Positions 1 through 46,971 of a stretch of 46,971 nt of DNA are shown here, one piece after another. The notes beneath the pieces were generated by a model. That model was not told the DNA's origin. It saw only the letters and a program-made list of their open reading frames with translations, and searched no databases. The stretch is from Spinellus fusiger (lineage: Eukaryota; Mucoromycota; Mucoromycetes; Mucorales; Phycomycetaceae), in the NCBI GenBank assembly GCA_025094145.1, contig JALLLS010000142.1:1-46971 (forward strand). The letters run 5' to 3'. Each line of letters starts with the position of its first letter. The first letter of the stretch is position 1. The position numbers and the translations under genes are program-made.

Positions 1-211
1 GTAGGTCTTTGGAACACCAATGATCTTAGGGCAATCACTGTGCATAATGTTCTCTCCCACTGTCCCCCACTACTTTCCTTTTCATTACAGAAACATGGCT
101 TCTCTCTCTTGCTTGTCTTCTCACTGACTGGGAGCAGTTTCATTTGTATTGTTCTCCTATGGTCTCCCCTTCCTTCTCCTAACAAGTATACCTTTTCTTT
201 GAAAGTGGGAC
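1..211 (+). pseudogene. LINE family A endonuclease fragment
   Basis: This is a remnant of the N-terminal APE-type endonuclease of a LINE ORF2. The first frame reads VGLWNTNDL, matching the GLWNANGLQQS start of the ORF2 proteins at 25644 and 20140. After a frameshift near position 80, codons 81-107 read FITETWLLS, identical to the catalytic-glutamate motif of the copy at 22288-25644. The fragment continues off the left edge and is cut on the right by an LTR-like repeat at 212. No reverse transcriptase part follows, so it cannot be functional. The family assignment rests on these two short motifs. Confidence 0.7.
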
Positions 212-690
212 TGTTGTGTTCCAACTTCAATCCAAAGATTCTTCATGAATTGTTCAACATGATTAGTATGCTGTGACATTCAGAATACTCTATGAAAGCT
301 TGAGTGCACACAAGTACCATAGTACATCTCTGTATCATCTCACTGATTGGTCATAACTACAAATCAACCTTCTAAGCTCAATTTACTATTGGACACTTAG
401 TGAGCTGCCTTCATCTATAAATCCTTAGTGGATTAAATAAGACCTATCAAAGGCAATTAAAGTGAAGACATAATAGATGGCTCTATAATGGTGTGCTTAT
501 TTAATAAACCAACCATATGGTTGCATCTATCAATAAGCTATGCCATAGACTAATCATTAACTACCAAAAGGTAGAATTCCACTGAAGGATAAGCACCCAC
601 AGAAAGTATAAATAATGAACCACTCTTCACTTAATAAAAATGATCTTTGTTCAGACTTGTTATTTTATACTTGTCTGAATAATCACAACA
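212..690 (+). repeat. LTR-D solo LTR, copy 1
   Basis: This LTR-like repeat starts TGTTGTGTTCC and ends CACAACA, giving TG...CA termini with a short terminal inverted repeat. A TATA box (AGTATAAATAA at about 605) is followed about 20 bp later by AATAAA, a compact promoter and polyadenylation layout. It matches repeats at 3532-4188 (reverse), 6703-7359 and 27838-28682. Only two of the ATAAGG-type palindromes that form an array in copies 2 and 3 are present. No target-site duplication is visible, and it separates a LINE fragment from a Tc1 fragment. Confidence 0.75.
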
Positions 691-1165
691 ATGCCAGTTG
701 TCATACTAGTAAGGAGACTAGAAAATGGAAGGATGAGAGAGGCATAGTCATGATGGAGGGGTGGCCCTCTCAAAGCCCTGACCTGAGCCCAATTGAGCAT
801 CTTTGGGAGGAACTTGACAGAGCAGTTTGGAAGAGGATGACCCCAGCAAGCACTCTCCAGGATCTGAAGGCTCTCCTGGTCCAAGAATGGGACAAGATTC
901 CCAAGGAGTTTACCAACAACCTCATCAGCAGTATACATTGGAGATGTAGGGCTGTTATAGAGGCCAAGGATAGAAACACCAAATACTAAGGGTTTCCAGC
1001 CAATAAATCTGTATTTATTATCCTGTTGACCTTTATACTTAATCCTATTTTTAAGTCTCTACTGTGTGTTTAATGTGTGTTTTTATGACAAAGAATAATT
1101 ATTTTCCCAAACAAAAATCCTATCAGTAAAATGTGAATAAATGATTATTTTTTTGCCTGACACTG
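691..1165 (+). pseudogene. Tc1-a: 3' fragment of a Tc1-like transposon
   Basis: Codons to 989 encode the C-terminal third of a Tc1-like DDE transposase. It begins at the NNASCH block, where intact Tc1 proteins carry the second catalytic Asp (DNASCH), and continues through SPDLSPIEHLW with the final catalytic Glu. Two thirds of the protein and the left terminal repeat are missing, apparently replaced by the LTR-D copy at 212-690. Downstream untranslated sequence matches Tc1-c and ends in the CACTG terminus at 1165, followed by TA as expected for a Tc1 target. It is non-functional. Confidence 0.85.
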
Positions 1166-1327
1166 TATTAGCTATATTACTATAATAAACAAGTTTATCT
1201 ATCAAAAATATATTTTTATTGATAATACAATTTGATATTGAGGTATCCACAAAAGGAAATAAGAATTTAGATATTTAAAGGCCACTAAGGTTATTAACAG
1301 GACTACTAGAGAGATGAATTGGTAGTA
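1166..1327. repeat. Degenerate Plavaka-type subterminal fragment
   Basis: About 100 bp here is the reverse complement of 15215-15345, the AT-rich subterminal region of the Plavaka-like transposon, including a TTGATATTGAGGTA block. The segment at about 1266-1310 resembles 29319-29345 in reverse. It is squeezed between two Tc1 ends. No coding capacity is visible. Confidence 0.5.
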
Positions 1328-2679
1328 CAGTGGCCCCTAACAAAACAATAAAAAATTTTCATGCCCCAGTCTAATCTATAATAGGAAATACTTATTCTTT
1401 ATCATAAAAACATACATTAAACACATAGTAGAGAATTGAAAATAGGATGAAGTATAAAGGTCAACAGGATAATAAATACAGATTTATTGGCTCAAAACCC
1501 TTAGTATTTGGTGCTTCCACCCTTGGCCTCAATGACAGCCCTACATCTCTGCCCCATGCTGGCAATGAGGGTGTCTGTGGTGTCCTTGGGAATTTTTTCC
1601 CATTCTTGCAACAGAAGCACCTCCAAATCTTGAAGGGTGCTTGCTGGGGTCATCCTCTTCCTAATGGCCCTGTCAAGCACCTCCCAAAGATGCTTTATTG
1701 GGTTCAGGTTGGGGCTTTGTGAGGGCCACCCCTTCATACTGGCAATATTCTCTTGTGCCTTCCACAACCTGGACCCTCTACTCTTGTGGCAGCTAGCATT
1801 GTTTTCCTGAAGAACTTAATCTACCTCTGGATTCAGTGCCTTGAGTTGGGCCAGCTCAGGGCAGTAGTTCTCCTTCAAGATCTCAATGTATTTTCCACTG
1901 TCTATACTGCCCTTCACAGGTGCCAATCTCCTGACACCTTTACCAGAGAAAGATCCCCACACCATCACGCTGCCACCTCCAAACTTTATGGTGGGCTTGA
2001 CATTCTTTGGGAGCAGTCCCTCATTAACTTTTTGCACAACCTTGGTATGGTTGTTGGTGGTGACCAACTGGTATCCGGACTTATCAGACCAGATGACTGT
2101 CTTCCAGTTGTTTTTAGTCCAGTGGAGGTGGGCCTTGGCCCAAGCAAGTCTCAACTTCTTGTGCTTAGTAGTAAGAGAGGGTTTCTTAACTACCCTGCAG
2201 GAAAACAGGCCAAGCTTCTTCATCATTTTCTAAAAGTGCTCATGGACACTTGGGTGGTCATCTGCTTGCAAAGCTGATTCATTGTCTGAAATGAATCTCT
2301 TGCCACTTTGAAACTGACCTCTCTCTTGTCTCTCTCTGTCAGAATGGGCTTGCACCCAGTGCTCTTCTTGGTCTTGAAACAGCCAGTTTCCTTATATCTC
2401 TTTATGATATGGGAAACAGACTGCCTACTAGCTCCAAACATAGCAGAAATGGCAGCCTGGCTGGTCCCATTTAAGGTGGCCTTGTGAGCAATGAGGCATC
2501 AAGTGGTCATCAATATTCTTCTTTCTGTTCCCAAGAGGTCTCATGGGTTGTTTGGCAGTGTTAGATGGGGTAGACATTATGATGGAAAATTGATAAATGA
2601 AGAATGTTTAATAATTTTTTTTCAAGGGTAAAATTATGGTCTGAATTTGAAATATCCATTGTTTTGTTAGGAGCCACTG
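1328..2679 (-). mobile_element. Tc1-b: complete but dead Tc1-like transposon
   Basis: A 1,352-bp Tc1/mariner-type DNA transposon. The left terminus CAGTGGCCCCTAACAAAACA and the right terminus (reverse CAGTGGCTCCTAACAAAACA) form terminal inverted repeats, each flanked by TA (1326-1327 and 2680-2681). The single gene lies on the minus strand. It is homologous throughout to Tc1-c at 31292-32653. It lies to the right of the Plavaka-type fragment at 1166. Confidence 0.92.
1501..2577 (-). pseudogene. Tc1-b transposase (frameshifted)
   Basis: This is a cut-and-paste transposase of the Tc1 family (helix-turn-helix DNA-binding domain plus DDE catalytic core). The start codon is at 2577. The N-terminal part to about 2223 carries the FGASRQSVSHIIKRYKETG helix-turn-helix. 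The middle (1816-2226) holds WSDKS, where the Glu after the catalytic Asp of the family WSDES motif is Lys, and KFGGGSVMVWGSF. The C-terminus (1501-1767) holds SPNLNPIKHLW, in which the final catalytic Glu is Lys. At least two frameshifts separate these blocks. It is clearly inactive. Confidence 0.88.
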
Positions 2680-3022
2680 TAGTTTGGTCTCTAGCAGGGA
2701 CAACAAAATAGAGTTTTGACACAAGGTCTGGCAAAAGAAAATCCAAGGGGTACAGAAGATGAGACACAACACACAATTTGAGCACAATAGGTAACTAGGC
2801 AACTATTCTTTAAGCAATCTTTGCTTCTCTTAACAGTTTCAACAATACTTAACATTAATAAAAAGATCAATAGTTTACTAGATGTTCAAATAATGTGGTT
2901 TTTATACACTGTTTTCCTTGTTTTGTTAGTTATATCAACTTTTATCTCATGTACCTCCAACAGCATGCATGTATGGCAAAACTTCAACTATCCATACAAT
3001 AGTCAAAGCTATATCACAGATA
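2680..3022. other. Non-coding, AT-rich, no feature recognised
   Basis: Between Tc1-b and the Plavaka-type end I see no coding region with homology or biased codon use. The short reading frames here are low-complexity AT-rich translations. Confidence 0.5.
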
Positions 3023-3125
3023 CTTGCAAACCTTTGATTTTAAATACAGATTCATATATGGTGAGGTCTTTTAACAATGTAAAAAGAAGATATCACTGCT
3101 TAAAGGCCAGAAAAATCTTTGGGTG
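3023..3125 (+). repeat. Solo end of a Plavaka-type transposon
   Basis: This segment matches, in reverse, the left end of the 15084-19154 transposon. It contains ACTTGCAAACCTTTG, ATATCACTGCTTAAAGGCCA and the terminus CTTTGGGTGTA (the intact element has CTTTGGGTGTG). One internal subterminal repeat is missing. There is no partner end nearby, so this is an isolated terminus or a fragment cut up by later insertions. Confidence 0.65.
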
Positions 3126-3531
3126 TATAGTATAAGCTGATATTAGATACCAGAATACATGTTTTATTATAACAATTAGATCTATATTTATATTTGTGTT
3201 TCTATAGGACTATTCAATTTCTGAATGATAAATGACTAAGTGATAAATATAATAGTGTATAAGTCATGGCATGGTAAAGAACTAATTGAGTAAATGGCAA
3301 AGCCTAACAATTGAGATGATAAAGATGAGAAGTGATAGATACAGTTATCACTATATTCTAGCTAGCTTAATTTCAATTTGTACATTAAATGACAAGCCAT
3401 ATCCAAACAGGATTGATAAATACTAGTCATTGTAATGTTTTCATATGGACCTGATAATTACATGGATGAATATTAATAAACATTATATTTATCTAGTTTT
3501 ACCATTGATCAGTTAGAAACATTGATAAGAG
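3126..3531. other. AT-rich spacer, no feature recognised
   Basis: About 400 bp of AT-rich sequence with no coding signal, tRNA or recognisable repeat, ending at the inverted LTR-D pair. Confidence 0.5.
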
Positions 3532-4188
3532 TGAGATTGTTTGGACAAATAAAATTAACAAGACTGAACAAAGATAATTTTTATTGAGTAAAGAAAGGTT
3601 CACTATTTATACTTTTGGTGGGTGCTTATCCTTCAGTGGCTTCTACCTTATGGTAGGATAATCTATTCTACCTTATGGTAGTTATGATAGTCAACCTTAT
3701 GGCTGCTTCATAATTACAACTAAATGGTTGGTGGGGACATTCTACCTTATGGTAGAATTCACTCTCTTTGACCTTATGGTTGGTGTCTATATTACTACCT
3801 TATGGTAGTATTAATAACTGCCACCTTATGGTTGGCTCATATGTTTTACTTAGTTGTAGTATTATTAGATTCAACCCTATGGTTGGTTCCTGGGATAAGC
3901 ACTCCATTATTGAAACCATTAATTATTATGAGTCTTTACTCAATTGACTCTGATAGGTCAATACTGTTCTGTTAGGATTATTAATGAAGATGGCTCTTGT
4001 TAAGTGTCTGATAGTACACTGAGCTTTAGAAGGTGATTTGTAGTTACAACCAATCAGTGAGATGATACAGAGATGTACTATGTTACTTGTGTGCACTCAA
4101 GCTTTCATAGAGTATTCTGAATGTCACAGCACACTACTTGTGTTGACCTATTCATAGAGAATCTTTGGATTGAAGTTGGAACACAACA
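3532..4188 (-). repeat. LTR-D copy 2 (left arm)
   Basis: A reverse-orientation LTR-D. Its 5' terminus TGTTGTGTTCC is at 4188 and its 3' terminus CAATCTCA at 3532. It carries TATA and AATAAA signals near 3580-3620 on the minus strand and the ATAAGG palindrome array at 3641-3887. Beyond about 4189 a degenerate second version of part of the repeat (about 4200-4260) can be seen. Confidence 0.8.
3641..3887. repeat. Palindrome array (about 25-bp period), left arm
   Basis: Nine copies of a short hairpin unit, typically CTACCTTATGGTAG or CAACCTTATGGTTG on this strand, are spaced about 25 bp apart with unrelated spacers. The array is the exact mirror of 7002-7250 in the right arm. Confidence 0.85.
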
Positions 4189-6702
4189 AAGAGCTACTCT
4201 GATTAAGTGTATGATAGATATACTGAGCTAAGAAGGTGATTTTGATATGTATAGCACACTATTTATAGAGAATAGTTTTGTGATAATCAAAGTCATCACA
4301 CTTCACATTATCAGTTCTTTTCACTCTATGACTCAAATCATCACTATATCATCTCATCACAATAATTCAAAGTCTTTAATATTACTAATAATTATGTTAT
4401 GAATCCCACTAATGAGGGATCATTGCTATCAGATATATGTGGTATACAGGTTATCTTAGATTATATGTTGTGGGATTGTCTAGAAATATTATGTAAATAA
4501 ATGTTGAATTTTATATAATAATTTTATATCTAATAATAGAATAATAATACATCAGATATAATGGAATATATAGCAACATACCAAGAGTGTTGGTGATATA
4601 TTTGATAAACTTCAGATATACTAGAGATTCAAGCAACACACTAATTTATAGGTGTTTGTATTAGCTTATGTTAATATTGAAAATCAAAATAATTGTATTA
4701 ATAAGATGTACAATATATTTATATAAAATATCCTGCATGTTTCAGATAGCAATCATTCCTCATTGAATCACTTATCATTTATCATTCAGTAACTTGATAG
4801 TACCATAAAAACAATCATATGTATACTCATCCAATTGTCACAATAGAATCTGCATTCTGATACCAGCTATTAGACTTACTCCATACTATTATTACAAATA
4901 TGGAAGTATTTGATCCCTGGCATATTAATATGCTATCCTTCCTATGTTTTTGGAAGAGATTGATTTTGTAATTTATACAGACTAATGTATCAGATAGAAA
5001 AAGTATATAAGCTACCATCTATTAGATAGAAGAAAGCTTTGCAAAATATATTTCTTATATTACAAACACACCTTTTGTTTCTGATATTTTGAACACTATC
5101 TTCTGTCTAATTTGTACAACACCTAGCACTATTATCCTATGTAATCCCAGTGGTTCCTTGTACCTATAATTGAAGTCAATACACAGTAATAATTATGGTA
5201 TTTAATATGAATATATTCATTAGTTTATAAAAAGAATAATGTGGTTTTTAATTATTTTTTTTTGAATATATACTAATTTTTTTAGTTGGATTGTCAACAA
5301 AAAATCTCATAAAAAAATATTATCAAAAAATATTTTATAAAAAAATAAATTGAGAGTAAAGTCTTTCGTTTATACACGTTAAATTAATTCAATTAAAACA
5401 TAATTTAATGTTAAAATTAATATATATACATATACACGCATATAAAATATTCTATATATTTTTAAATAATTTATTTTTTATTAAAATACACATATCTTCG
5501 CAAAGCATCTATATTATTTTTTCTGCAATTCAATTGGGTTGCTGGTTTGGAATCAGCTGGTTTTTCTTAAGTATTATTCTATTGGAGATATTTCTACTAC
5601 ATTGTTTTATATTTTCACTTAACTATTTTTTTCGTATATATATTTACATTATTTTATTTTCTGTGTACATATGTTGTATTTCACTGCTAATATGTGTCTA
5701 TTGTGTTTTGACATACATCTTTATGCAATATCTTTGGGATTCAGTCATTATGTGTTCTGTACACTATACTACTGAATCTCTTTTTATTATATAAATAGAA
5801 TATGTACTCAAGATTTTAGATATTGATCACTATTATTTTAGGAGATATAAAATCGTTTTTATAATAACAATTAAATGCAATCAACAATCTCTTATCATTG
5901 TTCATAAGTGTTATATTCATAGTTTATTCAGAGATGTGTCTAATAGAAGAGCACTGATCATTTTACTGACATATAACATAAAGGCTGTGTGTTGATTCAC
6001 CTTTAGAAGCCACAGCCTAGTAATACAAGTGTTTGTATTCTTATTAGTACTAAAAAAGAAGTCTTCAGTGCATTGATTGCAATTGAGTAGTACATAAAGA
6101 GTTGTATTATTTACTTAATGTATATCATCTAATTTTGGATAAAGTCCTGTCATTACTCAGTCTCTTTATTTACAATTCAGATAAAGTAAATACAGTTGGA
6201 TGAAATTTTTTATACTTTATATTTGGCATTCATCATAGTATTACAAAGCTCAAAGGCAAAAGGTGTGGTTTATGAATGTAATAGATATAGTTCTCAATTT
6301 GCTTTTTCTATTCATTGGGCAGGCTTATGTACTTTCTTCCAAGTTAGTTTGATTATGTTTTATAATAACAAGTCTTATAGGATTCAGAGGGTTTGCTCTT
6401 CATCACCTTATTCCTACAATAGGAATGAGGTTATTTTTATTGTTTCATTATAACTTGCATACTCATTTAGATAACAGGGATTATATCTTGTTTTCCAGAG
6501 ACATGTATTCTCTTCTTTTTTGTTATCTCATTAAAAATTTGATGCTATCATTAATTTACAAAGAGTATAATAATGATTATCTAAAATTGAGATTGCTAAT
6601 TTGTTAGTGGTTAAACTTGTTATTTATTTAACAATCAATAGAAAGATCTTTCTGATTAATCTTTCTACTTCATATATAATAGATAATTTAAAGATAACTA
6701 GC
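4189..6702. other. AT-rich core between LTR-D arms, no gene
   Basis: Apart from an LTR-C-like copy at 4836-5095, I see no coding homology in this core. The longest open frame (5408-5794) is a very hydrophobic low-complexity translation of AT-rich DNA and is not supported as a gene. No transposase, recombinase or RT motif is visible. Confidence 0.5.
4836..5095 (+). repeat. LTR-C-like solo LTR, copy 1
   Basis: This segment shares AAGTATATAAGCTA, GCTTTGCAAAATATAT and ACACACCTTTTGTTTCT with the solo LTR at 12805-13016. It ends TTTTGAACA, like the Gyp-1 LTR end TTTTTTAACA. The 5' end is set at TGTCACAATAG. The flanks CAAT and CTAT match a 4-bp duplication only with one mismatch, so the borders are approximate. 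Confidence 0.6.
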
Positions 6703-7359
6703 TGTGATGATCCAAATTCAATCCAAAGATTCTCTATGAATAGGTCAACACAAGTAGTGTACTGTGATATTCAGAATACTCTATGAAAGCTTGAGTGCAC
6801 ACAAGTAACATAGTACATCTCTGTATCATCTCACTGATTGGTTATAACTACAAATCACCTTCTAAAGCTCAATCTATTATTGGACACTTAATGAGCTGCC
6901 TTTATCTATAAATCCTTAGTATATTAAATAAAACCTATCAGTGTCAATTGAGTAAAGACTCATAATAATTAATGGTTTCAATAATGGAGTGCTTATCCCA
7001 GGAACCAACCATAGGGTTGAATCTAATAATACTACAACTAAGTAAAACATATGAGCCAACCATAAGGTGGCAGTTATTAATACTACCATAAGGTAGTAAT
7101 ATAGACACCAACCATAAGGTCAAAGAGAGTGAATTCTACCATAAGGTAGAATGTCCCCACCAACCATTTAGTTGTAATTATGAAGCAGCCATAAGGTTGA
7201 CTATCATAACTACCATAAGGTAGAATAGATTATCCTACCATAAGGTAGAAGCCACTGAAGGATAAGCACCCACCAAAAGTATAAATAGTGAACCTTTCTT
7301 TACTCAATAAAAATTATCTTTGTTCAGTCTTGTTAATTTTATTTGTCCAAACAATCTCA
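6703..7359 (+). repeat. LTR-D copy 3 (right arm)
   Basis: A forward LTR-D running from TGTGATGATCC to CAATCTCA. It has AGTATAAATAG at about 7279 followed by CAATAAAAAT about 20 bp later. The outer part is identical to the left arm by eye. The right border abuts the 3' part of LINE LA2 at about 7361. Confidence 0.8.
7002..7250. repeat. Palindrome array (about 25-bp period), right arm
   Basis: Hairpin units of the form CTACCATAAGGTAG or CAACCATAAGGTTG begin at about 7004, 7058, 7083, 7110, 7136, 7161, 7187, 7210 and 7235. After the first interval the spacing is 23-27 bp. Spacers differ from one another. The position upstream of the TATA box suggests a regulatory or protein-binding array in the LTR U3 region, which is inference. 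Confidence 0.85.
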
Positions 7360-7474
7360 ATTCCATGGAATAGTCAAAAGAGGAACCCAAAAGAAAAAAC
7401 AAGCAGAAGAAGACAAAGGAAGACAAGGATTTGCATTGTCAATTGGATGGCTTAGTGGTGGTGCTATTGGTAAC

Positions 7475-7489
7475 TGTGTCCAAAGATAT
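7475..7489. repeat. Left target-site duplication of LINE LB1
   Basis: TGTGTCCAAAGATAT occurs here and again at 12716-12730, flanking LB1. The sequence belongs to LA2, where LA3 has the related GACCAAAGATGTGCTGG. Confidence 0.9.
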
Positions 7490-7667
7490 TTTTTTTGTAG
7501 GAAGGCAACATAGGCCTTGAAGGTTAATTTATTAAAGAGGAGAAAATATATAAGAATAAAATAAAAGATTCAAGCAGGGTGAATCACCTACCATCAAGAT
7601 GAATGGATAGTCCCAGGTAAATAATACAAAAAGAAAGTTTGAAAACAGGGAAAATTAAAGTTAAAAC

Positions 7668-10600
7668 TTAGGTAAGATCAACTTCATCAGTAAATATAGA
7701 AACAGGAGTGTGTACAGTAGGGGCAACAGAAGAAGAGACAAATGGTACCCCATCAAATACACACCTCCAATGGGCTCTCCAACATGCCAACAGACAAGAG
7801 TGGACTACTTGGCAGGATTCAATGAATATTCTGCTGGATATGGCAGGAAGCTTAAGCTCATAAATAGCAATCATTATATCTAACAATTGAAGCTCACACC
7901 CAAAATATGACTGTCACATCTCCTGCCAAACAGAGAGTTTGTTGGAGCATAAGAACAAGAAGTGGGCTGGATGGTCTTCTGAAGCCAGACAAATAGGACA
8001 CACAGTATCTGGAAACAGTAATGGAACAATCTGATAAAGAACAAGACAACAGGACAATTTACTGTGCAATGTACAATACCAGATAGAGCAAGAAGAGTGG
8101 TAAATAGGAGATACCCAAAAAGAAATCCAGCAGCTGCAAGTCCAAACAGGGCAGAAAGGAAGGACTGGTAATCTAGTGGACTCTATACAACAAAACTATT
8201 GAGAGGTCAATTTATACAATTCATATTTAGGTAGAAGGACTATTGCATCATGATACACTTTAAGATTGGGTGGTTCAAATGGTGGCTCAAGTGGGTGTGA
8301 GGGGGTTGGAAAACAGTGACAAACAAAGAACAGTTTGAAAAGTATTTTATGCTGAGAATGGGCCTTGAAGAATGAGGCACAAAGATTAGAACTTTTTAAG
8401 TTCTCTTGATGTAATCAAGGGCAAATATAACCCTGAGAAGTATTATAGGTAAAGAAATCTTTTACTAAAGACTTGGAGAATCCTGACCTGGGAGTAAAAC
8501 CAGCCTGACGTTCTTGCCATATCTCACTCAATGGCAGTTCCAAACATGTGAGAGATGGTAAGCACTTGGAAAAGTCTTGTGATAAAAGGTCCATGGCACA
8601 AAAAAAGAGTGAGAGTGTGCTTGGAGGAAGACATAATTGAGCAGGATGGTAGGTAGGAAAGAGCAGAGAAAGAAGAGGATCCATAGCCTTACATTCAGAA
8701 CAAAGGGCATGTTGCATTGGCTGTAAGATAATGGACTCAGCATACTGGTCAGGAAAGAAAAGGGGTAAAAGCCAACAAAGTTGCAAAATAGATTGCTGCC
8801 TCAATAGATCCAAAAGACCAAGACTACCTTGACCTTTCTTGAGCTGCATGTATGTCAGACTAATAGGAGGGAACATCCTCTGCATCATGTACCCTTGACC
8901 CAAAGACCATAATTTCTGTAGAACCTTCTTGGGAACAGAAGCAAAGCAAAGCACACACCAGACCTTTGATATGATCAAAGTATTGAGTACAGTTGCCCTA
9001 CCAAGCAGAGAGAGTTGTCTTTGCCTGTGAATTTTGCAAGCTGTCTCAACCTTGACAATCATTTGGTCAGTAAAAACACAGCATTGTGCCTGAGATGTAC
9101 ACAAAGGAAATCCTAAATAAGTGACTGAAGCTGCAGAATGTTGATCATGCCATGCAGTAATATTATGAGAGGCTAGGACAGAAGACCAAAGAGGTAAAAG
9201 TACACCAGAGAGTGACAATGCCTGTGTCTTTCTAAGGTTGACACAAGCATTGGAAGCACAAGAATATATAGCAAGAAGGTCAAGTAAACAAGGCAGATCC
9301 TGCTGATCCTGCATAAACACCAAAGCATCATCAGCATAGGCTAGAATCTTGACAGGCTCAGGTGCTGTGGATCCAGATGAAAAAGGAGATAGGCTCCAGC
9401 AATATCAAATAAATTGAGGATTGTGAACAATCAATCTTATTAATGGCTCAAAAACAAGGTTAAACAGTATATGTAATATAGGATTCCCTGGTGTAGTCCA
9501 TGACCTTGATGTACTGTAGGAGAGAGATGACCATTTACATTGATGCAGATCTTAGTCTGAAAGAACAGATGATCAATGCAACAAACAAAGCTATCTGGAA
9601 ATCCAAAATGCACAAGAATACAAGAGAGATACACAGGATGCACACAATTGTATGATTTTTCCTGATCAAGAAGAAGGCCAATTCCAGGATTGTCAAATGT
9701 ATAAGCATCTTCCATAATCAAGCTAGTAAGCAGACCATTATCATCAATAAAACAATCATGCATGAAGCCTGTCTGATTTCTAGTGATCAGTAGTTGAGTT
9801 ATTGGAATGATTTGAGCCTTCAAAAGTCTAGTAAATGTCTTGGCATCTGTGTTAATAAGTGAAATAGAGTGCAAATTGGTCAAGTTAGCAAGATCACCCT
9901 TCTTAGGAAGAAGGGACACACAAGTGTGCTGCCAACTGTCAGGGAATATCCCAATAAGAACATCCAGGTAGACTCAAACAAGTAGATCCTGGTATTCTCA
10001 ATGGTGAAACACTAATGTTAGAATCTCATAAGGTATTACATCAGGCCCTGGACTGCTTCCAGAAGGCACACAACAAACTCCCTGAAGAAGTTCTTCAAGC
10101 ACAAAAGGACTAGAGATATAGCTTGTATATTCAGCAGAAATACAACACCCCTCTGGGATGGCTGACAATAACTGATCAATTGCAGCTTCTTCTATGGGCT
10201 CTGGTGTGTATAGCTGTTGATAGAATACCTGAGCTGCTGAGGTCATTGTAGTGGGTGAGTCACACAGTTCTGAAGTATCAGGGTGGATGATTGGTGGCAC
10301 CATTTTGTGTGTCTGGCAATGCTCTATTGTTCTTTTCAAATATCTGGTATATATTTCTGCATTCTCTCTCCAATGGTGGCCAGCTTTGAAAGCCACAATG
10401 GTAGCTATCTCTTGTTGCATAGTACCAATATTCTGTTTCACAAGAAGAAGTTGGTCAGGAAGAAGAGTTGGAGCAGGGGACAAAGTAGTAATGATATGTG
10501 AGTGCTTCTTATGGAGGGCCTCAAGGGGTTCAACATGCCATGCTGCATATTGTTTACCATACTTCTTGGTGATCTTCACAATCATCCTCTTGGTGGCATC

Positions 10601-11449
10601 CCATTGTTCTTGTGGGGAATCCCAGTTATTCCATTGAGGTATAAAGTTGGTCAAGGCATTCTGGAGACAACGTTGATATGCAGGGACAGAAGCCAGTACT
10701 AGATTAGCTTGCCACACACCACAACAATGAGGAGAAGGTCCAAGAGACAAGCAGATAGAAACCAATACATGGTCTGTCCAAGTAGAATTAATGAATTGTA
10801 CATTAGATGACCTTAAGAAAGGAGAAAAATTAGTAAAGACAAAGATATAGTCAATACAGGCAGCAGAATTACTGCATCAATAAGTGAGAGTAAAGGGCCT
10901 TTGAGGGAGGTTTACACCATCCACAAATCTTGAAGCAATAAAGTGTAGCCACTCAGATGGTGCAAGAATATGTCTGGCTGTAGAGCATAGGTTGTAAGAA
11001 TAGTTGAAATCACCAGCCAGAATGATGCAAGAAGTAGGAGAGTCAAAGATTGGTAGTTTCATCAAATTCTCAAAGAAAAGATTTCAAGGAGTGGATGAAG
11101 ATGGGGCATAGATGCCTAACAAAAAAGTAGCAAATTTATCCTGGCAGTAGGAAATTGTAAAAAAAATTGCTCTTCCATCCCTTGTAATAAAGGAAGGTGT
11201 AATGATAAGATTAGGGTCAAGAGAAACTATACCACAGTGCTGTGACCAGACACTATGGGTAGTTTAAAATTCCATGTTGAGAGTAGATTGTATAGCAAGT
11301 GAAGAAGCATTAGTTTCTTGTAAAACAAGAATCTGAGAAAAAAGTGAGTGTAAGTATCTAATAAAAAGTTGTTGTTGGTCTGGGCAGTGCAGTTTTTGAA
11401 GGCCTCTACAATTGAGAGTGCCAATGTCTAGTAGGGTTGTACTATTCAT
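7668..11449 (-). pseudogene. LB1 ORF2: endonuclease and reverse transcriptase (broken)
   Basis: The protein would nick target DNA and reverse-transcribe the LINE RNA. From 11449 the APE endonuclease shows LNCRGL and VLQETNAS (catalytic Glu), then IILAGDFNYS near 11010 in another frame. The RT domain spans about 10765-8415 and has TLLPKKGDL-type sequence, LLDQEKSYNCVHP (the catalytic Asp of the family AYDRV motif is Asn) and an intact AYADDALVF near 9330. The C-terminal piece is 7668-7886, matching the end of LB2. At least four frameshifts or stops are present. The lost catalytic Asp alone predicts inactivity. Confidence 0.85.
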
Positions 11450-12714
11450 TGGTATCTAATAGGTTTGTTGTGCTTGCAAGCTGGATAGTGAGATGGAGAA
11501 GGTAATTTAGGACAGGTATTCAAAGAGGATGCATTGATTGAAGATTTTGGGGACTCCAATTGCTCAGTGACAGAAGTATCTAGAACCATATGCTCTTCTT
11601 TAAACACACTGTCATCTGTAACAGTTGTGACTTCAGCAGAGGAAGACACAATGGGAGCAGCAGAATTCTCAATAATGGTTGAATTCTCATGAGCAACAGT
11701 AGTATTAGGAACAACAGTGTCAAGAGAAGGAGAAGACATTAGCTCATTAGAGGCTTTATGAGTAGTGTTCTTGTTGGTGGTAGTAAGGGAAGTGTCAGAA
11801 GTCAGATGCACTAGGTACAATAGGGAGCTTATTCTTCTGAATCTTAGGCTTTTTACAACCTAAGTCCTCTCTATTTTGAGGACACTGAGCAGCAATATGG
11901 CTCTCAGAGTTGCATCCAAAGCACAAACAATGGGGACAAGTAGGACACTCTTCATACAAGTGATCTACAGCATGACAGTATTGACAGAAACTTGGCATAT
12001 CTTGCCAAGTAGCAAAAAAGGTACTGGAGCCATCAAACCACTCCATCTGGTGGCTTGGTGGCAGGAAAGAAGAAACAGAAGCAGAACAAGTAGAACAAAA
12101 AATAAAGGCATATCCTCAGCCCATGAACCAGCCACCATGTTCCTCAACATGTAGACCAAGTTTAAGTATCTGCCCATAGGGCCCAAGAGAATTTTCTAGC
12201 CATAAACAAACATCTTCAGCATCTTCAATGGGAAGATTCTTAAGTGCTATCCTTGTCACCTTGCAGTTGCCAAGCAAAGCAGGGTATGCTTTCAGAGTGA
12301 CCCCATCAACTACAAGGCCCTCTCCATTACATATCTTTAAGCAGTGATCCTCTGACTTGAGGATGGCTTCTACTAGAGTCCAAGATCCTTCTTTGTGGGT
12401 GGATATTCCAAGGCCCACTCCAACTGGAAAAACTTTTCTAGTCTCTCTATAGAAGGCTGCTAATGTCACCAACACCAAGGTGACATCAAAAAACACACAG
12501 GGGTGTTTGCTGGAAGCCTGTTTCCAGACTCAAGGATTACATGATGGGGTGCCACGAGTGGTGTTGGGAGCAGACAAAGGCACAGATTTGTACTTGGCTG
12601 CTGACAAGTACAAACAAAAAGGTATAGCATTATGCTGTTTTTTGGTCCATGAGGGGTGTTGTGTGGGCTATTGGCACCATTTGGCAAGTCCAATATTTTA
12701 GCAAGAAGAGTCAT
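11446..12714 (-). pseudogene. LB1 ORF1: RRM plus CCHC RNA-binding protein (broken)
   Basis: An RNA-binding protein predicted to package LINE RNA. The start ATG at 12714 is one base from the element's 5' end. A frameshift lies near 12640 relative to LB2. The RRM-like domain includes IALKNLP (RNP2-like) and ends WFMG, followed by TGA at 12116-12118 just before GYAFI (RNP1). Two zinc knuckles follow, CQYCHAVDHLYEEC and CFGCNSESHIAAQC. A Ser/Thr-rich tail ends at 11446. An additional in-frame TGA near 12526 sits at the same codon as in LB2. The last codons overlap ORF2 by ATGA. Confidence 0.85.
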
Positions 12715-12804
12715 GTGTGTCCAAAGATATACTGGAACAAGTGGGCAGATTCTCAGGTATCTTCTGGATATATGTTCAGCATCACTGCATTAACATGAAC
12801 CTGG

Positions 12805-13016
12805 TATTAAAAATTAGGAAGCCTCTTACACTCAACATGCTGAGGTGATGGAAAGACTTGGCAAATGTTTCAGAAGAAATTGCTCTAGTATTTTTAGATA
12901 GACTATTATGATAAGTAGAAAAGGTATATAAGCTAGCAATTCATTAGACATCAAAAGCTTTGCAAAATATACTTCTTACATTACCAAACACACCTTTTGT
13001 TTCTATATTTTGAACA
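12805..13016 (+). repeat. LTR-C solo LTR, copy 2, inserted in LA2
   Basis: A 212-bp solo LTR with TATTAAAAATTAGG at the start and TTTTGAACA at the end. It is flanked by 4-bp duplications CTGG (12801-12804 and 13017-13020). Removing it restores continuous LA2 sequence that aligns to LA3 without gap. A TATATAAG box lies near 12930. The start resembles the Gyp-1 LTR start TGTTGGGAAATAAGG with G-to-A changes, so it is probably a related Gypsy family. Confidence 0.85.
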
Positions 13017-15081
13017 CTGGCTTTCCTGTGAGCCACCCCATTCTCCAACAAACAAGTCTGCTTCTGTCATGCCTGGCAGCAGGAAGGTACAGAATAGGGT
13101 CCACCCCAATGGTTGGTCTACAGGCCTTGATCAGAACCTGGTCTGTTGCTGCTATGAATCTGTCAAAATGCTGTTGGCATTGTGTTTCTAGATATGCCTT
13201 CAGTTTAGCATCAGTGTTGAGAGGCTATTCAGGCAGGGATCTGTACAGTGGATTCTTGTAAAGGGGTGTGAGGGGTGAATGTTCTGGCCATTGGTTTGAA
13301 AGCAGAGAAAGAAGACACTGACTTGGTAGTGTTTGTGCACAAATGCAAAACTTTGTCTTGAGAACATCTGCCCTGAACTGCATACTTGGTAGGTTGCTGA
13401 TGTGTTTCAGCACCACTGTGGAGCTGGTAGGATGACCTCCTAGTATCATTCTCAGACACCTATCCTGAGTCTTCTCAAGCACCTTGAGGTCCTTTTTCAG
13501 CAGGGAAGCAATTGCAAGTCCATACTCAAACTTGGGCCTTATAAAGGTCTTGTAAAGGCATGTGCTCAAGAGAAGAGAGAACCCAGAACAAGAGGCACCA
13601 ACTGCATTCAATGTTGGCATGGATAAGGTTACACCTGGCTGTCTATGCTGAGGAATTGAGGCTGCATGAATGCCATTGAATCTGAAGGGTAGCCCCAGGT
13701 ATATGAACTCATTGACCACTGGCAGGATTTCACTGTAAAGGCTGAAATTAGTGTTAACAGAGACAGCAAGAGGCTTGATGATGGCACACTTGGAGGGACT
13801 ACAACGAAATCCAATGGACAGTGAGTGTTGCTCTGCTAGTAACAGCATATGCTGTAATTCTTGGACCTTTCCAATAATGGCAATGTCATCTGCAAAGAAG
13901 AGAGAGTTGATGGCCATAGGCTGTGGTTCTAGTTGAGTGTTGGCAGGGTCCAGAGAGAGAATTTACTCTTCCAAAGAAGATGCAGAAGTTATAGAGACTA
14001 TAGTAGAGGCTGTAGGTAATGCCATTGAGTGGAAAACAGATGCTAGTGAGTTGATGTATATTGAATACAGGTGTGGACTCAGAACATATCCTTGTAGTAC
14101 TCCAGTCAATGGTTAGAATGCTGGGGAGACACAGTTACTCAGCAGAACACAGATGTTGACATTGTCAAAGAGGTGGATCAGCAGTGACAGTAAGGCATCA
14201 GGTGCCTTTTGCTTTGCCAGAGCATTCCAGATGATGTTTCTGTCTACTGTGTCACAAGCTGCTTTAATGTCCAGGTAGGCAACCACTGGATAGTGGCTGT
14301 GTCTGTGGTAGTGGTACTTAATGAGACTGTTCAAACACAATGCCTGGTCTAGGGTGTCTCTTCTTGGCCTAAAACCACCTTGAGCAACATCAATTGCTGG
14401 TGAATAAGTATGGAGCATTGGTTCAAGGCACATCTCAAAGAGTTTTCTCATGACATATATAAGGGAAATAGGCCTATAGTTGACAGGATCATCTGGACTA
14501 CCTTTCTTGAAAATTAGAAACACTTGGGCCTGCTGCCAAAGAAGAGGAACATAGGCCCACTGCCAGCATACTGTGAAAAAGTTAGCAAGAATTGGTGCTA
14601 TAAAAAACTTGATAGGCTTGATCATTTCAGCACAGATATGATCTGAACCAGGTGCTTTACATGTTGGCGTGAGCCCAACCCAGTGCAAAACAGATTCTGC
14701 TGAGAAAGGTGTATCACTAGCAGAGAATGGTAGTTGTGGTGCTTGTGGTGCTTGCTGGTGATCTACTGGCAAGAGCATTCCACTGTACATAGTCTCCAGG
14801 TGTCTGCTCATCACTGTGTCTGCTGATTCTGGCCCATCAGAATGCTGGAAGGTGGTCTGTTGCTCCCTATGTCTTTTAGCTGCTTTATCTTTGGTGGCTT
14901 TTGTGAAGTCTCTCTCCATTGACTAGTAGAACGTATGCTATGATCTTCTTTTGGCAACTTGTACCTCACTTCTGAATGCCTTTGCTGCTGCCAGATTTCT
15001 TTCCCACCTATAGACTTTGTCTAAGGCTATGGCCTGTCTCCATCTCCTGTAGCATCTGTCTCTGTGGTCTACTGTTTCTTG

Positions 15082-15083
15082 TA
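15082..15083. repeat. TA target-site duplication of the Plavaka-like element
   Basis: TA precedes the left terminus and is repeated at 19155-19156. Counting TA once, the joined flanks align base for base with LA3. Confidence 0.85.
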
Positions 15084-16006
15084 CACACCCAAAGATTTTT
15101 CTGGCCTTTAAGCAATGATATCTTTGCCTTTTAAAACTGAAAATTTCTTGCCTTTTATGGAGCTGCATTTAAAACCGAAATTATCCTGCCTTTTATGGAA
15201 CTGTACTTGAAAACAAAGGTTTGCAAGTATCCAAAATTTTCTTACCTTTTATGGAATACCTCAATATCAAATTATATTATCAATAAAAATATTGTTTATG
15301 AATAAAATTGTTTATTATAATAATATAGCTAATAATAATATAGCTAATAATATACTATTACTATAGCTACTGCTGTTCTAGGTATATTCCTTCATAGCAA
15401 TAGAATCTATACCCTAGAAGCCTTGTGCTTTAATATTGGGAGATAGATAACCATGCTCAGGAGTATACCCTCAACAGCCTAGACCATATAGAAGGAAGAA
15501 GACCACCTTGGACTGACTTGAGAAGAGTCTTAACTTATCTAATAACAGAAGAGTATATTAGTGATAGTTCAATCAAGAGAGATAGTATGCTTACCTTTTA
15601 GTTAATACTTGTCTTGAGAATAATAAGCCATATGCTATCTATTAAAAGAAGAGTCAGTACTATGTCTTGTACATTGCAATAAGCTCAAGCCCAGATAATG
15701 ACACTGCTTACCTTTTTATCTCAAAAATAGCCTTTGGTAGTGTCTATCACCTCCTTCTATTGTTTCTCTTTGTTAATAACCACACATTACCTTGCTCAGT
15801 TATGCTCATCTTGATGAGTAATTAAGTATCAAATATTATGGGCAGTGTGAAAAACAACAAAACAATAGCAGACAAAAGAATAAGAAAATATTTTGATTTT
15901 GGTGACATATCACTTTAGCCTCTACTTTCCAATAATATATCAAGTCAAAATCCTCAAGTCAAACAGCTCACTCTCTTTCTGTTTTTATATTGAAATCTCT
16001 TTTACC

Positions 16007-18848
16007 ATGTCCCTCACCACCATCAACTTCAAGAAGAATGAAATTCCCACCTGCACTGTCTGCCAGAAGACATTTAAGACCAAGGGAAATCTGAAATCAC
16101 ACCTTTCTACTCATAAAATGTAAGGATAATCTCAAGTCTAAAAGTAATGTTGCTCATTCTCTACTATGAATAGTTCCATGCCTGAGTCTTCTTCTGGGTA
16201 TTTATTGTAGAAACAGAAGCATTGAATGATAAGAACCAAGCTCATTATGATTTCTTTCTATTGTTTACAGACCTCTCCCCGCCATCACCACAGTCTTCTA
16301 TGTAGAAGAGAAAGGTGATGATGACCAGGAGATAGTTCTTGAAGATGAGGAAGTTCTTGAAGAAGAACCTCTTTGGGTTACCAGGGAAGATGATTTTGAC
16401 AGCAGCAACAACACCTTTGAGGAGGCTGCCTCTGTAGATGATATCTTCCCATTCTTGACAAAGCTGGAGATGATCATACATTGTTTCTTTACTGAAAATG
16501 AGGAATGTATCTTGAGAAGATTTGCAGGGGAGATCATCACCTTGTGCAAAGATGTGAGAGAGGCTTGTCTTGCCAATCCTCAGGAGAAAGTTCCTGCTTT
16601 AAACAGGGTTCTTAACCTTGAGAAGAGAGTGAGAAGCCATGTCCCCAAGTTCCCCACCACCACCATCCACCAGTTCTCTATGAACAAACTCTCCAAGCAT
16701 TTGAGGCTGCTCACCACCAACCCTCTCAAAACAACAATGCTCTCTGCCTTGCCAGACAGAACACCTGAACAGAGTGTTTTGCCTCAGCAAGGGGAGAAAT
16801 GGAAGACACACCCGCTATTCTAGCACCCAATGGTCACTGTCACCATTAACAACATTTCTGTGGATCTCTGGGTGGGAGATCTAGTATATGCCTCTCCTGG
16901 TAAAAGTGTAACTTCACCATACAAGCTTGCCTTCTTTTTCATGTCAAGCAGTAGATTGATGGCCAATGCCTATGAAGAAGCATCTGGTTTATCTTCTATC
17001 AGAAGCATTGTCATTCTAGACATTGTGAAAGACATTTGACTTTCCAACAACACCCACACCAACTCTACCACCCACCACCCACTCAAAAAAATTGCTACAA
17101 GTACCACCAACCCCAACAGACAGTTCATGCCAGTAAAAACTGTGCCTCTGAACTTGTTCTTAGATGATACAAGTGGCAATACAACCAAAAAGTGGAACAA
17201 GTTTGAGAGTTGTGTGATGTCTCTTGCAGCAATGCTGTTCAAAGAACAGTGTAAGGTTGAGAATCTGTTCTTTGTCTGCACCAGCAATAAGCTGTCAATC
17301 ACGGAGATGCTCCTGGAGCTTGTGAAGGACCTTGGAGCCTTGGAGAAAGGTGTGGAGATGTTTGATGTGGAGTATGGCAAACCTGTTCTTGTTGTTGGTG
17401 TGGTGCACTTTCTCATGGCAGACAACCCTATGCATACAGCTGTGGCATGCAGTCTTGGTGCTAATGCAACAGTGAAGCAGGAGGGAGTGGATGGTGATGC
17501 TCATGCAAGAAAAAGAAAGGAGGATCTGGTGGAGATGTACCAGCATTGTGCCAGCAATCCCAGCAATGCTAGCCTCAGAAGCAACTCTGACACTGGGTAC
17601 AAGTTGACTGGTGGCAAAGCCCTTTTGTCCTTGCAGTCATGGGATCTGACTATGGATTGCCCAGTGGAAATACTCCACACCATCCTTCTTGGTGTTTCAA
17701 AAAATCTTGTGGTTGGCATGGTGCCATTTTATGCCAAGAAAGAAGTGAAGCAGTTGGAAGAAAGATTCTTCAACTACAACTTGAAGGCTTTCACAAGAAA
17801 GTACCATACTCCATTTTGCCTGCATGGATCTTATCTTGGAAGAGACTACAAGATCATCATCCAGCAGATGCCCACCATCCTGTGTGACCTGGTCCAAAGA
17901 AGACTTATGAGCAACAATGATTCAAAAGCAATCATCCTTGATTGTTTTGTCAAGCTTGGTTTGCTTGTATCTCTTCTCTACATGCAGGATATTGAGGCAT
18001 GTCTGGACATCTATGTAGACAAGGTCAGATCTGCTACAAAAAAGTTGGTTGCTTCTATTATCATGTATGATGATTTGCCAGCTCCAAGTGCATCTGCAAA
18101 GAAGACAATCATCAGCAACACCTTGAAGCTGCATCTTCTCCACCACCTGTACAAAGATATCTTGTGGTTTGTTTCACCTGTTCAATACAAAACAAAGAGA
18201 GGTGAACAATACAACAAGCTTATCTGAGAACACATACTGCACACCAACAGGCAGTCACCTTCTTGGGATGTTGCTGTGTCTTTTGGAAAGAAGTGTATCT
18301 TGACACACATCTTTCAGGGTGGGTACTGGCAGGTGTCTGGCCATGGTAGTCTCTTTACTGCTGGAGCCAATGTTAAGCTGCTTCAGCAAATATGTCTTCT
18401 TGTTCTGTCTTGTGAGCTTGCAGACAACAACTGCAGCTCCAAAAGAATAGTTGTTGGTCTGGCCAGTCTCTTTTCCTTTTTTTCTGGTGCTTTGCCTGTC
18501 TTTGGTAAGGTCATTACCATTGACAAAAGGGAGAATATGGCCACCATTTTTCCCTACAACTTCCAACTTGTCTTTGGTGAGAATTCAACCACCCACCCTC
18601 AACATCTTGCCTTGGCTGCAGGTCCCAATTCTTTCTCTCTTTTTTCCTTGGGTTTAAAAGATAGCATTGGAAACAATGTTATCTTCCCATTGAACACCAT
18701 CATTGAGGTAGCCCTCAACAAGATAGTTGTTGAACAAGTCGTAGACATTGTGTCAATGAATGAATGCACTGTTCTCAACACAAGTGAGTTTGGCTCTCTC
18801 TTTTGGACAATGACCACTAGAGTTAATTCAGTGCAAGTCCCGCAATAA
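16007..18848 (+). pseudogene. Plavaka-like transposase with N-terminal C2H2 finger
   Basis: The start ATG at 16007 begins a short exon encoding a classic C2H2 finger (CTVCQKTF...HLSTH). A GT-AG intron (16120-16270) joins it to a long exon. From there one frame runs to TAA at 18846-18848, with an acidic stretch near 16320-16400 and then the transposase core. Family-type motifs are PLNLFLDDTSGN with WNKF near 17150, DCPVEILHTILLGVSK near 17655-17705, and HTNRQSPSWDVAVSF near 18240-18285. Three in-frame stops interrupt it: TAG 16821, TGA 17037 and TGA 18225. There is no frameshift. The last TGA sits where an Arg codon is expected. Assignment to Plavaka/CACTA is by remembered motif similarity. 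Confidence 0.82.
16120..16270 (+). other. Predicted spliceosomal intron in the transposase
   Basis: The donor GTAAGG at 16120 and acceptor TTGTTTACAG ending at 16270 bound a 151-bp AT-rich intron. Splicing joins the zinc-finger exon to the following open frame without shift (AT|A codon). The intron contains stops in the reading frame, so the long exon depends on it. Confidence 0.75.
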
Positions 18849-20129
18849 ATATTTTTTAAACATTGTTATGCTGCAAATACTGTGGGCTTAAGGATAACAA
18901 ATTATGCTAAGAGAAGAATATCAGTGACTGAGTTGTAATTTTGGGGTGATTCTTGTTCTATTTCTTGTCTTTACAGCCAATTTTCTACTTTTCAATTGCA
19001 AAGTCAATTATCTTTGTTCTGATAGGCAGGCAGAGTTTGAAATCAATCATCTGGACAATAAAAAGGCATTTTCAAACATATTAGTCAATCATAAGAATAT
19101 TTTGATTTTATTCTCAGGATATTTCCTTTTATATCCCAAAAATCTTTGGGTGTGTAGCTGTGTAGACCAGAAGGTCTTCCAGTGAGAGACTTAGGTTTTT
19201 TTGCTCCCAACAGAAAGGTCCAGAGAGTTGTAGATGCTGCTGTTAAGGTCTTTAGCTAGCTGCTCTATGGGTGGACAGGCACTTTGTTGTGATTCTATTA
19301 AGGAAATGAGTGAGAGCCTCACATTTTCAGAAAGCAACTTGAACTTGCTCACATATAGTTTACAGACATCTGGTTCCTGGAGTATAGACAAGTTCCAAAG
19401 TTGTCAAAGTGGTGGTGGTAAGAGTGCTGCAGTTGATAAATCATAATCAAAAGAAAGCTTAAGCAATCAATAATCAGAGTTCAAAGAATGGTCTGTATCA
19501 ACCTCTATGGATGCATTAGTGAGAGATGTGTTGGTGATGAAGAAGTCAATGATGCTGCTTAGTTGTTGCAGTTGTCTGAATGAAATATAAGTAGGCTGTT
19601 CAAAAGCAAGAGAAGAATTCAGGACTGTCAGGCCTTGTTCTTTCATCCAAGTAAGCAGGGCATTTCCTCTGGAGTTGGATGCATGATCACCAACATGATC
19701 ACCAAGGTGTGCATTGAGATCTCCACAGATCAGGGTGTCATTGTTCAAAGGAATAGTGTTGAGAACCTCTAGGGCTTCTTCAGTGGATAGGGAGGGGGAA
19801 GGTAAAGGCATACAATTCTAATGGATCCAAATTGGACTCCAAGGGTATAGGGGGTGGGCATAGGGATATGGGTGACATAATAGGGGCATAGGGGAGAGAT
19901 GAGAGCACAGATGCCCATGGAGCCACAATAGTTGCCTACCACTGGTTTACCATAAGTGTGGAGCTGTGTCCATGATGTGGGGATGAGTGAGGGAGAAAGG
20001 AGCCACGTTTCCATGATGAAGAGCATAGTGAAGGAGTGTGTGTGTTGCATAATGTCATGTACCAAAGACTGTTGAAGTCCATTGGCATTCCAGAGCCCCA
20101 GGGAGACTCTATTCATAAGTACTGATTTC

Positions 20130-21200
20130 TTATGAGGCATCTAGCATTTCTTCATCTGTTCTTGGTGCCTTGAATGCTGCTGATGCCCTGTCTCTGTCTT
20201 GGTACTGCTTCCTCTTGTTGGGGTTCACAGGGATCTGGGATTCTTCAATCCATCCTACCTCAGCAAATGCAGAGGCCACAGAAAAGGCTGTGTGGGGGCG
20301 CATGTAGGCAATGGCCTGAAGGCATCTGCTCTTATGCAGGTGGATGGCTTTTGAGGCCAGGTCCTCTTTTGACAGTCCTGCAAACTTTGGGTCTGCAAGG
20401 TGCTCTGGTGCTGTAGGATCAAAGTCCTTGTAGGTGGTGATGCCAGCCTTTTCCAAGAGAGACAGCACTTCTGGCTCATACTGCAGGTGTACCAGCAGTC
20501 CAATGACAGATCTGGTAGGGAAACAGACATCTAGGATGTGTCCAGTATCAAAGCCAAGGGTTCTGAGAAGCTTACACACCTCTGGATGGTTCATGCATCT
20601 TCCATGGGGGATGTACACATAGTTGTACCCTTGTTCACTAACTGAGACAGTGAATGCTCTTGTTGCAGCAGCAACACATCTCTCTGAAGGCTGTGACCTC
20701 TTGATAGGAGTCTTGGCATGTTTCTTGGCCACTGTGGCCTAAGAGTCTTTTGCTGTTGGTAGACCTTGTAGTGGATCAGTTGCTCTACTCTTTGGTGTCT
20801 GTGTTGCCATTGGTGTCAGGACATTGGTGGGGGCTGGTACTGTTGGTGATGCTGCTGCTGCTATGAGGGCACTGATCTCTGCCTCCAGAGCCTTGGCTGT
20901 CCCTTGCAGTCTTGAGTTTTCTTCTGGGAGTCTCTCAAAAGCATCAAGCTTTTGCTGCTGCTGGTGATTCTGCTGTCTGACCTGAGTTATCTCAGCAGAG
21001 AGCAAAGTCAACACCAAAATAATGTCAGCCTGAGAGGGAGCAGCTGTGTTTTGCTGCAACTGCAGCAACTGTTGGTGGGTATTCCCAAAAGACATGGTGT
21101 ATCTACTGCTATTCAAGTGGTGATGACTTGAAACTTGGACAGTAGGTGGGAAGGTGGGTGATGTTGATGGATGGATAGTATTTGTAGATGGATGCAGCAT
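20130..21200 (-). pseudogene. LA2 ORF1: coiled-coil RNA-binding protein (one stop)
   Basis: An L1-like ORF1 product that would coat LINE RNA. ATG at 21200 starts a Ser/Thr/Pro-rich head, then a Gln-rich coiled coil (QQNHQQQQKLDAFE...LQGTAKALEAEI) and a conserved C-terminal domain with YNYVYIPHGRCMNHPE and DVCFPTRSVIGLLVHLQY. A TAG at 20739-20741 interrupts one continuous frame. LA1 has Thr-Trp there, and TGG to TAG explains the change. The end overlaps the ORF2 start at 20140 by about 11 nt. The C-terminal domain resembles the 26281-25601 region of LA1. Confidence 0.85.
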
Positions 21201-21273
21201 TTTGGTGATGGATGATTTTCAAATTTGGATAGACTTACAATTTTGGTTTTAAAAAAGTGTTGCTTAGCAGAAT

Positions 21274-22025
21274 GTTGTTCCCTAATTTGGACAGAATAGT
21301 TCTAAGCCTGGAGGTATGTTCACAGAGTGGAATAGCTAGTGGTTCTTGGTTTGGACTGAAGCCCATGTAGATCAAAAAAGAAGAATAAAAGAGAACATAG
21401 AAGATAGTCTTTTATTCATTGAATTCACTTAATTATTTATACTAAATTCTACAGTGTACAATTGCACATATATGTCTTGCCTTTATATTCACTGTGAAGA
21501 GAACATGTTAAGCCAAGACAATATATTGCATTAGCATTTATCTTATTAATTATATTATATTATCTGTGTGTATCTACACAGGATAATGTGTCTTCCAAAA
21601 AGGGAAGACATGTGCAGCCAATAGTATTACTCTATTTGATAGCACAGTGTCTAGCATAGACACTATTGTTGCCACTATACTAAATGCTATGATTCCATTG
21701 GCCAGCACACTTTTCCTTATTGGACTCACATGGATTACTTCTTTTAGGTTTATTAAATAATCAAACAAACAGTATGTCTTGGATGAAGTCACACTCACCC
21801 TGAGTAGACTGAAGACAAGATGTACTTAGTCAATTGTATCATATGTAAATTAGTATAAATAAGCAACTATTTTGAATGAATAAAAGTCATCTTCTATCCT
21901 CTCTTTATCTATTCTTCTTTGATCTATTTGGGCTTCAGTCCAGACCTTGTTATCCTCAGTTTCCTCCTATTGCTGTCTCTACTTTCAGGCTTAGTATTAT
22001 GTTATTCAAATTGGTAACTGACTCT
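21274..22025 (-). mobile_element. TB1: tRNA-adjacent element with inverted LTR-like ends
   Basis: A roughly 0.75-kb non-coding element beginning TGTTGTTCCCTAATTTGGAC and ending near GGTAAC (22013-22018). The outer 160 bp at each end are imperfect inverted copies of each other. Both contain GGACTGAAGCCCA, AGTATAAATAA and AATAAA reading outward. The middle holds two hairpins (GTGTCTTCC...GGAAGACAT and CTGTGT...ACACAG). The right end lies 14 bp upstream of a tRNA-His 5' fragment. Related copies are TB2 and TB3. It could be a solo LTR, a DIRS-like remnant or a foldback element. Confidence 0.7.
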
Positions 22026-22032
22026 ATCAACT

Positions 22033-22048
22033 GCCGTGATAGTATAGG
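22033..22048 (+). tRNA. tRNA-His gene, first 16 nt only (interrupted)
   Basis: GCCGTGATAGTATAGG matches the 5' end of eukaryotic tRNA-His genes (acceptor strand, then T8-A9 and the D-stem/A-box TAGTATAG). The sequence stops being tRNA-like after base 15 or 16, where the 3' end of LINE LA1 begins (TTAAAGAT). I did not find the rest of the gene on the far side of LA1. It is called from memory of tRNA-His consensus and is short, so it needs a covariance or BLAST check. Confidence 0.65.
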
Positions 22049-22287
22049 TTAAAGATTTTTTATTAAAGGAGATATATGCATTTGCTTAATGAAGCCTTAC
22101 TGCACTCCTTGCACTAATTGAAATAAACAAAAAAGTTCTACAGGACAAAAGAACAAAAAAAGACAGGCAAGAGAGAGAAACTAAGACTACTAGACTTTAA
22201 GGCTGTCCCTGCTCTCCACTCTGTAGCTGTGTTAAAAGATTGTAACAGTGAGAGGGAGGAGGCCAGAGAAGCAGAACAAAAAGCTGT

Positions 22288-25200
22288 TCATTCATGCACC
22301 TGGTGCACCTGATCATGCCAAAGCATGCCTGGACTTGAGTGGGGACTAAACTCACTGTCAGGGTTGCAAAGCTGGTCTATATGCCAGAGAATTGTATGTA
22401 GAGGCACCCAGAAAGAAGGACAGGAAGAAGATTTCTTAGAAAGACAGTTGATGGTGTGATCCAATGGATGGCAGTGTTGTGGTGCTGGTGGCAGTTGATC
22501 CCATAGGTCCCTTGGAATTGCTGGACACTCTGCAAGATGTCTTCTGGAGGTGTGCTCTGCTGGACTGCACTGACATGGATGTGGCTTACCAGGAAGCCAT
22601 CCCATTCTCCAACATATGAGCCTGCTTCTGTCATGTCTGGTTGCTGGCAAGAAGAGGACTGGATCAATGCCAAGTGTTGGCCTGCATGCCTTGATGAGCA
22701 CCTTGTCTGTCACTTGCAGGTACTGGTCAAGGAGCTGTTGGTGTTGTTGTTGGAAGTATTGCCTAAGCTGTGCAGATGATTCTGGCAACACTCCTGGAAG
22801 AGAGGCAAAGAGATGATTCTTGGTGAGTGGTTCAAGTAGTGGCACTCCTGGACTGTTCAACAGCAGAGACAAAAGACATTGGGGTGGAAGTGAGGCAGCA
22901 CGTAGACAGAACCTTGTCTTGAGAGAGTCTGAGCAGAAACTCATGCTGGGCAGGTCACAGATATGCTTCAACACCTGAGTGGAGCTAGTGGGGTGGCCAC
23001 CTATGATCATTCTTAGGCACCTGTCTTGTATCTTCTCCAGAGCTTTGATATCTTTCTTCAAAAGAACAGTGATTGCCAGACCATACTCAAACTTTGGCCT
23101 AATGAAGGTCTTGTATAGTCTTGAGCTGAGGAGCAAAGAGAAACCAGAATGTGAGGCACCAACAGCATGCAGTGTGGACATGGCAAACATTGTGCCTTGC
23201 TTTCTGTGTGAGATAATCCCAGAGGAGTTGATTCCATTGTAGACAAAGGGCATGTCAAGGTAAATGAACTCATTGGCTGCTGGAAGGGCCTCTCCATATA
23301 TCTTGAACTGGTTTGCTTGGGAAACAGAAGGGGGAAGGACCACTGCACACTTGGAAGGACTCCATCTAAAGCCAACTGAAACAGAGTAGTACTCTGCCAA
23401 ACGCAGCATGTGCTGAACCTCTCCAACCTTACCAAAGACAGCAATATCATCAGCAAAGAAGAGTGAGTTGATTCCTGTAGGCTTATCCATAGTGGTGCTA
23501 CTGTTGTCTGTTAGTGATTCTTCATACTCTGCCAAAGATGATGGTGAGCTAGACTGCACATGTGTTGTTGTTGTTGCTGTTGCCACACTTCTGAAAAGAC
23601 ATGCAAGTGGGTTAATGTAGATTGAATAAAGGTGGGGGCTGAGAACTGAGCCTTGCAGTACACCAGTTACTGGAGAGAACAAAGAGGACACATAGTTGTT
23701 CAGGATGACTGACACATGGACATCATCAAACAAGTGGACAAGCAAAGCAAGCAGTGGTGGCGGTGTGTTTCTCTTGTGCAGGGCATCCCAGATCAGGTTC
23801 CTGTCTACAGTGTCGTAGGCTGCCTTGATGTCCAAGTAGGCTACCACAGGATAGTGGTGGTGTCTCTGATAATATCTCTTCATCAGGTTGTGTAAACACA
23901 GAGCCTGGTCCAGTGCACCTCGTCTTGGTCTGAATCCACCCTGAGCAACATCAAGTGGGGGAGAGTACTTGTGCAGGTCTGGTGCTAGACATACCTCAAA
24001 CAGCTTTCTGAGAACAGAAGTCAATGAGATTGGCCTGTAGTTGGCTGGATCACTTGGGTCACCCTTTTTGAAGATGGGGAACACCTGTGCTTGACGCCAT
24101 GGGAGAGGAACATAGGACCACTGCCAACACATGGTGAACAGACCAGAAAGAATGGGGACAATGGTGGTGCTGAGTGGCTTTAGCATTTCTGCTCTCAGGT
24201 GGTCTACTCCTGGTGCTTTCCTATTTGGCAGCAGCTTCATACAGAACTTGACAACAGGTTGTGAGAATGGTGTTGTGGCTGCTGGGAAGGGATGCTGATG
24301 CTGCTGTGCTGTTACTGGTGGTCTAAGTGATGTTAATAGTGAGCCTCTATAAACACTCTCAAGGTGTTGGCTCATCACTTCTGCTGCTGCTGCTGGCCCA
24401 TCTGGGTGTTGGAATGTCTGCTGTGGCTGTCTTCTTCTACGAATCTGCTTCACCTTGGATGTAGCCTTTGCATAGTCTCTCTCCATGCTCTTGCAAAACT
24501 CTTGCCAGTGTCTTCTCTTGGCTCTTTGCACTTCACACCTAAAGGCCCTCTGTGCATCCAGGTGCCTCTGCCACCAACAAACCTTGTCCAGGCCTCTTGC
24601 CCTTTTCCAGCTCTTGAAGCTGTGCTCCCTCTTCTCAACTGCCACCTGCAGAGCCTCACTCCAGAACTTCTGCCAATGTGCAGGTCTATGTGTCTTGCTT
24701 CCAACAGAGCTGTCCAAAGCAGAGTAGATGCAGCTGCTGAGCTGATCTGTCAGGCCATCAATGTCAGGACAGACACCAGGAGGATTGCTCACTGTAGATG
24801 TAATTAGTTGACATAGTTGAGAGGAGAGACTATCAAACTTGTCTCTGTATAGATCAGCAACATCTGGCTCCACAAGGCGTGAGAGGTTCCACATTCTTCT
24901 GATGGGTGGTGGTGTGAGAGGAGCTGTAGACATGTCATGATCAAATGTCATACTGAGCAGCCTATGGTCTGAACCAAGAGAGAGATCACCATACACCATC
25001 ATGAATGTGTTGTCAAAGAGACAGCTGGACACAAACAGATCCACAATGCTACTCATCTCTTGTTCTTGTTGGAAAGAGTGGTAGGTTGCTTGACCAAAGG
25101 CATGCATGCTGTTCTGGACATACAGCTGACGTTCTTCTAGCCATTCCAGTAGGGCTGTACCTCTAGGATTTGTGTCATGGTCCCAAGAACTGCACCAAGT

Positions 25201-25644
25201 CTTGCATTCAGATCCCCACAGATGATTGTGTCCTCTGTCAAAGGAATGGAGTTGAGCACTGCAAAAGTGTCTTAGGGAAAGGGAGGGGGGAAGGTAGAGA
25301 CATATAATTCTCAGTGAACCAATTTGGACACCAAGGGCATAGGGGGAGGGCATAGGGATGTGGGTAACATGGTAGGGACAGGAGGGAGAAACAAGAGCAC
25401 AGATACCAAGTGAGCCATGGTAGCTGTTCTCAACAGGCTTGCCATAGGTGTGGAACTGTGTCCAGGAAGTAGGGAGGTGGGAGGGAGAGAGGAGCCAGGT
25501 TTCTGTGATAAAGAGCATAGTAAAGGAGTGTGAGTGTGTCATAATGTCATATACCATAGACTGTTGAAGTCCATTGGCATTCCATAGGCCTATAGAGACT
25601 CTATTCATATTGGTGTTTGTTGTTGGAGGACTCAGACATGGCAA
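22288..25644 (-). CDS. LA1 ORF2: endonuclease and reverse transcriptase
   Basis: A 1,118-codon open frame. The N-terminal APE endonuclease has GLWNANGLQQS and FITETWLLS. The RT (about residues 400-800) has VFPIFKKGDPSDPANYRPIS, AYLDIKAAYDTVD, GVLQGSVLSPHLYSIYIN and SLFFADDIAVF, all catalytic Asp present. The C-terminus has CRPTLGIDP and a CxC...H...H...C cluster (PCQCSPAEHTSRRHLAEC). The frame is open, but between about 25270 and 25175 it is read out of phase through a -2 and a -1 deletion. In the other phase the same DNA encodes TIICGDLNARLG, the lost endonuclease core. The RT may be intact; the endonuclease probably is not. The start could be the internal ATG of MNRVSIGLW. Confidence 0.88.
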   Translation of the reverse strand: MPCLSPPTTNTNMNRVSIGLWNANGLQQSMVYDIMTHSHSFTMLFITETWLLSPSHLPTSWTQFHTYGKPVENSYHGSLGICALVSPSCPYHVTHIPMPSPYALGVQIGSLRIICLYLPPSLSLRHFCSAQLHSFDRGHNHLWGSECKTWCSSWDHDTNPRGTALLEWLEERQLYVQNSMHAFGQATYHSFQQEQEMSSIVDLFVSSCLFDNTFMMVYGDLSLGSDHRLLSMTFDHDMSTAPLTPPPIRRMWNLSRLVEPDVADLYRDKFDSLSSQLCQLITSTVSNPPGVCPDIDGLTDQLSSCIYSALDSSVGSKTHRPAHWQKFWSEALQVAVEKREHSFKSWKRARGLDKVCWWQRHLDAQRAFRCEVQRAKRRHWQEFCKSMERDYAKATSKVKQIRRRRQPQQTFQHPDGPAAAAEVMSQHLESVYRGSLLTSLRPPVTAQQHQHPFPAATTPFSQPVVKFCMKLLPNRKAPGVDHLRAEMLKPLSTTIVPILSGLFTMCWQWSYVPLPWRQAQVFPIFKKGDPSDPANYRPISLTSVLRKLFEVCLAPDLHKYSPPLDVAQGGFRPRRGALDQALCLHNLMKRYYQRHHHYPVVAYLDIKAAYDTVDRNLIWDALHKRNTPPPLLALLVHLFDDVHVSVILNNYVSSLFSPVTGVLQGSVLSPHLYSIYINPLACLFRSVATATTTTHVQSSSPSSLAEYEESLTDNSSTTMDKPTGINSLFFADDIAVFGKVGEVQHMLRLAEYYSVSVGFRWSPSKCAVVLPPSVSQANQFKIYGEALPAANEFIYLDMPFVYNGINSSGIISHRKQGTMFAMSTLHAVGASHSGFSLLLSSRLYKTFIRPKFEYGLAITVLLKKDIKALEKIQDRCLRMIIGGHPTSSTQVLKHICDLPSMSFCSDSLKTRFCLRAASLPPQCLLSLLLNSPGVPLLEPLTKNHLFASLPGVLPESSAQLRQYFQQQHQQLLDQYLQVTDKVLIKACRPTLGIDPVLFLPATRHDRSRLICWRMGWLPGKPHPCQCSPAEHTSRRHLAECPAIPRDLWDQLPPAPQHCHPLDHTINCLSKKSSSCPSFWVPLHTILWHIDQLCNPDSEFSPHSSPGMLWHDQVHQVHE

Positions 25645-26544
25645 CAGAGCTTCTTCTGCTCACTTGGAAGGCATTTGCTGGGTCATCTCTGTCAATGTAT
25701 CCCTTGTTGGTTGGCTTGGGGGGCATCTGCTCTTCACTGATCCAGCCATTGGCTACAAAAGCAGCAGCAACAGAAAAAGCAATGTGGGGGCGCATGTACT
25801 GGATAGCCTGCATGCATCTGTTCTCTTGGAGTCTGGCTGCCTCAATGCACATCTGCTCAACATTGAAGGTGGCATATTTTGGGTCTGCCAGATGCTTGGG
25901 GTCCAGAGGGTCAAAGTTCTTGTAGATATCTACCTTGGCCTTATTCAAGACTGCAGTAAGAGACTCAACATACTGGACATGGACCAAAAGACCAAGAACA
26001 GAATGGGCAGGGAAACACACATCCAGGATTCTACCTGTTTCCAGGCCAAGGGTTCTCAGGAGGCGTCTTGCCTCTGGGCAGTTCATGCATCTGCCTCTTG
26101 GAATGTACACATAAGTGTAACCTTTAGGACCTTCTTGGATGATGAAGGCACGTGCAGCAGATTCCACTCTCCTAGTTGAAGGTGCTGGGCGGGTCTTTTT
26201 GGCTACAGTAGCCCATGTGGAGTCCTTGGCTGTCTTCTCAGCCTGTTGGTGGTTCTTTGGTGCCTGTGTCACCTCTTGTATCACAGGAGTTGCCTTATTA
26301 GTAAGGCAGCAAGCTTTGCCTCAAGGGCTGCCACAGTCTCTCTCAGCTGCTTGTTTTCTTCCATAATGGCCTCAAAGGCCTCAAGTCTCTGCTTCTGATG
26401 GGTGTGCTCAGAAGCCATTTGAGCAAAGCTCTGTTGGAGTGACGTCACTGCCGAGATAAGTTGAGCTTCGGTGGTGGTGGTGGTGGCATTAGCCAAAAGG
26501 TGTTGTTGTCCTGCTGGAGAAGAGAACATAGTGGATCTGGTCAA
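25601..26544 (-). pseudogene. LA1 ORF1: coiled-coil RNA-binding protein (frameshifted)
   Basis: The first part (26544-26281) encodes a coiled coil with heptads (EENKQLRETVAALEAKLAAL). The second part (26284-25601) encodes TWATVAKKTRP and the conserved C-terminal domain YTYVYIPRGRCMNCPEAR and DVCFPAHSVLGLLVHVQY. The two frames meet at GTGA (26281-26284). In LA2 the same region is one frame, so a deletion near 26285 is the likeliest explanation, not a genuine extra ORF. The C-terminus overlaps ORF2 by 44 nt. Upstream codons are open and an ATG lies at about 26529. Confidence 0.85.
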
Positions 26545-26717
26545 GTTTGAGAGCTGGAGGTCTGAAACTTTTGTAGAAGATAGTCGGGAGATGGGGGAAG
26601 ATGGATTGATGATGGATGCAGATGGATGTAGCTTTTTGGAGACGGATGGACGTTTTTGAATTTTTGGATTGAACTTATGAATTTTAAAAAAAAGTCATCT
26701 TTAGTAGAAAGAGAAGT

Positions 26718-26789
26718 GTTTCCATGGTCTAGTGGTATGACACTTGCTTTACACGCAATTGCTCTCCGGTTCGATCCCGGATGGAAGCA
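26718..26789 (+). tRNA. tRNA-Val (anticodon UAC)
   Basis: A 72-nt cloverleaf. The acceptor stem GTTTCCA/TGGAAGC has one G-T pair and discriminator A. The D arm is GTCTAGTGGTATGAC. The anticodon arm CTTGC-TTTACAC-GCAAT gives anticodon TAC, with a mismatch at the outermost pair. The T arm is TCCGG-TTCGATC-CCGGA. There is no intron. A-box and B-box (GGTTCGATCCC) sequences are present. The single stem mismatch and the LINE 28 bp upstream are the only oddities. Confidence 0.93.
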
Positions 26790-26985
26790 ATTTGATTATT
26801 AATTTCCATTTATAGGAAATGATCTTATTTTTGAGGTACAATCATAATAAAAAGAAATATATATTACACTATTTTCACTTATTATTGTTGCATTAATAAA
26901 TTAAAAGATGGCATATAAGTTAGATGTAACAAATGTGACATAAATGTTTTATTGTTAAAGAGGCTTCTCTTGTAAGCAAACCTCA
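26790..26985. other. AT-rich spacer, no feature recognised
   Basis: AT-rich DNA between tRNA-Val and a decayed transposase. A TTGATTATTAATTTCC stretch follows the tRNA but I see no T run long enough to call a Pol III terminator with confidence. Confidence 0.4.
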
Positions 26986-27837
26986 AATCTATTAACAGAG
27001 TATTTGCAAAATTCTCTGAGATCACCAAAAAAAAAAAACTTTGTTAGATGCATTGGCAATTCTAGATGATGGCATTTCCTCTTCCAATAGTCTTTCTCTT
27101 TTCAATTTGCTTTTGCAAACAGACCAGAATTGCTTGATGGGATTCAACTCTGGTCAGTATGGTGGAAGATAGACACACCTGTACCCATGGCCTTCAATGA
27201 AGCTTTTAATGTCCTCATTCATATGGATAGGGGCATTGTTCATAATCAAGTAATTGTCCTTGAAAACATCTGGGAAATTATCCATGACATCTATTTTATC
27301 ACTCAAGAAATTGATATAGTGGCCAGTAACAGTGCCTTTGCTTTGTTTCTGGGAAGGCCCACCAGATCCAGTAGTTTTTTCTCTTCTTTGAAGAAGGCAA
27401 CATTTAAGCCTGTCTTATTTTTATGTTAACAAGACTTTGACCAGATGTTGCTCCCATGATAGTTGTTGTTTTATCCCTTGTTCTTAGTACTTTTACTACT
27501 GTGCAAGTACCTACTTTTGACCAAGCAAAAGTATGCTTCATGTTGATGTGGAATGCTGCCTAATCTATAAAGACACAGTTGCTCATGTAGTCCATATCTG
27601 TCTTCATCTATTTTTGTACTGACTCCTTTTGATCCTTGATCTTTTCAGGACTATTACAATCAACTGAATGAAAATGTGCTCTTTTCAGACTGATCTTACA
27701 GTTTTTGGTGACAAAACTGTATAGAGCTGTTTTTGATATCTCCAAATCATTAAAAGATGTTCTCAAACTCTCTATCATTTGATCCAAGACTAAAGAGGGC
27801 TGATCATCTAATAAACTGACTAAGAATATTTTGTGGC
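26986..27837 (-). pseudogene. Decayed IS630/Tc1-superfamily DDE transposase
   Basis: Minus-strand frames show a DDE_3-type core unlike the Tc1 elements elsewhere in this window. The segment 27856-27608 encodes the N-terminal part (DDQPSLVLDQMIESLRTSF). Next come FID-stop-AAFHINMKHTFAWSKVG (first catalytic Asp, followed by a stop), ATSGQS and YLIMNNAPIHMNED near 27240 (the Asp of DNAPIH is Asn), and finally PELNP near 27150 with a nearby Trp-Ser pair. It contains several stops and frameshifts and is cut at its 5' side by the LTR-D at 27838. No terminal repeats are identified. Confidence 0.7.
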
Positions 27838-28682
27838 TGTTGTGTTCTGACTTCAATCCAAAGATTCTCTATGAATAGGTCAACACAAGTAGTGTGCTGT
27901 GACATTCAGAATCCTCTATGAAAGCTTGAGTGCACACAAGTAACATAGTAAATCTCTGTATCATCTCACTAATTGGTTGTAACTACAAATCAACATTCTA
28001 AGCTTGATTTACTATTGGACACTTAATAAGAGCTACCTTCATCTATAAATCCTTAGTGGATTAAATAATACCTATCAAAGGCAATTAAAGTGAAGACACA
28101 TAATAGATGGCTCTATAATGGTGTGCCTATTCAATGAATCAACCATATGGTTGCATCTATCAATAAGCTATGCCCTGGACTAATCATTAACTACCAAAAG
28201 GTAGAATGCCACTGAAGGATAAGCACTGTAAGGATCAGGGTTGGACAGGAGAAAGAAGCAGAGGTACTAGGTGTTGTGCATCAGGAACAGGTAGGAGAAC
28301 AATGGTAGGAGACAAGGGAAGACAAGGACAGAGTATGAGAAGGAAACAGATATCAGGATATTGTTTTTATTATGACAATAAGTTGAGTATTTATACTAAA
28401 TGTTATATACTGCAATCTAATTCTAAAATAACTTAATAAACAAATCTATTGATTTACAACAAGCCAAGACAAAGATAAGAGTGGGAGGAAAGAGACTTAT
28501 AATGGTTGAGACAAATGGTAGACTAATGAGTTTGTCTGGGACAAGACCATTGGTGATGCCCAAATTACTTTCATAATTTGCCAAGAACAAACTAGTCATT
28601 ACAAGCACCCACAAAAAGTATAAATAATAAACCACTCTTCACTTAATAAAAATTATCTTTGTTCAGACTTGTTATTTTCTAC
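27838..28682 (+). repeat. LTR-D solo LTR, copy 4, split by LTR-E
   Basis: It starts TGTTGTGTTCTGAC at 27838 and follows copy 1 through ACCAAAAGGTAGAATGCC. An insertion lies at 28227-28603, and the repeat then resumes with CACCCACAAAAAGTATAAAT and AATAAAAATT to about 28682. Only two hairpin units occur, as in copy 1. The 3' border is uncertain because the terminal CACAACA is not seen. Confidence 0.75.
28227..28603 (-). repeat. LTR-E solo LTR inside LTR-D copy 4
   Basis: A 377-bp insertion with TGTAA...TTACA termini, flanked by exact 5-bp duplications AGCAC (28222-28226 and 28604-28608). On the minus strand it has AGTATAAATA followed by AATAAAAAC, the LTR promoter and polyadenylation layout seen in other repeats here. 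No coding sequence is present, so it is best read as a solo LTR. Confidence 0.82.
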
Positions 28683-29365
28683 TTTGATAAATGTCTAATT
28701 TTATTTTAATTTTATTATAAAGAAATAATCTTTTTTATGTACATATATATTGCTAATCAATAGTCTTTTATATATTAATAAATGTGTTGATTATAAAATA
28801 AGAATGGTTTTAAAAAAAAATAACTAATTTAGAAAAAAAAAGATGTCATTTAGAAAGTAATATACTCTAATAAAGCTGAGACATCTTTAGGATAGCACAT
28901 ATATTGTCTATCAAGAGAATGCCAAGAGTATAGAAGACTGAGTATATTAGATGGTTAATAATAGCTAAGAAAAGGGTATAAAAGACTCTTATTTCTGAAG
29001 GAATAATAAAGAAGTTGTTTTTTGCTTGTTGTTAAGTAATGTTGAACTGTCTGAGAAGCAGTTGTTTGCTTAAAGAAGTTAATAGATAAAGAACAAGTGC
29101 CTAAAGCATCCAAACCTGTTGTTGTATTCCATCCCCCACTGTCTTACCACATCTGTGCATTACCATTCCTCTCAAGACCTGTTACCCTACTAGTGACCAA
29201 TTGCCTACACTTTCATCTCACTAGCAGCTCCTTCTATTATGACATTGCCAAATATTACAATACTGTTTAAAATAGTATGAGTTTTATATTAAATATAATT
29301 ATTCTATTAAATTGAGTTGTCTCTCAGTAGTCCTGTTGATAACCTAAGTACCCTTTATTACAGAT
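28683..29365. repeat. AT-rich region with a possible LTR-like segment
   Basis: Between about 28857 and 29262 a segment starting GTAATATACTC and ending AAATATTACA contains GTATAAAAGACTC followed by AATAAAG, which would suit a degenerate solo LTR. No target-site duplication was found. The part from 29275 shares TCAGTAGTCCTGTT with the reverse of about 1266-1310. No gene is visible. Confidence 0.3.
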
Positions 29366-29474
29366 ATCTGCAAACCTTTTGATTTTAATCTTTGTTTCAT
29401 ATAAAGCAAAGCCTTTTAATTATGTAAAAGGAAAGAAATATCACTGTTTAAATACCAGAAAAACCTTGGGTGTG
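29366..29474 (+). repeat. Solo end of a Plavaka-type transposon
   Basis: It contains ATCTGCAAACCTTTTGATTT, ATATCACTGTTTAAATACCA and the terminus CCTTGGGTGTG, matching in reverse the left end of the 15084-19154 element. The terminal motif is more diverged (CCTTGGG for CTTTGGG). No second end is found. Confidence 0.6.
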
Positions 29475-29524
29475 AATACAAATCATTTGAAAAAGCAAAA
29501 AATATATGGCTTCTTAAAAAGTAT

Positions 29525-29606
29525 CGTCGACAGCAGGATTTGAACCTACGCAGGCAGAGCCTATGTGATTTCTAATCACACTCCTTAACCACTCGGACAT
29601 GTCGAC
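29525..29606 (-). tRNA. tRNA-Ser (anticodon AGA)
   Basis: An 82-nt class II tRNA. The acceptor GTCGACA/TGTCGAC is perfect, with discriminator G. The D arm contains CCGAGTGGTTAAGG. The anticodon arm GTGTGA-TTAGAAA-TCACAT gives AGA. A long variable arm (AGGCTCTGCCT) precedes the T arm GTAGG-TTCAAAT-CCTGC. There is no intron. Its 5' side at 29607 onward faces the TB2 element, whose conserved GGTTACC begins 15-16 bp away. Confidence 0.95.
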
Positions 29607-29619
29607 ATGTCATTAATTT

Positions 29620-29806
29620 TAGGTTACCAATTTTAACACAATAATATCAATCCCGAAAGTAGAGACAGCAATAAGTGGAAACTGAGGATAACAAAGTCTG
29701 GACTGAAGCCCACGTAGATCAAAGAAGAATAGGTAAAGAGAGGATAGAAGATGCTTTTTATTCATTCAAAATAGCTGCTTATTTATACTAATTTACATAT
29801 GATACA
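29620..29806 (+). mobile_element. TB2, left piece (tRNA-adjacent arm)
   Basis: The arm runs from AGGTTACCAATTTT through TAGAGACAGCAATAAG, GTCTGGACTGAAGCCCACG, TTATTCATTC and TTATTTATACTAA to TTTACATATGATACA. It matches the reverse complement of TB1's right arm. The rest of TB2 lies 8.2 kb away at 38065-38236, displaced by LINE LH, Tc1-c and Gyp-1. The outer end lies next to the 5' side of tRNA-Ser. Confidence 0.8.
29792..29806. repeat. Target-site duplication of LH (left)
   Basis: TTTACATATGATACA occurs here. The matching right copy, TTTACATATGATA at 31279-31291, is completed by TACA across the later Tc1-c and Gyp-1 insertions (32654-32656 and 38065-38069). Confidence 0.8.
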
Positions 29807-31278
29807 GTTCAAAGTATTTTATTATTTTTGGGTATTGGTTGCTATTCACACATTGGGCATGTTAGCCACCCTATGAGAACTTTTGAACAATTAAGATATA
29901 CATATAAACACTTTCAAATACAAAAGTGGAAAAAATAAATGCAAGGAAAAAAGAAACAGAAAGATAAGAGTATATAAAACCTCAAAATGAGGGAAAAAAT
30001 GAAGAGAAATATGAGAAATGAGAGAAAATGACAATGCAGACATAGACATTAGTTTGCGCCTAATCCCACAAGCTTTTAATAGACCAAAGATTGGTCTGTT
30101 TATAAGTCTTGTTGGGTGTGTTGATTGTCTCCCTTGACTCCTTCCATGGCTGAGTCAGACCCAAATGCCTGGAGGGCTTCTTTTTCAAGGGTGGCAGAAG
30201 GGCTGGCAACTGTGGCCTTGGCCTTGAGGTCTGCCAGGAGCTTCTCAAAGGCAATGGTGGATAGACAGGGTGTGGCAATGCTTGAGCCAAAGTGGCAAGC
30301 AATGCTGTACCCTAAATGGGTGGGGGCACAAAGACAAGTGTTGGACACTCTTTGCTCAAAGAGTTCTTGGGCCATTGCAGCCTTGGTGCTGTCATACTCC
30401 TGCTGTAGATTAGGGTCTGCAATCACTCTTGCAGCTGCTGGATCAAAGCTTGCCTGTGGCTTGATCTTTGATTTCTCAAGTTTCTCCTCAAGTTCTTGCT
30501 TGAAGCTACCATGTATAAGCAGTGCAATTGTACCCCTTGCTGGGAAGTGGATGTCTATGATCTATGACTGTTGGATCTTCAGTGATCCCAACATCTTGTG
30601 GATCTGGCCATACTTGAGGTAGCAGCAACAGGGCAAGTATACAAAGTCATATACTGAGGGCCCAGTAGGCTCTTGTAAGGCCCAAACTGTTTGTGCTCTA
30701 AGCACTGCTCTGGCCTTTGCTGTCTTCTTTGCTGGGGAGGCATTCTTTTTAGCCATGTTGGCATAAGTGACAGTAGCCTTTTCTATGGCATCTGTGGGTT
30801 TCACTGTGGGGATGGGTGTGGGAGTAGGGGCAGAAGGTGATTTGGGTGCATTATCTGCACTCTTGGCATTGATCTGAGCCTGGAGAGATGTAATATGGTC
30901 ATCTTTGACCTTGACTTGTGCTTCCAATTCCTGGATGCAGAGTCCAATTGTTGCTATTTGTCTCTGAATATCTGACAGAAATGCCATCATCTGCTGGGTG
31001 AAGGTATCAGACTTTTCTACCTCAGTCATTTGATACTCATAAGTATTTGCATGAGTGTGCTTGGTAAGTAGTCTGGGTTTTCTGCTGTCTGAGTTAGGAA
31101 TGGTGGTGGCAGTGGTGGCCTCAGACACAAAGGGTCTGACAGGTGCTGGTACAGGAGGTTGCTTGATGGTTGGTGGTTGGCCATGATCCATAGTTGGTGT
31201 ATCCAATGTGTACTGTGTACTATGTGGGTGGATGGGGATTGTTGCTGATGGATGGATATTACTTATGTTGAGTTTTGC
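29807..31278 (-). mobile_element. LH: ORF1-only (HAL1-like) LINE
   Basis: A 1.47-kb insertion containing a LINE ORF1 but no endonuclease or RT. It has a roughly 72-nt 5' leader, the ORF1 gene and a roughly 290-nt T-rich 3' UTR ending ACCCAAAAATAATAAAATAC. A 13-15-bp duplication of TB sequence flanks it, so it moved by target-primed reverse transcription, presumably using another LINE's enzyme. The structure parallels mammalian HAL1 elements. Confidence 0.75.
30100..31206 (-). pseudogene. LH ORF1: coiled-coil RNA-binding protein (one stop)
   Basis: ATG at 31206 opens a frame of 368 codons to 30100 with a single TAG at 30562-30564. The order is a Pro-rich head, a coiled coil (FTQQMMAFLSDIQRQIATI...LEAQVKVKDDHITSLQAQI), a Pro/Thr linker, TYANMAKKNASP and a C-terminal domain (YDFVYLPCCCYLKYGQIHKM, then IIDIHFPARGTIALLIH). 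The domain order matches LA ORF1 (TWATVAKK, YVYIPRGRCMN, LDVCFPAHSVLGLLVH), but the sequence is well diverged, so LH derives from a related LINE not otherwise present here. Confidence 0.8.
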
Positions 31279-31291
31279 TTTACATATGATA

Positions 31292-32653
31292 CAGTGGCTC
31301 CTAACAAAACAATGGTATTTTCAAAATCAGACCATAATTTTACTCTTAAATTTTTATTATTATTATACATTCTTCATTTATTGCTTTTCCACTCTAATGT
31401 CTACCTCATATAACACCACCAAACAACCCATGAGACCTCTTAGGAACAGAAAGAAGAATATCAATGACTTCACCCAATGTCTCATTGCTCACAAGGCCAC
31501 CATAAATGGGACCAGCCAGGCTGCCATTTCTGCTAGGTTTGGAGTTAGTAGGCAGTCTGTTTCCCTTATTGTAAAGAGATATAAGGAAACTGGCTGTTTC
31601 AAGGCCAAGAAGAGCACTGGGCACAAGCCCATTCTGAAGGAGAGAGACAAAAGAGAAGTTGCTTGCAAAGTGGCAAGAGATTCATTCCAGACAATGGATC
31701 AGCTTTGCAAGCAGATGACCACCCAAGTGTCCATAAACACTTTTAGAAAATTAATGAAGAAGCTTGGCCTGTTTTCTTGCAGGGTGGTCAAGAAACCTTC
31801 TCTCACTACTAAGCACAAGAAGTTGAGACTTGCTTGGGCCAAGGCCCACCTCCACTGGACTGAGGAAGACTGGAAGACAGTCATCTGGTCCAATGAGTCA
31901 AAGTACCAACTCATGAGGACCAACAACCACAACAGAGTGGTGTGCAAGAAGAAGGAGGGGCTGCTCCAAAAGAACATCAAGCCCACCATGAAGTTTGGTG
32001 GCAGTAGCATGATGGTGTGGGGTTCTTTCTCTGGTGAAGGTGTTGGAAGGTTGGTGCCTGTGAAGGGCAGTATAGACAGTAGAAGATACATTGATATCTT
32101 GAAGGAGAATTACTGCCCTGAGCTGGCTTGACTCAAGGCACTGAATCCAGAGGTGGATTATGTTCTTCAAGAGGACAATGCCAGCTGCCACAAGAGTAGA
32201 GAGTCTAGGTTGTGAAAGGCAAATGAGAGCATTGCCACTATGGAGGGGTGGCACTCACAAAGCCCTGACCTCAACCCAATAGAGCATTTGTGGGAGGTGC
32301 TTGACAGAGCAATAAGAAAGAGGATGACCTCAAGAAGTACTCTTCAAGATTTGGAGGTGCTTCTGTTGGAAGAATGGGAGAATATTCCCAAGGACACCAC
32401 AGACACCCTCATTGCCAGCATGGGGTGGAGATGTAGGTCAGTTATAGAGGCCAAGGGTGGAAGTACCAGATATTAAGGGTTTCCACCCAATAAACTTGTA
32501 TTTATTATTCTGTTGACCTTCTTTATACTTCATCTAATTTACAAGTCTCTACTGTGTGTTTAATGTATGTTTTTATTACAAAGAATAAGTATTTCCTATT
32601 GCAGAATTATACCAGGGTATGAAAAAATACCATTGTTTTGTTAGGAGCCACTG
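31292..32653 (+). mobile_element. Tc1-c: Tc1-like transposon with near-perfect ends
   Basis: 1,362 bp with roughly 30-bp terminal inverted repeats starting CAGTGGCTCCTAACAAAACA, flanked by TA (31290-31291 and 32654-32655). The TA lies within the right target duplication of LH, so Tc1-c is younger than LH. Its right flank was then hit by Gyp-1 one base beyond the TA. Confidence 0.93.
31397..32476 (+). pseudogene. Tc1-c transposase (two in-frame stops)
   Basis: A Tc1-family DDE transposase of about 359 codons in one frame from ATG 31397. Paired helix-turn-helix regions are ISARFGVSRQSVSLIVKRY and MTTQVSINTFRKLMKKLGL. In the catalytic core WSNES has Asn in place of the first catalytic Asp, then come KFGGSSMMVWGSF, DNASCH (Asp present) and SPDLNPIEHLW (Glu present). 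TGA at 32129-32131 replaces a Gln codon of Tc1-b. TGA at 32213-32215 replaces a conserved Trp (TGG to TGA). It is dead but only lightly mutated. Confidence 0.9.
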
Positions 32654-32656
32654 TAC

Positions 32657-32843
32657 TGTTGGGAAATAAGGGATGAAGAACATACACCCCTAAATCCCTA
32701 TGAGACTTGTTGTTGTAAAAAGTAGTCAATGTAACTTATAAGGAAAAGTATATAAGCCTGCTCAACTGATAGCAGAAGCAATTTGAGAAATATATCTATT
32801 ACATTCCTAAACCACACCTTTTGCCTTTGGGTTTTTTTTAACA
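32657..32843 (+). repeat. Gyp-1 5' LTR
   Basis: 187 bp, TGTTGGGAAATAAGG...TTTTTTTAACA. A TATATAA box lies at 32749-32755. The same layout occurs in LTR-C. Confidence 0.9.
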
Positions 32844-32863
32844 CTTATTTCTCCTTTATCAAA

Positions 32864-33709
32864 ATGTCTGACAATAACTCCTTTACTATTGCCAGCACCA
32901 CAAAATCTGAAAGCCTGGTCCAAATAGATATCTCCACTGCACAGAGTCTCTTTGAGAAGAAGGCTCCAACCTTTACAGGCACAATTGAATCCATGAATAT
33001 TGAGACATGGAAAGGGAAGATGGCCCAATGGGAAAAGATTCTTTTGAACAGATTGGATCCCTACATCAAGGTCATCCTTTTGCAGACCAAACTGGCAGGC
33101 CCTGCTGCTTCCCTGGCAGACCTCCACACCTGTGATACTCCAGAGGAGCTCTACCTACTGCTGGGAACCCTTTTCCCTGTGCACACTCACAGGACCAAGA
33201 CACTGGTGAAGCTAGACAAAGGTGACTACTTTGCAGGCTATACTGCCATCACCTGTGTGCAAGAAGCCCAGAGAACCTACCACCTCTTGATGCCTTCAGA
33301 TGCCACTGCCCATGCCATAGCCACTGCACTGTACAAGACTTTCCCCCAAGTATGGAACTTTATAGGAAAGTCCCCAAGTCTGGTGACAGAGAAAAACTTT
33401 GAGGAGATACTGGTGAAGTTCTCAGAGTTTGCCAAGATCACTCCCCCTGTGGCAAAGGCCCCTTATCCCCAGACAGAGGGGGCACTGAGGCAACAAAACC
33501 TCACCCCTGAGAAACCCCACCATGCACAGCAAGCCCCCCACACTCACCACCAGAGGCCACATCAAAAGAGGAGAACTAGGGAGGGCCATTCTGGATACCA
33601 GGACCTTGAGAGGCAGCTGGAGGCTCAGAACAAGAGAATGGAGGCCCAAGAGAAGCAGATAAAAGCACTGCTAGCACAACTCAACAAGGGCTCTTTGGGA
33701 AAAGTCTAA
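32864..33709 (+). CDS. Gyp-1 Gag-like protein
   Basis: An intact 281-residue ORF from ATG 32864, 20 bp after the LTR. The N-terminal two thirds resemble a retrotransposon capsid region (KAPTFTG...WKGKMAQWEKIL, EELYLLLGTLFPVH). The C-terminus is His/Gln/Arg-rich and then a coiled coil (LERQLEAQNKRMEAQEKQIK). No CCHC zinc knuckle is seen. It would assemble particles around the RNA. The last codons include the heptamer GGGAAAA just before the TAA stop, and pol continues in the -1 frame. Confidence 0.8.
   Translation: MSDNNSFTIASTTKSESLVQIDISTAQSLFEKKAPTFTGTIESMNIETWKGKMAQWEKILLNRLDPYIKVILLQTKLAGPAASLADLHTCDTPEELYLLLGTLFPVHTHRTKTLVKLDKGDYFAGYTAITCVQEAQRTYHLLMPSDATAHAIATALYKTFPQVWNFIGKSPSLVTEKNFEEILVKFSEFAKITPPVAKAPYPQTEGALRQQNLTPEKPHHAQQAPHTHHQRPHQKRRTREGHSGYQDLERQLEAQNKRMEAQEKQIKALLAQLNKGSLGKV
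33697..33703 (+). promoter_or_regulatory. Putative -1 ribosomal frameshift slippery site
   Basis: G GGA AAA in the gag frame fits the canonical X XXY YYZ heptamer. Slipping back one base leads to AGT CTA AGT GGC and an open -1 frame that runs into the protease. The gag stop TAA is at 33707-33709. Confidence 0.65.
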
Positions 33710-36700
33710 GTGGCATTTACAACCCCTCACCTCTAGTCATAGGATCTCTTATGTTGAATAAAAACATACCAAACACTAGTTGGAGTAAACACTGCACAAA
33801 TATGAGGGATAAATCCATGCATTGGGTCACACTGCCATATGCAGATATAGGTGGAAAAAGTGTAAAAGCAGTTGCAGACCAAGGGGCAGCAGCAAATCTG
33901 GTTACAAAGAAAACTGCTGACAGACTGGGCCTGAGCATAAGAACAGAATTGCCTCTGAAGCTCAGATCCTTGTGGAACATGGACACTTATACTGCATATG
34001 GACAAGCCAATGCTAAAGTCAGAGTAAATGGCTGTCCAGGCAGGTGGATAAGCTTAGTGGTGGTGGAATTTGTGACAGAATAGGATGTTCTATTGGGATC
34101 CAAGACATTGGAAGCCATAGGCTACCTGTTGAAGAGCTCTGCTGTGGAAAGAAAACATACAACACAACCCACTATTGAAATATCAGAAGAAAGGGATATG
34201 TGTGCCCCTGAAGGACCAGAGAAAGCCCCTGTTGTTCAAAGGAAAATGCAAGTCTCAGTGGGGCTACCAAAGGAGTACTTTCTCCCTATGAAGGATGCAG
34301 AATTCCACAAGTATGACAAGATGTACCCAAGTGTGTCCATAGAAAACATCTCTCAGAGATTAACAATGCACTGTGACAAGAAGACAGAAGAAGCATTACT
34401 GGAAGCCCTTCTACCCCACAAAGCAGCCTTGAGGGAGTATCCAAGTGGTTGTTCTCTACCTGCAGCATACGCCCCTATTGTATCACCTATGGTAAAGGAA
34501 GCAAGCCTACTCTTTGTTGTACAACACATGCTTAGAGGAGCTGCCTATGAGTCAAGAGAAGAATTTGTGAAGAAGAGGATTGAGTATGGAATTGATGAAC
34601 CAGGTATGTGCATGCTCAAGTACCAATATTCTCAGTAGAGAAGCCTGGAACAAGTGATTGACAAGTGCTCTTGATGAAAGTTCCAATAGTACAATTAACA
34701 TGCAGAAAGTTGGACTACAACTTCCCACACCCATGAAATGTGCTCTATTTGTTAGGGATGCTAAAATACTCACTTTACTTGATCTAGCATTATTCTTTAC
34801 TGCTATAAGTCTAGATGAAACTGTCAGAGACTACTGGTCATTTGATGGTGGCAGTGTAGGAAAACTAAGGACCAAATGCCTAGTACAAGGAAACTCAGAG
34901 TCCCCAGCAATTGCCCAAGCCTTTCTACAACACGTCTTATCAAAAGCAAATGGGATCCAAAAGAACCTGCTCATTTACATCAACAACATCTACTTGAAAT
35001 CCACCACTGGAAATACCAAAGATCACATCAAAGACATTAGTGAGGTGGCACAATGTCTATCAGAAGCAATCTGCTTATAAATATAAAGAAGAGCATATTC
35101 TTTGGAAAGAATGAGGTAGCTATGCTAGGAAGAGAATGGAGTGAAGGTGGAGATTGGACAGTGCCAGATCACTGTATAAAGCACTTGTTGTCTTTGGAGA
35201 TACCAGAAACAGTGAAGGGTATACAGAGAATGTGTGGAGGCATCAATGCCATCAGCAAACATCTGCCCTGGTCACAATCAATACTACTGCCTTTTATGAG
35301 ATGATTGGCAAGAAAACACACCTAAGCAAAGCAGACAAAGAATCACTCAGGAGTAACTGGAAAGCCTCATGCATGCACTCACAGACATAAAACACCATGT
35401 TGTTCCTGACACAGGTGCTCCATTAACACTATGTGCTGATGCTGCAGAATTGGGAATTGGTGCAGTCCTCCTTATGCATCCCACTAACAACCAAGAGGAC
35501 GTAGTGCCTGTGGCCTACTACTCTAAGGCTTTTGATGGGGCACAAGTAGACACCCTGGATGGCACAAAGCATATGGCATGGTGGTGGCAGTGAACCACTT
35601 CTACCCGTACCTTGATGGATGTGTGAACTTAGTCATTGAGACTGATGCTACAACAGCCCTAGGACTATTCACACACAAGACAAAGCACTGTAAAGACAAT
35701 CTTTCAAGATTCAGAGCTGAGTTGAGCAGTCTTGGTGTACACCAATGCATGGTAGTGCATCATTCAGGAGAAACCCAGTTGACAGCAGACTGGCTCTCAC
35801 AAGTGTTGGACAGACCAAGAACCCCAAAGAGGAAGAAGACTGAGGAAGAAGAGATGGTACCAGTGATTGGGGCCTTTGGATTGGATGGACTGACACTGTT
35901 GGGAAATGAAGTAGAAGAATAGGAGTCTTGGGACAATGAGGATGATGATGAAGAAGACTTAGACTACAATCCAGAAAATCACAATGATGCTGAAGACACT
36001 GAAGAAGAAAGTAACTTGGAAGATGAAGCAATGTCTGAAGGAGATCCTGAGGGAACAATGGCCTATCATGCCATGGCACTAGATGACATTCAAGGACCCT
36101 ATGAGTTGGTGTTGGAGGTGCAGGCAGATCCTGACATTGTCAGATGGACTGGGCTAGTGAGTCAACAAGAAGAACTAGATAGACTAGACAAGGCACACAC
36201 ACCAGACATGAAGGAGGTAGAAGACATGCAGGTCCATGAAGGAATATTACAATGCCTAGTCCAAGTTCACAACACAGGATCCATGGGTATTTGGGTTCCA
36301 GTAGTCACCAGAAGTATAGCTAGAAAGTGGATCAAAGACACTCACAAAAGCTGGCCATCCAGGAATCACCAGAACGTTGTCTTATGTTGCAGAAAGAATA
36401 TGGTGTGAGGGTCTGCAAAATATCTCAGAAAAAGCTGTGAAATCATGCCACTCTTGTCAGTTGAGTGCTGTCCAACAAAGATCCTATATGCCAATGACTA
36501 CTTCTGTTACCTCTGAAGCCAGAGAACATGTCTACATTGACTTGCTACACATTGTATAGGATAAGATCCAGAAATGGATGCCCTGATAGCTGTAGACTCA
36601 GCCAGTAGCTACTACAAAGTTTATCCAATTGCTGACATGACTGCCACAACAGTGGTAGATACTCTGAACAAAACTGGTTTGCCCAGCATGGCCTTCCCAA

Positions 36701-37008
36701 GAAACTTACTAGTGACAATGGCCATCAATTCATATCACATGAATTTGTGGATTATCTTGAAAGGAAGAACATCCAAATATATGCACCTCTCCTATGCACC
36801 CTCAATCCAAACTGGTCAAATAGCCATAAAACTATTCAAAGATAAACTCATAAGACAGAAGATTGAGCAACCTGCAGTTGGAGGGTGGACACACCACATA
36901 CCATACATAGTGGCTGCACATGCACACACCATATCAGCAGCTATAGAATGCACTCCATTTGAGTTTATCCAAGAACACCAATTGAGCTTGGCAGCCAGGT
37001 CTGACTAG
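33704..37008 (+). pseudogene. Gyp-1 Pol: protease, RT, RNase H, integrase (broken)
   Basis: Read mostly in the -1 frame relative to gag. Protease: AVADQGAAANLV (active-site Asp followed by Gln) and DVLLGSKTLEAIG, split by TAG at 34081-34083. RT: LTLLDLALFFTAISL, LVQGNSESPAIAQAFLQHV and LLIYINNIYLKS, where both catalytic Asps of YIDDI are Asn (34982-34987). RNase H: LTLCADAAELGIGAVLL and VIETDATTALGLF. Integrase: H...H...CHSCQ (about 36255-36460), then LIAVDSASSYYKVYPI and LVTMAINSY, in which the second catalytic Asp is not evident. Several frameshifts separate the parts. It is non-functional. Confidence 0.85.
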
Positions 37009-37424
37009 GCACCAAGAGGATCTTTGTGAGGTTGAGGCCCTAGAAAAAGGTTGGCAGAAGCAACAGCTCAACAAAAGAATATGTCCAGGAGAAAAGCTCT
37101 GGAATGGGCAAACAAAAACATAAAGCCCAGATGGTTTGAGCCTGGAGAATGGGTCATGGTAAGATCTTGCTAAAAGCCTCCAATATGTCCAAGCCATGGG
37201 AAAGAAGGTCAGGCCCTTTCCAAGTGATAGCAAGGCACATTTAGTATACTTGCTGCAGGACAGAGAATGTATACCTCTGGCAAAGAATTACCATTGAGAT
37301 AGGCTGATGTCCTACTACTGGGACAAGGAGAAGAACCAGAACAGCTTGGAAGCCCTCCACTACCAGATCAAGAGTACATAGAAGAATCACAAGTCCAGAA
37401 ATCCCAACACAAGAGGAGAACGTA

Positions 37425-37858
37425 TCAGAAGCTCAAGAAAGAATAGAAAGTATGAGGTAGAAGAAGAAGCCAAAGAGTTTCAAGGTGTTGTGGATGAACA
37501 AGAAGATCTCCAAGCAGAAGAAGAGCATCAAGCAGAGGAAGAGCTGCAAGTAGAAGAAGAACAAGGAGAAGAAGAGCGTCAAGCAGAGGAAGAGCTGCAA
37601 GTAGAAGAAGAACAAGGAGAAGAAGTCTTGCCAGTGGTTGGCCATCCCAATTATGGACATGACCAAAGCAAAGGTGCAGGTACCTTGGGACAAAGTAGGT
37701 ATGGCCAAAAAAGAAGAGCCACAGAGAGGTGGAAACAATGGTGCAAACAAAAAAGGATATTGCCACCAGACAACCCTATAGTGCTAAGCCCACCACTGAG
37801 GCCCTCAAGAAGACTTAGGATAAGCCAAGAAGATGGAGACTACAATGAAGACCTTTAA
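37425..37858 (+). pseudogene. Gyp-1 C-terminal acidic tail
   Basis: The open frame encodes a Glu/Gln-rich segment followed by a basic end (YGQKRRATERWKQWCKQK, PPLRPSRRLRISQEDGDYN). The acidic section is built from a 17-residue repeat. It follows the integrase region and precedes the 3' LTR by about 20 bp, so it is the distal end of Pol. The function of the tail is unknown. The region 37009-37424 between is degenerate pol sequence. Confidence 0.6.
37520..37621 (+). repeat. Two 51-bp tandem repeats in the Pol tail
   Basis: Units 37520-37570 and 37571-37621 differ at a few bases (for example CATC versus CGTC) and encode EEHQAEEELQVEEEQGE-type peptides in frame. Confidence 0.9.
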
Positions 37859-37879
37859 CAAGGCTTGTGCCTTGAAGTA

Positions 37880-38064
37880 TGTTGGGAAATAGGGGATGAA
37901 GAACATACCCCCCTGAATCCCTATAAAACTTGTTGTTGTAAAAAGTAGTCAATGTAACTTAGAAGGAAAAGTATATAAGCCTGCTCAATTGATAGCAGAA
38001 GCAATTTGAGAAATATATCTATTAAATTCCTAAACCATACTTTTTGCCTTTGGGTTTTTTAACA
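37880..38064 (+). repeat. Gyp-1 3' LTR
   Basis: 185 bp, TGTTGGGAAATAGGGGATG...GGGTTTTTTAACA, nearly identical to the 5' LTR. ATAC follows, then TB2 sequence. Confidence 0.9.
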
Positions 38065-38236
38065 ATACAATTGACTAAGTACCTCTTGTCTTCAGTCTAC
38101 TCAGGGTGAGTGTGACTTCATCCAAGACATACTGTTTGTTCAATTATTTAATAAACCCAAAAGAAGTAATCCATGTGAGTCCAATAAGGAAAAGTATGAT
38201 GGCCAATGGAATCATAGCATTTAGTATAGTGGCAAT
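38065..38236 (+). mobile_element. TB2, right piece
   Basis: It resumes TB2 with CAATTGACTAAGTACCTC and matches the reverse complement of TB1 up to AGTATAGTGGCAAT, where TB sequence stops and TB3 begins a few bases later in the opposite direction. TB2 therefore lacks its distal arm. Confidence 0.75.
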
Positions 38237-38707
38237 ATATTTGTCTTTCCCTAATTTGCATAAAATGGTTTTAAGCCCAGAGGTATGTGCACAGAGTGGA
38301 ATAGCTAGTGGTTCTTGGTTTGGACTGAAGCCCATGTAGATCAAAGAAGAAGAATAAAAGAGAAGATAGAAGATAATCTTTATTCATTGAATTCACTTAA
38401 TTATTTATACTAAATTCTACAGTGTACAATTGCACATACATGTCTTGGCATAGCATGTTCACTGTGAAAAGAACATAAAGACAAGACAATATATTGCATT
38501 AGCATTTATCATATTAATTATATTATATTATCTGTGTGTATCCACACAGGATAATGTGTGTTCCAAAAAGGGAAGACATGTACAGCCAATAGTATTACTC
38601 TATTTGATAGCACAGTGTCTAGCATGGACAAGACTGTTGCCACTATACTAAATCCTATGATTTCACTGGCCAGCACAAATTTCCTTATTGGACTCACATG
38701 GATTACT

Positions 38708-38715
38708 TCTTTTGG
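38708..38715. repeat. Left target-site duplication of LB2
   Basis: TCTTTTGG here and at 43972-43979 flank LB2. Confidence 0.8.
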
Positions 38716-38911
38716 TTTTTTTTGTAGGTGGAGGCCAAAACCTCACATTTTATTTGCTTGCACATCACAGTGAGTGGTGCACACAAAAAACCCCATTTTA
38801 GCAAGCTAAAAGGGAAGATAATATATAGATAGTTGAACTAAAGAAAAAATAAAATAAAGGGATAATACAATATAAGGGATAAGCTATACAAAGAAGAAAA
38901 AAAGAAACATT

Positions 38912-41900
38912 CTAAATGTCTGCTTCAGCTATAAACACAAGAATCAACTTCTTGGCCATAGACTCAGCACAAACCACAGTGAAAGGAATATTGTCAAACA
39001 CTAGTTGCCAGTGACACCTCCAGAGTGCCAAGAGAAGGCCTGATACCACTTGATATGGCTCCAGAGAAAGGAAAACAGAGGTAGGAAATTTGAGACTGTA
39101 AATGGCCTTGAAAATGTCCAATAGAGTAGGACTCCTGCCAAAGAAATGCTCCCAGACTAAATTCCAAGTAGCTAACTTGACAGGGCAAGCAAAAAGAAAG
39201 TGAGCACCTGCATCTTCAGACACTTTACAGATTGGACAAAGAGCAGTGGGAAAAGAGTCAGGGATAAGCTGATGTAGCAGCAAGTGACAAGAAAGTTTTG
39301 AGTGCAGAGCTCTATACCAGACATTTTGAGCAGAGTGGTGGATATTCATCTGCCAGAAAAATCTCCAATTGCAATTAGTGAGAGGTGGTCTAAAGACAGG
39401 TAAGACAGGTACTGAGGTAGCAATCTGTCTATAGAGACAAGGGCCAAGCTTGCTCAAGGGGCAATCCTCAGTATCTACACTGGAAATGAAAGGGCTCAAG
39501 TCCAAACAACCCACTCCTTGAGGTTCTGAAGAAGGATGCAGACCAGGAAGACAGTTGAAGACAAAGAATCCATGTAGTAGAAGATGACCAAGTAGGTGGG
39601 CACAACAGAAACAAGATACAAGACAAGAAGAAACTGTTACCTCAGAGGGTATACAATGCCAAATGCATTGAAGCACTTCATCAAAGACAAAGGCATCCAC
39701 TGTACTCAGGTTACTGTAACCCTTTGAAGGCTTAAATTGATTGTCAGGTGAAGACCAAACAGCAGACAAAGGAAGAGAGAGACAAGTAGCAGATGACACT
39801 CTCTGACTTACTGGATGCTGTGGCAACTGGTCAAAGGCATTTAGTAGTGAACCCAAAGGGTGTAAACCAGATGCAAGTGCATGGGAGCATAGGGTTGGAA
39901 AAAAGAAAGGCAGTAATGGATCAGGCACATTACACATACTTTGAAGAACAAAAGCAGTGTAAGGAGAAACAAAAGAATAAGGATTTCCACCAAAGAGAGG
40001 TCAAATCCACCACACTTCAGAGCCCATTGGTGTAGTTGAGGATCCATAATACCCAGTCTACCTGCTTGCTTGGGTGCAGTTAACTTATCAAATTTGATTG
40101 GTGGAAACATGTTATACATAAGGAACTGTTGACCACAAGAGTGCAACCGTTTCAATAATTTAGCATGCAGAGGAGTAACTCAAAGGACATGCCACAAGGT
40201 AGAGAAGATGAGCATATTAAGCACAGTGGCTCTTCCTAATACTGACAAAGAGCGTTGAGAGTGAATATGACAAGCTGCCTTGACTTTTTCCAGAAGCTGG
40301 TGGCAGAAAAACAAGCATTGGTCTGTAGAAATGGCAAGAGGAAAACCCAGGTATATCACAGGAGTACTAGATCTACAGTCATGCCAGTCAACAATCTGAT
40401 GGCAACTTAGTGGATCAGTCCACCCAGGGAGCAAGGCCCCAGAAAGAGAAAAAGCAGTTGTCTTGGAGAAATTAATTTTTGCATTGGATGCTCTGCTATA
40501 GGTATCCAACCACTTGTACAGGCAGTCTAGATCAGATGACTGTTGAAGAAAGACTAAGGCATCATCAGCATATGCAAGTACTTTCACTGGTGAAGGAAGA
40601 GGAAGAGGCACAAAAGTAGCAGAACTAGTGAAGACATATCCTTTAAGATCAGTGTCTTGTAACAGAGAGCAAAGAAGTGGTTCAAAAGCCAGGTTAAATA
40701 GAACTGGTGACAGTGGATCCCCTTGACAAAGACCATGTCTTTGGTTTACAGGTGAAGAGATGAAACCATTGACATTGACCCTGATGGCTGTACCAAAGAA
40801 CAAACCAATCAGACAAGTGACAAGAGTCTCTGGGAAACCAAAACGATGAAGAACAGTAGAAAGATAGGTAGGATGAACTCTATCATATGCTTTCTCTTGG
40901 TCCAATAACAAGCCAATGGCAGTTGAACCAGATCAAACAGCATCATCCATCACCAACCAAGTCAATAAACCATTATCTGCAATAAAGCAACCATGTAAAA
41001 ACCCAGTCTGGAATTGGTTCACTAGTGTCTGAGCAGCAGGAACAATATAACTATTGACAAGTCTAGTGAAGACTTTTGCATCTGTGTTGATAAGCAAAAT
41101 GGGCCTCCAGTTAGCCAACAAAGAAAGATCACCTCTCTTTGGAAGAAGAGTCATACATGTGTCCTGCCAACTGAGAGGGAAAGTACCTAGAGTAAGAGCA
41201 TCATTGTAGATTTTCACAACCATAGTGGCATATTCAGGGTGAGCAAAAACAAGCCTCAGAATCTTATAGGGTATGCCATCCATGCCTGGACTACTACGTT
41301 GTGGGGAGTAGAAGACACCTTCCAGAATCTCTTCCAGAGTGATATCAGCTACCAACTGTTTAGCAGTATTAGCAGATAGAATGCAGGAACTAGGAATATA
41401 AGATAAGAGCTGCTCAGTGGCAGAAGCATCTACAGTCTCAGCAGAGTATAGTTTTGAATAAAAACATTGAGCTGCAGCTGTCATTTCCTGAGGTTTGGAG
41501 CAAAGAGCACCAGATACTGGGTGTCTCAGGGCAGGGATGGTGGTCTGGGCCTGTCTAGTAGTCATTATTTTTTCAAGAAGCTGGCAGAGCATTCACCTTT
41601 TTCCCTCCAAATACAACCAGCTCAAAGGGTAGCCACATAGGCAATCTCATTCTGCAAAGCAGCAATCTGGATTTCCACAGAGGAAAGAAGCAGAGACAAA
41701 GAAGCAGTAAAGCAATATTCTCTCAAAATTTGGTTGCATTGACTTTGTAATTTACATAGCTGTCATTGACGCCATGCTGCCTGTTTCTTTCCAAATTTCC
41801 TAGCTACATTCCAAACTTCTAACTTGGCTCTTTCCCACTGATCTTGTACAGAAAGATCTGACATGGTAGGAAGAAGGTGAGAAAGTGAGTCCATGAGTAG

Positions 41901-42683
41901 GTCACAAAAGTCTTTTTTCTGAGCTAAAAGTGGATTGGCATGCCACAAGCCTTTACCACAAGGTATAGCAGTAAGTGATAAAGTAACTGACAAAAGAGCA
42001 TGATCAGTCCACTCTGAGTTAATAAAGACTATGGTAGCAGAGTGAGTTGTAGGAGCTAAGGCAGTTGATGCAAAGATAGCATCAATACTGGATGCAACAT
42101 TTCTTCTACAAAAAGTGGGTGGTGGGTGGAGAGAAGAACAATGGTGACAATCAACAAAGTACCTATCCACAAAAGATGTCCACTGTAGTAGTGATTGTGA
42201 GTGAGTAGTAGGTAAAGAGTAGTTAAAATCTCCAGCAATAAGGATGCATGGGAGAGAAGTAGTATAGTCCATAAAGGACAGAAGCAAGAGAAGATTGTTG
42301 TAGAAATGTCTTTGTTCAGAAAGGTGTGTGGGTGCATAGAGTACCAACAGCTCAAATGATTCAAAGGCATTGTTGCAATGAGTAATTGTAGCAGAGAGAA
42401 CTCTACAATCAATAGTTGAGTAATTAGGAGAAAGAAGAAGATCAGGAGAGAGAGAAATCAATCCACAATGAGAAGACCAGAGGCTATGAGAAGCTTGGAA
42501 TTCCATGTGAAAGGTGTGTTGAAGGTCAGGAGAAGCATGTGTTTCTTGCAAAGCAAGTAGTTGAAAAGATTGTGTCCATAGAAATTGAATAAATTGTTGT
42601 TGTTTTTGTGTGTTATTTACCTTGGCCAGGCCTCTGCAATTGAGAGAGCCTAATTGAATATCATATGGTTGTACTCTATTCAT
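38912..42683 (-). pseudogene. LB2 ORF2: endonuclease and reverse transcriptase (broken)
   Basis: ATG at 42683 overlaps the ORF1 stop as ATGA. The endonuclease (to 41763) looks intact with LGSLNCRGL, LLALQETHA, ILIAGDFNYSL, SIDAIFAS and WTDHALLSV. The RT (41592-40180) has SPGMDGIPYKILR, MTLLPKRGDLSLLANWRPI, LLDQEKAYDRVHP, GLCQGDPLSPVLFNLAFEPL and VLAYADDALVF, so both catalytic sites are present. The C-terminus (39937-38912) has a CCHC cluster CPICKVSEDAGAHFLFAC. Defects are a frameshift near 41600-41760, TGA near 40931, TGA at 40180-40182 and a frameshift near 39940. Each looks recent. Confidence 0.88.
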
Positions 42684-43969
42684 TGATATCTAACAGGTTT
42701 TTGATGATTGCGGGGTGGATAATGAGAAAGAACAACAGGTGAAACAGGTAAAATGGATTGATTTGGAGTACTCTGTGAATTCTCAGAGAGATCTAAACTG
42801 CCACATACAGGATTATTCACAAGCATGGGCTCTTCTTCAAACTCAATAACTGCTACACAAGAAGAAGAATCCAAAGGGTCTGCAACACTTATAGCAGTAG
42901 AAGGGGTGGCAACACTACCATCAATAACAGGATCAGCAGTGGATGTAGTAGAAGAAGTAGAAACAGTAACAGCATCATGAGTAGCAGAAGTAGCAGGAGC
43001 ATCAGGAACATTTGGAACAACAGGAGTACTAACAGAAATGCTAGTATCAGCTGTAACAGTGGTATCAACTACAACTGTAGGTTTGTTCTTCTGAATTTTA
43101 GGCTTTTTATGGCCTAAGTCCTCTCTATTCTGAGGACATTGGGCTGCAACATGACCTTCAGAATTACATCCAAAGCACAGACAACAAGGACAAATTGGAC
43201 AGTCTTCATGCAAGTGATCTGTTGTGTGGCAGTATTGACAGAAACTAGGCATATCTTGCCAAGTAGAAAAAAAGGTACTGGTGCTGTCAAACCACTCCAT
43301 CTGGTGGCTTAGTGGCAAGAAGGAAGAAGCAGAAGCAGAAGAAGTAGAAAAGGAAATAAAAGCATATCCTCAGCCCATGAACCAGCCGCCATGTTCCTCA
43401 ACATGCAGACCAAGTTTAAGAATCTGCCCATAGGGCCCAAGAGACTTTTCTAGTCCCAAACAAACATCATCAGCATCCTCAATAGGAAGATTCTTAAGTG
43501 CTAGCTTTGTTACTTTGCAGTTGCCAGGCAAAGCAGGGTATGCTTTCAGAGTGACCCCATCAACTATAAGGCCCTCTCTATTACAGATCTCTAAGCAGTG
43601 ATCCTCTGACTTGAGGATGACTTCTACTAGAGTCTGAGATCCTTCTTTGTGGGTGGTTATTCCAAGACCCACTCCCACTGGAAAAACTTTTCTAGCCTCT
43701 CTATAGAAGGCTGCTGATGTCACCAACACCAAGGTGACATTAAAAAACACACAGGGGTGTTTGCTGGAAGCCTGTTTCCAGACTCAAGGGGTACGTATTG
43801 AGGTGCCATGAGTGGTGTTGGGGGCTGACAAAGGCACAGATTTGTACTTGGCTGCTGCTGAGTACAAACAAAAAGGTATAGCATTATGCTGTTGTTTTGG
43901 TCCATGAGGGGTGTTGTGTGGGCTATTGGCACCACTTGGCAAGTCCGGATTTTTAGCAGGAAGAGCCAT
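42680..43969 (-). pseudogene. LB2 ORF1: RRM plus CCHC RNA-binding protein
   Basis: A 430-codon frame without frameshift, interrupted by two TGA codons (43784-43786 and 43370-43372). The head is Pro/Ser-rich (ANSPHNTPHGP). The RRM-like domain has LALKNLP (RNP2-like) and, across the second TGA, GYAFISF (RNP1, expected to be preceded by Arg or Lys). The zinc knuckles CQYCHTTDHLHEDC and CFGCNSEGHVAAQC both fit CX2CX4HX4C. A long Ser/Thr/Val-rich tail follows. Both TGA positions are shared with LB1. It would bind LINE RNA. Confidence 0.87.
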
Positions 43970-44268
43970 GATCTTTTGGGTTTATTAAATAATCAAACAA
44001 ACAGTATGTCTTGGAAGAAGTCACACTCACCCTGAGTAGACTGAAGACAAGACATACTTAGTCAATTGTATCATATGTAAATTAGTATAAATAAGCAACT
44101 ATTTTGAATGAATAAAAAGGATCCTCTATCCTCTCTTTACCTATTCTTCTTTGATCTACATGGGCTTCAGTCCAGACCTTGTTATCCTCAGTTTCCTCTT
44201 ATTGCTGTCTCTACTTTTGGGCTTAGTATTATCCTGTCCAAATTGGTAACCAACAAGAAAGAGCTATT

Positions 44269-44284
44269 GGACTTATAGCTCAGT
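44269..44284 (+). tRNA. tRNA gene 5' fragment, first 16 nt (interrupted)
   Basis: GGACTTATAGCTCAGT has a 7-nt acceptor strand followed by TAGCTCAGT, a perfect A-box/D-stem start. The next tRNA-type bases would be TGG, but LINE LA3's 3' end (TTAAAGAT) follows. The isotype cannot be told. It has the same cut position as the tRNA-His fragment at 22033-22048. Confidence 0.7.
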
Positions 44285-46971
44285 TTAAAGATTATTTTTA
44301 TTAGGGGTAATAATGCAAGTGCTTAATGAAGCTTACTGCTACCCAAAGACAAAGAAAAAAATACAAAAAGTTCAAAAGGACAAAAGAACAAAAAAGACAG
44401 GCAAAGAAAAGGAAACTAAGACTACTGGGCCTTTTGGCTGTTCCTGCTCTCCACTCTGCAGCTGCTCTAAACATTGTGGCAGTGAGAGGGAGGAAGACAG
44501 AGAACCAGACCAAAAAGCTGTTCAATCATGAATTGCTGTTGCTTGTATACTCCACACCAAGCCAGGACTGGGGTCAGAACTATAATCTCCCTCAGGATTG
44601 CACAGCTGGTCAAAATGCCATAGGATTGTCAGAAGAGGGACCCAAAGGGAAGGACAGGCAGAAGAAGAGAGAGGAAGACAAGAGATTGCATGGTCAACTG
44701 GGTGACTTAGTGGTGGTGCAGGTGGTAGTGATGACCAAAGATGTGCTGGGACAAATGGGCAGATTCTTAGGTGTCTTCTGGATGTATGTTCAGCATCACT
44801 GCCTTGACATGGCCTAGGCTTTCCAGGGAGCCACCCCATTCTCCAATGAACAAGTCTGCTTCTGTCATGCCTAGCAGCAGGAAGGTATAGAATAGGGTCC
44901 ACCCCAATGGTTGGTCTACAGGCCTTGATCAGAACCTGGTCTGTTGCTGCTATGAATCTGTCAAAATGCAGTTGACATTGTGTTTCTAGATATGCCTTCA
45001 GTTTAGCATCAGTGTTGAGAGGCTCTTCAGGCAGAGATCTGTACAGTGGGTTATTTTGTAGGGGCAACAGTGGAGACTGGCCTTGTTGTTGATCTGACAG
45101 GAGAGTAAGGAGACAGTGGGATGGAAGAGTTCTGGCATAAATACAGAATCTTGTTTGGAGTGTGTCCATTTGAAACTGCATGCTTTGTAAGTTACTGATG
45201 TGTTTCAGTACCACTGTAGAGCTGGAAGGATGACCTCCTAGGATCATTCTCAGACACCTGTCTTGGATCTTTTCTACTGCCTTGACATCCTTCTTCTTCA
45301 ATGTAGATATGGCCAGGCCATATTCAAACTTGGGCCTTATGAAGGTCTTGTAGAGACATGTGCTCAGAAGCAGAGAAAAACCAGAACAAGAGGCACCAAC
45401 TGCATGCAACGTTGAAATGGCTAACAGAGCACCTGGCTGTCTGTGCACTAAGATGGAGGCTGGGTTTATACCATGGGCTCTAAAGGGCATGCCTAGGTAG
45501 ATAAATTCATTGATAAGTGGCACTACCTCTCCATACAAAGTGTAGGCTGTTCTGATTAGTGGGTCTTGTTGGACTATTGCACACTTTGATGGACTCCATC
45601 TGAAACCCAGAGACAGTGAGTGTTGTTCTGCTACTTGCAGCATGCTTTGGACTTCCTGGGGACTACCAATGTTGGCTATGTCATCTGCAAAGAAGAGAGA
45701 GTTGATGACTGTTGGTCTTGGTTCTGGTAGAGCATTGGATGCATCTAGTAAGTAGTTGTACTCTCTCAGTGAAGATGGTGAAGTAGATGAGACAACTGTT
45801 GGAGAACGTGCAAAAGGTATAGACCTGAAGGTAGCTGGAAGAGAGTTAATGTATATGGAATACAAGTGAGGACTTAGCCCTGATCCCTGAAGCACACCAG
45901 TCACAGGGACAAAAGAAGGAGAGACATAGTTGCTCAGTAGAACACTGATGGAGACCTCATCAAACATGTTGACTAGAAGTGCCAGGAAAGCAGGTGGGGT
46001 GTTTCTCTTTTTGAGAGCATTCCATATCACTATATGGTCAACTGTGTCATAAGCTGCCTTGATGTCCAGATAGGCCACTACTGGGTACTTGTGATGCTGT
46101 TTGTAGTGCTGGCTGATGATACTGTGAAGGCACAGGGCCTGGTCAAGAGCACCTCTTCTTGGTCTAAAACTACCTTGGGCCACGTCCAGAGGCAGGGAGA
46201 ACTTATGCAACATGGGTAAAAGACACATTTCAAACAGCTTCCTCACTACTGAGGTAAAAGAAATAGGCCTATAGTTGGCAGGATTGTCTGGACTACCCTT
46301 CTTATAGATAGGAAAGACCTGTGCTTGGTGCCATGGTGAGGGGACATAGGCCCATTGCCAGCAAACTGTAAACAAGTTAGACAGAACAGGTGCAATCACA
46401 AACTTGATGGACTTGATCATCTCTGCTCTGATGTGGTCTGAACCTGGTGCTTTTTGAGATGGCAGAAAGGCAATCCAGTGTAATACATCTGCTGAAGTCA
46501 AAGGTGTATTGTTAGCAGAGAAAGGTAGCTGTGGTAATGGTGGTGCTGGTGCAGGTTGTCTTACTTCAGGCAGAATACCTCCACTGTAGACAGTCTTCAA
46601 GTGTCTTCCCATTGCTGTGGCAGCTGCTTCTGGTCCATCAGGGTGCTGGTATGTGGTCTGCTTCTGCCTACGTTGTCTCAGCTGCTTGATCTTTGAGGTT
46701 GTCTTTGCAAAGTCTCTCTCCATTGCCTGACAGAAGGCATGCCATGCTCTTCTTTTGGCAGCCTGCACTTCACTTCTAAATGATGCTACTGCTGCTTGGT
46801 GCTTCTCCCACCAGTAGACTTTGTCAAGGCCAACAGCACGTCTCCATCTTCTGTAGTGTCTATCTCTCAGGTCAGCTACCTCCTGTAGTGATGTAGACCA
46901 AAAGGCCTTCCAGTGTGTGGGTCTTGGACGTTTGCTACCTACAGAGAGATCAAGTGCCTTGTATACATTAT
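44285..46971 (-). mobile_element. LINE LA3 (family A), truncated by the window edge
   Basis: The 3' UTR (44285-44521) matches LA1's 3' UTR and ends AATAAAAATAATCTTTAA with no long A tail, joined to a tRNA fragment. The 3' part of ORF2 is open to the right edge. The copy is the least damaged LA in RT sequence. Confidence 0.9.
44522..46971 (-). CDS. LA3 ORF2, C-terminal 816 codons (partial)
   Basis: An open frame runs from the window edge to TGA at 44522-44524. The visible part starts after the endonuclease. Motifs are WHQAQVFPIYKKGSPDNPAN, YRPISF, AYLDIKAAYDTVD (catalytic Asp), GVLQGSGLSPHLYSIYIN, SLFFADDIA (catalytic Asps), and PKFEYGLAISTLKKKDVKAV. The C-terminus has CRPTIGVDPILYLPAARHD and the HTSRRHL zinc-type cluster. 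No stop or frameshift is seen in this part, so the RT could be functional if the N-terminus outside the window is intact. Confidence 0.9.
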   Translation of the reverse strand, partial: NVYKALDLSVGSKRPRPTHWKAFWSTSLQEVADLRDRHYRRWRRAVGLDKVYWWEKHQAAVASFRSEVQAAKRRAWHAFCQAMERDFAKTTSKIKQLRQRRQKQTTYQHPDGPEAAATAMGRHLKTVYSGGILPEVRQPAPAPPLPQLPFSANNTPLTSADVLHWIAFLPSQKAPGSDHIRAEMIKSIKFVIAPVLSNLFTVCWQWAYVPSPWHQAQVFPIYKKGSPDNPANYRPISFTSVVRKLFEMCLLPMLHKFSLPLDVAQGSFRPRRGALDQALCLHSIISQHYKQHHKYPVVAYLDIKAAYDTVDHIVIWNALKKRNTPPAFLALLVNMFDEVSISVLLSNYVSPSFVPVTGVLQGSGLSPHLYSIYINSLPATFRSIPFARSPTVVSSTSPSSLREYNYLLDASNALPEPRPTVINSLFFADDIANIGSPQEVQSMLQVAEQHSLSLGFRWSPSKCAIVQQDPLIRTAYTLYGEVVPLINEFIYLGMPFRAHGINPASILVHRQPGALLAISTLHAVGASCSGFSLLLSTCLYKTFIRPKFEYGLAISTLKKKDVKAVEKIQDRCLRMILGGHPSSSTVVLKHISNLQSMQFQMDTLQTRFCIYARTLPSHCLLTLLSDQQQGQSPLLPLQNNPLYRSLPEEPLNTDAKLKAYLETQCQLHFDRFIAATDQVLIKACRPTIGVDPILYLPAARHDRSRLVHWRMGWLPGKPRPCQGSDAEHTSRRHLRICPFVPAHLWSSLPPAPPLSHPVDHAISCLPLSSSACPSLWVPLLTILWHFDQLCNPEGDYSSDPSPGLVWSIQATAIHD

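What the first reader, a model, noticed from the sequence alone, without database searches (positions are those of the whole stretch)
22033..22060. LINE family A 3' ends join tRNA genes at the same nucleotide (15/16, in the A box)
Seen: LA1's 3' end follows GCCGTGATAGTATAGG (tRNA-His 5' part) and LA3's 3' end at 44285 follows GGACTTATAGCTCAGT (a different tRNA 5' part). Both tRNAs stop after base 15 or 16 and both LINEs begin TTAAAGAT. Known: some non-LTR elements target tRNA genes (Dictyostelium TRE elements), but these insert at a distance from the gene, not in the A box. Inference: this family's endonuclease nicks the non-template strand of tRNA genes at the D-loop and primes there. Targeting multi-copy tRNA genes is a plausible survival strategy, although each insertion destroys the gene's promoter.
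Basis: partly seen in the sequence, partly recalled or inferred. Interest (0 to 1): 0.86.

Follow-up and report, generated by a model that had tools for sequence, protein, structure and literature searches.

The report
LINEs that rebuild target tRNA genes
In a fungal genome (likely a mucoromycete), LINE retrotransposons sit inside many different tRNA genes at one exact base, and in most copies of the best-studied subfamily a complete tRNA gene directly follows the other end, so each insertion likely rebuilds the gene it enters and would leave it open for the next LINE.

Summary
48 of 66 junctions score as tRNA starts above a 1% control level; 63 of 66 follow an A; LA1/LA2/LA5 never follow CA (0 of 36), LA3/LA4 nearly always do (29 of 30). 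The inference that each insertion destroys the gene is not supported. Of 30 LA1-type 5' ends, 22 abut a complete, divergent tRNA gene, 3 a tRNA stub plus the next LINE, 5 an LTR-like start; of 33 LA3/LA4-type ends read, 4, 11 and 18. Stub and gene are the same tRNA in 9 of 17 pairs (0 of 20000 permutations). A 14-bp target duplication explains this: the gene is likely rebuilt and hit again, giving stacks of LINEs separated by stubs (L124). Eight of 17 pairs are mismatched, perhaps through exchange between LINEs; 9 of 66 junctions show no tRNA. Closest in behaviour: Dictyostelium TRE/NLTR and NeSL-type elements. My open-library searches found no APE-type LINE that cuts the A box of many tRNAs and restores them.

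The parts
22033..22046 (+). tRNA-His 5' stub (bases 1-14), left of the LINE
   Evidence: sequence; identical to the first 14 bases of the complete tRNA-His beside copy L009
22047..26716 (-). LINE LA1, full length; 3' end (GGTTAAAG on + strand) at 22047, 5' end at about 26716
   Evidence: L009-L013 and other copies align over its whole length or nearly so; junctions
22288..25644 (-). LA1 ORF2 (reverse transcriptase; the endonuclease GD-N motif is not in frame in this copy)
25601..26284 (-). LA1 ORF1-like frame, no Pfam match
26717..26790 (+). complete tRNA-Val(TAC) gene directly at the LINE's 5' end, divergently oriented; not the same tRNA as the His stub
   Evidence: ARAGORN, Rfam RF00005 54.8 bits
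21056..21272 (-). 5' end of an older LINE of the LA3/LA4 kind, cut off by the start of an LTR-like element
   Evidence: (C49:21056-21272), sequence
21273..22020 (.). LTR-like element ends between the older LINE and the tRNA-His stub; inner borders not mapped
   Evidence: sequence; similar ends upstream of other tRNA genes
44269..44282 (+). tRNA-Cys 5' stub (bases 1-14), left of the LINE
   Evidence: sequence; same start as tRNA genes L101-L104, of which the one on C126 is called Cys
44283..46971 (-). LINE LA3, 3' part; 3' end (GTTTAAAG on + strand) at 44283; the 5' part lies beyond the contig end
44522..46768 (-). LA3 ORF2 part with reverse transcriptase domain
29524..29607 (-). tRNA-Ser gene with an LTR-like end about 17 bp upstream (context, no LINE seen)

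Best explanation
These are LINE retrotransposons whose 3' ends mostly sit right after base 14 of many different tRNA genes and whose 5' ends, in most copies of the best-studied subfamily, run straight into a complete tRNA gene, so the insertion likely duplicates tRNA bases 1-14 and would thereby rebuild the gene it enters. Likely working (inferred): the element's APE-type endonuclease nicks the tRNA-sense strand 3' of [T/C]A14 in the A box; the free 3' end primes reverse transcription from the LINE RNA's tail-less 3' end (...CUUUAA[C/U/A]C); the opposite strand is cut about 14 bp away, at tRNA base 1. Repair leaves a 14-nt stub on the LINE's 3' side and the whole gene, with both internal promoter boxes, on its 5' side. 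The rebuilt gene can be hit again, so LINEs pile up between the old copy and the tRNA gene, separated by stubs. Choice of tRNA genes as such (through A box DNA or bound Pol III factors) and choice of the exact base by the endonuclease appear to be two separate layers.
For: 3' side: 63 of 66 junctions follow an A (31 TA, 29 CA, 3 AA); 48 of 66 score as tRNA starts. Subfamily rule: CA in 0 of 36 LA1/LA2/LA5 and 29 of 30 LA3/LA4 junctions. 5' side: of 30 LA1-type 5' ends, 22 abut a complete tRNA gene of ten amino-acid types (Ala, Asn, Asp, Gln, Glu, Gly, His, Pro, Thr, Val by ARAGORN), 3 a stub plus the next LINE (L015, L034, L058), 5 an LTR-like start. Same tRNA on both sides in 9 of 17 pairs, against 26 of 272 wrong pairings; 0 of 20000 permutations reached the observed sum. 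In three 5'-truncated copies with matching sides (L014, L044, second LINE of L124) the shared stretch starts at tRNA base 1. L009, with both reading frames open, has identical His sides over 15 bases. The LA1-type cut after A9 in TTTAGCTCA tRNAs (L015, L017) separates base choice from gene choice. Stack L124: LINE 5' end, Thr stub, LA3, LTR-like element, Thr stub, truncated LINE, complete tRNA-Thr. Of 60 tRNA genes chosen by Rfam score alone, 18 carry a LINE-like 5' end in the last 18 bp upstream, against 51 of 1200 control windows. APE and RT domains: PF14529 43.6 bits (cut-off 27.4) and PF00078 86.0 bits in L009 ORF2.
Against: 8 of 17 left/right pairs are not the same tRNA, the window's own LA1 (His stub, Val gene) among them. 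18 of 66 left flanks miss the control threshold; 9 of these show no tRNA by eye, some keeping CTCA or TTCA alone (L037, L042, L043, L144, L145). Of 33 LA3/LA4-type 5' ends that I could read among the 39 rows, only 4 abut a complete tRNA gene directly, 11 a stub plus the next LINE and 18 an LTR-like start. Whether the rebuilt tRNA genes are transcribed, the nick itself and the order of steps were not tested. Only one genome could be examined. The signature behind the 18 of 60 count is a loose expression written after seeing the ends.
Confidence: 0.85

Rival explanations
1. The LINE endonuclease is only weakly specific ([T/C]A before a purine) and inserts broadly; selection removed the other insertions and left those at tRNA genes, which do no harm.
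For: Nine of 66 junctions show no tRNA and several keep only CTCA or TTCA, so the base motif alone can be used outside tRNA genes.
Against: A 4-base motif occurs some hundred thousand times in 38 Mb (my estimate, not a call), much of it where insertion should be tolerated; yet 25 of 30 LA1-type 5' ends touch a tRNA gene or stub directly.
Confidence: 0.08
2. The complete tRNA at the LINE's 5' end is a cDNA copy made by template jumping from LINE RNA to a tRNA molecule, not a rebuilt target.
For: [quoted passage not shown] mechanism recalled).
Against: The tRNA lies divergent to the LINE, with its own 5' end at the LINE's 5' end; a jump would put the tRNA's 3' end there, in the LINE's orientation. 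One such gene is called with an intron (L048 tRNA-Asn), and 9 of 17 match the stub at the other side.
Confidence: 0.02
3. The two ends are joined to different cut tRNA genes during insertion (the cDNA's far end is joined to another broken tRNA gene), which would explain the mismatched pairs.
For: 8 of 17 pairs differ, including two 5'-truncated copies (L016, L019). Dada DNA transposons in tRNA genes show mixed flanks too, for which one-ended transposition was proposed (PMC3706591 passages).
Against: Recombination or conversion between closely similar LINEs explains it as well. Stack C1 reads Glu stub, LA5, likely Gly stub, truncated LA1, Glu gene: the outer two agree and the inner stub differs, as a conversion tract would leave. 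Assembly joins across 4.7-kb repeats cannot be excluded. A comparison of flanks showed shared repeats only and decided nothing.
Confidence: 0.25

Closest known systems
Dictyostelid TRE5/TRE3 and NLTR-A/NLTR-B non-LTR elements
   Same: APE-type LINE-like elements tied to many tRNA genes; D. purpureum NLTR-A lies 2-6 bp upstream of the mature tRNA (PMC5006619 section 9; PMC5911963 passages), close to where LINE 5' ends lie here.
   Different: TREs lie 40-54 bp upstream or 40-150 bp downstream (PMC5911963 passage) and end in poly(A) (PMC5006619 passage); NLTR elements carry RNase H. Here the 3' junction is inside the gene at base 14, with no poly(A) tail and no RNase H match. What I read of those papers reports no tRNA stub and no target duplication; NLTR-A's far end was not described there.
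NeSL-type elements specific for one tRNA gene (NeSL-1_TV tRNA-Pro, LIN15_SM tRNA-Arg, LIN25_SM tRNA-Glu)
   Same: non-LTR retrotransposons specific for tRNA genes (PMC4640811 passages).
   Different: restriction-like endonuclease lineage (recalled for NeSL itself; the paper's passages say it of the related Utopia) and one tRNA type each; here an N-terminal APE-type endonuclease and at least ten tRNA types.
Dada DNA transposons
   Same: insert inside tRNA genes, many families in the A box (bases 8-13), with mixed flanks in some copies (PMC3706591 and PMC8869645 passages).
   Different: DDE transposase and 6-7 bp duplications; their tRNA genes are spoken of as disrupted. Here a LINE, a 14 bp duplication and a rebuilt gene.
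Ty3-like LTR elements of Mucorales
   Same: Rhizopus oryzae Ty3/gypsy elements often co-localise with tRNA genes (PMC2699053 passage); LTR-like ends lie just upstream of tRNA genes here too.
   Different: other class and other position (upstream, outside the gene).

Membership tests
APE-type non-LTR retrotransposon (LINE) | reverse transcriptase domain | tested here: met
   PF00078 over the cut-off in LA1, LA3, L009 ORF2 and one L124 frame
APE-type non-LTR retrotransposon (LINE) | N-terminal apurinic-like endonuclease | tested here: met
   PF14529 43.6 bits in L009 ORF2 and 55.2 in an L124 frame, cut-off 27.4; under the cut-off in the window's own LA1 (24.3)
APE-type non-LTR retrotransposon (LINE) | no long terminal repeats; 5' truncation of some copies | tested here: met
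   truncated copies L014, L016, L019, L028 against full-length ones; terminal repeats were not sought by a separate test
L1 clade | position in a reverse transcriptase tree | not tested
   no tree made; PDB matches include both human LINE-1 and R2 proteins at similar scores; a Mucoromycotina paper reports LINE/L1 elements (PMC7928374 passage)
TRE elements (Dictyostelium) | insertion outside the tRNA gene at 40-54 bp upstream or 40-150 bp downstream | tested here: not met
   3' junction after base 14 inside the gene, 5' end at base 1
TRE elements (Dictyostelium) | poly(A) tail | tested here: not met
   nearly all 3' ends read G[G/A/T]TTAAAG on the complementary strand, with no run of T before it
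NLTR-A/NLTR-B | RNase H domain after the RT | tested here: not met
   no RNase H match in L009 ORF2 (Pfam)
NeSL-type tRNA-specific elements | restriction-like endonuclease instead of APE | tested here: not met
   APE-type domain present; absence of a restriction-like domain was not shown separately
Dada transposons | DDE transposase and 6-7 bp duplication | tested here: not met
   RT and APE domains; shared stretch of about 14 bp in matching pairs

The most novel reading that the evidence does not exclude
A whole LINE clade lives on self-healing insertion: one nick rule, [T/C]A14 in the A box, serves many tRNA families, the 14-bp duplication rebuilds the gene each time, and every new copy lands head-to-head with a live Pol III gene, pushing older copies away. 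The tRNA gene is a renewable port whose open chromatin drives the newest LINE, and the row of 14-nt stubs is a readable record of past insertions.
Probability: 0.35. Interest if true: 0.78.

Novelty: new variant of a known kind. Interest (0 to 1): 0.66.

Why it matters
The tRNA-directed mobile elements that I found in print either keep their distance from the gene or insert into one tRNA type. Here the cut lies in the internal promoter itself, yet the likely stagger between the two cuts equals the distance to the gene's first base, so the gene would be rebuilt. That offers a simple reason why the A box can be a safe target, suggests that gene choice and base choice can be separated, and gives stub-by-stub records of insertion order.

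Tried and rejected
Chance or artefact: rejected by the 66-junction count and the left/right pairing test. tRNA fragment as part of the LINE: rejected, since it changes with the locus. Template jumping to tRNA molecules: rejected by orientation and by an intron. Left out of the 66: the second LINE junction of L124 (C30:10324; Thr stub) and the partial matches, and the stubs seen later. Pattern search for the tRNA behind the stub GCATTCAATAGTTTAG: none with 2 mismatches; a looser pattern found two related places, so the name Gly for that stub is likely, not shown. Relatives with DNA in the viral collection: none. A batch ARAGORN run missed genes and was replaced by single linear runs. Flank comparison for traces of exchange gave only shared repeats. 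Organism name: not found.

'Newest copy sits next to the gene': the 22 LINEs beside a complete tRNA are on average 96.0% identical to LA1 over the 5' end (LA1 itself included at 100) against 89.5% for the 8 others (Mann-Whitney p 0.0035, with identities copied); identity to one copy is only a proxy for age.

Print: the statement that I found no such LINE rests on the searches and 78 of the open library only (one search returned nothing); Repbase and most subscription papers were not seen. I saw passages of PMC5006619 (plus the whole of its section 9), PMC3706591, PMC4640811, PMC2699053, PMC4133162, PMC7928374, PMC5911963 and PMC8869645; PMC13174262 only as search listing and start of abstract.

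Full report
What was checked. The two reported junctions are real. The window is a whole contig, C49, of a 38.08-Mb, 197-contig assembly. Of 132 proteins found for the LA1 ORF2 (120 listed, most unnamed; best 52% identity), the named ones are from Rhizopus, Mucor, Phycomyces, Umbelopsis and other mucoromycetes at 34-51% identity, plus two fish at 25-28% with far lower scores. The host is therefore likely a mucoromycete fungus; the species was not identified.

3' junctions. A search with the LA1 3' end gave 40 matches (40 of 52 candidates scored); LA3's 3' end added four. Two further subfamilies, met as neighbours in stacks, gave 14 matches from the 3' end on, of which 13 were used, and 9. Together 66 junctions were read. 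The LINE ends are mostly the same to the base: GGTTAAAG (LA1, LA4, LA5), GATTAAAG (LA2), GTTTAAAG (LA3), with no poly(A); a few differ (L030, L041, L125, L140, L144, L152, L153). The base before is A in 63 of 66, itself preceded by T in 31, C in 29 and A in 3. Against 1980 control windows from the same flanks, 48 of 66 left flanks exceed the 99th percentile for likeness to a tRNA start: LA1 19 of 21, LA2 2 of 6, LA3 12 of 17, LA4 9 of 13, LA5 6 of 9. The reference set was small (33 distinct starts, plus one). Of the 18 misses, 9 look like stubs by eye, such as GGGGATGTAGCTCA in L135 and L146, and 9 do not; L037, L042 and L043 keep CTCA, L144 and L145 keep TTCA.

Where the cut lies. Copy L027 has G at the junction although its own tRNA has A15; the best-matching tRNAs of L025, L026, L033 and L040 have A15 too. 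Base 15 is thus most simply supplied by the LINE, and the cut follows A14. LA1, LA2 and LA5 never follow CA (0 of 36), LA3 and LA4 nearly always do (29 of 30). In tRNAs reading TTTAGCTCA the LA1 type cuts after TTTA, at base 9 (L015, L017), while LA3 and LA4 cut the same kinds of gene after CTCA (L046, L136). The exact base appears to be set by local sequence, five bases apart in the same kinds of gene.

5' junctions. A search with the LA1 5' end gave 30 places. Reading outward: 22 abut a complete tRNA gene, called by ARAGORN, starting within a few bases of the LINE end (mostly AGAAAGAGAAGT); 3 run into a tRNA stub followed by another LINE 3' end (L015, L034, L058); 5 run into the start of an LTR-like element (L025, L026, L060, L061, L062). 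Three 5'-truncated copies also abut complete tRNAs (L014 Pro, L016 Glu, L019 Ala); L028 does not. For the LA3/LA4-like 5' end a search gave 39 rows, 33 of which I could read: 4 abut a complete tRNA (L076, L079, L101, L103), 11 a stub plus the next LINE, and 18 an LTR-like start. In one search, which held 19 of these 33 and one LA5-type end, none of 20 abuts a complete tRNA directly. Of 7 LA5-type 5' ends I read 5: 4 run into a stub plus LINE, 1 into an LTR-like start.

Target duplication. Left stub against right tRNA for 17 copies with both sides in hand: 9 match (score 7 or more) against 26 of 272 wrong pairings, and no permutation of 20000 reached the observed sum. One of the 17, L125, may pair ends of different elements, and the two ends of L044 were joined by reading L129 and L093 with a short gap unchecked. 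In truncated, matching copies (L014, L044, second LINE of L124) the shared stretch starts at tRNA base 1. Eight pairs differ, LA1 among them. In stack C1 the order is Glu stub, LA5, likely Gly stub, truncated LA1, Glu gene, as if an inner tract had been converted; L124 by contrast keeps Thr throughout.

Decay of stubs. In nine matching pairs, 6 of 8 differences are CpG transitions, although CpG makes up 14 of 137 sites; in 19 other stubs compared with their best-matching tRNA, 8 of 18 differences are, on 26 of 295 sites. LINE bodies show the same: compared with L009, 11-33% of CpG positions have C>T or G>A changes against 0.4-1.9% change elsewhere, over nine copies, and the L009 element has a CpG observed/expected of 0.106. 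This is what methylated DNA would show; methylation itself was not tested.

How full the tRNA genes are. Of 63 tRNA genes scored (of 1446 first-look candidates) I took 60 with 250 bp upstream (three were left out). 45 of 60 share a repeat of at least 40 bp, ending within 35 bp of base 1, with a tRNA of different sequence; 18 of 60 show a LINE-like 5' end in the last 18 bp against 51 of 1200 control windows. These are the top-scoring genes, not a random sample.

Mechanism. Shown by sequence: the repeated 3' joint, the complete divergent tRNA gene at many 5' ends, bases 1-14 on both sides in matching pairs, stacks. Inferred: nick on the tRNA-sense strand, target-primed reverse transcription, second cut about 14 bp away, continued transcription of the rebuilt gene. 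The protein fits: APE-type endonuclease and reverse transcriptase domains. What draws the element to tRNA genes (A box DNA or Pol III factors) is open.

Noticed in passing
L060-L062, L155-L174, upstream parts of L063-L122; window 21273-22020 and around 29625: LTR-like elements (starting TG, ending ..GGGAACGACA, ..ATTGGTAACYRACA or ..CACGTGTCA) end about 5-20 bp upstream of many tRNA genes, often inside the last 10-15 bases of a LINE 5' end, a Ty3-like position; in L123, and on C111 (L155, L092), the LINE end bases AGAA lie on both sides of the element. That they are LTR elements was not tested.
   Followed up: partly
L064, L065, L073, L090, L091, L094, L096, L097, L099: Another repeat, ending CCAAACATCCC or similar, stops at or within a base of tRNA base 1 in several genes; class unknown.
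   Followed up: no
L009 element and nine copies: Strong CpG depletion (observed/expected 0.106) and CpG-biased change, suggesting cytosine methylation of these LINEs.
   Followed up: yes
L011 (C17:15805-24805) and L050 (C17:32020-32250): The same LINE end, tRNA-Asp gene and downstream sequence appear in inverted orientation on one contig, a likely duplication.
   Followed up: no
window about 38725-43318: A second LINE family (RT domain over the cut-off, endonuclease matches under it) whose 3' flank shows no tRNA to the eye and lies in LTR-like sequence.
   Followed up: no
L157, L159, L162, L166, L171: Further 3' ends behind tRNA stubs (GCTCAGATTAAAC..., GCTCAGTTTAAAGATTATTTATTT...), so the clade looks larger than the five subfamilies counted.
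   Followed up: no
L048: The tRNA-Asn gene beside a LINE 5' end is called with an intron of 10 bases.
   Followed up: no
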